Positions 1-64,000 of a DNA stretch of 64,000 nucleotides are shown one piece after another. Each line of letters starts with the position of its first letter. Position 1 is the first letter of the stretch. The stretch is from positions 180,942 through 244,941 of the forward strand of contig WELB01000111.1 of assembly GCA_009602725.1 (NCBI GenBank), given 5' to 3'. Both the position numbers and the translations under genes were made by a program. Source of the stretch: Spirogloea muscicola (lineage: Eukaryota > Streptophyta > Zygnematophyceae > Spirogloeales > Spirogloeaceae). Under the pieces are notes generated by a model. That model saw only the letters and a list, made by a program, of their open reading frames with translations, had not been told where the DNA came from and made no database searches.

Positions 1-774
1 GCCCTCTTGTTATGGAAGACAAAGCTTCCCCCAGCATGATCTGCTTCACTCTAGCAGTTCAATGTATCACAATCGAGATTATCTGTAGACTGCTAGTCAA
101 ATTTATACTCTGACCAAAGACGCCGTATTGTTCAAGGACGTACTCTGAGATTGTCAACAAGTGATTACTGTGACTGCCATACTGGTCGGATGAGATGTCA
201 CAGTGTTATCACCAGCTGCAAAACATGAGACTTCGTCCACCATGCTCATTGACTACTGTCGTTCTGGACAAGCTCTTGCATGTAGGTTCAGCAGACGGGG
301 AGCCACTCCCACGCAAGTGTAGGGGCAGTGATGAGCCTATCGCAAGTTTTAACTCCGTGTCAGAAGATCGTGAAGTATTCTCATTACGAGACTTGCCATT
401 TGTTTGTTGCTTTCGCTAAGACAGTGAGCGACCTGCATAGCTGAGGAGGTGACGGAGCACTTGCCTACGTGCCTCAGACACAGAAAGATGTTTGAGGATA
501 TATGGTGGAACCCACAGACTGATTAAATATTGGTCTACCACAAGGTGCAGTGACCTACAATTGAAACGCCTGCTTAGAGCAGCATGAATAGAGCCCCATG
601 GTACGAGCAATGCGACAAGATCAGCTGTAGTGCGACCCTTAGGGTACCAAAATACTCCAACTAGCCCTCTCATGCCTTAGTAGGCACTCACAGCCCAATC
701 CACTTCAGACGGGACTTGAAGTGCAGGAAACACACACCAACTATGGGTGTGTGTGCATGCCACAACTGGTCCAC
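1..774. other. No recognised gene
   Basis: I see no exon with recognisable protein similarity and no RNA gene here. Open frames are short and lack convincing splice sites. It probably holds the 3' flank of the minus-strand gene that ends near 775. Confidence 0.4.
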
Positions 775-1794
775 TCAGTCCCCGCCCCAGGCCTCCTCCT
801 TGAGCCGGTGCCGGACCTGCAGCCGCAGCTTACGTGCGGCCGCGGCAGTGTGCTGGTCGCTAGCACCAGCTGTCGATTGACGAATCTTCCTGATCGCCTC
901 CTGGTCGTCCAGCGCGCGGGTGATGAGGCGGGCTGCCACGGTTGCGGACGTGGCCTGCCGAGGAACAGCTGGCTGGCAACCTGGTACACATGCAAGCAAG
1001 TCACACAGTACCTCTCAGCGGGCTGACTGGGTCCCTCGTGATGAGGCTTGCTGAAGCTATTGCTTCAGAGGCAGAGTGCAAAACCCAATGCCCAACTTGC
1101 ACTGCCTGGGCTATCTGCAGGTCACAGCATCAAGAAGCACTCTGCTTTGGCAGTGCCTGCACCATATGCTACCTTGTGTCAAGGGGCCTCCTTCGCCCTG
1201 CTTGTGAGTTGGCGAAGATGGCTGTCCCCAGGCAGCGCCCCGCAGCCCGTCTCCAGTGGCAAGACCCTCCGTCGCCGCCTCCGCGTCTTCTGCCTCCATC
1301 CGGGCCATCCAGAGGCTGGCCGCTCCACTGCCGTCTCCGGTGCCCTCTCCGGGGCAGCCATATGTGAAGGCCCCCCGGCCGCGCTGCCGCACGCGGCCGC
1401 CGCCGGACTCGAACCCGGGCGGCAGGGCCGCGGGGCGCAGCGAGTCGAGGCTCTGGGCCCACGCTGCGCCAGGCGATGAGCCGAGCAAGTCGACGGGGTC
1501 AGCCGCCGCGCATCGGCGCTGGGGGTTTGGAAGCAGCGCCAGACAGGTAGAATAACCCATTAGGGTTAGGGGTTGAGAATCAAGGGTTTGGAGTTTTAGG
1601 TTACGCAGCGCTGGAGGTGCGGCCGCACCAGTCTCCCAGCCGCCGTCCTCCTCCTCGGCGCCGCCGCCCGCCGCCTCCGGCGCTGGCGCTGCTTCAGTCG
1701 CCACCACTGCCGCTGCCGCCGCCGCTGCTGGCTCCGCCGCCTCCGACGACGCCACGGCGGCTGCAGCAGCTGGTTCCCTTCTACTGCTCAGCAA
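775..1794 (-). CDS. Hypothetical Ala-rich protein, spliced
   Basis: Not recognised. The minus strand has a long open frame from ATG at 1794, beginning with an Ala/Glu-rich stretch, and a downstream exon (about 955 to 775) reached through a good acceptor (TTCCTCGGCAG). That last exon reads as a charged, probably helical C-terminus (ALDDQEAIRKIRQ ... RHRLKEEAWGGD, then stop). A likely donor for the first part is CAAG|GTAGCA near 1190. A pyrimidine-rich stretch with CCCTAA motifs at about 1535-1605 may be another intron, but I could not make the phases agree. It is divergent from the plus-strand gene at 2273, so the GC-rich interval between may be a shared promoter. Existence moderately likely; function unknown. 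Confidence 0.4.
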
Positions 1795-2272
1795 GGGCCG
1801 CCGCCGCGCCGCCCCGAAGCCACGGCCCTGCTGGCCTGCGCCGGTCGCCAGCAGAGTCCTGCGCCTGCAACAGCGGCGGGGGCTCGGCCGGCGAGGAGCA
1901 GCCGCTCCGTGGAGCCTTTGCCGCCGCCAGCGCCGCGGCGGCCGCCGCCGCCGCCGTTGCCGCCCTTGGCGGTGATGGCCAAGCCGCGCGCGAGACGAGG
2001 CGCAGTGTGCGCGGCGTGGGCCGCCACCATCTGGGAGGAGGAAGCGGATGACGTCCGGAGAAGAGCCGAGCTGGAGCGTGCCCAGCGGCGGTACTCCGAG
2101 ACGTGGGCCCGACGTCCCGGAGTCCTTAATAGCTCGTCACAGCCGTCCGCCCCTTTGGGAGAAGCTCACTGCTTACACCTGCGACGGCCGTCCAGCGACA
2201 CCGCAGACGGTAGCAGGCCCATCTAGTGGCAGCGGCGGCGCGGGCCTGGCCCCAAGGCCCCCTCGGCCCGCC

Positions 2273-3678
2273 ATGGCGTGCGCCGTGGGGCCAGTCGCGG
2301 CGGCGGCCATGCTCCGTGCGCGCTCTGAGACGGGCCCTTCTCGGGCGGCCGCTCGGTCCTCGGCGGCGGCCCGGGGCCGGGCTTCGACGACGGGCCGGCT
2401 CCTGGCCAGGCCAGCGAAGAGGCTGGGCGCCGCAGACGCGCCGGAGACCGATAGCTTGGACGAAGACCTCCGTACGGGCTTGAACGAGGTGCGATGCTTG
2501 ACTTTGAAGCCCCCACTGCAAGTCGCCAGAGCTTGCCATGGCTACATGGCCAGTGTCCAGCGACCTGCTGGAAGGCCGGCCTACGCTGCGCTTATCGTTG
2601 TCGTCCTACTGAAGACTCAGTCTGAGTGCAGCACCCGGACACTGCGCATGCAGATTAAGAGAAGTTACTTCGAGAAGAAAGACAGTAGGTTTAAGTGCAT
2701 GGCCTTTGATGCGGCTATCAGGCCGACCGGCTGCCCATGTTTAGCTTTGATGCAAATTCTTGCGCTTGTTGACAATGTAGGTTTGCTTGGCGGCACCCTT
2801 ACTTCCACCGACAACAGCCTCACATTTACTAATATCTCAACGTTTTCTCCTTGATTGCCTGTCAGGTCGCCAATGAGGCGGTGAGGGTTATGCTGTCGGA
2901 TGATATTCAGATGCTAACAGATTTCAAAGCGAAGGTTGACTACCTTGGCGAATTTTTGGTGGGGGAGTCAGAGGTGGAAGCTGCTCGCTTCATGCTCGTC
3001 ATCAAGGGCATGCTCAATCACGAGGTGCTGTGGCCTTGTGGTGCTTTCGGCTACAGCATCCTCTATACTTGCGTGCCAGTATACCAAAACTGATGGAGCC
3101 ACTCACACAGGAATATGATGCTGCACGCCAAACTGTCACAGACTGTCGCAGAAGCAAGTAAGCTAAGACAGGCAAAGGTAATAGTGCCTCCTCATGAGGA
3201 AATGCGACAATCGCTCGCTTGGCAGAACTGGGTATGTATATATGATTTGCTGAGTTGACGTCAGCTTGCTTTGCAGCTGCTTCCTGAAAGGGACCTCCTG
3301 ACGGGGCCTTATGACAAGGCTTTCTGCAAGATAGCCTCGCTCATTGATGACTCTGGGTGGCAAGTCAATCGACCAGGAGAGGAGGTGGCAGGCTTGGAGA
3401 TGGTGAGCCTGTTTTTGCTGCTCCCTGCTCCTGCTGCTCCAATGATGTATCATACACGTGGTCATACACTACAGGGTGCAGCCTACCACTTCTCCTTATT
3501 ATGGATCCTCAGTGTGGTCTCATGCAAGGCATGGTTGCTCGTTTGCCTTCAGTGTGAAGGCAGGCACTTCCAGGCTCTATCATGAGTAGCAATTTCTTGA
3601 CCATAAGCTGCTGTTCTTGATTCCTTGGCGCTGCAGATTGATGATGAGCTCCTTCCGCCTGTTCTTCAGCCTTATTAA
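2273..3678 (+). CDS. Hypothetical protein with N-terminal targeting-like region
   Basis: Not recognised. Exons: 2273-2488, 2866-3024, 3057-3157, 3277-3402 and 3637-3678, ending in a TAA. The first exon encodes an Ala/Arg/Ser-rich, acid-poor N-terminus (MACAVGPVAAAAMLRARSE...), as expected of a plastid or mitochondrial transit peptide. The rest is a helical, charged domain (blocks FKAKVDYLGEFLVGESEVEA, IPKLMEPLTQEYDAARQ, DLLTGPYDKAFCKIASLIDD) with C-terminus IDDELLPPVLQPY. Exons 1-3 keep phase. The junction of exons 3 and 4 does not with the obvious acceptor; a nearby acceptor at GAAAG|GGACC would restore it. Predicted length about 210 residues. Targeting is inferred from composition only. Confidence 0.5.
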
Positions 3679-4369
3679 GGTAGTCGGAGTTTATTGGTAT
3701 CTTCCTACAGTGTCGCATCTTCCTTATTGTGGCTGGATCATTGTAGCTGGTCTGGATACCCCAAAAGCACTCACAAAGCTCAACAAGAGTAGTGAGAAGC
3801 TCAACAAGTATCTGTCTTCTGCTTCTCTGCCTGCAGAGCAGTGCCGCCTGCGTAATGCCCTCAGTAAGTAAAAGACGAGGCTGATGAGCAAACCCATCTT
3901 AGCAGACTCTGATGAATTTCTTTCCTACCGAACTAGGCAAGAAAGAGAAACTTCTAAGAAATCTCAGCGAAAGTGGAGCTATCTTGGGAATAAAGGAAGC
4001 ATGAGAATTTCTGCAGACGAGCCAGAGAGAATGTCGACAGGGAGGGCCGAGGTGGGGATCTGCGCCGCAACTGTTGAGTGTAAGCTGTACGTCCACAAAC
4101 AGAGGCAGGATGGCACCTCCAACAAGAGCATGTTACAAGCGAAAGCTTCTGGTGGGGAGAGAGGTTGCTGTCAACAGGGGGAGGGCCATGGCGCTTGTTG
4201 GCATGTTAGCGCGTGAGTGAGGAGGGGTGGCAAGGGGCTACACAAGTGGCTGCATTCCGGCTGGGCAAGGCTGCAACGGTAGATGGACGTGGAGGTGGGC
4301 AGGCAGAGGCGAGGTGAGAGTGCTGATGTAAAGTTTGATGCTTCATAGCTCATTCAGGCCTTTGTGGGC
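3679..4369 (+). other. Intergenic, no clear gene
   Basis: A short open stretch (about 3745-3870, Lys/Ser/Leu-rich, LTKLNKSSEKLNKYLSSA) has exon-like edges but follows the stop codon of the upstream gene and joins nothing I can identify. It could be an alternative exon. The rest shows no supported coding sequence. Confidence 0.35.
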
Positions 4370-4710
4370 GAGCTCTTCTTCTTCTTTGTTTGCCCTAAAC
4401 TCTGCCTGAACACTGTGTCGGCTTGAATTGGCCTCCATATCATTTCATGCGCCCTGCGCGCCTTCTCTCTTCTTTGTGGGTACAATCTATCTTGGGCTGC
4501 CCTTCTACATCCATCGCCTGCCCCTTCTGAGACCTTCGTGCCGGCAGAGCCCTCGCTGCTGCCTCTGGCTCTGGCCAGGGGACCCACTTCAACGAGCCTA
4601 GCCTCTCCGACCTGCGGCTGCTTAGCAGAGGTTACTGAGTGATTCTCCTGTAGCTCTTTGGATTTTGTTCATTCTTTTTTGGCTGGCTTCTGCCAGCCCC
4701 TCTCTTCTGG
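4370..4710 (+). mobile_element. Truncated 3' end of RLE retrotransposon, subfamily B
   Basis: At 4540-4638 the frame reads AGRALAAASGSGQGTHFNEP, SLSDLRLLSRGY, stop. This is the C-terminus of a sister subfamily of the full-length element that follows. After the stop comes a 3' UTR with the family stem-loop (GGCTGGCTTCTGCCAGCC, about 4680-4700) and a CTCTTCT end. Upstream, 4405-4480 carries another recurrent motif of the window (GCCTGAACA...GAATTGGCC...CATGCGCCC). The full-length element begins directly after this tail, so the copies lie head to tail. Confidence 0.75.
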
Positions 4711-7700
4711 AGGATCCTGGAGGATCCGACTTTGCCACAGGCGCGCTAGGTCGAGGGCGTCGCCGCCGCCGCCCCTCCTAAACCCCGGGCCGTCGCCGGC
4801 GTCGCTGCCGGCGGCGCCCGCCATGGGGTCCGCGGCGCGCCGGTCTCTCGCACCCGCCGCCCTCGCCTCCGCCGCCCCGCTCCCCGTCGCCTCAACCGCG
4901 CGCCCCCGGCGCCGTCGACGGAGCCCGAGTCCGGAGTGGCTTCAGGAGTCGCTCCAGGCCAAGCATTGGTGTGAGGCGGTCCGGGCGCCTCGCCCCCGAC
5001 TCAGGCAGGAGCGAGGCGCTGCGCCTCCGCCGCCAGCGCCGCCCGACCTTCATGTCCCCGCGTTGCTCCCCGCCGTGGTAGCCGCCGCCTGCCTCCGCTT
5101 CATCTGCAGGCCCGCTCCGCCGCCGCCGCCGCCGCCATTCCCCCTCCACGCGACACCGCCATCCACCGCAACGCCGCCACCGCTCCCCCCCTCACCACCG
5201 CCGCCGCCACAACCGCCTGCGGCGTCAGAGGGCGTGCAGTGCCCTCGCTGTCCAAAATTGTGCAAAAATGCACATGGTCTTGCGATCCATGCGCACTCCT
5301 GCTTGAAGCGCGCCGGCATCGCCGCCGCGGCGGCTGCTGCGGCAGTCGCGGCAAGCGGCCCCCCCGTCCTTGCTCAGGCCGTCCCCGCTCCGGAGCAGGA
5401 GCATCACTCGGAGGAGCATATATCGCCTCCAGCCCCAGAGATGTGTGGGGCACCCGCTTTATTGACTCCGCCCTCGAGACATGATGGGCCCCCTGAGGTG
5501 AACCCAATCCCTCCGCAGGGTGCACCGTCGTATGAGCACGAAGCCGCCCCTCATCTTCCCGCGGGTGTTGTGCCTCTCGTGGAAACAGGGCTGCCGTCCC
5601 CACCGCCATCGCCGCCGTCACCTCCTCCGCCGCCGCCGTCGCCTCCGCTACCCCAGCACCCACCACCGTTGAGCCAGTCATCGGCGCCGCCCCCGTCGCC
5701 GCCGCCTCCACCCTCGCCGAGCGAGCCAGCGCCACCGCCGCCGCCTTCACCGGCCTCGCCCGACCCCCCGCGGTGCCAATACTGCACGAAGCCCTACACC
5801 ACGCGGTCAGGCCGGACCCTCCATGAACGGGCCTGCGTGTGCAACAACAACCGTGCGGAGCAGGCGCGGGGCGCAGCTGCTGCAGGTGGCCGCCGGGGCC
5901 GGCCAGGCCGGCCAGTCCCACCCGCGCCGTCCCCACCCACGCCTCAGCACTGGCAGTGGCTGGCCGGCCTCGACCTGGCAGCCGTCCACCGCCAGGCGGC
6001 CCTCCCGCTCGTCCGCCACGTTCCCCGCTGGGTGCGTCCACACATTCGCCGCGCGCTTCGCCCGGCGATGCAGCGGATTGTCCGAGACCATCGGGACGAG
6101 GCGGCCTGGAAGCAGTTCCTCCTCTTCCCCCGGCTACTGCTCGGGCGCGTCCCCAACGACGGCCGCCGGCAGGGCCAGCAGCCCCTCCTGGAGCGCGTCC
6201 AGATGTTCGAGGGCGGCCAGTGGGAGGAGCTTCTGGCACGCCACGATGCAGCGGTGGCCGCCTCGGCGGCAGACCATGGGGCCACGCGGGCCGCGCCAGC
6301 CGGGGCCGCCAATGTCCGCCGGGCGCTACGCTTCGGCCATGCGGGCGAGTTGTCCAGGGCGGTCCAGGCCCTGGACGACTCGGTGCTGGCGCCCACCAAC
6401 GCCGCAACGCGGGCGGCCCTGGACTCCCTGCACCCTCCGGCGCGCAACCCCCTGCCCCCGTGGCTGGACACCTTCACCCCGCTGGAGGAGGTGGTCCTCG
6501 ACGCCGACGCCCTGCGGCAGGCCCTGCAGAGCAGCCGCCGCGCAGCCGCTGGAGGTCCTTCCCACATGCTCACCGAGCACCTCCGGGAAATCTTCTTGGA
6601 GGGGGACGCTGCCGACTTCGCGGCGCTCCACCAGGTGTGCCAGCTCCTAGCTCGCGACCAGGTCCCAGCCAGCGTTCGGGACGTCCTGTGCGCCAGTACA
6701 CTGCTGGCGCTCAGCAAGGCCGGCGGAGGGGTCCGGCCCATCGCCATCGGGGAGGTACTCTACCGTCTGGTGGGGCGCGCACTCTGGCAACAGCACGCGG
6801 GGCAGGCCCAAGCACACCTGGCGCCCCAGCAGTTTGGCGCGGGGCTACGGAGCGGCGGCGAGACGGTCGTGCACGGCGTACGGGCCACCCTGGACCTGCA
6901 CCCGGAGTGGGTGGCTATGGCAGTCGATGTCCGCAATGCCTTCAATAGCGTTGATCGGGACGTCATTGCGGAGGAGCTGAGAGAGGCCTTCCCCAGCCTT
7001 CTACCCTTCTTCAGGCTGGGGTACGGTCGGCCAAGTGACCTGCTGTGGCGGACGGAGGGGGGAGCGGTGGAGACCCTCCACTCCACCAGGGGTGCACGTC
7101 AAGGGGATCCACTCGCTGGATTCTACTACGCGCTGGCACACCATCGCGCGCTCCAGGCAACGGTCGCGGCTCACCCTGGCGTGCTGGTGCCGACGTACGC
7201 AGATGATACCACTCTGGTGGGACCGCCTGCAGACGTCGTGGCAGCCTTTGCTACCCTCCAGGTGCAGCTGGGCGCGATCGGCCTGGACATCAGGGCGGAC
7301 AAGTGCTGTGCCTGGTCCCCGGCAGGTCCCCTGCCAGCCCACCTGGGCCTGCCCGTGGGCTGCCAGACACCGGCCGAGGGCCTCACTCTCCTCGGCGTCC
7401 CCCTGGGCGCACCTGCCTTCGTGGCGGAGCAGCTGCAGGGGCGGCTGCAGGACCACCTCCGGCCGGCGGCCCGCCTGCACACGCTGAACGACATGCAGCT
7501 GGCAACCGCCATGCTGACCCGGTGCATCGCGCAGCGGCCCCACTACCTGGCCCGCACCGTCCTTCCCTCACCGGCGGTGACGGCAGCGTATGAGGCCTTC
7601 GACACCGGCATCATGGCGGCCGCAGCCTCCCTCGTGCAGCACCCGGCGTTCCTCACCACCCAAGCTGCGCAGCTGCAGGCCAGCCTGCCGATCAGTCGTG

Positions 7701-8899
7701 GCGGCTTGGGATGCCGCTCAGTTGCCCGCGTCTGTGAGGCGGCCTTCCTGGGAAGCTGGGCGCAGGTGGCCGCCCCCATGTGTCAGCGGTTCCTCGTGCA
7801 CGGACAACGCGCCCTGGAGCGGGCGGCAGCCGATGTGGAGACAGGCCAACTCCCCTTCCAAGTCGCCCTCCGCACTGCCCGCGACAGGCTCCTGCAGGTC
7901 CACCCCAACATGTCCGAGCAGACTGTTCCTTTCCGGCACCTCGCCCACACTCCAGACCTGCGGGCTCAGGCACGCTTCACGGCGTTGGTCGAGAAGGCGG
8001 CCTCCGACCAGGCGGTGGAGCTTCTCCCTCCGTCTGACGTTCGCGGGCGTGCTCGGCTTCTCTCCGCCTCTTCCCCTGGGGCGGCGGCGTGGCTCCAAGC
8101 GCTCCCACTCTATGCCGCACTTACCATGCCCGACGAGGTCTACCGGACGGCGGTGCATCGGCTCTTGGGGCTCCTCCCTCCCTGCCTTACAGGTGTCACA
8201 CAGTGCGAGTGCGGCGCCCGGCACGCCGACCCTGCGGAGCTGGCCGCGCACATGCTCCGTTGCGCCCACGGAGGCGAGAGGACCGCTTCCCATGATCTTT
8301 TGCGCGATGGTATGCAGGGGGTGTTCATAGAGGCGGGCTTCAAGGTGGCGGTGGAGTGCTCCTCAGTCATGCCCATCCTGCGGGGCGAGGACGGCCGGTC
8401 GCACACCCGGCGCGCCGACCTGGTCGCTATCCTGCCCAGCGGCGGTCCCCGCATCATCACTGATGTGGTGACAACGGACAGCTACGACTCCGGCAACCCC
8501 ACCAGGTCGGCGTCGTTTGCAGGGCATGCGGTCGGCCTGGCAGCCCGGGCAAAAGAGAAAAAATATGCCGATCACCCGGTCGGTGATGAGTTCGCGGCCC
8601 TGGCGATAGATGTTCACGGGGCCTTCGGCAGCCGCTGGCTGGATCTCCTCCAGCGGCTTGCTCGTCAGGCTATTGATCGGCGGTCGGGTCCGCCCGGGGC
8701 GCTGCCCGGCTTCAACGCCGCCGGGTCGCTCGCCCAGGTCTTTCGCATGCGCTTGGCGGTATCGTTCCAGCGATCCCTTGCCCACGCTGTCCACACGCGC
8801 GCAGGACGCGCTCTGGCCGCGGCCTCCGGGTCTCGGCGGAGTGCCTCCTTCCCTGCCTCGAGCTACTCGGACCTGATGTTGCTCACTCGCGGGTACTGA
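4658..8899 (+). CDS. Non-LTR retrotransposon polyprotein: zinc fingers, RT, restriction-like endonuclease
   Basis: Uninterrupted 1413-codon frame; the real start may be the ATG near 4823, because the first residues lie in the tail of the preceding copy. Seen in order: C2HC finger (C195, C198, H211, C215); long Pro/Ala-rich linker; second C2HC finger (C373, C376, H389, C393); reverse transcriptase from about residue 650 with motif A AVDVRNAFNS (D757), TRGARQGDPLAG, and motif C YADDT (D849, D850); CCHC knuckle (C1183, C1185, H1198, C1202); then RRADLV...IITDVV (D1254 and D1269), the PD-(D/E)XK spacing of R2/NeSL-type restriction-like endonucleases. The C-terminus ends SDLMLLTRGY. No stop or frameshift is seen, so the copy may be active. 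Known R2-group proteins copy RNA at a nicked target. Its target here is unknown and clade assignment needs a tree. Confidence 0.9.
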   Translation: MDFVHSFLAGFCQPLSSGGSWRIRLCHRRARSRASPPPPLLNPGPSPASLPAAPAMGSAARRSLAPAALASAAPLPVASTARPRRRRRSPSPEWLQESLQAKHWCEAVRAPRPRLRQERGAAPPPPAPPDLHVPALLPAVVAAACLRFICRPAPPPPPPPFPLHATPPSTATPPPLPPSPPPPPQPPAASEGVQCPRCPKLCKNAHGLAIHAHSCLKRAGIAAAAAAAAVAASGPPVLAQAVPAPEQEHHSEEHISPPAPEMCGAPALLTPPSRHDGPPEVNPIPPQGAPSYEHEAAPHLPAGVVPLVETGLPSPPPSPPSPPPPPPSPPLPQHPPPLSQSSAPPPSPPPPPSPSEPAPPPPPSPASPDPPRCQYCTKPYTTRSGRTLHERACVCNNNRAEQARGAAAAGGRRGRPGRPVPPAPSPPTPQHWQWLAGLDLAAVHRQAALPLVRHVPRWVRPHIRRALRPAMQRIVRDHRDEAAWKQFLLFPRLLLGRVPNDGRRQGQQPLLERVQMFEGGQWEELLARHDAAVAASAADHGATRAAPAGAANVRRALRFGHAGELSRAVQALDDSVLAPTNAATRAALDSLHPPARNPLPPWLDTFTPLEEVVLDADALRQALQSSRRAAAGGPSHMLTEHLREIFLEGDAADFAALHQVCQLLARDQVPASVRDVLCASTLLALSKAGGGVRPIAIGEVLYRLVGRALWQQHAGQAQAHLAPQQFGAGLRSGGETVVHGVRATLDLHPEWVAMAVDVRNAFNSVDRDVIAEELREAFPSLLPFFRLGYGRPSDLLWRTEGGAVETLHSTRGARQGDPLAGFYYALAHHRALQATVAAHPGVLVPTYADDTTLVGPPADVVAAFATLQVQLGAIGLDIRADKCCAWSPAGPLPAHLGLPVGCQTPAEGLTLLGVPLGAPAFVAEQLQGRLQDHLRPAARLHTLNDMQLATAMLTRCIAQRPHYLARTVLPSPAVTAAYEAFDTGIMAAAASLVQHPAFLTTQAAQLQASLPISRGGLGCRSVARVCEAAFLGSWAQVAAPMCQRFLVHGQRALERAAADVETGQLPFQVALRTARDRLLQVHPNMSEQTVPFRHLAHTPDLRAQARFTALVEKAASDQAVELLPPSDVRGRARLLSASSPGAAAWLQALPLYAALTMPDEVYRTAVHRLLGLLPPCLTGVTQCECGARHADPAELAAHMLRCAHGGERTASHDLLRDGMQGVFIEAGFKVAVECSSVMPILRGEDGRSHTRRADLVAILPSGGPRIITDVVTTDSYDSGNPTRSASFAGHAVGLAARAKEKKYADHPVGDEFAALAIDVHGAFGSRWLDLLQRLARQAIDRRSGPPGALPGFNAAGSLAQVFRMRLAVSFQRSLAHAVHTRAGRALAAASGSRRSASFPASSYSDLMLLTRGY

Positions 8900-9030
8900 G
8901 CTTCCCTAGTATGTTGTCGTGATTGGTAGAGTAGAGGAGTCCTTCCTCGGCTTCTCATTCTTCGGCTTTGGACATTGTCCATTCTTTTTGGGCTGGCTTT
9001 GCCAGCCCCTCTTTCTTACTGAGAGCTCCC
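8900..9030 (+). repeat. 3' UTR of the full-length retrotransposon with terminal hairpin
   Basis: After the stop at 8899 the UTR runs to GTCCATTC, T-rich spacer, GGGCTGGCTTTGCCAGCCC (about 8992-9010), then CTCTTTCTT. The stem-loop pairs GGGCTGGC with GCCAGCCC. The same stem with other loops follows other copies of the family in the window. In R2-type elements the 3' UTR RNA fold is bound by the reverse transcriptase; that role here is inference. Confidence 0.75.
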
Positions 9031-9144
9031 TTGGTCTCTTCTATGGGCGAGCTTTTCCCTCTGAGAAGGTCATGTAGTCACGGTTTGGCAGCTGGGTAGA
9101 CGGAGCGACGGGCCGCCAACAAAAGAAGGAGATAGCAGGTCTTC

Positions 9145-9312
9145 GTCTTCTTTAATTATCATTTTTGGGCTGGCCTCTTTAGCCATCGCATCACTCTGAA
9201 GTAGCTGTTTGTATGATCTCGGTGAAGAGTTTCCTGTACTTTTTTCTTCTTTTTTGGGCTGGCTTTTTTCAGCGCTATTCTCAATGGGCGAGCCCTTCTT
9301 CCTGTCTACACC
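9145..9312 (+). repeat. Two further retrotransposon 3' tails
   Basis: A degraded tail at about 9160-9190 (TTTTTGGGCTGGCCTCTTTAG) and a second at 9245-9312 (GGGCTGG..., then CTATTCTCAATGGGCGAGCC and CTTCTTCC). No coding part is attached, so these are extreme 5' truncations. The second ends about 75 bases before the ATG of the HEAT/ARM gene. Confidence 0.65.
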
Positions 9313-9387
9313 CAGCTCCAGGCCGCCGAGGCGGCCTCGCCAGCGTCAGCCGCCGCGCGCGTCGCCGGCGAGCCCGCCTCTGCCACC

Positions 9388-12300
9388 ATGAGCTCCGCCG
9401 CGCCGGCGCCCGGCGCCGCGGCGACGGAGCTGCGGGACGCGGCGGCCGCGCTGGCGGACCGCCGGCACCTCGTGCGCGAGCGCGGCTTGCGCACACTGGA
9501 GGCGCTCGTCACCGACCCCGGTGAGTGCTCGCTCTACGCGCGCTGCCGGCTTGAGCTGAGGCGTCAGCTCTGGCACTGGCTCCTTACTCCGAATAACAGA
9601 GTCCTATACCATTGTCGGGGCCTTAAGCACAGCCACGGCTGGAGCCTGCAAGTCAAGTTGCGCTGAGATCATGTTCAGTCGCTTGCAGCGAACTGATTCA
9701 TCAAAGCTTTGGAGAGCCGTGTGTCAGCAATCAAAGCTACTTGCTATCGGCCCTCAATTGACTCAACTGCGATTCCCAGGTGCATTGTGATGCAATACTG
9801 AGCACTCCCCGCGTCGTGCTGCAGCAAATACTTCAAATGAGGTCCTCTACTTACAGATACAAAGAGTTGTTGATGACTTGGTCTCATCAAGAGCCTGGGA
9901 GAGCAAGCAAGGGGGCTTTTTAGCAGCAAAGGTTTGTCCCAGGCATCATTCACCTGCATCTTGGTACCATTGTTCATGCCAGCGCTCTTCGACATTATAC
10001 ATAGACGCTCTTCTAAGAAGCCTCTGCGGTTGAGCAGTACTAGGATTTTGCAACAATTGTGCAGGGCGTTGTAATATCTGCTATGTAAGGGGGGTTAGCC
10101 TGGTCCAACAATTGGAGCTTGCAGCAGACAGGGTTTGCATGCACATCATTAACAAGTGACAGAGGCAAGAGGAAGCATGCCTGACGAGAACCGACAACCC
10201 ACACTGCTGCATGTCATGAGTATTCTTGCACTAATGATACAGCGGTGCCTGAGGATGTTCCTCCCAATTGCATCACCTTCATTGTGAGTGTTCGCAGGCT
10301 GCTTTGCCCTTCATGTCAGCTTCTGCGTGGATAGAGAAGTTGGAAGAGGTTGCCATGAACCACCTTGAAGATTCAGAAGCTCGTGTGAGGTGACTGTCAT
10401 GACCCTGTGTATAAGTCTGTCTGTGTTGTTCTATGAAGGGCGACTTTGATACATCAATAGCTCAACATCATGTTTTCCTCGCAGGAACTTCTTATTCGTC
10501 ACAAGGTGCTGCAGCTTAATGTGATTTTGAGTTGTGCCAACTGCAGGTTGGCTGTATCTGAATGCCTATTCGCAATCGCACAGAGAGGAGGGCTCAATAC
10601 TTATGACAGAGTCAAGATGTGAGACCTCCATTGCTCTTCCTGTGGTCGTTTTGGCCTTCATAAACAAGAGTGGCAGCCTGTTGATGAGATGCATTGAGTC
10701 ATGCTAGCAAGGTGCATGGCATATCATTTTCAGGATACTGTAAGTCATTCTGGCAAGCACTGGCAAGAAGGGTTTAGGCTGGTACTTAAGGGTGCTTGTG
10801 AGGAATTTCCTGACAATCTCCTAATGTGGCCCATTTGTGCAGCCGATTGTTTGACAGCATTGAGAGAAACCTTCAACGCAATGAGGAAAGCCTTGATAAC
10901 TTTAAGCCGATGGTTGATAATAGCGACGGTGATGAGTACATGACTGAGGTGGTCAGCAAAGGCACACAGTTGAAGGTCTTATTCTGGCAGCTCATTTGTA
11001 TGATGTTGCTCATTGCAGGCCACTCAAGGCTTCTCTGATCAACTTCCTATCTTGCTGATTTGGTGCATGATTATTGGTATCAGCATAGCAGAGTAAGGTG
11101 TCAAATGGACATGCACCTGCTAATGTAGATGAGAAGCAGTAGAAGGATCTTGCTCTAACTTGCCAACAGTGTCGCCCTTCTTCAGCACGACACTGAGGGA
11201 TGGAAGTGCTTAGAAACCTCCTTCACGGCTCTTCAGCGAGTAATGGAGGGTTGTGGAGACTCCTTCTCATCTCAAGTAGATGACCGCTTGAAGACGACCA
11301 TCGAAAGAGCACTAGCACACAAAAATCGATTTGTGAGGGAGACTGGATATTTCACCCTCTCTTCTCTCTCTGGTGTCTGCCGCGGCGAAGGCCTTCGCCA
11401 GTGAGTATAAGGCTTGACCATAGTCTACATTCATTGTGATTGCACACCAGATGATCCACTTACTGCGATTGTGGTCAAATCAAATGATCAAATCAAAGGT
11501 TGCTGGCAAAGTTACTGAGTCTGCAGCAACTTCAGCAGCATCACGATATATGCAGTTCTTTGCAGGGACGGGCAAAGATTTGCAGAGATCCTTGCCAATG
11601 GCTTGGCAGATAATTGGAGTCAAGTGAGATATGGTGATCCATGTTTCCCAACTTATGGTTGCTCCTCTTGTCTACTTGCCAGCATCTCCTTGCCAGCACC
11701 TCCAAATGTCTTGCATCAGTGGCTGAAAGATCTTTTGACAGCGACCATTACAAGTTGATGCTCCATCCCAAGTAATGTGATAGCAGTCCTGTGCATGCTG
11801 TCTGGCATGCATAGTGAGTCTGTCTGTCTGTCTGGATTTGTCTCAGTAACTGGTGCACCATTGTCTTTCTTGTAGCTGCTTCTGTTGCCACCAGAGCCTT
11901 CCTGGAGAGCACAGAAGGATACAAAGAACAGTTTTATCCTATATTGCTTCCAGCAATGTAATGTACATTCATGCGACTAGCTCATGGTAGGATGTATACA
12001 GGTTTGCATCATTCCAGGATTGATGCAGCCTATTGCAAGTACTTATAGACGTCCAAGTTGCAAGGAGTTTCTCTTCCAAAATGATAGCACTGCAAAGGAG
12101 CTTTGCAGTTTGTCTCCTCAGACCGCGGATATCCCTCAATCAAGATCCGTGCTATATTCTGCAAGGTGTTTGAATCGCTATTATGTTGCGGAGGGAGTGC
12201 GGTTGTACTCCCAAAACACATGGGCAACAGTCATGGGTAACGCAGGCAGACGTGAGCTTGCCACATATGCACCGCAGGTAGTCGCATTTTACATCAAGCA

Positions 12301-15300
12301 ATCTCGTGCAGACAACCATGCAGTCAGGGAGGTGGGCTTTCCAAGATGACTTTGCATGAGCTCACTGCGGGACATTGTGTGTTGCTTGTCAGATGTCAAC
12401 AAGGACTTCACAATGGATTAAGGCTGCTGCTGTTTCAGAGAGTGCCAGAATTGGCTGATTTGCTGTTGATTTGCGGCTGCTGTACTGTGCCTAGCTGTAA
12501 TATGCTGCTTAATCTGCTGACAGGCTGCCTGCTATTGCATCGCGGAGCTTATGTGCAAGGTGGACCATGAGGTAGCTCACCAGCAACTTTAGCAGGCCGT
12601 TCAGATAGATAGCACGACTACTTTTGAGATTGCTGTACTGTACTGTCCAAGACCTAAAGAAGAAGGTACTCCTTGCATACAGCAGTCACATCGTGAGATT
12701 CTCGAATGTATATCAGTCCTCCAGTGAGTACAGTGCTTCAGATTTCTCACCTGAATGCGGTAATGTCATTGCAGAAAGTAAGCCCCTTTGTGCCTCAGCT
12801 GTTGGAGGCACTTATAGACTGCTTCAAAGATGCCAGCTGGCCTGTTCGTGATGCCGCTTGCACAGGTGATTTACTTGCTTCCTTCCCCAGCTTTCTATTC
12901 AAGTGAAAGCAATATCTCCTTCTGCGGGGCTTTTACTGATGCCACACGATGGACAGATGATCAGCTTAAGCTGCTGTTTTTTTCTTCTGCTTGTGACAAA
13001 TCAACTTATCTACACAGCTTGCGGGAGATGCATATTTGGCTTCCCTGAGGAGTCGAGGGTGGTCTTGCCAGAGCTTTTTGACTTGTGGTTTGCTCACCTC
13101 GTGGACAGTATCCTCAATGTGGTCCAGACAGACTGCAGACCTTTGCTTCATTCTATATGCAAGTTGAGTAGATAGTCATGATATGCCCAGGTAAAATGTG
13201 AAGGTGGAAAATGTTTTAAAGCGGGTACGTGTCACCACAGCTAGCATGTCAGAGCAGGTCTCGGCCTCCTAATTCCTCCTCAAACAGGCAACAAACAAAT
13301 CCATATTCTTGTGCTGGATCGGCCTCAGCCTGAACCCTTCATTTCATCATTTTAGACATATCCTCTGTTCGACAAGATTCTGCAGCAGCACTTGGCAGTG
13401 CAATGAAGGTCTACAAGGATGAAGCTATAGCCAAGGTCTGTCAGCCTGAAACATAAGGAAAGACCTGTCTGTTGCTTTTCCCATTGAACATGTGCTTTCT
13501 TCAGTTATGGGTAAGCTTTCATCAATCTCAGACGACCTTGACACGGCGAGCCAGATTGCTTGGACCTTGCAGATGTTTGTCTGTCAAGTAATCTGACAGT
13601 CACTTGTTCCTACTCTTGAAGCCATTGACCTGGACATGGCAGGTGGTGGTGGCCCTAACAGAACTTCTTCCATTAGCCAAGGAGCAGCCGGATGAATCTC
13701 GACGTTATGGAGGTCTGGACAATGTCACTCATTTCGGTGTTGCACATAAGAAGCTGTGAGCTCCCAATATAACTGCCTGCCTGCGTCTATCTCACACATG
13801 CACCATGGCTGGTGCATATACCTCGTTCTTGTTTCCTGCATCTCCCTATTCACCACCTTGACGTGTTCCTTGTTGTGGGTAGTCAGAGCTGCTCTCAAGA
13901 GGCAAAGAAGTGAAATGTAATACTTAAAGTTTGTGTCTGACTTCCTGTTAAAATGTGGGATGCTCCTCATGCATTGGCATCTAGTTGGGAAACGAGGGGT
14001 CATAATTTCACCCAAATACCAGGATAGCTCTCTGCAGGGTCGCTTGATGCACTACTGTGTCTCGCTCATACTGTGCCTCGCCTCCAGTGAGCCTACTCTC
14101 ACACATTTATCCTGATGCTGTCTGGTGGCCTTTTCAGGAGGGACAATGACCAGAATTTACACACAGACCAGACTGTAAGTAACAAAGGCACCACACTATA
14201 ACAGAATTTGCATAGGCTACTAGCTTGATGCACTTTGAGTTGACATGTTGTGGAAGCTCTAGTCATCTATTAACTTCTTCAAGAAGTCTTGCTTCTGTAT
14301 GCTGGAGGCGCATTACTCTGGCTGTGGTCACAACTAAGTTCACAATCCGGGATATGCTTGTTAATGTCTGTGCAGATGTACAGCTGTGGTTCCCTGACTG
14401 CCAAGGCTGGGTCAACGACCATGCTAGCTCGAGGCGGAGGCTGCATGGACCATGGATTCAGCAGGGCAAAGGAGCCATGGGAGGCGTCGGATGGAGCAAT
14501 CTACCTTCTCAAAGAGCTCGCTCTGGCTTCTCCTCATCAGGCTCTGCAGTTCATGCCCACCTTGGCTGACCTGGTATGCTTCCGATTCCAGCCAGCCTTG
14601 TCCACTTTCATGAGTAAGTATATTGATGATGTCAAGAACTATGCAGTTACTGTCTTTGGGGATTGCCGAACAAGGTTGCTATTGCTTCTTTGTTGTATAG
14701 CTATATGGTACTGCAGAATATAAGCAGCTACATATTCAGTCAAAACTAGTGCCAGTCATAAAGCTGAAGCTCTATTCAGATGTTGCAGCTTTAGCGACAA
14801 TAATCTCAGGGGACTGTGGTTGTAGTATATGCAGTTACGCCCTTGCTAGACTTCAACTTTAGTACACTAAGATTAGGGTGCATCATATCACCAGATGTGT
14901 GACGAGCATAAGATGGCCTTGCCAGAGCTGACAGTAACGATGCATGACAGGGACGATGCAGGCACTTCGGGCACTACCATAATTTGCTGGAGACGTTGTA
15001 CAAGCAGCTTCCTCACATTGCTGAGGTGTTACTCGCTCTGAAACATCCTGTACATGCTAAGTTGCAGTGGGCAAAAGCTTGCTTCAGTCTTGATGCCAAA
15101 GGATAATCTGTGCTCCACTATTACAAGCCAAGTTGCAGTGTCATGCTCGTCTGAACAGCTAAGGATGTTACTGAGTAAATATAGCCTTGCTATGTATTGC
15201 TGAAAAATTAGGCCTGACTTGCACATAGACTTCTTTGCAGCATATCGGAAAGCGGCCCTTCAAGCAGTACCTTGACATCTTCATTGAGCCGCTCTTCTTC

Positions 15301-15686
15301 GCCTTGTCTTGCGGTCAGGTAAATATCGCCCTTGATGATGAGCCACATGAGCGGGACTTGGCAGTCAGAGTTTCTTAGACTTCACATACTCAGTACCTGC
15401 CCTCCGAAGATGTATACCTTACACTTTCGAACGGGGGTTTCCTCTTGCAGTTGCTGCTGGCTAAGGTTGTACTGAAGCTGGTCAATCATTGCCTGGCATA
15501 CAGAGAGCTGCAGAGGTCGCTGCCGAAGAGTGCCTCCAAAAACTGCAGGCCCTCATTGGCCCCTCTATATTTGCCGCCCGCCTTACAGACGAGCAGAGAG
15601 CAATCCTTAGCAGCCGCCCTCCCGTCCCTGCTCAGAGGTTGGGACACATTGCCGACCAACACAAGCTAAGCATGCCTGTGGCTTAA
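9388..15686 (+). CDS. HEAT/ARM-repeat protein of a plant-type uncharacterised family
   Basis: Start ATG 9388 has a strong context (gccaccATG). Exon blocks I can support (ends approximate): 9388-9520, 9857-9931, 10298-10388, 10550-10618, 10843-10975, 11170-11400, 11570-11630, 11878-11960, 12165-12330, 12524-12568, 12776-12886, 13017-13110, 13355-13436, 13644-13710, 14376-14572, 14960-15020, 15245-15320, 15511-15686. Translations are helical repeats, for example DLVSSRAWESKQGGFLAAK, LEDSEARVRLAVSECLFAIA, FIEPLFFALSCGQ. The block GGCMDHGFSRAKEPWEASDG followed by AIYLLKELAL recalls a plant ARM-superfamily protein of unknown function. Such repeats usually form protein-binding solenoids. Some junctions, notably exon 1 to 2, are unresolved. 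The name of the family is from memory, not a search. Confidence 0.7.
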
Positions 15687-16377
15687 CAGCAGATCGTACC
15701 TAGACCACCCTTTTGGGCTTGCAAGCCAATTTCCCACAGAGCTTAGATACCGAATTGCGATATATTTGTACAAAGTGTTCGCCCAGTCTTGTTGACACTG
15801 CTCTTTGCAGATCATGTAAGCACATTGCAAGCCTTTCTAGTGTAACCCTTCTCCTAAATGGCCGTCTCTTTCCCAGTTGCACTCATGCATCCGCTGCCTT
15901 TGGAAGGTGAGACGCATAGCTTGCTTATGGTTTCACAGAGCCTGCATAGATGATTGATTACAGGAAGTAGCTTAGTGTTTATGCTATGCATAATGTTAGG
16001 CTACCTGCAAAGCTTGGGTTTTTTGTTGAACGCTGCAACGCTCTCCACCCATCAAGTGACAAGGCCTTTCTAATTAATTGAATAAGACTGCACAGTTGTG
16101 GTTGTTTGTTAGGTGTGCAACTACCCCACACATAGCTGCACCACTGCATTTGCAGAACGTGGCTAGAAACAGCACAATTGTTTGCCGAAGTCCTTGCCGG
16201 GTGGAGGATGGCGTGACTGAGTATGCAATGGAGCTGCATAATGAAAATCTCAGCACCCAATGCAAGGATCAAAAGTACAGTGGGAAATTTAAGTTACAAT
16301 GGTACAGTAAGACCCTCAATAATGAACATAAATCGCTGGACTGGGGGTGGACAAATACCCTTCTGCGCCAAGTAACA
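15687..16377. other. Intergenic between convergent genes
   Basis: 3' flanks of the plus-strand HEAT/ARM gene and the minus-strand GH43 gene. No supported coding or RNA feature seen. Confidence 0.5.
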
Positions 16378-19661
<3,284 letters not shown>

Positions 19662-20190
19662 CCTGCTAAGCAGCCGCAGATCAGAGATGCTGGGCTCCTG
19701 GAAGTGGGTCCCCTGGCCAGAGCCAGAGGCAGCAGCGAGGGCTCTGCCGGCACGAAGGTGCAGCGCCCGGGCCATGGACCTCTGCAGCGAGACGGCCAGG
19801 CGCATTCGATACACTTGCGCCAGCGACCCGGCTGCAGGGAAGTCAACCGGCTCCCCATGGAAGCGCCGGGCGATGGTGTGGCGGGCGAGCTGGGTGAGCA
19901 GCTCGAGCCACCGAGCGCCCAGCGCCCCATGTGTGTCGATGGCCAACGGGAAGAACTCGTCAACGTCGGAAGAACTCGTCTCAAGCCCTCCAGCTCTTAG
20001 TAAACACTCCATTCCCCCTAGGCTAGCCGCCGCTGCCGCCGCCGCCCCAAGGCCCCGGGCCGCCATGGCATCCGCGGCGAGCAGGCGCCCTGCCGGCCCC
20101 GCCCCGCGCACACCCGCTCCCCTCCGCACTCGCAGCTTCCGCAACAAGCGCCCCCGCGCCCAGCCGCCGCCGCAGAGAAGTAGAGTGTGA
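19662..20190 (-). pseudogene. RLE retrotransposon C-terminal fragment, subfamily B
   Basis: On the minus strand, 19995 to 19662 reads EFFPLAIDTHGALGARWLEL, then PVDFPAAGSLAQVYRMRLAV and ALAAASGSGQGTHFQEPSIS, DLRLLSR. This aligns with the last part of the full-length protein (LAIDVHGAFGSRWLDLLQ...). It is cut by the N gap just before its RGY end. 20000-20190 is GC-rich, with no clear homology to the element's coding part. The fragment has no RT domain and cannot move by itself. Confidence 0.8.
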
Positions 20191-20299
20191 ACTGAGTGGT
20201 GGAGGGCCTGAGTGGTCAATTAATGGTGCATCGCAGCTCCCAACTAAACCCTCTGGCAAAGGCACGGCTGCCAGGCCGTCGCGACGCCTTACCCGAGGA

Positions 20300-20885
20300 G
20301 GGTTGCTGCAGCAGGTGTGCCAGCACCTTGCTCAGGACAATGCCACCGTCCGCGACGTCCTCTGCACCAGCACGTTGCTCGCCCCTCAGCAAGGTAAATG
20401 GAGGGATCCGACCACCTGCCATCAGGGAAGTGCTCTACGGCCTGATGGCCGCGCGCTGCAGGCAACCCCAGGCCCACTTGGCGCCCCACCAGTATGGAGC
20501 CGGTTGCGGAGCGGCGGCGAAGCTTTGGTCCACGGTGTCTGCACAACTTTGGACCTGCATCTGAAGTGGATGGTCTTAGCAGTAGACGTGCGCAATGCCT
20601 TTAACAGCATGGAGCGCCACACTATTGCTGAGGAGCTGCCCAATGCCTTCCCCTCCCTTGTACCGCTTTTCCTCCTGCACTATGGCTAACCCAGCAACCT
20701 CCTCTGGCAGACAGGGAGCGGCAGGATTGAGAATCGCAGTCAACGTCAGGCACGCCGCAGGGAGACCCCTGGCAAACTTTCTCTTGCTCTGGCTCACAAC
20801 TGCACCTTCAATGCCCCCGCTGCGGTGCACCTGGATGTCCTGCTTTCCACCTTTGACGACAACACCATACTTGGCAGCCATCACG
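20300..20885 (+). pseudogene. Degenerate reverse transcriptase fragment, plus strand
   Basis: Blocks in changing frames: QVCQHLAQDNATVRDVLCTS, RSGGEALVHGVCTTLDLHLK, AVDVRNAFNSMERHTIAEEL (motif A) and, near 20850, TFDDNTILG (motif C). These match the RT of the full-length element at reduced identity with frameshifts and an in-frame stop after LLHYG. The copy ends just past motif C, where the opposite-strand copy begins. Confidence 0.75.
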
Positions 20886-21624
20886 TCGTCCGGGCTGTCA
20901 ACAAGAGTGGTGTCTTCGGCAAAGGTGGGAAGCAGGGCACCCGGGAGTTTGCGGCAGTGGCCTTCAAGGTGCGATTGTGAGCAAGCGCAAAGAAAAAGCC
21001 CGCCAGGGGGTCTCCCTGTCGCGTTCTGACGCAGACTGCAAAACCTCCGCTCGCTCCACTCGCCTCCATGTCCGACAAGAGAAGGTTGCTGGGTTGGCCG
21101 TAGCCTAGTTGGGAAAATAGTACAAGGAAGCGCAGCTCCTCAGCAATTGTGTCGTGCTCCACACTGTTAAAGGCATTCCTCACGTCCACCGCAGGAGCAT
21201 TTTCCTGGATGCAGGTCCAGGGTCGCGCTGACTCCATGGACCACAGCCTCGCCTCCACTCCGCAACCCTGCGCTTTACAGATGTGTCGCCAGATGGGCCT
21301 GGGCTTGCCCCATGTGCTGGTGCCAAAGCGTGGGGCCCACCAGGCAGTAGAGCACTTCCCCAATGGCAATTGGTCGGATCTCTCAGTTTGCCATGCAGAA
21401 GGCGAGCAACGTGCTGGTGCAGAGGACGTCTCTGACGGTGGCTGGGACAATGTCCCAAGCAAGGTGCTGACGCACCTGCTGCACCACCCGAAAGTCAGCC
21501 ATGTACTCCTCCAGGTAGAGGCACTGTAATGACCACCCCCGGGGCGACCACTTCTTCCCCTGCGCCATGAACATAAACGGCGGCAACGGAACGTAGTGGT
21601 CTTCCCTCCTCCATCGCCTTGCAC
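20886..21624 (-). pseudogene. Degenerate reverse transcriptase fragment, minus strand
   Basis: Reading from 21624 down: frameshifted RT start, then AVDVRNAFNSVEHDTIAEEL, GYGQPSNLLLSDMEASG, RTRQGDPLAGFFFALAHN, and a motif C remnant FAEDTTLVD (canonical ADD altered to AED). It ends where the plus-strand copy ends, giving two convergent, diverged RT copies. Confidence 0.75.
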
Positions 21625-22150
21625 TGCATGTTGATGCCCGCCGATGTAGTCGGGCGGGTGGCTTAGGCCATTCTAGTGTCCCGCAAGCCATCGTTGCATG
21701 CTATAGAATGCGGCTATCATTGAGTCTGCAGCACTCCCAGGCACTTGCGATTCACCAGCGTGCTGGTCGTGCATTAGCCCAAGCTAGTAGCTTCCGTAGT
21801 GGTGGTTTGGCTCCTCAGCATTGCTTGTCAGATATGCATGTGTTCACTCGGGGATATTAGTGTCCCCCTTAGCCAGCTCAGTACCCAGGACATTTGTAAG
21901 GCTAGCATTGGCCTCCCTTTCAAATCATGCACACCGCGCGCCTTCTCCAGGAAGAGCTCCTGCAGGTGCTCGGATCTTGGATCCTCAAGGTGTCGGAAAG
22001 GGGGCGTTGGCTAGTAATCCACAATGTAAATGCAGGATCCGGAGGTTTCAAGTCCAAGGACAGCAGGACAGCGATCCAGAACAGAGGAGCTCTTCTGAGA
22101 GGTGGCGTGGGCTCTGTGGCCAGCCCCAGATAAAGAACAGAGGGGGCATA
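21625..22150. repeat. Repeat-rich spacer
   Basis: No gene seen. 21905-21950 carries the recurrent motif also found at 4440 and 60420 (GGCCTCCCTTTCAAATCATG, then CGCGCGCCTTCTC). The remainder is unassigned. Confidence 0.4.
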
Positions 22151-22154
22151 AAAG

Positions 22155-22350
22155 AAGCGCGGCCAGATTGACTGGTGGCTGGGAACGGCCAGCCCAAAAG
22201 ACGCTAGAAAGAAAGTGCTCTAAACTTTTGGGCTGGCTTTTGGGCTTTGCCAGCCCTCTTCTCTCTTCGCACTCAGGCTCCCTCAGACCTTGTCCATTCC
22301 TTTGGGCTGGCCTTTCCCGGCCACCAGTCAATCTGGCCGCGCTTCTTCTA
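22155..22350. repeat. Inverted pair of retrotransposon 3' tails
   Basis: The left arm (about 22157-22200) is the reverse complement of the right arm (about 22297-22348): GCGCGGCCAGATTGACTGG ... CCAGTCAATCTGGCCGCGC. The spacer holds another hairpin copy (22220-22255, TTTGGGCTGGC...GCCAGCCC). The right arm unit recurs at 43893-43977 and, as a defined insertion, at 60674-60734. Confidence 0.75.
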
Positions 22351-22359
22351 TGAGCAAGT

Positions 22360-22665
22360 GCTCGCCCATTGAGAATAGGGGCTGGACAAACCAGCCCGAA
22401 AAAAATGAACAGAATACGAGAAGGGGGCCAGGGGAAGCGCTAAGAATTAGAGCAGCTACGAGTCACTCAGTAACCTCTGCTAAGCAGCCGCAGGTCGGAG
22501 ATGCTAGGCTCGTTGAAGTGGGTCCCCTGGCCAGAGCCAGAGGCAGCAGCGAGGGCTCTGCCGGCACGAAGGTGCAACGCCCGGGCCATAGACCTCTGCA
22601 GCGAGACGGCCAGGCGCATTCGATACACTTGCGCCAGCGACCCGGCTGCAGGAAAGTCGACCTAT
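22360..22665 (-). mobile_element. RLE retrotransposon 3' end, subfamily B, minus strand
   Basis: Reading the minus strand from 22665: AGSLAQVYRMRLAVSLQRS, then ALAAASGSGQGTHFNEPSIS, DLRLLSRGY, stop near 22470. A complete 3' UTR follows, with the stem CGGGCTGG...CCAGCCC at about 22390-22410 and CAATGGGCGAGC near 22365. It is a 5'-truncated insertion. Confidence 0.8.
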
Positions 22666-22844
22666 CTATGAGCGAGCACTTCTTCAGAAGCGCCAGAGCA
22701 ACAGGCTTCCTCTGTGAGGAAAGAAAGGCGCGCGGTGCGCATGGGTTGAAAGAGAGGCCAATCCGAGCCTCACAACGTCCTGGTAACGGGACAGTGGAGC
22801 TGTCCAACGGGGTGTAGTCGTGTGAAATAGCACTTGCCTGACGG

Positions 22845-23279
22845 TCAGTGCTCGTCTGAAGGCGCGACGGCGGCTTGGTCCCGCAGAGGACGCGCTGAGC
22901 AAGTTTCCCGCGCTTCCGCGCGCGAGCTTGTTGGCGACGACCTCGAGGCTGCCTTCTGAGCCCGGACAGAACCACCTGCAGCGCACTGCCCCTCGAAGCT
23001 GGAGCTGGGAGCAGCCGCGGCGAGCTCGGCCTGCGGCGGCCCCGGCAGCAGCGGGCGGGTGTTGGCGGCAAGGGCTTCACGGACCACGGCATCACCAGAA
23101 ACATCTCCTCCTGTGACGCTGAATCCAGCAGGGGGCTTCCGCGAGACAGAAGGCGGCATCCAGTGCATGAGCCGCCGTTGGCAGGCGGCCAGGAGTGCCT
23201 CTCGACAACCCCATGCAAGCGAGGAGCAGGCGCCCGGGTCGGGACTTAGCAGCGATCTGAGGACGGTGGCGTGTATCAT
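22845..23279 (-). CDS. Hypothetical ORF, possibly not a gene
   Basis: An open frame of 144 codons on the minus strand, Ala/Ser-rich, no recognised domain, no visible splice partners. It lies just upstream of SMC3 in divergent orientation. The GC-rich context makes a chance frame plausible. Confidence 0.25.
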   Translation of the reverse strand: MIHATVLRSLLSPDPGACSSLAWGCREALLAACQRRLMHWMPPSVSRKPPAGFSVTGGDVSGDAVVREALAANTRPLLPGPPQAELAAAAPSSSFEGQCAAGGSVRAQKAASRSSPTSSRAEARETCSARPLRDQAAVAPSDEH

Positions 23280-23332
23280 GCAAGGAGAGATGCCTGAGTT
23301 GGTGAAGCACTAGCTCGGTCTGCGGAAGTCAG

Positions 23333-32055
<8,723 letters not shown>

Positions 32056-32590
32056 TGGAATACACAATTTTTGTGCAAATTTAGCAGCTTGGTGACCCCG
32101 CAGAGCATTGCAGAAGTGGGCTCTTCATGGGCCGGATTGGCAGCTTAGCACAGATCAGTGCAGTGTGTATCAACCATTAGTGCGGTTGGTGGATACATCC
32201 CTGCCCCCAGCCGCTATTTGTAGTCAATCTAGGTCAGGAGCAGATTACGAGTTAACATGCAGCCTTTTACTGCAAGCACCGCCGTCAGTACTCTCTGCAG
32301 CCTTGTAACCTGCCCTGTCAGCAGATGCCAGCTTTCCTGCTGTGAAAGCATGCAAAGCAATTTGATGAAGCACGCAAAGGAATTTGTAACTTGCATGTTA
32401 TAAGCACCCAACATGCATGCAACATACGCTGTGCAATGGGGCTGGCAAATCTTATCCTGGATCCGATGTGGTCTTGTAACACAATTCGAGCTGAAAGCAC
32501 TTTGAAGAATGGTCAGATGAGTTGCAGAGCATCTGGCCGAATGCGCTTGATTATGGAGCAGTGGCACTGCTGCTGGGCTTGCTGTGTTGT
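32056..32590. other. Intergenic between convergent genes
   Basis: 3' flanks of SMC3 and of the minus-strand Claspin-like gene. Nothing else supported. Confidence 0.5.
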
Positions 32591-35184
32591 CTACGACAGC
32601 TGCTTCTGAGCAGCCTTTGCTGGGCGAAAGGCAGCAAAGGCAGAAACACCCTCCGAAAACGACACTGCCTCCAGCGCCCTTGCACGGCCAGTGCCACTGC
32701 AGCTTGCGACGGAAACCACATCGCCCCTCAGCATGCCAAAGAGCAAAAGCCTAGCCTTGCCAGCTGCGGCGACACGTTCCACGCTACTGCTCGAAGCAGA
32801 TGGCGGGCGCTTCTTCGGCATCGTGGTGCTGAAGGCTGCCTTCTTAGTTAGTTGCGCCTCGCTGCTCTCAGTAACGACCTCATCACCCTTGCTCAGCTGC
32901 GTGGACAAACTGCTGCCTCCTTCGTCGTCCAGCCTGGGGGAGCTGTTGATGCTGCTGCTGTGTTCCCTTGCAAAGACAAACGAGCGCTGGCTGCTGCTGC
33001 CTGAGCGCAGCATGCTCACGGCGGCAGGCCCCGACGACGACGACGACGAGCAGCGCCCCAAGAAAGACAGCTGCACACACCATACGCAGCGACGAGTCAT
33101 GATGCCAGTGGCTGCCGCAGTCATGGGGCTGGCGTGCGAAGGGAGCAGCACCAGCTGGACAGCCAGACGCGGAACTGGCACCAACCTGGTGACTGGAGTT
33201 GGACGCCAGGTGCAACCCGAAGCAGCGCAGCGCTGTTGGCCGCTGCGTGCAGCCTGAGAGGACAAACGGCACCTCGGAAAAGTCAGCCAGACACACTGTG
33301 GCATTGCTCATAGCTGCGGGTGGTGAGTACCTGGCGCTTGCGCACCAGCCCCATGGCGTGAATGGTCAATGCTGAGGGTCCCCATGCTGCCAGACTATGA
33401 CAGCGACACATTCAGCATCCGCAAGGTGGTCGCACCTGAGGCCGGCAGCTGCTGCCCGCTTTTCGGCGGCCGAGCGTTGGCGCGGGCGAGCAGGCCCAGC
33501 ACCTCTTGCGACGACTCGTCCTCTGCGGGGCTCAGGAACACCGCCTGCTCCTCCTCCTGCCAAGTGGCCCCGCTTGCAAGTAAGCAGCAAGAAGCACTTA
33601 AGACAGCACTTGGTGTTAGCCAACAATGGCTGCGGGAGCCACAGCAGGGGGCTCACCGACTCGAGCAGCGACTGGTGCCGTAGCAGGAGCTCCTCCACTT
33701 CCTCCTCCTGCTCGTTGTCGTCATCGTCTTCGTGATAGCCAGCGAGGGCGGAGAGCCTGCATACACTGTCCCTGTCCGCATTGCGTGCGCGGCAGCTGTT
33801 CTCGTTGACGACGATGCCGGCCTCGCCGGCTGCTCCGCAGCTCTCGGCCTTGCTCGTTGTGTCTTTAGTCTCTCCGCCACTCTCCTGGACTGCCGGCAGC
33901 TCGGCCCTCGCCAAGCGCTGCCGCTTGATGAGGGTCCTCTGCTCCACCTCGTCCGCGAGCAGCGCCCGGATGCCAGCGCCGGGGTCACCCCTGTGTCGCC
34001 GCCGGCGGAACCCTGTGCGGACCTGGTGCAGCATTCCGTCGATTGCTGCGTCGTCCTGCCGCTCCAGCCACTGCTGGTGCACCTCTGCGCGCTTGCGCTG
34101 CGCCTCTTGCACCTGCGCAGCCACCTGCAGGCCCCGCCGAGGACATCAGATGTAGTCGTGGGCATTGCCGGCGAGTCGGCAAGCTGGCTGACTGCCTCTG
34201 GAGGTCACCGCAGCCCACATGTCTTCCACCTTCATACCTCGTCCTCCTCAGAAGCTGCGCCACTGAGCTCCTCGTCGCTGCAACTCTCGCTGCTGCCGTC
34301 GTCCTCCACGTCCTCGTCCTCGGAGCCCGCGACATCGTTGCCGTCCTCGTCCTCCTCCACTGCCGCGTCATCAATCATGCCTCGGGCCAGCATGCTGATG
34401 ACATCTTTGCTTTTACTACTTTTCCGCTGCTGCCGCGGCCGGCTGCGAGGCTCCGCAGTGGCAGCGCCTCTGCAGCGCAGCACGGCACAGGTCTTAGTCG
34501 CGGTGTCAGTGCAGTCAATCCGTGCAGCAATCAACATGACGGGTATGTGCCATTTTCGATGGGGTCAAGAGCACACCGGGCAGCAGCAACTCGGACAGCA
34601 GAACCTTCAGTGAATTGCCAACCGGAACAGAACATACTGAGGCAGTTCATCAGTGATAAAAGGGCTACTTAAGTACAACAAGGGGCATAAGCCCTATGCT
34701 GTAAGTCATCAGATACAACAATGTATATCAAACTAGAAAGGTAGATGATTTTCATATCATCAACAGATTTTAACATAAGCATGGGCTGCTAAGCCAGGCA
34801 GCTTCATTTGTAAGGTGGGCGGAGTTGCGGAGCGGACCTCGTATCGGTCACCGGCAGATTTGGGTCGTCAGGAGAGCTGGGCTCGGCCGTGCTATTGCCG
34901 TCAGTGCCATCGCCGGCCGTCGGCAGCGCCTCAGGCGCCGTGCGGGACGCCACCGCATGCGAAGCTGCGGCTCGCAGCTCGGGCGTTGGATCCGCCGCCG
35001 CCGCCGTGCTGGCCGTCGTCGCCGCAGGCAGACGCTCGGCCTGCGAGGCCACGGCCGCCTCCAGGCCTCCCAGCGGACCCGAAGCCGCTGTCGTCGGCGC
35101 CGCCGCCGCTGTNGCGGCGCACGATCGCGGGAGGCGAAGGAAGGTCAGCCGGGCAATGCAGGAGGCGCCGATTGATGGTAACCA
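32591..35184 (-). CDS. Acidic nuclear-type protein, weakly Claspin/MRC1-like
   Basis: Exons supported by splice sites: upstream part to 34838 (start unclear), 34469-34238, 34124-33657, 33556-33436, and the last 33070-32591 with stop. The 34838/34469 junction keeps phase (AG|A). Content: Ala/Thr-rich N-terminus; strongly acidic block (MIDDAAVEEDEDGNDVAGSE...); a basic helical block (EAQRKRAEVHQQWLERQDDA then GMLHQVRTGFRRRRHRG); acidic block; Ser-rich C-terminus beginning LSFLGR and ending KAAQKQLS. The order and the SFLGR...RSFVF tail remind me of plant Claspin/MRC1-like proteins, fork-protection mediators of the replication checkpoint. That is a weak recollection. At least one exon between 33436 and 33070 is unresolved. 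A single N at 35113 lies in the first part. Confidence 0.5.
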
Positions 35185-35269
35185 TTGTTGGGTTAGGGCT
35201 TCAGGGTTTTGGGCTTAGGCCGCCATGGCTGCGCAGCGCCACGGCCGCCGTAGAAGCTGGCGCTGCCAC

Positions 35270-35483
35270 CTGCGAGCTCGCCCGGACGTCGTCCTCGGAG
35301 CCGCCGAAGGCGCCCAGGACGGTGACGTGCGGTGGGAAGCCCGGGACGCCGTGCTCCGCGCTGCACGCCGCGATGAGCGCGGCCAGCCTCTCGCGCAGCG
35401 GCGAGCCCGTCGGCGGCGTGGCCCACAGCGAGAACTGGTCGACGCGGCGGACCCCGGCCGCCGTCAAGCCCGCGTCCTCGGCG

Positions 35484-35527
<44 letters not shown>

Positions 35528-35608
35528 TTTTGAAAGTTTGAAAAGCGCTGAGCGGCTGGCGCGCCCAGCGGGATGACGAGGCGCAGCGCCATGGTAACTG
35601 ATATGCAT
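35270..35608 (-). CDS. Cyclic phosphodiesterase (2H family), N-terminal half only
   Basis: Minus-strand ATG at 35608 opens a 113-codon exon ending CAG|GTGGCA. After a poly-Ala stretch coded by (GCC)n it reads VDQFSLWATPPTGSPLRERL, AALIAACSAEHGVPGF, PPHVTVLGAFGGSEDDVRA. This matches the start of plant cyclic phosphodiesterase, which opens ADP-ribose 1'',2''-cyclic phosphate made in tRNA splicing. PHVTVLG holds the first of the two HxT motifs of the 2H fold. I find no exon with the second HxT downstream; the next minus-strand coding sequence belongs to the Claspin-like gene. The gene is therefore truncated, chimeric or broken at the assembly join marked by N at 35113. Confidence 0.7.
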
Positions 35609-36219
35609 TAGCTCCTAAGATATGTCAGTCTTGTATAAGTGCCCAACTTAGGGAAGCGCCTGTCGCTTTCCAGGGACGGACGGCTTGCCCGGACAGCGGG
35701 GTGACACGGGGTGACACGTAGGAATACCACACGTGTGAGCCTTAAACTCACACGTGTGGGCTCGACTAGCTTGACGGACACCTTCGTGCCGGGACCCACT
35801 GTGCTCCGTGTGGTTGTGTATTCTTTCCTTATCAATAAGGAGGGGGCCAGTGGGCATAAGCTGACTCACTCCAACAGGGGCCACCGATTCTCAATGGGCG
35901 AGTACTTTCTCACCGAGCTCCTCTCGCCCACTGCTCTTCCTCGCTTGCCAGCACCCACGCCACCTTGTGTCGCTCCGGGCCTGCTTCTCTCCAGAGCCTG
36001 CCGCCGTCACTGCCATCGGCAAGTAGGCGAGGAAGGAGCGCGGCGCTCCCTTCAAAAGCGCCGCTTCTCCAGCTTCTTTGTCGCCTGAGCCCCAACCGAG
36101 TGACGCTAATACTCCGGGTCCTGTGTGTTCGTTTAGCCCTGATAAAGCACTAACAACTAGCCTTCCTAAATAGGCTATGGGCCCACCGGCCGCAGCAGCG
36201 CTTCACACGGGAAACCCGC
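35609..36219. other. Intergenic with G-box palindrome and a retrotransposon tail
   Basis: Holds a perfect inverted repeat at 35727-35759 (separate entry). At 35887-35915 lies TTCTCAATGGGCGAG followed by TACTTTCT, the end of the retrotransposon 3' tail without its hairpin. No gene seen. Confidence 0.5.
35727..35759. repeat. 13-bp perfect inverted repeat with two ACACGTGT cores
   Basis: CCACACGTGTGAG (35727-35739) and CTCACACGTGTGG (35747-35759), separated by 7 bases. Each arm contains CACGTG, the G-box core bound by bZIP and bHLH factors in plants. It could be a paired binding site or a terminal piece of a mobile element. Confidence 0.7.
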
Positions 36220-36224
36220 TCAGC

Positions 36225-36715
36225 TCCATCCAAGCAGTCATTATCAAACTTGGTGGGTGAACTCTTCCTTGTGGAGTCTCCAAGTGAAGACTGTGCTGCA
36301 AGCTATTGGTCTTCGAGAGTTGGTTGATGGTAGTCTTTAACAGCCTGTGAACATCGCCAAGATTGCGGAGTATGGATTATCAGGCTAGTGCAGTGATTGT
36401 TCTCAACATAGAGCATAATAAACTGCATCATATTGAGCTGTTAGACACTGCGAAGGCCTGTTGGGATAGACTCGTAGAGCTCTACCAGCCTAGATGTCCA
36501 GCTAATGAGATGTTCCCTTCAGAGGACTACTTGGGCTGCGGATGACAGGGGGAGCCTCCTTACTGACCCATGTAGATGCTATGAAAGTCTAGGAAGTCAA
36601 CTTGCCGTCATAGGCAGTCCGGTTTCAGTTGAACGCATGGCCTCATGTCTGCTGTCTAGCTTGCCTTATTCCTTGTTGCTGGTAAGTGACCTCCCTTGAA
36701 GGAGAACCAGCTCCT
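36225..36715 (+). pseudogene. Copia-type gag (UBN2) fragment, plus strand
   Basis: Broken frames read SLWSLQVKTVLQAIGLRELV, DYQASAVIVLNIEHNKLHHI, ELLDTAKACWDRLVELYQPR, then LLTHVDAMKVLGSQLAVIGS and ERMASCLLSSLPYS. This is the UBN2/DUF4219-type Gag of Ty1/copia LTR retrotransposons. Frameshifts and stops show it is dead. No protease, integrase, RT or LTR is visible nearby. Confidence 0.8.
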
Positions 36716-36729
36716 TCGATCTTACACGT

Positions 36730-37005
36730 CATATCCAGGCTTTTGTTGGAAGAGGCTAAGCGGAAGGAGAAGGAGGCAAGCTAGACAGTAGATATGAGGC
36801 CATTCATTTATCTGAAATCGGACAGCCTATGACGGCAAGTTGATATCCTAGACTTTTGATAGCATCTACATCGGTCAGTAAGGAGGCTCCCTGCTGTCAT
36901 AGGCAAGTCGGTTTCAGATAGACACATGGCCTAATATTTGCTGTCTAGCTTGCCTCCTTCCTATTAGCTGGTAGTGACCTCCCTTAAAGGAAAATCTGAA
37001 TAAAA
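36730..37005. repeat. Short inverted copia gag pieces
   Basis: 36730-36905 is a minus-strand piece of the same gag region (the SLTDVDAIKS / LAVIGCPIS part). 36890-37005 returns to the plus strand (ASQFQIDTW..., TAVCCLACLL region). The pieces face each other around 36890, making a local inverted repeat. Confidence 0.6.
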
Positions 37006-37009
37006 CGTG

Positions 37010-37230
37010 TTTTTGAATCAAACGAAGGCCAAATGGCCAAGTACAAAGGCAAGCACATCTGAAGACCTACATAAGCCTACACAGATTGACCCGCTCGGTA
37101 ATTACGGGTCAATACAATAAGATCGTAATCAATGCCTGAATACTAGATGGCAGATACGAAGCCTTTCTGCCACCAACTAGAGCTCGCCCAGCTTTCTGGT
37201 GCAAAGCTTTAGCCTGAGCAAAGGGAGAGA
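37010..37230 (-). repeat. Dispersed repeat family DR1, copy 1
   Basis: Shares with four other places the order GGCCAAATGGCCAAGTAC, ACACA, TGACCCGCTCGGTAATTACG GGTCA (hairpin about 37086-37110), GATGCCTGAATACTAGATG, CTGCCACCAACTAGAGCTCG, CAGCTTTCTGGTG. This copy is short and lies between the copia pieces. Confidence 0.75.
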
Positions 37231-37254
37231 ACCGGCCCTTCGCCAGCCCTTCGC

Positions 37255-37690
37255 TCTCACAAGTCATATTCAGGCTTTTATTGGAAGAGACTAGGCAAAA
37301 GGAGGAGGCAAGCTAGACAGCAAATATAAGGCCATGTTTACTGAATCAGACTGCCTATGACGGCAGATTGATTCCTAGACTTTACATAGCATCTATATCG
37401 GTCAGTGAGGATGCTCCCTCTGTCATCAGCCTAAGTAGTATTCTGAAGAGAAACATCTCATTTGCTAAGAATCTAGGCTCGTAGAGCTCTATGAGCCTGT
37501 CCAAACAGGCCTTCGCATTGTCCAACAGCTCAATATAATGCAGTTGATGGTGTTCTACGTTGAGAACAATCACTGCTTAGCCTGATAATCCATACTCCGC
37601 CATACTGGGGATGTGTTCACAGGCTGTAAAACTACCATCAACCAACTCCCAAGCCCAACAGCTTGCAGCACAGTCCTAACTTTGAAACTC
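37255..37690 (-). pseudogene. Copia-type gag (UBN2) fragment, minus strand
   Basis: From 37573 down the minus strand reads MIVLNVEHHQLHYIELLDNA, KACLDRLIELYEPRFLANEM, FLFRILLRLMTEGASSLTDI, DAM. It matches the plus-strand fragment at 36363-36600. Frame breaks occur at both ends. With the plus copy it forms an inverted pair about 0.7 kb apart. Confidence 0.8.
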
Positions 37691-38109
37691 CACGCATAGC
37701 CCTACTCCGTCCGACGGTTTTTCACGTTCCGTCACCGTCCCCGGGCCCCAGCCGGCGCGCCGCTAACCCACCGGTTTGAGGGGGCTGCGGGCGGCGGCGA
37801 TTTCTGGAGAGGCTCCCTTGCCCGCAGTTGTTCGATGGCTCCATCGGGAGGTCTGCTATGACCCCAGTTGGCGAGGGGCTTGTCAAGAGCGGTGCCGCCC
37901 CAGCGCCGTCGATTGGCTCGGATCGAACGCCTCTCAGCTGGCGAAGCGCGGCCCCGTTATAGTCGCCATCGGACGGCAAGCGGCCCGCGACTGCCCAGCG
38001 AGGAGCAGCTGCCACACCCGGGCAGACCAGGCCAGCTCGCTCGCCGCGGCGCCGCTGCCGCCGCCGCCGCCGCCGCTCGCCGCCCTGGTCAGCCCCTCCT
38101 CGCCNCGCC
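37691..38109. other. Upstream region of the sterol reductase gene
   Basis: GC-rich, no supported gene. It likely includes the promoter and 5' UTR of the plus-strand gene starting at 38110. A single N at 38105 is 5 bases before the ATG. Confidence 0.4.
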
Positions 38110-41100
38110 ATGGATCCAACGGGCAGCGGCCTCCTGCGGCCGCTGCGCGCGAAGAAGCCGCGGGGCTGGGTGGATTTCCTGGTGCAGTTCCGGTGGATCA
38201 TCGTCATTCCCGTCGTGCTGCCCATGTCGTTCGCGTTCGAGTGCTGGAAGGCCTTCTGGGACTGGCGGTCCTCCATCAAGTCCTATGCGCAGCGCGAGAA
38301 GGACCACCAGGTCGCCTTCCTCAGCACCTGCGCCTTTTCGACGCTGCAGCACGCCAGCTCAAACCGCAGGGGTTGCAGGTCTCAGTCCCGAGCTCGCAGC
38401 GCCCCAGGCACAGGGCTGGAGGAGACCTCTTGCCGCTCTGCGTCGTCTGGCTGCCAGTCAGCCTGTCGCTGCTTCACAGCTGCCTTCAAGTTCTCGTGTT
38501 ATTTGTCATCGAGCTGGCTGCAGTCAAATACCTGCCAACGCTGTCTAAGATACTGGCCGCGGGAATTCATTTAAGAAGATCAGACACAGTGAGGATTGGA
38601 GTGAATCTAAGAGCAATAAAAGCGCGGCAGTCATTGAGTGCACCTTTGTTTTGCACCTTGTTGGCCGCTCTCGTTGCTCTGTCCAGCTCCTCTAGGTCTG
38701 CAGGCAAAGTGATTTAGTGGACCGTGCCCTTCCTGGCTATGCACCGCCCCATCTTCGTGAAACGGCAAGTGCGGGCCCGGCTTTGTCGTTGGCTCTTGCT
38801 CTGCACTCATCATTGGCAGCCCTCCTGAGCACTCTGGGGCACAGGTCATGGTGGAGAAGGTCATCAAGCGGTTGAGGCAGCGAGATCCGAAGAAGGACGG
38901 TCTTGTCTGCAGCGCCAGGAAGCCCTGGCTTGCTGTTGCCATGCGGAACTCCGACTACAAACGTGCCCGCCGCTTTGAGGTGGACCTTAACGACTTCTGC
39001 CAGGTGAGCTGATTGTGCTGATGCTGATTGTGCCACTCAAAGGCTGAGGTGCATGCTGAGCTCTGGTAGAAGCTGCAAAGGTGCAGGCATTTGCAAGCAA
39101 CAGAGCCTTTGCTGGGAGTTGCTCAGCTATTGCCACGTTGCTACACAGATCGTTTCCTTGTTCCTTAACTATGCCTCACTGATCAGGTTGACTCGTGTCT
39201 TCATTTGTGGCTGAACGTGCATGCATATCAATTGTAACCTGGTGATATATAGATTCTGAATGTGGACACCGTCAACCTGGTTGCTCGAGTTGAGCCGTTG
39301 GTGAGCATGGGACAGCTCAGCAAGGTGACAGTGCCCCTCGGATGCGCTCTGGCAGTTGTCCCAGGTACGGTCTGAGCCAAGCCCCACCTCATCTAGAATA
39401 ACTTGTTGTACTCTTGGGGGCCTAATTTTAAATGTACTGAGTCTCACTTGATAAGTACATGACATCTGTAGCAAGCGGATTGGTCACCAATCAAGGCTCG
39501 TGACCTTGCTGCTTTCTCGCTGCTTAACCTATCCTATGTCCGGTTGCCCTTCCAGAACTTGATGATTTGACCATCGGGGGATTAATCAATGGCTACGGTA
39601 TTGAGGGGAGCTCACACATCTACGGGCTGTTCACAGGTAAAAGCTTGCATGCAGACCACGTGAAGCATTGGGCATTTCTAAAGCTCATGACTGGATGTCC
39701 ATGTGCCAATAATTCCTGCACGTTTGGTTGGCTTTTCAGACTCTGTCATTGCTTATGAGATAGTTTTAGCGGATGGAAGACTTGTGCGAGCTACCAAGGA
39801 CAATGAGTTCGCCGATCTTTTCTACGCCATCCCATGGTCGCAGGTGTTGGTCTTTTTCTCATTTGATGGCCTGACTTTACGCATCCAGCAAGGAATGTGT
39901 AGTATGCTGCGGTAGATATCTTAGTTACTACATGATTGTCCAACATTCACCACTCTGTTCTAACTTTGTCCATCTTCATCACAATGACAGGGGACTCTGG
40001 GCTTTCTGGTTGCTGCAGAGATCAAGATGATCAGTGTCAAGCCTTACATGAAGCTGACTTACACACCTGTGAGGAGCAGTCTGCGAGAAATGTCGCAGGC
40101 CTACATCGAATCATTCTGTCCCCGTGACAGGGATCAGGACAACCCTGCCAAGGCAAGCATGTGTCTCAGTTGCGGATTCTATGTACTTGTAGCAAGTGAT
40201 CTTTGATGCTGACAGCAGAAGTCTCTGACCTGCTTCTGCCTGCCAGAACAAGAGGCTCTAGATTGGAACATTGCTTTTTTGGATTCAAATCTCCTGTGTC
40301 TATGAATTGATGCAGGTCATCAATTTGGATACCACCTTGCGCAGGTTCCTGACTTTGTGGAGGGCATGATCTACACGGCCACTGAAGGGGTGATGATGAC
40401 AGGCAGATATGCAAGCACAGCCGAGGCCAAGCAGAGGGGTAACAAGATCAACAGCTGCGGATGGTGGTGGAAGCCGTGGTTTTATCAGCATGCCGCCACC
40501 GCGCTCAAGGTAGCAGCTCGTATTCGTCTAGGTTTTGATATTGCTTGATCTTGTTTTTCCATCATGACCTGTATGCACGTGTGCTACTGAAAAGGGAACT
40601 TTTAATTGAGTTGGCATGGTTTTGGTTTGCTGTCTGGGATTGGCTCATGGGACTCTTCGGACTGGCAGAGAGGGGAATTTGTTGAGTATATACCTACGCG
40701 GCAGTATTACCATCGCCATACCAGGTGCAAGGAGTCTCAGCCCAGTAGTCTTAGCCTGATGCATATTGTGCACTCAAATCTACAAGGTGCTGAAGTCGAT
40801 TTGCTGAGCAGAACCCGTTAATCCAGCATGCTGCTGCATGACGTATAAGAACCTGCACCTTGTCCTGTGCACTGTAACACTGTAAACTTGATTAGTCATA
40901 TGCCTGTGTGCTCCTTGGCCTTTATCCAGTTTGTCAGATTATATTGATTTCTCGTCCTTCAAGCACCAGAAGGTCAACAAGGTATTCATGCCTGACCAGC
41001 AAGAATGCCTGCAGGTCCTTATACTGGGAGGGCAAGTTGATTTTGCCTATGGGTGACAATTTTCTCTTCCGCCTCTTCCTTGGTTGGATGATGCCTCCTA

Positions 41101-42510
41101 AGGTCTCCTTTCTCAAGCTCACGCAGGTACTACACATGCACGCCGAGGATAGACATCAGCAGACTTTAGTGACAAGCATGAACAGAAGGCTGAAGACGTC
41201 CAATCAGCTCATTGATGTCCCAAACTCTATCCGGAAGTATACTTGAAGATGTTGCACCCATTCATCAAGGACAGCTTACTTGGCTTGGTCTGAAAGACGG
41301 ACAATGGATGTTGTACAACAAGGGCTTGCTAGCTTGCTTGCTAACTTACATGTGGTACATCGGCAATGATACAGGGAGAGGCCATTAGGAATTACTATCA
41401 TGAGCGTCATATGTGCCAAGATCTACTGGTTCCCATATACAAGATTGCTGATGCACTTGAATTTTGTGACCGCGAATATGAGGTACTAAAGAGCTCAGCA
41501 GCAATTGACGATGTTATGTTACACTTAGGTCTCGAGACTCTCGTTTCCTTAATGCATGCAAGATGTGTGAAGAGCACTTCTAAATGCTCATGTTGTAGAG
41601 ATTCTCACAGGTTTATACAGGTTAATATTGGAATCTCGTGACTGCCATAGAGACACTGAAACATATAATCTCTGATTTGAGGGAGCAGCTTGCAAGCTGC
41701 TCTCAACCCAGTGTGAACCAGCATATATGTGTATCTTACCTGCTCAGACGTTTCACATTGGTTGTTTGCAGGTCTACCCCATATGGCTATGCCCTCACAG
41801 GCTCTTCAAAACACCGATAAGGGGACTGATTGGTCCCGAGCCAGACTTTGAGAAGCACAACAGACAGGGTGATACGAAGTACGCACAAATGTGGACAGAC
41901 ATTGGAGTTTATTATGCTCCAGGACCCGTTTTGAGAGGAGAAGAATATGATGGCTGTGCTGCAGTAGACCGCATGGAGCAGTTCCTCATTGATTCTCACT
42001 CCTTCCAGGTACTTTACGCGCCTTGCATGGACAGGCATTTATTCTAGTGTACTACTCAAATGCAGTCTCCACGCTTGGTTGCCTCATGGGTAAGTCCATG
42101 ACTGGATTGGTTCATACATGCTGTGATTTGGGTTGCAGGCCCTATATGCAGTTACAGAGCTGAGCGAGCGCGACTTTTGGCGGATGTTCAATATTCAGCT
42201 CTATGCTAGCTGCCGGGAAAAATACAATGCTGTCGGCACATTCATGGGCATCTATTACAAGTCTAAAAAGGGCAAAAAGACCGAAGCTGAGGTCCTCCAA
42301 GAGGAGCAGAAGGTATCACCACTCTATCTACTGACATGGACGGCTTGCAGAAGATTGAGGAAGCGAAGGGATAGAGCAGTTGGAAGTGTATCCTAAGATG
42401 TCTATTGCTTCTCTGCATCCTGTGAGTATCCTCCATAAGTTTTCCCCACGTGGCTGCAGGTGCGGGAGGTTACCTTTGGGGAAGCAGATAAGCCTCTTCT
42501 TGAGGTGTAG
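38110..42510 (+). CDS. DWF1: Delta(24)-sterol reductase, DWARF1/DIMINUTO type
   Basis: Complete: 13 exons in consistent phase, 573 residues: 38110-38310, 38845-39003, 39253-39364, 39556-39636, 39740-39843, 39991-40152, 40345-40509, 40669-40724, 41015-41126, 41375-41482, 41772-42008, 42139-42312, 42460-42510. Close to the usual length of about 560. An N-terminal membrane segment ([15 protein letters not shown]) precedes the FAD-binding part ([60 protein letters not shown]). Then come [44 protein letters not shown] and [20 protein letters not shown], all family hallmarks. The ER enzyme isomerises and reduces the C24 side-chain double bond of sterols. Intron 6 has a GC donor (AAG|GCAAGC). The flanks are retroelement debris but the gene looks intact. 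Confidence 0.95.
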
Positions 42511-43370
42511 GCCACCACTTCTGCAGCCACAAACTTTGTTAGATCTAGGAGGCGCTGCAAGATGTGCATTACCTTTTAGTATTATGCACAGCTCCTAGTC
42601 ACACCCTGATGTCAATTTTGTGGTGTGATTCACCATAGAGTTAAGAGTATTCTTTCATTATAGAGGACCACACAAGATGGACATCAGGCAGACTGGTGCA
42701 GGCTAGAGAGCCCCCCACGACAATCGTCAGTGGCCCTACCCTTTCTTTCATTGCATAAGCTCACCCTTTCTAGGCATTGAGCACGTCCAACCACATCCAT
42801 ATACAGAACTCCCCTGTCAAAGCTGCTGGGCTGTCACTTGAGCAGGCCCAGTCAAGGCCTAGCCTTGCCACTCTTCTCATCCCTCATGCAGAGCTTGCCA
42901 CAGGCTTGCATGCGTAACTGCGCCGCGAGGAGTCTATTCGTATCTAGTCAAATTATGCAGCCGCACGCTGGACCTCCTGTGCTATGTCAAGTAATCTGAA
43001 ACTCGAGCAACAAGACAGCAGCGCCTTTCCAAGGCCTCCAAAGCATTGCCATGTTATGCGTGACCACGCACACTTGCTGATGATGCTGACTGAGGCTTTT
43101 CAAGCGCCAGTGTGGTGCCTGCACCCTCTCCAGAGCTGGTGGAGTGGGCAAGTTGCAGTGCCAGCCTCCCAACAGCCCCAAACTGTATGCTTCGGCAATC
43201 TGGCTGGCTGACTGCTCACAGAGATTGCTCATTTGGAGGAACCATTTTGCTTCTCTCGAGCCTATGTTATACAGACCTCTCACTGTAAAACGTTACCGCA
43301 TCCTTCCGGAAGAGCTACTCTCTCTGGCGCCCTTGCCACTCCTTCCTTCGATCTTCCACCTTGACCTTGT
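42511..43370. other. Intergenic, nothing recognised
   Basis: 3' flank of the sterol reductase gene. No exon, RNA gene or clear repeat seen. Confidence 0.45.
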
Positions 43371-43980
43371 CCTGCTTTTGTTGGGCTGGCCTTGCATACC
43401 CCTCAGCCCTTTGTGCGCTAATAGGAGCTACTTCATTTCTCTGGCTTCTGTTGGACCCAAGATGGCCCGGATTTCCCACAGATCAACGAATCTCCTAATA
43501 GGTGGTGCTACTTGTGAGAGGCCTGCCCAACCTAGATTGGTCTGCCAGCCCCTCTCTTCTATTTTTGAGCTCTTTCGTTCTTGTTAGCTGTTCCAACAAG
43601 GGCGATGGCCTGTGTAAGGCCAGCCCAAATGGTACCGGGAAAACACTGGACAAAGGGACAGAGGAACTCGTCGTCTTGAACAATCTGTATGCACCTGGCT
43701 GGCTTGTACAGCTGCTCTATTTCATTCTCGATGCAGCGGTCCCTTGCCTTCGCGGTTCACTTGCGCGCAGGCCGAGCTTTGGCGGCGGCCTCCGGCTTCC
43801 GTCAGGGCGACGTCTTTCCGCCAGCTACTCAGACTTGCATGTCCTGACTAGAGGTTACTGAGCGTTCCCTGGCTGATGTCTTGGTCCTAGTCGTTCGCAC
43901 TCAGGCTCCCTCAGACCTTGTCCATTCCTTTGGGCTGGCCTTTCCCAGCCACCAGTCAATCTGGCCGCGCTTCGTTTTTT
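43371..43980 (+). mobile_element. Cluster of truncated RLE retrotransposon ends
   Basis: At 43375-43410 and 43545-43565 lie decayed hairpin tails. 43735-43861 is a frameshifted C-terminus ending SASYSDLHVLTRGY, stop, like the full-length element (subfamily A). 43893-43977 is a tail unit (GACCTTGTCCATTCCTTTGG, GGCTGGCCTTTCCCAGCC, AATCTGGCCGCGCTTC) nearly identical to 22265-22348. Confidence 0.75.
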
Positions 43981-44261
43981 TGATTTGTTTTTCTTTCCTA
44001 TTTAGTCCAGCGACCGCACTCCTTGGCTTCGGGGCTTACACCCAGGCTGGGCATCCATGAGCAGTGCCGTCGCCGCCGCTGCTGTCCTCGGCGAGGGTCA
44101 GGCGCAACCAGGGAGCCCGCCATTGCGAGGGCCTTCAGCAGCGGTGCAAGGATCCAGGCGTGGCGCTGGCGGCTGCGGCAGCCGGTAGCCGGCAGCGTGC
44201 TGGTGGCTTGGGAGGAGGCTGCTACGCCACCACCGCCGCCGCCGGCGACGGCGGCACGGTC

Positions 44262-44755
44262 ATGGAGCCCGGCGCTGGCTCGCGGCTGCCGCTGATGGAG
44301 CTGGCGGACGTCCAGGCGGCCGTGCGGAGCGCTGGTGAGCAGGCCGAGGGGCTGGCGGGCCAGGGGGTCCTGGCGGGCGCCCAGATGAGCTAGCGAGCCT
44401 ACGCCGGCCCTGGCCGCCAGACTGCGCCGGGGTTGTCCTCCTTGCCTCACAAGAGCAGTGCCGCTGCCGTCGCGGCTATAGACAATCGTAGCGAGACAAT
44501 CTTCAGCGAAGATGCACAAGAACGTGATCAAGAAGCTGCTGAGAAACTGAGATAAGCTGCTGCGAGCGGCGGTCAGGGGCGTGGCTGAGCGGCGTGCAGC
44601 GGCTCGGGCGGCCCAAGACGTCGTGGGCCAACAAGATGCCCTTCCACCGCCCGCAGGCGGCCACGCTGGCCAAGGGCCTCAAGCGGCCCGAGGAGCATGA
44701 GTTCCTGTCCGAGCAGGAGCGCACCGCCTACGTGCGGCAGCTCCGCAAGCACCAG
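44262..44755 (+). CDS. Short two-exon gene or gene start, unknown function
   Basis: Exon 1 44262-44334 and exon 2 44577-44755 join in phase: MEPGAGSRLPLMELADVQAA, VRSAGAWLSGVQRLGRPKT, SWANKMPFHRPQAATLAKGL, KRPEEHEFLSEQERTAYVRQ, LRKHQ. The second exon ends CAG|GCAAGC, a possible GC donor; otherwise the frame runs on to a stop at 44902. No further exon was found, so this may be the 5' part of a gene whose remainder is lost, or a small gene. I do not recognise the family. Confidence 0.5.
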
Positions 44756-44902
44756 GCAAGCTGCCGCTGCCTCCGCACTTTCGTTAAAGCTGAGATCAAT
44801 GCGCCGACAGCCCTCTGCAGAGTTCTTCGCTTCCAGGCCACAGGAAAGCCGTGGGTTGCAGCAGTAAGAGCGCAGTCAGAAGCTGCTTGCGCTGGCAGCT
44901 AG

Positions 44903-45850
44903 TATGGCATGTATGCAAGCTCTTAAGTGAATGGTTAGGGGATTTTGATAGATACCATCAGGCATCAGCGCTTGGACAAGAATAATACCCTTTCTGGAGA
45001 TTTTGGGTGGTGATCGGATAATTCTTAAGGGGCGACATCATTGCTGACCCCCTGCTTGCTTGCTTGTGCTGGCAGCGATTCATGCTTGGAGCCCCTCCCA
45101 CGTGGTCCTTCCATGTTGCCAACCTTGTACTCATCTGGTGGGTTACCTTTAATCCCAAAATGCCATGGTCGGACTAGTTGATTGTGGCATGTTGAGGATG
45201 CCTGCAGCAGCCTCCCTTCAGCACCCTGGTTGGCATGCTGCCAGCTGTAAATCTGGGCGGCAGTGGTCCATTCATAGATGCAGTGGACTTACATGACTGC
45301 TTGGGGGAGCTGGCTTGCTCACGTCGGCCTCCCAAGTCTGGCATCTCCTAGCACTTGCTTTCGCTGAGGCTCTCAGCCTGTAGTGTGCGACCTTCTCTTG
45401 TGGTAGCATTGGCCGGTGACTGGCAGAGAGGTATGAGACATGTAACCAGGGAAGATGATAAGAGGGAAAATCATGGCAAGAGTCTGGAGAGAGTCGACGA
45501 GCCCATCATGCCCCATGAAGGGGTGCGATTTGTGACAAAGCCATGGATTGATGAGAGGGGAGCAGGGCTCTTAGAAAGGTGCAGTGCTGTGAGGGCCCAG
45601 CTGGAGAAAAGTGGACGGGAAAGAGGTAAGCATTGCCAGTCCAACAAGGAGCCCGCATCGGGTGCCCGCATCGGGTTACGGAGCAGCTGTGACGACAGAC
45701 TTGGTCGGGAGCTAGCGCAAGCTGGCGGGACGACGGGAGAGGGGGGAGGGAGGCCGCGGTGGCGGCCGTGAGAGCGGGTTCAATCAGCTGGGAGATGGGA
45801 GGCAGGCGCCTGCGGCGCGTACGGCAAGGGGGGAATGGCGCAGGAAATCA
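44903..45850. other. Intergenic, nothing recognised
   Basis: No supported exon. An open frame at 45355-45771 is Gly/Arg-rich without similarity or splice partners. Confidence 0.4.
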
Positions 45851-45854
45851 AGTA

Positions 45855-46290
45855 TTTACTGAGTGATGGAGGGCCTGAGTGGCCAAGTACAAAGGCAAGC
45901 ACATTGACAGATGTACATCACCTGCTGCAAAGCTGACCCGCTCAGTGACAACGAGTCAGCATGTAGCTGTCGCTAATTGATGCCCGAATACCAGACGGCT
46001 ATTGACAAGCCCTTGTGCCACCAGCTAGAGCTCGACCAGCTTTCTGGTACAACGCATGAACGTGAGGGCGCTGCAAACAGGCTGACTGACACACGGCGTT
46101 GCGAAAATGACAAGTAGGCTGCCGGCATGCCCATCTGGGCTGGAAGCACATCCTCACGCCGTGCATAATCTAGACTTGCAACGTTTTCCGGTAGGGTATG
46201 AAAACGAGGAGCCATGCAGCCACAGGTTTTGTTTGCGGCTGGTAGGAGGTGATCACTGCGGGGGTAGTCAGAGTGGTGCTGCAGCTACGG
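45855..46290 (-). repeat. Dispersed repeat family DR1, copy 2 (long)
   Basis: Carries GGCCAAGTACAAAGGCAAGC, the hairpin GCTGACCCG...CGAGTCAGC (about 45942-45970), the CTAGAGCTCG...CTTTCTGGT block, and an extended part whose minus strand reads MAPRFHTLPENVASLDYARR, EDVLPAQMGMPAAYLSFSQR. That peptide recurs in the copies at 59.2 and 59.9 kb. Confidence 0.75.
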
Positions 46291-47172
46291 GAGAGAGAAC
46301 GTGAGACAAGTCCTCCAATGTAAGTTGTTCATTCACAGCCATCTGCCTTCTAGTGGACAAGTCTTTTTCGACAAAAGCGATGGCTGTGATAGGCCAGCGA
46401 AAATAACAGAGAAAGTTCGAAAGTGCCAGAAAGGCGCTGAAGCATACAGCGACTCAGTCAAGTGGCCACTGGGTGCTCAACATCTCCAGTGGAGGGCACT
46501 GGCTGTGAGAGGCCAGGCCATGGGCATGGAGAGGGAGCCCGCCGGCGGGGGCGGAGCTGGCGCCATGACAGCCGCGGCAAGTGGCAGCGCCGGGAGGGAG
46601 GGCGGGGAAGCTTCCATGGAGGGGAGTGGGTGGCGCGACCGGCCCACGTCGGCGCAGGGAGATCCGCCAATGGGAGATCGACATATAGGCACGCCGTGGT
46701 ACGCGGAACCACTGGGCTACGCGGGGCGCGCGCCCGGGCGGCGCTCCCCCACGTTCGAGGCCGGGGGGGCATTCCGTGGAGAAATGCCTCCGGCAACTTC
46801 CGGCACACGTAGCGCTTACAGTATGTGGCGCTTGATGCGGCCTCCCCCGCCCTCGGGTCGCTAGCCCCGGCACGTTTGGAGGCCCCTCACCCCGCCCGCG
46901 GCTGGAGTATCTTATTCGGGGGGCCCGCGGAGCCACTGATTGCCGACGTAACCGCCGGTTAGGGCCGGCCCGGATGACGGCGGGCGGGCCTTTCCTCGCC
47001 CCGATGGAAGTCTCTTTGGCCCCTTTACCCCGCGGTTACGCCCCCACTTAGGCGTCAGTCAGGCCGCCTTACCCGCATTATCCCCGCGGCTGGCCCGGCC
47101 ACGCTCGCAGCTCGCGCGCAGCGGCAGCCATGGCCGCCATGGCCGCCCGCTAGCGCGCCCGCCCCGCGCGCT
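46291..47172. other. GC-rich spacer with hairpin remnants
   Basis: Two reverse-oriented tail remnants (about 46375-46400 and 46495-46520, GGCTGTGAGAGGCCAGG type). The GC-rich remainder has long open frames on both strands, which I treat as compositional. No gene supported. Confidence 0.4.
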
Positions 47173-47691
<519 letters not shown>

Positions 47692-49720
47692 CTGCACGGC
47701 AAGGCCGGCGCCGCCGGCGCCGCGCTGCGGGCGGAGGGCGTGGAGCCGCCGGCGGCGCCGAAGCCGGCCATGGTGCGGGCCTCGTCTGAGAGCCAGCTCG
47801 GCGTTGTCAAGCCCGAGGCCAGGCACTCAGCAGGTCAGGCGACTCCATCTCCACTAGGACGGCCTTGGCTGGGGCTGGCTCTAGCTACGATTGCGCACCG
47901 CCGCTAACACTGCTGCAGCAGCGACTACGCTCTAGGACTTGCCGAGGTGCTAATGCTCCTGGTGATGGTCATGGGCTCGTACGGATGCTGTCTCGGTGGT
48001 GTTGAGTTGCTCTCGATGGTCTTGCCTGGTCGCAGGCGTCCGGCCGACGGCAGCAGCGTCCTCCCGCAAGCGCTCAGCGGCCACGCGGACGCATGCAGCC
48101 GTCTCCCGTTTGTGGCTGGGGGAAGAGGCAGCCGAGGAGGAGGCCGATAGCGCCGCCGGCGACTCCCTGGTCGACAATCTGTCGCCGATCGTGACCATGG
48201 ACGTCGGCCTGACCAGCGGCATGCTGCGGTCGCCGAGCGCCGACTTCGGCCAGACAGGCCTCCTGCTCGACCGGCCTGTCCTGCGGCGCGTCGCGAGCTA
48301 TGGGTATGGCCTCGATTGCCAGGAGCGCCAGCTTCTGCTGCTGTGCCCGAGGGGCGGCGCGCTCAGCGAGGAGGGCGTCTCCAGCGGCGACGACGACTCG
48401 GATGACAGCTCGGACAAGGACGACGGCGCTGTCGGAGCGTCGAAGAGCGGCATAACAACGTGCGCCTACTCCTCGGCTGGCTCCCTGGCCCAGGGCAGGC
48501 ACTCGATGGCCCTGTGGCCACCGGCTGGTGGCGGCTGCGGCGTCGGCTGGGCCGCGTCCACCTTGTGGCCGGACCAGGGCACCTCGAGCTCCAGGCAACC
48601 CGCTCCCATGGCTTCCTCCGACGTGCTCTGTGAGTGCTCCGCTAACACGCTGCAGCATTCCTATGGGGCCATGGCTTCCTCTCCGCATTGTTGTACCAGC
48701 TGCCAGCAGTCCTGCTCGAGGCGCGGCCATGACTTGGTCCGCATGTCCTGTGAATTCTGCAGGCTATTCAGCCTCGAAAGATGGCCTTGCCTTCCAGCAG
48801 CAGAAGGCGGCCATGGGCGCCGATGCTAGCCTGTGGCCATGCTTGGTTACCAGACGAGAGGTCTGCCCGTGGTCTACAACTTAGCCGCAATCTGCAGCTG
48901 TTGATATTGGTCATGCAGGGTTTGCAACATAGGTGCATCGAAGCATAGTCAGCAAGTCATGACTGAGAGCAATTAGCAAATATATAAACTTGCAGGACTT
49001 GCAACTTAGGAAGCAAAGCATGGCCATTGCGCGGCTTTCGGCCTTTCAGGAGCTTGAGAGGCCCCAAGCGTCGACATCCAGCCCCACGAGAGCGAACAGG
49101 CAGGCGACGGAGGTTAGCTGCACATCTGGCAACCAGGACACCATGGGAAGTGGCCGGAGTGGCTGTAGCGTGTTCGAATGCAGCGCTGGCGATGGGAAGC
49201 TGTCCTTCGAGTCCCAGTGTCACAGCAGCACCACGTCATTTTCAGCAAGTGCTGCCGCCATGGAGCAGCCTTTGCCCCGGGCGCTGCCCTTGGGCTCGCC
49301 CGCAGATCACATCAATCCGCCGACACAGGCCAGTCGCCAGCCTTGCTACTTTGCTTCTAATGCTGAACGCCAGGCTTGCGCGTTCCTTGGCCCTCTTTAT
49401 TGAGAGTGGCTCTCTCAGCTGGACTCTTAGCCGGCAGTGCTTGTCATTGATGCAACTTCGACTTCTGGAGCTCTGTTCTGACACTTCGGTTTGTCACGTG
49501 TTTCGTTGCGCAGTTGCACTCTGGGGGCCTGACGGCTGCGCACGGGTTTGTCGACCAGGAGGACAGCGAGCTGGGGGGCATAATCTGGCAAGCTTTGGTT
49601 GACCCGCCTGCTGACGGCATGCTTTGGGACACAACGACATGCAGCGGCGCATCCGCCAAGGGCCAGGCACTGAGCCCGCCGGGCCCTCCGGTGCTGCAGC
49701 CCGGTGGGCTGCCCACTTAG
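47692..49720 (+). CDS. Ser-rich protein of unknown function (5' end in gap)
   Basis: Exons: to 47833 (open upstream into the poly-T run, with an ATG at 47770), 48036-48629, 48763-48860, 48996 to about 49340, and about 49513-49720 with stop. The first four keep phase (G|GC, T|GC, codon boundary). Content: KRSAATRTHAAVSRLWLGEE, an acidic Ser/Asp stretch (GDDDSDDSSDKDDG), SKDGLAFQQQKAAMGADAS, LRKQSMAIARLSAFQELERP, and C-terminus HGFVDQEDSELGGIIWQALV ... QPGGLPT. The junction between the last two exons is not canonical in my reading. No domain recognised; composition suggests a mostly disordered, perhaps regulatory, protein. Confidence 0.5.
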
Positions 49721-50409
49721 GACTATGATGGGCAGGGCCCTTATACCATTTGCCGCTTTGCTGCCTCACAAAGCTGCAGGAGCACGCAGCTCCAGCTAGT
49801 GGCTGCTGCCTCTTGGCCTTTTTGCACGCCTGATTTATTATCCCGCAGCCATCGAGCTATCTTGACGCTGCCGCTTTTGTCTTTAGAGGTTGCCATTTTT
49901 TCATTGTTTTTGCATGAGCCTTTCCTTGGCAACACCGGCAGCTTTCTGCTGCAGCTGTAGTAGCTCCACAGGTGCAAAGCTGGCAAGGCTACACCATCCA
50001 CTCCTGGATTTGTGTGCTACATTTCCATGCCTTCATTAAGGGCAATGCTGCCTGCCCAGTTGCCTCACGCCCTTCCTTGGAGCTTTCATCAGTGCAGCAT
50101 GTACTTGGGGCAGGAATGACAGCAGATGATGTTGGGCACTGCCAACAAGAAGCTCCTGTCTTGAAGTGCATGATTTGTCTCCATTGCAGCGCAAAATTGC
50201 CTGAAGTTCTCTTGAAGGAGACTCGAGAATGCTATTGACGACTCGATCAGCCAAAAAGTCCACCGCCAGATGCACTCAGTTGCTATCGGGTCTTGTTACA
50301 GCGGCAGGCAGTACTCTAAACTGAATTTAAGTACTCTAACAGCAAGAACGGATGACCACAACTATAATACAAATCCCGTCCGTTCAGACAGTCATTGATC
50401 ATGTCGCCA
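49721..50409. other. Intergenic between convergent genes
   Basis: 3' flanks of the unknown Ser-rich gene and of the ETF-ubiquinone oxidoreductase gene. Nothing else supported. Confidence 0.5.
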
Positions 50410-53400
50410 CTACATAATGGTATAGGCAGGCCCCCCTCCACCTTCTGGGACTGTCCACTTGATGTTTTGCCCTGGATCTTTGATGTCGCAAGCCTGCAGT
50501 CAGTGTACTCAGCTTGTCATAAGGGCTCTGTAATAAGGCAAGGCAAGCATGATTTGGCCATGCCCACTCAGCAGTGCAAAGAGCCATGATTACAGGAGGC
50601 AGGCCAAGAGGGAACGACCTACCTTGCAATGGAGGCAATTTTGTGCGTTAATGTGAAGCTTGGCTGAACCTCGATCGTCGCTTTCGTATCTGCAAATGTA
50701 CAAATGCTTCATGTTGGCCTTGCGAAAGGAAAGCCCTAATTGCCCCAATACCACACTAACCAGACAGCCTTTTCATAAGTATTCAATGCTGTGGATGCGG
50801 GTGATGCAGTTGACAAATACAGGTGAACTTTGCAACTTGACCTGAATATACAATTCTGGTTTGAGGTTAAGGCCACTGCCAGCTTACTCATACACCTTGG
50901 CTGGGCAATAGCGGGCTTCAGGTCCATCAAAGACTAGAAGGTTGTCAGTGATAGCATCTTTGACCTTCAGGTGACTCGGTTGATCTTCCGCATGATTTGT
51001 TCCACTTCTGAATTGGTCTCACATGCGAGCACACTTTGTCATGACCATGTTGACAATATTGGGTGCATGATGCCAGTGTTGAAAACACAACCTGCGCGCA
51101 AAGCAGCCTACAGTATTGCAACATCCTTTGCTTAACATCTCAGAAGCTCAATACAAGCAAAGTGACTGTTACTCAGTCAGAGTTGACATCCTTTTGTATG
51201 ATCATCCACCTGTAGACAGACGTGAGGATGTCGAATGTAACCTTTCCATCTGGAGGTGGATACTCAATCATCTTTGATCTGGATTTTGGCTGCACAATGA
51301 CGCAGGTATTGTTATACAATGGCATGTCAGAGATTGCAATGAGATGGCTCTTACAAGTAGACACTGAAACACTGCCAAAGTAATACTTGTCAGCTGGACA
51401 GCAAAAGAAGTGTGGTAACTATGTGCATCAATGTGCATAACAGATGTAAGAAGATAGTAACATGTAAGCTTCTGGACCAGGGACCTGATGTGCCATTGAC
51501 CTGCAGAGGTTGATGATCCGGCTGACCATGTGTCAGAGTCCATGGGGACCGTCCGTGGGTTACGTACCTTCAAAGTAGCAATCATCCTCAGCCATGAGCC
51601 AAAGTCAGTCTATGATGAATCACAATATAAGGGGCTGCTAGGGCAGCAATGTGACTTCTGCGTATGACCACAATGATGCAGCCAGATATTTACGAAGGAG
51701 TATGAAGTTGCAACTGTGTTGTCAGTTATACCTATGATAATTTGATACAGTATTTTGATGGTAAAACAGATACTGCAGGAGTATGATGGAGGTGAGCATT
51801 GGTGGCGAGCACTGACTGTTCAATGGCTGCATTGATTATTCCAGGCACCAAGCCAAATTTGAAACCCTTGAGAGCAGGCAAAGAACCAATGCACAATAAT
51901 AGGCACACAAGTTAGTATATTTGTAGTGACAGTATCCCTGTAGATGCTGTATGTTGCACTAACCCCAAGATATACATGTGTCAAACAGCTTAGTCACGAC
52001 AATGACAGCAGAAGAGGAATTCTGAAACAGATGTTTGAGTGATCTAAGGTGGACCTAGAGCACCTTTCAGGGGTGATTAGGCAAAATCTGACTAGAGAAA
52101 TGCTCACAGGGCGGAAGTTGCGAGCCTTTCGAAGCTCCTCCCAGATCCAGGACTGCTTCACAGCTTCAGTGTAGGCCAAGATTGCAGAAGGATCTCCTTT
52201 TTCAATAGCTTTGTGAGCAAACTCTGCCGCTAGCATTCCTGTCCAGCAATTAATTGGCGGTGTCAACATGAAAGAGAAACAACAAAAAGCTTATTGCAGT
52301 AATACATGAAGCAAGTAGAAGCCAGGTCTACAGGTGATGCAGCAAGAAAGCCGACTCGACCAATGTTGTTTACATAGTCTGTACTTTGTTTGATTGCTAA
52401 ATGCATTGGAGTAGAGATGTGAGTAGTGCCTATATAGCCCAGGAATGGGCAGATTCCTGAGGTGTTGTACTAGATTAGAGGTAATGGTCACTAACTGGAC
52501 TAAGAAGCTACAACCGCTTTCCTCAAATTTCTGCAGTACCTGACTTCATAGCTGTGTGGGTGCCCTTGATCTTGAGAACATTAAGAAATCCAGCGGCGTC
52601 GCCAAGGAGAGCTCCTCCAGGAAAGGCAAGCTCGGGCACAGACTAAGTATAAACATACAGCCAAAATGTCAACCCTTGAGTTGGTGGAAAGTAGCCCTGT
52701 AGCCAGTAGTGATGATTACATCCTGCTAAAGGGCAGAATTGTGTGCACGCCGAGCGAGAAGTTGTCAGCTTATGTGCGAGGTATCACTGGGATACTACGA
52801 GTGCAAGTTCATCAACATGAGTTGGACAACTGATCAATGCTACCTTCAGAAAATCCCGATGGTTCTCATGTATTAATCAGGCCATTCCTGACCCCTGACA
52901 GTATCAAGCTGGCAGAGGCAGCAGGTTGTGCAACCAACCTGGTAGCCTCCCTCATTGAGGCTCCTTGCACCGTATTGCACAACCTGTCCTCCGTCCAGCA
53001 AAGGCCGTATGAAGGGGTGTTGTTTCTACTTCTGAATATAGACAGTCACCCAACACTGAGCCAATCATTAGCTACTGAAATGGCGACTGTGCCTTTAGGA
53101 GGTCCCCCACCCCACAGCTTCGGCATTCTGAGGACAACAGCCGGGCATGCAAGCACTGGAAGCTACGGCGTTCATTGTGCAAGTCGTGGATGCTCCCTGA
53201 CAATGACGGTCGAGCTCAAGCGTCTGCATGTTCAGCAAAACCGTACTAGCAGTGGCAATCAAGCACAGGGAAGAAACACATAAAAGTGCAGTAGATCAAC
53301 AGTCATTATAAATCACCATTTAATATACCTCGATCGATTTACTTGCCTGAAATTCCTGGAAGGGGCTCATGTAAGGGTTCTTGTAGTCCAGAGCAGTAAT

Positions 53401-55840
53401 CAGTCCCAAGGCAACCTTCCATGTGATGAGAGGCTAACTCAGCCCAAGGAGAGCACTTTGTTGGCACAGGAGTAAAGCTTGTCAGGCTTGGAGCTGACTT
53501 CCAAGCCTAAAGGTATGGCTAATCCATGCATCATACTACTGCATACTGTCAAAGCGATGCCAGATAATGCATGCCTGGCGATTGTCCAAGTGGTATATGA
53601 ATGATCCCCCATATGTCTCGTTGTCGAGTGGATACCCCACTGTGTGCAGGACCTCTCCTGGGTGGTGCTTTGACTCTTCAACTTCCCAGACCTAAGAAAA
53701 TGAGAACCATAGGCAAATGTATCAACTGCTGTGGTGATTGTTGCTCCGCGACAAGTCATAAAGTCCAAATTGTCAAGCTAAGGAACTGCCTGCAGCAGTT
53801 TCACTGCGGCATATACAGAAGGCACAATACTCCTAAGGAATAGGAATGAGATCTTGGCTAACCTCCTTGATGCCAAGGGCATATGTCTGGTGCTCTGCTT
53901 TTGACTTGGCTCGCAAGTCGTACTTCGCAATCAACGTCTGCCAGTTCAGGAGAACTTATTAAGGACGTAGCAAAATGGAATAGCACTTGTATAAAGGCCA
54001 TCAGTAGCAAACATATGACTGAAAGCAGCAGGTTCGCACCTCACTAAGTGATCCTCTGCACCCTTCCCCAAAGAGAGTGACCTGGCCTGACAAATATCAA
54101 ACTGCTCAATTTACCAGCCTATCCCCAAAAGCATATACAGGATCAATTGTCATGGCCTTGCGCGCTTTTCAACAGGAGCAAGGAACCAGCTAGGCCAGGT
54201 ATCAAAAGTCAGTGATCACATTTGTTGTCCACTAAAAGGCACAGTGAATGTAAGTATTCCAAGTCCCTGTCATATGCCATGTCCCTGTCATCGCAGGTAG
54301 TAACAAACACAGTGCTTGATGTCCTCACCTCGGAGCTCCATCCCCTGCTGGAAGTTGGGCCCTAATGACCCATCTTTCCGCACACCAACATTGTTGGTAG
54401 CAATGCCGACAACTTTTGAATCTTGGTAGAGCACCTGCCATGTGCTGACATTGACTGATCATCGGTGTAACATGCACCAATGCCCTCAACTATCTCAAAT
54501 ACAGATACACGGGGAGGTCCAAATCCTTGTCAAGTGTGCAACTTCTGTTGAAAGGCCTCGCTCAGCTACTAATCATGCTCGGTTTGTCTTTCAGGTCACC
54601 CCTGCCCTGGACGATGTCACGGGTTTGCAATCTCAGACCGCCTGGTGGAGCCTTGGCGAATATTAGAGCGTACCTCACCAGCTGCGAACCCAGGAAAAAT
54701 CTCAACGCCGAGTTCCTCTGCACGAGCTGCTAACCAACGCACCAGTTGGCTCAAGCTGAACCCCGCAACTTCCCTGCTCCATGCAAGTGTCAGTTGTACA
54801 AGAATCCCCCACCAGTCTGCTGATTCTGCTGATTCTGCAATGTAGGTATTGCCAGTGCCAACCTCTGCAGAGTTTGCAGAGTTCATGGAAAGACCAACAA
54901 AGAATCGCAGCATATTTGGCAGCTTAGTCTAAAGGCTTTGGGAAGATTTGCATGCCAGGCCTTGATACCAACCTGACAACATAATTGCCATCATATTTGA
55001 AGGGCGAGGGCAAGCGGAGGTGGTGCTTTTCCGTAAGTAGGTAGAAGCAATCACTGCTGACTGGTGTGCTCACAGGAGCCTGCATGAAGACTGAGTAGCT
55101 GTCAATGACTAGATGCTCCGCAACTAGCTCCATTCGCCATTGGCTTCCCAAACACATCTGCTGCACAAAGTCCTCCCCGTGCTCATTGGTACCTGCCTCT
55201 CTTTCCAGTCAGGAAGGAGCTCGTCCAGCGCCCGAGTCTCTAGAACATTCCCGGAGAGGATGTGCGCGCCTAATGATGACGGTGGCGAAGGCACACGTAA
55301 TCATTAAATAAGTCGTGCACAGCAAGACAAGGGGAAGCCTGCGCATGCAATGTCTGAGTGATGACTAGTTTCGCAACTGAATGCCCAATTACTGTGAATG
55401 GAAGCTGACTATGCACCAAGAAGAATAGGAGATCTTCAAAAGTGGCAGTGGTTATGACACGCTAAGCCGAGAGGACAGAGGTGTTGCACTGCAAGCTGGT
55501 CCGCACCAACTTCAGCTCCCTTCTCGACGACGCATACGTTCAGGTCCGAGGACAGCTGCTTCAGGCGGATGGCGGCCGCCAGCCCCGAGGGCCCTGCCCC
55601 GACGATGACCACGTCGAAGTCCATGCTCTCTCTCGCCGGAAGGTCGCCGCTGCTCGTCGAGAGGCGTTGCCGAGAGACCAGCTCAGGAGGCGGCAGCCGC
55701 CGCGGCGGAGGCGCCTGCGGGAGCCCAGCCGGCGGCAGCGACGGCGGAGGCCCTCGCGGCTGCTGCTGCGGCAGCGGGAGCCATGGCGCGAGGGCGCGGG
55801 CGCGGAGCGGGCCGCGCGCCAAGCCGCGCCCGGCGGCCAT
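50410..55840 (-). CDS. ETFQO: Electron transfer flavoprotein-ubiquinone oxidoreductase
   Basis: Minus-strand exons: 55840-55507, 55269-55193, 55079-54973, 54755-54674, 54434-54329, 54086-54040, 53937-53863, 53691-53575, about 53422-53347, 53025-52939, 52642-52540, 52238-52108, a part near 51866, 51289-51210, 51007-50888, 50689-50623, 50493-50410. Visible: Arg/Pro/Ala-rich mitochondrial leader; FAD motif [10 protein letters not shown] (residues about 77-86); [83 protein letters not shown]; the four 4Fe-4S cysteines in RYCPAK and NCLHCKACD; C-terminus [13 protein letters not shown]. It passes electrons from ETF to ubiquinone at the inner mitochondrial membrane during fatty-acid and branched-chain amino-acid breakdown. 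A stretch of about 30 residues between 51866 and 51289 is unresolved. Two introns appear to have GC donors. Confidence 0.93.
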
Positions 55841-56514
55841 GGCGGCCTTGGGGAGCTTCGGACTCTCCGGATACGTCCCCCCACTGCCAAAGCAGCCTTG
55901 TCAGCGGCGACCGATTGCCACGCTGCCGCGCCACGCTGGACGAGGATGTGGCGTAACCGCCCGGGTCACACCGGGTCGGTCGGCAAAGGTTCTGACCGCC
56001 GAGTCAGACCGCCGGGGTGTCGCTGCCACGGAGGCCCAGGCCGCCTGCACGGGCGGATGCGTATTTGCGTTCATTCTTTTTCGGGCTGGTTGTTCCAGCC
56101 CCTATTCTCAATGGGCGAGCACTTTCTTCTATTTGAGGGGGATGGTGCCAGCTGTCCATTTTTGGGCCGGGCCGGGGGTGGGTGGGGGGTTGGTCGGAAT
56201 CCAGACCATCTCGGGAGGTGGTCTGGATTCCGACCGCCAGCGTGGCAAACGAGCGCGTTTCTCCCTTTAGCGCGCCCAAAAGGCGTCCTGGTCAGCGTCC
56301 AATGTGGCGCCTCCGTGGCGTGCTACCTCGACCGGGGGCGCGCGTTACAGGGCGCCGGTCATTGCAAACAACGCGCGACACGTACCCCACAGCGCGGCCG
56401 ACCGCCGCGGTGTAACCGGGCCCTATGTCTCAAAGAGAGATAGACTCAAGTTCCGTGGCGGTTGAACGCGGGCTGCCGATGTCGAGGAAGATCGTTGACT
56501 AGTGAAGGAATTCG
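55841..56514. other. Upstream region of ETFQO with a retrotransposon tail
   Basis: 56065-56130 is a tail: GTTCATTC, CGGGCTGGTTGTTCCAGCCC, CTATTCTCAATGGGCGAGC, ACTTTCTTCT. 56186-56232 has a GGTCGGAATCCAGACCATCT / GGTGGTCTGGATTCCGACC inverted pair. No gene seen in the remainder. Confidence 0.55.
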
Positions 56515-56730
56515 TGTAATCGAAGGCCAAAGTGGCCAAGTACAGAGCCAAGCACACCCGATGACGTACATTATCCTCTGCATATCGACCCGCTCAGTAA
56601 TTACACGGGTCAACACATGAAGGTTGCTATCGATGCCCTCATACCAGCTGGCAGATCCCAAGCCCTTCTGCCACCAACTAAGTTCGCCAGCTTTCTGGTG
56701 CTTCCTGGAGATCACTGAGTGGCCGTCTGA
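56515..56730 (-). repeat. Dispersed repeat family DR1, copy 3
   Basis: GGCCAAAGTGGCCAAGTACA, hairpin CGACCCGCTCAGTAATTACA CGGGTC (about 56586-56612), GATGCCCTCATACCAG, CTGCCACCAACTAAGTTCGC, CAGCTTTCTGGTG. Short copy. Confidence 0.75.
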
Positions 56731-56849
56731 AGTAGCAATGCAAGAGAAGCTATGTGAAAGGGGGGATGCCTGTGGAAGGAAGGGCTCAAATCACAATGGA
56801 CAAGGTGCACTCACGCAGATAAGCAAAAGAAGCTTCTTTTGCTGAGTGG

Positions 56850-58160
56850 TTGGCCATTTTGTGTCAGGGCTTCACTGTACCCTGTCCATTCCCCTTGGGC
56901 TGGCCAACGCCTCCATTTAGCTTCGCTTGTGAGCCCCATCTTTCACTTTACTTTCACTGCCTGTACATTGTCTTGGCTCGGCTTGGCCTCACTTTCATCT
57001 CATGCGCACGCACCGCATCACCTCATTGGAAAAGCTTCGTCTTCTTTTCAAATGATTCCACGGAGGCGGTGGCTGTTAACGTCAGAATTAGGCCAGTTAG
57101 AGCAATGGGACAAGGTCCAGAGTGCCGGAGAACGCAGACACACAGCTTCTTTAGGAAGGGGCTTATCTTCAGGAGTTTCTTTTCTCTGAATGTCCCAGAG
57201 ATGGGAGGCAGTGGGCGGTCTGTACGCCCACAGCCCAATGAGCCTGGACAAAGGTCAAGCATTCCAACAAGGGGGACCACAAGGGGGCGATGGCTGTCAA
57301 CGGGCCCACAGTCACAAAATTCAGGCACGTGTTCCTTGTGCACAATGGCCACATTTGATGCGAAAGCGACAAGGCTTGGGACGTGTAATTAGCCCCGACA
57401 ACGAAAGCACGAATTTCGCCGTCCTCTTTTCTAGCATTCATGTTAGATGATTACACCTTCGCACCAGCAATCTGCTGCTACTCCCCGCGTCAGCAGAGGT
57501 AATTGTCCATGCTGCCAGCCTGCTCGGCCTGCTGATCAGCCCTTCCCGAGCCTCAGCAAATAATGGCTAGCCCTGTTGCTGGTGGCCCCCTCTTGCTTGT
57601 GCTGCTCAACAAAGCCTGGTCACTCAAGGGCTCTGAGCTCTCTTTTCAAATGCCTATTTTCATCCTACTTTGGGGCTGGCCCTTCACGGCCACTGCCTCT
57701 TTTTGCTTGAGCTCATATCTCTCAGCTATCGAAGGGGGGCGGTGGCTGTGAAAGCCAGCTCAGGAAGAATCAAGGGCCAAAACAGCCGGAAAGCACAGGG
57801 CCGGAAAGCACTTTCTATGCAGCCATGCAAAGTTGCTTTGACGAATGGGCGCTCAATAAGCCCCAGCCCAGCACAAGTTGAAGTAGCAAACAGCCGGAAA
57901 GAGGCTGTTGAAAGCGAGAAGGCTAGCCCGAAAGCGTGAAGCCTTTCTAAAGGGGGGGCCTGTGAAAAAGAGAGAGTGAAAGAAGGAAAGAAGGAAGGCG
58001 CTTCCAGGAGAAGAAGTGGCACTCCCAATGGGGGCAAGGGCTGTGACAAGCCAGCCCGAAAAGAATTGACAAAGGGTCGAAGGGGCCTAATGACGGAGGG
58101 GCCTAAAGCCCTTAGCAGCTACGAAGGGGCCCGAAGATGCTATGTCAGAACGGGGGGAGG
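56850..58160. repeat. Field of retrotransposon tail fragments, both orientations
   Basis: Plus-oriented hairpin remnants at about 56880-56905 and 57665-57695 (GGGGCTGGCCCTTCACGGCC). Reverse-oriented remnants at about 57738-57770 and 58035-58065 (GCCAGCCCGAAAAGAATTGA). A copy of the GAATTGGCC...CATGCGC motif lies at 56960-57020. No gene supported. Confidence 0.55.
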
Positions 58161-58164
58161 ATGG

Positions 58165-58420
58165 AACACTCAGTAGTCACGAGTGAAGAGCCTCGAATTT
58201 GACAGACCAGCTGCCGGAAATCTATCCCCCTGACGAAGCCGGAGGCCGCTGCGAGAGCACGGCCACCAGGCAGATGGAAGGCGTGGGCCGTGGACCGCTG
58301 AAGGGAGGCATCGCATGCGATAGACTTGGGCCCACGAGCCAGCGGCGTTGAATTCAGCCGGCTCACCGCGCCTGCGGGACACGAGAGGGCGGTGGCTGTG
58401 ACACGGCTAACCCTTAGAAA
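58165..58420 (-). pseudogene. RLE retrotransposon C-terminus remnant, minus strand
   Basis: Broken frames on the minus strand give AEFNAAGSWAQVYRMRCLPS (compare FNAAGSLAQVFRMRLAVS in the intact protein), LRLRQGDRFPAAGLSN, RLFTRDY, stop near 58170. Frameshifts are present. Close to subfamily A by the FNAAG block. Confidence 0.7.
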
Positions 58421-58785
58421 GATGGAAAGGTGAAAATCTCGTGTCTGAAACAAGCGAAGGCCAGATATGGCCAGATGGCAAATGAGGGATTGAAAGGTGA
58501 TGTGGAAGGCCAGCCCGGGAAGGAGGGAAAAGATTGTGTGATGAGAAATGGAGGGCCTGTGTGGCCAGAAGGAGGGGGTAGGAAGAGATGCAGCCGAGCT
58601 CGTCTTCAGGAGGAAAACCTTCTTCGAGCAGAGGGCAATGGCTGTCATTGGCCAGCCTGGGAATGGAATGGGGAACAAAGTGCGAAGGGGCCAGGAAAAC
58701 GGTAAAGCACACAGCGACTTCATTTTCTCCCAGTAAGAGATTGTGCGCCCTATTTGCCGTAGCTGTCGTAGCTGTCGTAGCTGCT
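58421..58785. repeat. Reverse-oriented tail remnants
   Basis: GGCCAGCCCGGGAAGGAGGG (about 58507) and GGCTGTCATTGGCCAGCCTG (about 58628) are mutated forms of the reverse tail. No gene seen. Confidence 0.45.
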
Positions 58786-58975
58786 TAGTTTCTCGGCGGA
58801 GTACCGCATTTCCAGCTTCGAGTTACTCGGACTTGCTGTTGCTCACCCGTGGGTAACTGAGCCTCCATCTGCATCGTCTCGTGTCCAGTTGAGTAGTTTT
58901 TTCTGTCCGGCACCATTTATGGCTTTTGACATTCGTTTTGGGCTGGCTTTGCCAGAAGAAAATGCTCGCTGATAG
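58786..58975 (+). mobile_element. RLE retrotransposon 3' end, subfamily A
   Basis: SRRSTAFPASSYSDLLLLTR, then G and a stop, near 58855, followed by a UTR with TTTGACATTCGTTTTGGGCT and a GGCTGGCTTTGCC hairpin remnant (about 58937-58955). The coding part is only about 70 bases, so this is a severe 5' truncation. Confidence 0.75.
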
Positions 58976-58984
58976 AAAAAGAAT

Positions 58985-59450
58985 TACTTCGTGTATTTGA
59001 AACAAACGTAGGCCAAATGGCCAAGTACAAAGGCAAACACAGCTAAAGATTCACATATCCTACAGCAGATTGACCCGCTCAGTAACCACGGGTCAAAATA
59101 TGAAAGGTCACTAATCGATGCATGAATCCTAGATGTCAGATACGAAGCCCTTCTGCCACCAACTAGAGCTCGCCCAGCTTTCTGGTGCAGGTCCTGAGCA
59201 CGCTGCAAACAGGCCAAAACTCAACGTCGCAAAAACGACAGTTGTGCAGCTGGCAAGCCCATCTCAGCCGGAAACACATCTGCACGTCGTGTGTAGCCTA
59301 GATTGGCAATGTTTTGAAGAAGATTGTGGGAACGAGGACCCAGACAGCCAGAGCTATCAATTGCTGCTGGCAGGAGCTGATCGCATTGGGGGTAATCGGA
59401 GTAGTGCTGCATCTTTCGTTGTCCTGCACCGCCCACTGCGTGACCAGCGA
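58985..59450 (-). repeat. Dispersed repeat family DR1, copy 4 (long)
   Basis: GGCCAAATGGCCAAGTACAA, hairpin TGACCCGCTCAGTAACCACG GGTCA (about 59071-59095), the CTAGAGCTCG...CTTTCTGGTG block, then an extended part. Minus-strand peptides include AEMGLPAAQLSFLRR and ALVGGRRASYLTSRIHASIS. Confidence 0.8.
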
Positions 59451-59634
59451 TGTGTGTCGATGCTGGACCTTTATACGCCTCCGTAACAACATATCGTCGA
59501 CCAGGGCCCGTGGTCCTCCATCAGGTTGCACGCCCACAATGTCAAGTGTGCGGCAATTATAACGTCCCTGGGCGTCCATAGTGATAGGCATGATATTGTT
59601 GACTTCCACGACTCATAGAAAAACAATTTTGTGT

Positions 59635-60032
59635 GTTTTGAAATAAACGAGGGCCAAATGGCCAAGTACGAAGGCAAACACATCTGAAGACCTACATAAC
59701 CTTCAGCAAATTGACCCGCTCAGTAACCACGGGTCAAAACTTAAAGGTCACTAACCGATGCCTGAATACTAGATGTCAGATATGAAGCCCTTCTGCCACC
59801 AACTAGAGCTCGCTCAGCTTTCTGGTGCAAAGCATTAGCCTGAGCACGCTGCAAACAGGCCGATACTCGTCGTTGCAAGAACGACAGATATGCAGCTGGC
59901 AAGCCCATCTCAGCTGGAAACACATCTGCACGACGTAATCCAAACTGGCAATATTCTGGAGAAGTGTGTGGAAGCGAGGACCCAGACAGTCAAAGATGTC
60001 GACTGCCGCTGGCAGGAGCTGATCGCATTGTG
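59635..60032 (-). repeat. Dispersed repeat family DR1, copy 5 (best preserved)
   Basis: Same order as copy 4, about 650 bases away in the same direction. The minus strand reads, across frames, QCDQLLPAAVDIFDCLGPRF, HTLLQNIASLDY, FPAEMGLPAAYLSFLQRRVS, ACLQRAQANALHQKAERALV, GGRRASYLTSSIQASVSDL, stop. The hairpin TTGACCCG...CGGGTCAA (about 59710-59735) follows that stop, as a 3' UTR would. The peptide is not recognised. Confidence 0.8.
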
Positions 60033-60500
60033 AAAAAAGAGGGGCTAGCAAAGCCAGCCCAGAAAAGAATGAACAATATCCAGAGGCCAAAAAGAACTCC
60101 GGCTCCTTCAGACCTTGTCCATTCGTTGTTCAAAAAATGGTGCCGAAAAGAAAAACTACACACCAATTCACGAAATGATGCAGATGGAAGCTCAGTATCC
60201 ACGAGTGAGCAAGAGCAGCCCGTACTCTCTATGGGCTAGCAATCTCTTCTTTCCTTCTTCCATTTTTTCTTCACTAACTTGATCCACTGTGTTCTATAGA
60301 GCTTTCTCTGGTTCTCTGGTTCATTTCTTTTCTGGGCCGGCTTTACCAGCCCCTATGCTCAATGGGCGAGCCCTTTCTTCTTCTTTCTCTGCCTGAACAG
60401 TGTATTGGCTTGAATTGGCCTCCCTTTCATATCATGCGCCCAGCGCGCCTTCTCTCTTTCTCGGGGCCCTTCGAACTTTGTTCAATTTTATTTCTGGGCT
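60033..60500. repeat. Further retrotransposon tails
   Basis: A reverse tail at 60033-60085 (CAAAGCCAGCCCAGAAAAGA) and a forward tail at about 60320-60390 (GGGCCGGCTTTACCAGCCCC, CAATGGGCGAGCCCTTTC). The GAATTGGCC...CATGCGCCC motif lies at 60395-60460. No gene seen. Confidence 0.6.
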
Positions 60501-60504
60501 GGCC

Positions 60505-60880
60505 TCTGACAGGCCCCTCTGGCTATTGACACCCATGGGGCGTTGGGCGCTCGGTTGCTCGAGCTGCTCAACCAGCTCGCCCGCCACGCCATCGCCCCCC
60601 GCTTCCAGGGGAGCCGGTGGACTTTCCTGCAGCCGGGTCGCTCACGCAGGTGTACCGCATGCGCGTGGCCGTCAGAAGAAAGCGCGGCCAGATTGACTGG
60701 TGGCTGGGAAAGGTCAGCCCAAAAGAATGGACAAGGCCGTCTCGCTGCAGAGGTCTATGGCCCGCGCGCTCCACCTGCGTGCCGGCAGAGCCCTCGCTGC
60801 TGCCTCTGGCTCTGGCCAGGGGACCCACTTCCAGGAGCCTAGCTCTTATGATCTGCGGCTGCTAAGCAGGGGTTACTGAG
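60505..60880 (+). mobile_element. RLE retrotransposon 3' end, subfamily B, with nested 61-bp insertion
   Basis: Reads IDTHGALGARLLELLNQLAR, frameshift, PVDFPAAGSLTQVYRMRVAV, an interruption, then SLQRSMARALHLRAGRALAA, ASGSGQGTHFQEPSSYDLRL, LSRGY, stop near 60879. The interruption is an insertion with target duplication (separate entry). Confidence 0.85.
60667..60741 (-). mobile_element. 61-bp retrotransposon tail inserted with 7-bp target duplication
   Basis: GGCCGTC at 60667-60673 is repeated at 60735-60741. Between them lie 61 bases whose reverse complement begins TTGTCCATTC, contains the GGGCTGACC...GGTCAGCC-like hairpin region and ends GCGCTTTCTTCT. Removing the insert and one GGCCGTC restores RMRVAVSLQRS in frame. 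The same unit occurs at 22285-22350 and 43918-43977. Confidence 0.85.
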
Positions 60881-61640
60881 TGATTTGTAGCTGCTTTGTT
60901 TCTTTTTGTGCTTGGGGGTCAGGGGAAGCGCTGTTAAAGATTTCTCGTACTTTTATTCATTCCTTTTTGGGCTGGCTTTTCCAGCCCCTATCCTCAATGG
61001 GCGAGCCCTTTTTCTGACAGCCACCGCCCTCTACTGTATGCTTCCAGTAGAGGGCGGTGAATTGCCAGCCAGGCACAGAAAGAATGGACGGCAGGCCTCG
61101 CCATCATTGCGGCTCCGCCTGAGGCGGGGCTGCCGTGCCGCACGGGCCCGCACGTGGTTGGAGAAGGCGGGCGAGGCCGAGCTTCGGGCGAGTTGCAGCC
61201 ATGGCGGGCACGCGCGGGAGCAGGCGCCCAAGTGGGGGCCGTTGGCTTCGGCCAGCCTGGCCACCGGCAGCGGCGCCTGTGCGGCACTGGGTAGGTGAGC
61301 CGGCGGGCGGATGGAACAGTGGGGAAGAAGCACTTCCCGCAACGGGGCCCGATGGCCACAAAAGCGCAGGAAGAAGCTCTGACAACAGGGACGCTTGATG
61401 GCCTTCAAGGCCAGTCCAATGGCCAGCCCCGGAGGGGCCGGCCCGCCATATTCGCGGCCGCGGAGGTGGGGGCCGTCTCACGAGGCCCTGGCGCGCTCCG
61501 GTCGAGCCGGGGCCAGCCGTGTCGCGCGGCAAGGAAGGAGCTCTTCCTTGTCCATTCTTTTTTTGGCCTGGCTTGTCCTGCCCCTATCCTTAATAAGCGA
61601 GCCCGTTCTTCTTTTCTTCTTCCGAGAGACGCAGGCAGAC
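60881..61640. repeat. Retrotransposon tails and GC-rich spacer
   Basis: Forward tails at 60955-61015 (GGGCTGGCTTTTCCAGCCCC, CAATGGGCGAGCC) and 61550-61612 (TTTTTTGGCCTGGCTTGTCC, AATAAGCGAGCC). The GC-rich stretch 61090-61540 has chance open frames on both strands. No gene supported. Confidence 0.5.
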
Positions 61641-61785
61641 CCGGCAATGGCGGCCCCCTCTCCCCGGCTGCTTAGCAGGGGTTACTGAGTGTCTCGTAGC
61701 AGCTTTGTTCCTGTTACTTAGCGCTTCCCCTGGCCCCCTTCTCGTACTCTGTTCTTTCATTTTTCATTCTTTTGTTTGTGCTCAC
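61641..61785 (+). mobile_element. RLE retrotransposon tail, subfamily B
   Basis: Only RLLSRGY and stop (to about 61688) remain of the protein, then a 3' UTR (TGAGTGTCTCGTAGCAGC..., CTTAGCGCTTCCCCTGGCCC) that matches the UTR at 63876-63950 and, reversed, 22410-22470. Confidence 0.75.
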
Positions 61786-61859
61786 CCGTGGGTACTAATG
61801 TCATCTTAGGTACCTTAGATTAGGTCTCCGTATTATGTAGCATTGTTTAGTCTGCACTC

Positions 61860-62430
61860 GACTCTGCCTGAACAATGTATTGGCTTGAATTGGCCTCCCT
61901 TTCAATTCATGCGCCCCGCGCGCCTTCTCTCTTTCGGGCTGGTTGTTCCAGCCCCTATTCTCAATGGGCGAGCACTTTCTTCTCCCCGGCTGCACGCCTG
62001 GGCCCGGGCTTCCCCGCCACTCAGCGCCACGCCGGGAGGCGGCCCCGCGCGCCGCATGCCCGCCCTGCTCACGTCACACTGTTGCCTTAGCCACGCTCCC
62101 CTTGTAGCTCCACTTTTTGCGCACTAGCTTTTGCCTGAACAACGTACTGGCTTGGGATTGGCCACCCTTTCATTTCGAGAGAAGACGCGCGGAGCGCATG
62201 AAATGAAAGGCCAATTCAAGCCACTACAGTGTTCAGGAAGAGTCTTGTGCAAAATAAACAAGGCTACATGATACGGAGACCTAAACTGCTCCCCGCGCGC
62301 CTTCCCCCTGCTACAGGCCGCGACGCCCCCCAGCCGGCCCAGAACAGCTCTTGCTTAAGAGAGAAGGCGCGCGGTGCGCATGAAATTAAAGCGAGGCCAA
62401 TTCAAGCCATTACATTGTTCAGGCAGAAAA
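61860..62430. repeat. GAATTGGCC motif copies, one as a palindrome, plus a tail
   Basis: 61863-61932 is a forward motif copy. 61930-61985 is a tail (CGGGCTGGTTGTTCCAGCCC, CACTTTCTTCT). 62125-62230 is a palindrome of two motif copies. 62360-62430 is a reversed copy (GGCGCGCGGTGCGCATGAAA). Confidence 0.65.
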
Positions 62431-63015
62431 TGCAGAAAGTGCAAAGAATGCAGCGCAAAGAATGTGGCTACATGAAAAGGCAATGGCTATGAGAGGCCAG
62501 CCCAAAGCAATGTACAAGGACCGAAAGGGGCTGAAACCCGCAAAAAGCATGAAACATCTCCTGATGACTCCTGCGAATGGGCTGCTGGCATCCGACTCTT
62601 GGGCGTGAAAAGTTGCGCAGCTCGGGCTCGGTCTCCAACTCCACAGCATGCGCACCGCCTGACCCCACCCCCCCGCCGTCGCCAGCTCGTCGCCGTTGCG
62701 CGCGGCCACGTCGCACGCCCTGCGCCAGCGAGCGGGGCCCTAAATATATATTAGGGCTGGCCTTTCCCAGCCACCGCCCTCTCCTGGAATCGCCTTTCTC
62801 TCTATATATAGGCCCCCGTTGTCGCGGCTAGCCGGCCGACCCGGATGCGGGCCGGTCGCCCGCGGCGTGGCGCCAGCGCCGTCGGGCGAAGCCGATAATA
62901 AATAGGCGCATGCCGCCGGTGCCGGCGGCTGCCACAGTGGGGGCGAGCGGTGGGTGCGGGGAGCGGCTGGTTCTCAAAGTGGTGGAAGCGGCCGGGCGGC
63001 GCGGGCGGCTGTCGC
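62431..63015. other. Spacer with hairpin remnants
   Basis: A reverse tail at 62483-62522 and a forward remnant at 62750-62775 (TTAGGGCTGGCCTTTCCCAG). The GC-rich stretch 62630-63015 shows no supported gene. Confidence 0.4.
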
Positions 63016-63290
63016 GGAGCCCACTTCTACTGATTCAACGCGGCAGGCTCTCTCGCCCTGGTATACCGCTTGCGCCTATCCGTGAATTGTCAATGGTGCA
63101 CGCGTTGCATCTGCGTGCCGGTCACGCTTTGGCTGCAGCCTCTGGCTATAGACAGGGAACCCCTTACCCAGACAGGGACTACTTTCTCTGACCTGCGGCT
63201 TCTCAACAAAACAAACGGCCCTTCCAAATAAGGCAGTGACTGTGAAAGGCCAGCCCGAAAAAGAATGAACAAATTCCAAAGGGCCGAAGG
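63016..63290 (+). mobile_element. Decayed RLE retrotransposon 3' end and reversed tail
   Basis: Frameshifted blocks VHALHLRAGHALAAASGYRQ and SDLRLLN correspond to ALHLRAGRALAAASGSGQ and SDLRLLS of subfamily B. A reversed tail follows at 63235-63282 (GGCCAGCCCGAAAAAGAATG). Confidence 0.65.
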
Positions 63291-63795
63291 GCGCGCCAAG
63301 ACTACAGCTGTACAAGAGACTACAGCAACATGGAATACTGAGCACCCCAGAGCTGCGTGAGTCGCTTTATTCTTTGGCGCTTTTCTGGCCCCTTCGAAGT
63401 TTGTTCATTCTTTTTCTGGGCTAACCAAGCACAGCCTCCGCCGTCTACTGGAAGAGTCTATCTCTCAACTGCGCGGCCGGGCTGGATGGCGACGCCTCAC
63501 CGCGACGCCCCCGCCGTCTGCCGCGGGGAGCTTCCGGGCGCGCCATCTATTCCGGCGCGCGGCTGCCCATCTATTTTCCATACTCCAGACGGCGGCCCGG
63601 CTGCCGCGGCAAGTCTAATCCGGCGCTCGGCTGCCCATCTAATCTCCCTATTCCAGACGGCGGCACGGGGCCGCCGTTCCGGCGGCCGGCCCGGCGCCCC
63701 CTATTCCCGGTGCTGGTACCCCTCGCCCAACTGCCGCGGGTCCGAGACGGCGCGGCGCCGCCAAACAGCAATAGTAATATGTAGTATGTGTAGTA
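63291..63795. other. Spacer, no gene
   Basis: A partial tail at 63400-63430 (GTTCATTCTTTTTCTGGGCT). 63500-63770 holds imperfect tandem GC-rich units (GCGGCTGCCCATCTA, twice near 63560 and 63625; CCAGACGGCGGC, twice). No gene seen. Confidence 0.4.
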
Positions 63796-64000
63796 TATAA
63801 GCTGCCTCTGGCTCTGGCCAGGGGACCCACTTCCAGGAGCCCAGCATCTCTGATCTGCGGCTGCTTAGCAGGGGTTACTGAGTGTCTCGTAGCAGCTTTG
63901 TTTCTGTTACTTAGCGCTTCCCCTGGCCCCCTTCTCGTACTCTGTTCATTCTTTTTCGGGCTGGTTGTTCCAGCCCCTATTCTCAATGGGCGAGCACTTT
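63796..64000 (+). mobile_element. RLE retrotransposon 3' end, subfamily B, runs off window
   Basis: ASGSGQGTHFQEPSISDLRL, LSRGY, stop near 63878, then the full 3' UTR: CTTAGCGCTTCCCCTGGCCC, GTTCATTC, CGGGCTGGTTGTTCCAGCCC, CTATTCTCAATGGGCGAGC, ACTTT at the window edge. Confidence 0.85.

Follow-up and report, generated by a model that had tools for sequence, protein, structure and literature searches.

A 61-nt insertion in Spirogloea muscicola is very probably a severely 5'-truncated copy of a LINE

Introduction

CR1 is a LINE of the APE type, and eel UnaL2 is a stringent-type LINE whose 3' tail carries a stem-loop. In Anolis carolinensis, many CR1 insertions of less than 50 bp that keep the 3' end were inferred and ascribed to a premature end of reverse transcription (passages of PMC5389967). 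The proteins of the zebrafish elements ZfL2-1 and ZfL2-2 bind the stem-loop of the cognate 3' tail, as described in an excerpt of PMC4176376. Truncated copies of R2, a LINE with a restriction-like endonuclease (RLE), are often found to have one to five bases in common with their target at the 5' junction, according to an extract of PMC2718515, and sections of PMC4640811 describe the RLE as an endonuclease of the PD-(D/E)XK type and the HERO clade as holding many non-specific elements.

The insertion studied here is 61 nt long, is flanked by 7-bp direct repeats and lies in the window, by which we mean the whole stretch of 64,000 nucleotides of S. muscicola DNA that was analysed. We argue that it is very probably a severely 5'-truncated copy of a LINE, itself probably of the RLE type, that was made by target-primed reverse transcription. 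A related LINE in the window appears to have the same organization as the RLE-type LINEs R2, NeSL/Utopia and HERO, with one ORF, an N-terminal finger-like motif, a central reverse transcriptase (RT) and C-terminal Cys/His and putative PD-(D/E)XK-like motifs, and its domains seem to follow the order given for Utopia in sections of PMC4640811. The targets differ: R2 inserts in 28S rDNA and Utopia in U2 genes, whereas a set of 49 insertions examined here lies in many different sequences and not at the 28S rDNA site of the R2 clade. As in Anolis CR1, truncated copies retain the 3' end and can be very short; unlike that APE-type element of a vertebrate, the family described here has an endonuclease that looks RLE-type. 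The LINE family is new (word searches of the open-licence literature, run without the organism name, found no paper describing it), and severe truncation to less than 50 bp has already been reported for Anolis CR1 in the passages of PMC5389967.

Results

The sequence-only reading of this DNA had proposed that exact copies of GGCCGTC flank a 61-base insert, that the insert is a retrotransposon 3' tail with both ends fixed, and that its removal restores the reading frame of the surrounding sequence. The positions of the features discussed are collected in Table 1. The region 60600-60800 was used as a query against the whole genome (153.1 Mb, 471 contigs), with 40 of 2741 candidates scored, so that all counts are lower bounds. 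At least 77 matches were found, at least 34 of which end at query base 74. In 33 of these 34 left-flank matches there is an adjoining match whose first base is query base 136, and the overlap is exactly 7 bases in 33 of 33 (counted by hand); the sole exception, without an adjoining right match, is C407:25254-25328. The chance of a 7-base duplication at fixed ends is 4^-7. With the exact 7-bp overlap present in 33 relatives from this genome that lack the interruption, neither the empty site nor the duplication of 7 bp is in doubt. The comparison with uninterrupted copies thus bore out the claimed GGCCGTC duplication as a true target-site duplication (TSD) and supports the reading of a 3' tail with both ends fixed. 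Four empty sites for the 61-nt insertion were also found in other sampled loci. Read on the minus strand, the insert is TTGTCCATTC...GGCCGCGCTTTCTTCT.

Table 1. Positions of the features discussed, numbered within the window
Feature	Position	Strand	Remarks
ORF of 1413 aa of a related LINE	4658..8899	plus	RVT_1; C2H2 finger near the N-terminus (weak); H..C and R..D-X14-D..K motifs near the C-terminus; did not give rise to the subfamily A tail
Further tail copy of subfamily A	22288..22349	plus	
3' portion of a further truncated copy of subfamily A, longer than the others	43894..43973	plus	
Older type D tail, left half	60496..60512	plus	GGGCTGGCCTCTGACAG; interrupted by the host copy, resumes at 61021 with CCACCGCCCTCTACTG; by eye against 16 type D tails
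Host copy, left TSD	60505..60512	.	TCTGACAG
Host, 5'-truncated LINE copy	60513..61012	plus	last ~100 ORF codons, stop codon, 3' UTR and type B tail (~60956-61012)
Left TSD copy of the 61-nt insertion	60667..60673	.	GGCCGTC; identical to the 7-base overlap at the 33 empty sites
61-nt insertion	60674..60734	minus	5'-truncated subfamily A LINE 3' UTR, ends CTTTCTTCT
Right TSD copy of the 61-nt insertion	60735..60741	.	GGCCGTC
Host copy, right TSD	61013..61020	.	TCTGACAG

The claim about the reading frame held locally. The host frame runs as ...GSLTQVYRMRVAV (60515-60673) and continues over the empty site, in the same frame, as SLQRSMARALH... (60742-60879). However, a stop lies upstream in that frame (PSGY*), indicating that the host copy has at least one other break, so removal of the insert would not give back an intact gene. 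The host copy matches positions 2150-2304 of locus L025, inside a piece aligned to residues 1254-1413 of the related ORF, and its own TSD is 8 bp. Judged by sequence, the locus is made of three nested insertions, in which a type D tail received a truncated B copy and the B copy received the 61-nt A copy. Different TSDs (TGCAGC, TCTGCA, TCTGCAGC and GACGGCC) lie within ~20 bp of the same coding site at L002, L003, L004 and window positions 60667-60741; no hot spot is claimed, because L002-L004 were chosen with that site as the query.

Other repeats were noticed in the window. A second dispersed repeat, pyrimidine-ended and ending CGCGCGCCTTCTCTCTT, is present at 60387-60460, 61862-61935 and 4399-4471 and in reverse at 62208-62287 and 62357-62437; it also occurs within inserts with a duplicated target at loci L117 and L122 and is possibly another LINE or SINE tail. 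Three runs of T (18587-18709, 47175-47297 and 47569-47691) are exactly 123 bases each, an identical length that suggests masking, filler or an assembly artefact.

A genome search with the 61-mer, in which 40 of 614 candidates were scored, found 39 places besides the window that are ~98% identical over 59-61 bases. The 34-nt tail core occurs with at most 2 mismatches at 2594 places in the genome (1307 forward, 1287 reverse), and a backwards control occurs at 0. Longer copies show the tail as the last part of a 3' UTR, downstream of an ORF whose C-terminus is ...SRGY or ...TRGY, and were named subfamily A; going by these comparisons, the insert is the 3' UTR end of a LINE with multiple subfamilies. 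Tail types A-F, compared in the window and the sampled loci, have in common a GGGCTGG..CCAGCC hairpin and a pyrimidine-rich end, and differ in the linking segment. The hairpin recurs among them by sequence and not through compensatory changes. Types B, E and F have a strong outer stem, and types A, C and D a weak one; when this stem was examined for covariation, cognate pairs were not clearly better than swapped pairs. A 3' tail hairpin that appears to be shared by the subfamilies recalls the stringent-type LINEs. Four single tails folded only modestly better than shuffles (z -1.35, -3.32, -2.17 and -1.06). In the focal insert one G of the hairpin is changed to A, and the predicted fold lacks the hairpin.

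The sampled loci contain 171 distinct A tails, 165 after six at locus edges were dropped. A scattered 5' cut point less than 318 nt upstream of the core was found in 150 of these, while 11 reach further and four were left out because bases close to the junction were unread. Of the 150 truncated copies, 34 lie between direct repeats of at least 8 nt, vs ~4.8 expected with downstream flanks swapped. The sequence-only reading had suggested testing other copies for flanking duplications of 5-15 bp and a common 3' end; the 3' end is indeed shared and repeats are in excess, but in 100 of the 150 the repeat is shorter than 7 nt, leaving two thirds without a clear TSD. Stop rates were taken from perfect 34-mer copies at the loci of 100 places among the matches listed (contigs C1-C11), 97 copies after filters. 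Per nucleotide upstream of the core, the rate was 1.2% (11-30 nt), 1.6% (30-60), 1.1% (60-90) and 1.1% (90-140), then 0.7% and 0.5%, with stops within the hairpin concealed by the 34-mer requirement; 8 of the 97 copies reach 318 nt. The copies show the shared 3' end, the variable 5' truncation and the TSDs of variable length that characterize a LINE.

Pairwise comparison of all sampled loci yielded 143 candidates for an insertion that had duplicated its target. Removal of repeats left 126, of which 57 were tail-ended by a motif test. A strict set of 29 tail-ended insertions (at least three supporting alignments, a perfect TSD of at least 5 nt and a length of at most 400 nt) ranges from 18 to 386 nt with unextended TSDs of 5-12 bp, and 14 of the 29 are no longer than 62 nt; at least one member (L051, 59 nt) was not shown in tail orientation. 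Fully extended TSDs of the 49 insertions measure 5-14 bp, lengths that lean long because 22 of the 49 were picked for repeats of at least 8 nt. Some short insertions sit in repetitive or composite settings (the 18-mer of L011, the 41-mer of L084 and one of two 31-mers of L040). Plain ones with empty sites are 18 nt in L032, 31 nt in L040 and 17 nt in L042, the last with one TSD mismatch and hence outside the strict set. These 17-, 18- and 31-nt inserts are without the hairpin, the 31-mer having at most its final few bases. Together with the scattered 5' ends, they indicate that the length of an insert records where reverse transcription stopped. The proposal that the 3' tail alone is enough to mark an RNA for insertion therefore does not follow: the 97 copies form a continuum of 5' truncation, some inserts have no hairpin, and because an insert shows how far the RT went, finding a tail without anything else is no proof that the RNA template was tail-only too.

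The same data bear on the reading that a discrete SINE-like RNA of ~60-70 nt, consisting of the tail only, is mobilised in trans by the LINE protein, so that the insert would be a full-length tiny element. Six of the 150 truncated copies, the focal one included, begin at the same CCTTGTCC, genome counts fall steeply between ~60 and ~100 nt, and the hairpin is common to the tail types, all of which would suit such an RNA. On the other hand, sampled 5' ends are spread over distances of 11 to more than 318 nt, the stop rate changes only slowly along this stretch, no length dominates the sample, and the 17-, 18- and 31-nt inserts named above have no hairpin. The 5' ends are scattered and not fixed as in a SINE; we rejected this reading on that ground and regard it as very improbable. 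Still harder to credit is an introner, that is, an intron spliced out of the gene. The insert sits in coding sequence, and a GT..AG pair can be drawn by eye around it in the host frame (60671-60735, 65 nt, leaving 3 nt), but the host is a broken LINE copy and tail-ended insertions are found in coding, UTR and tail sequence at many lengths. From these varied sites and lengths, the element seems to carry no fixed splice sites, and the introner was rejected for its broken LINE host and the varied insertion contexts. A cut-and-paste DNA transposon, for example a MITE, that duplicates 7 bp of its target can be dismissed almost with certainty: the insert is short, repeated and exactly duplicated at its target, but the variable 5' ends already refute it, since copies share the 3' tail end while the other end varies by hundreds of bases. 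In addition, TSDs of the strict set differ in length (5 to 12), no terminal inverted repeats are seen by eye in the ends AGAAG...GACAA, and longer copies place the tail at the 3' end of an element whose relatives encode RT.

The choice of target agrees with a severely truncated LINE copy made by target-primed reverse transcription. In 62% of the 29 strict-set insertions the TSD opens with three pyrimidines (C or T), vs 22% of 1252 other positions in the same targets, a bias in line with base pairing between the nicked strand and the CUUUCUUCU end of the LINE RNA. At the focal site the target, GACGGCC, starts with GAC, not with pyrimidines, and the whole CTTTCTTCT end is retained there. The insert had also been taken to give the 3' terminus of the family. 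This terminus is complete at the focal site, whose target has no bases in common with the end of the tail, but among the 49 insertions the 3' ends vary from CTT to CTTTCTTCT, plus a few other forms. At the 5' junction, 15 of 26 copies (those with a repeat of at least 8 nt ending at most 3 nt from the truncation point) overlap the element by 1-3 bases, an uncontrolled count that resembles R2.

In the related ORF, RVT_1 matched with E 1.9e-14 over window positions 6500-7600 and 2.4e-13 over the whole 1413 aa, identifying an RT. The N-terminal C2H2 finger is weak (E 0.0055, below the curated cut-off). Over the whole of this single ORF, RVT_1 was the only domain at E 0.01 or better, and no APE endonuclease domain was found. 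Across a C-terminal alignment of 55 pieces, which counts the ORF among them and spans identities of 25-100% in the aligned stretch, the conserved residues are H1198 (9/9), C1202 (9/9), R1251 (19/20), D1254 (21/23), D1269 (25/27) and K1299 (35/35). This putative motif resembles the PD-(D/E)XK-like endonuclease of R2-type elements, and the R..D-X14-D..K spacing is what we take to be RLE-type spacing. A PDB profile search with the C-terminal domain gave no match, searches with 15 members gave no relevant Pfam match (a weak domain of unknown function in 2 of 15 and SVIP in 1 of 15), and a single-sequence AlphaFold model of the domain was unusable (pLDDT 36.8). A repeat family around GGCCAAATGGCCAAGTACAAAGGCAAGCACATC was noted at 37011, 45863, 56510, 58995 and 59636, and 59077-59460 weakly matches the C-terminus of the LINE ORF on the other strand.

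Genome-wide counts of 21-mers with at most 1 mismatch were 3519 near the tail end, 3177 at ~50-70 nt, 692 at ~90-110 nt, 624 at ~120-140 nt and 522 at ~210 nt. Between 3177 and 692 the counts drop more steeply than would be expected from the 97 sampled copies (71 to 45 of 97 uncorrected; about half corrected), and the later fall is flatter than in the sample, so there may be a surplus of 60-90-nt copies. The counts carry a bias, since some of the patterns also occur in related families and others have decayed in old copies. For the ~50-70-nt pattern, 8 of 89 matches in the sampled loci belong to other tails, and the bias may be larger genome-wide because the sampled loci were chosen for A tails.

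Copies also lie in head-to-tail chains. In 26 of the 150 truncated A copies another tail end lies at most 26 nt upstream, vs 1.8% of random positions in the sampled loci (349/19165) or 1.2% with a narrower tail-end motif. By our own reading, 15 of the 26 are directly joined, six have a spacer, three are other tails inserted in the A copy and two are tandem duplications. A repeat around the whole chain was sought up to 420 nt upstream in 20 script-picked cases, which include a few other arrangements such as tandem duplications; a repeat of at least 7 nt was present in 6 of 20 vs ~8.2 expected, showing no excess. At L054 (contig C1, ~1708268-1708616), three ~164-bp subfamily A 3' ends lie head to tail, apparently as a tandem duplication.

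Discussion

If the insert arose from a LINE by target-primed reverse transcription, the enzyme would nick one target strand, and the 3' end of the nicked target would usually pair with the CUUUCUUCU end of the LINE RNA, the focal target being an exception. Reverse transcription would begin at the paired 3' end and halt early, in the focal case after 61 nt. The second target strand would be cut 7 bp away, and repair would leave the 7-bp duplication. Low processivity of the enzyme would then be the cause of the short length. The focal insertion looks like an unexceptional copy that was aborted early, of a type found very often in this genome.

A broader reading, which we consider possible but rather doubtful, is that the LINE enzyme falls off so early (~1-1.6% per nucleotide near the tail) that most new copies are scars of ~17-150 nt, chained head to tail. 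The chains would be compatible with template jumping in vivo from one tail RNA to the next, or with a CTTTCTTCT tract that is hit by insertions again and again.

By analogy with the stringent LINEs of fish, and given that the hairpin recurs in diverged subfamilies, the tail may serve as a recognition signal. The content of a truncated insert should nevertheless not be taken as the minimal RNA signal. Insertions of less than 100 nt with TSDs are common in this genome; they are easily missed by repeat annotation and can be confused with MITEs, introners or indels. The focal insertion, proven by its empty sites, offers a way to read reverse-transcription stops in this LINE family.
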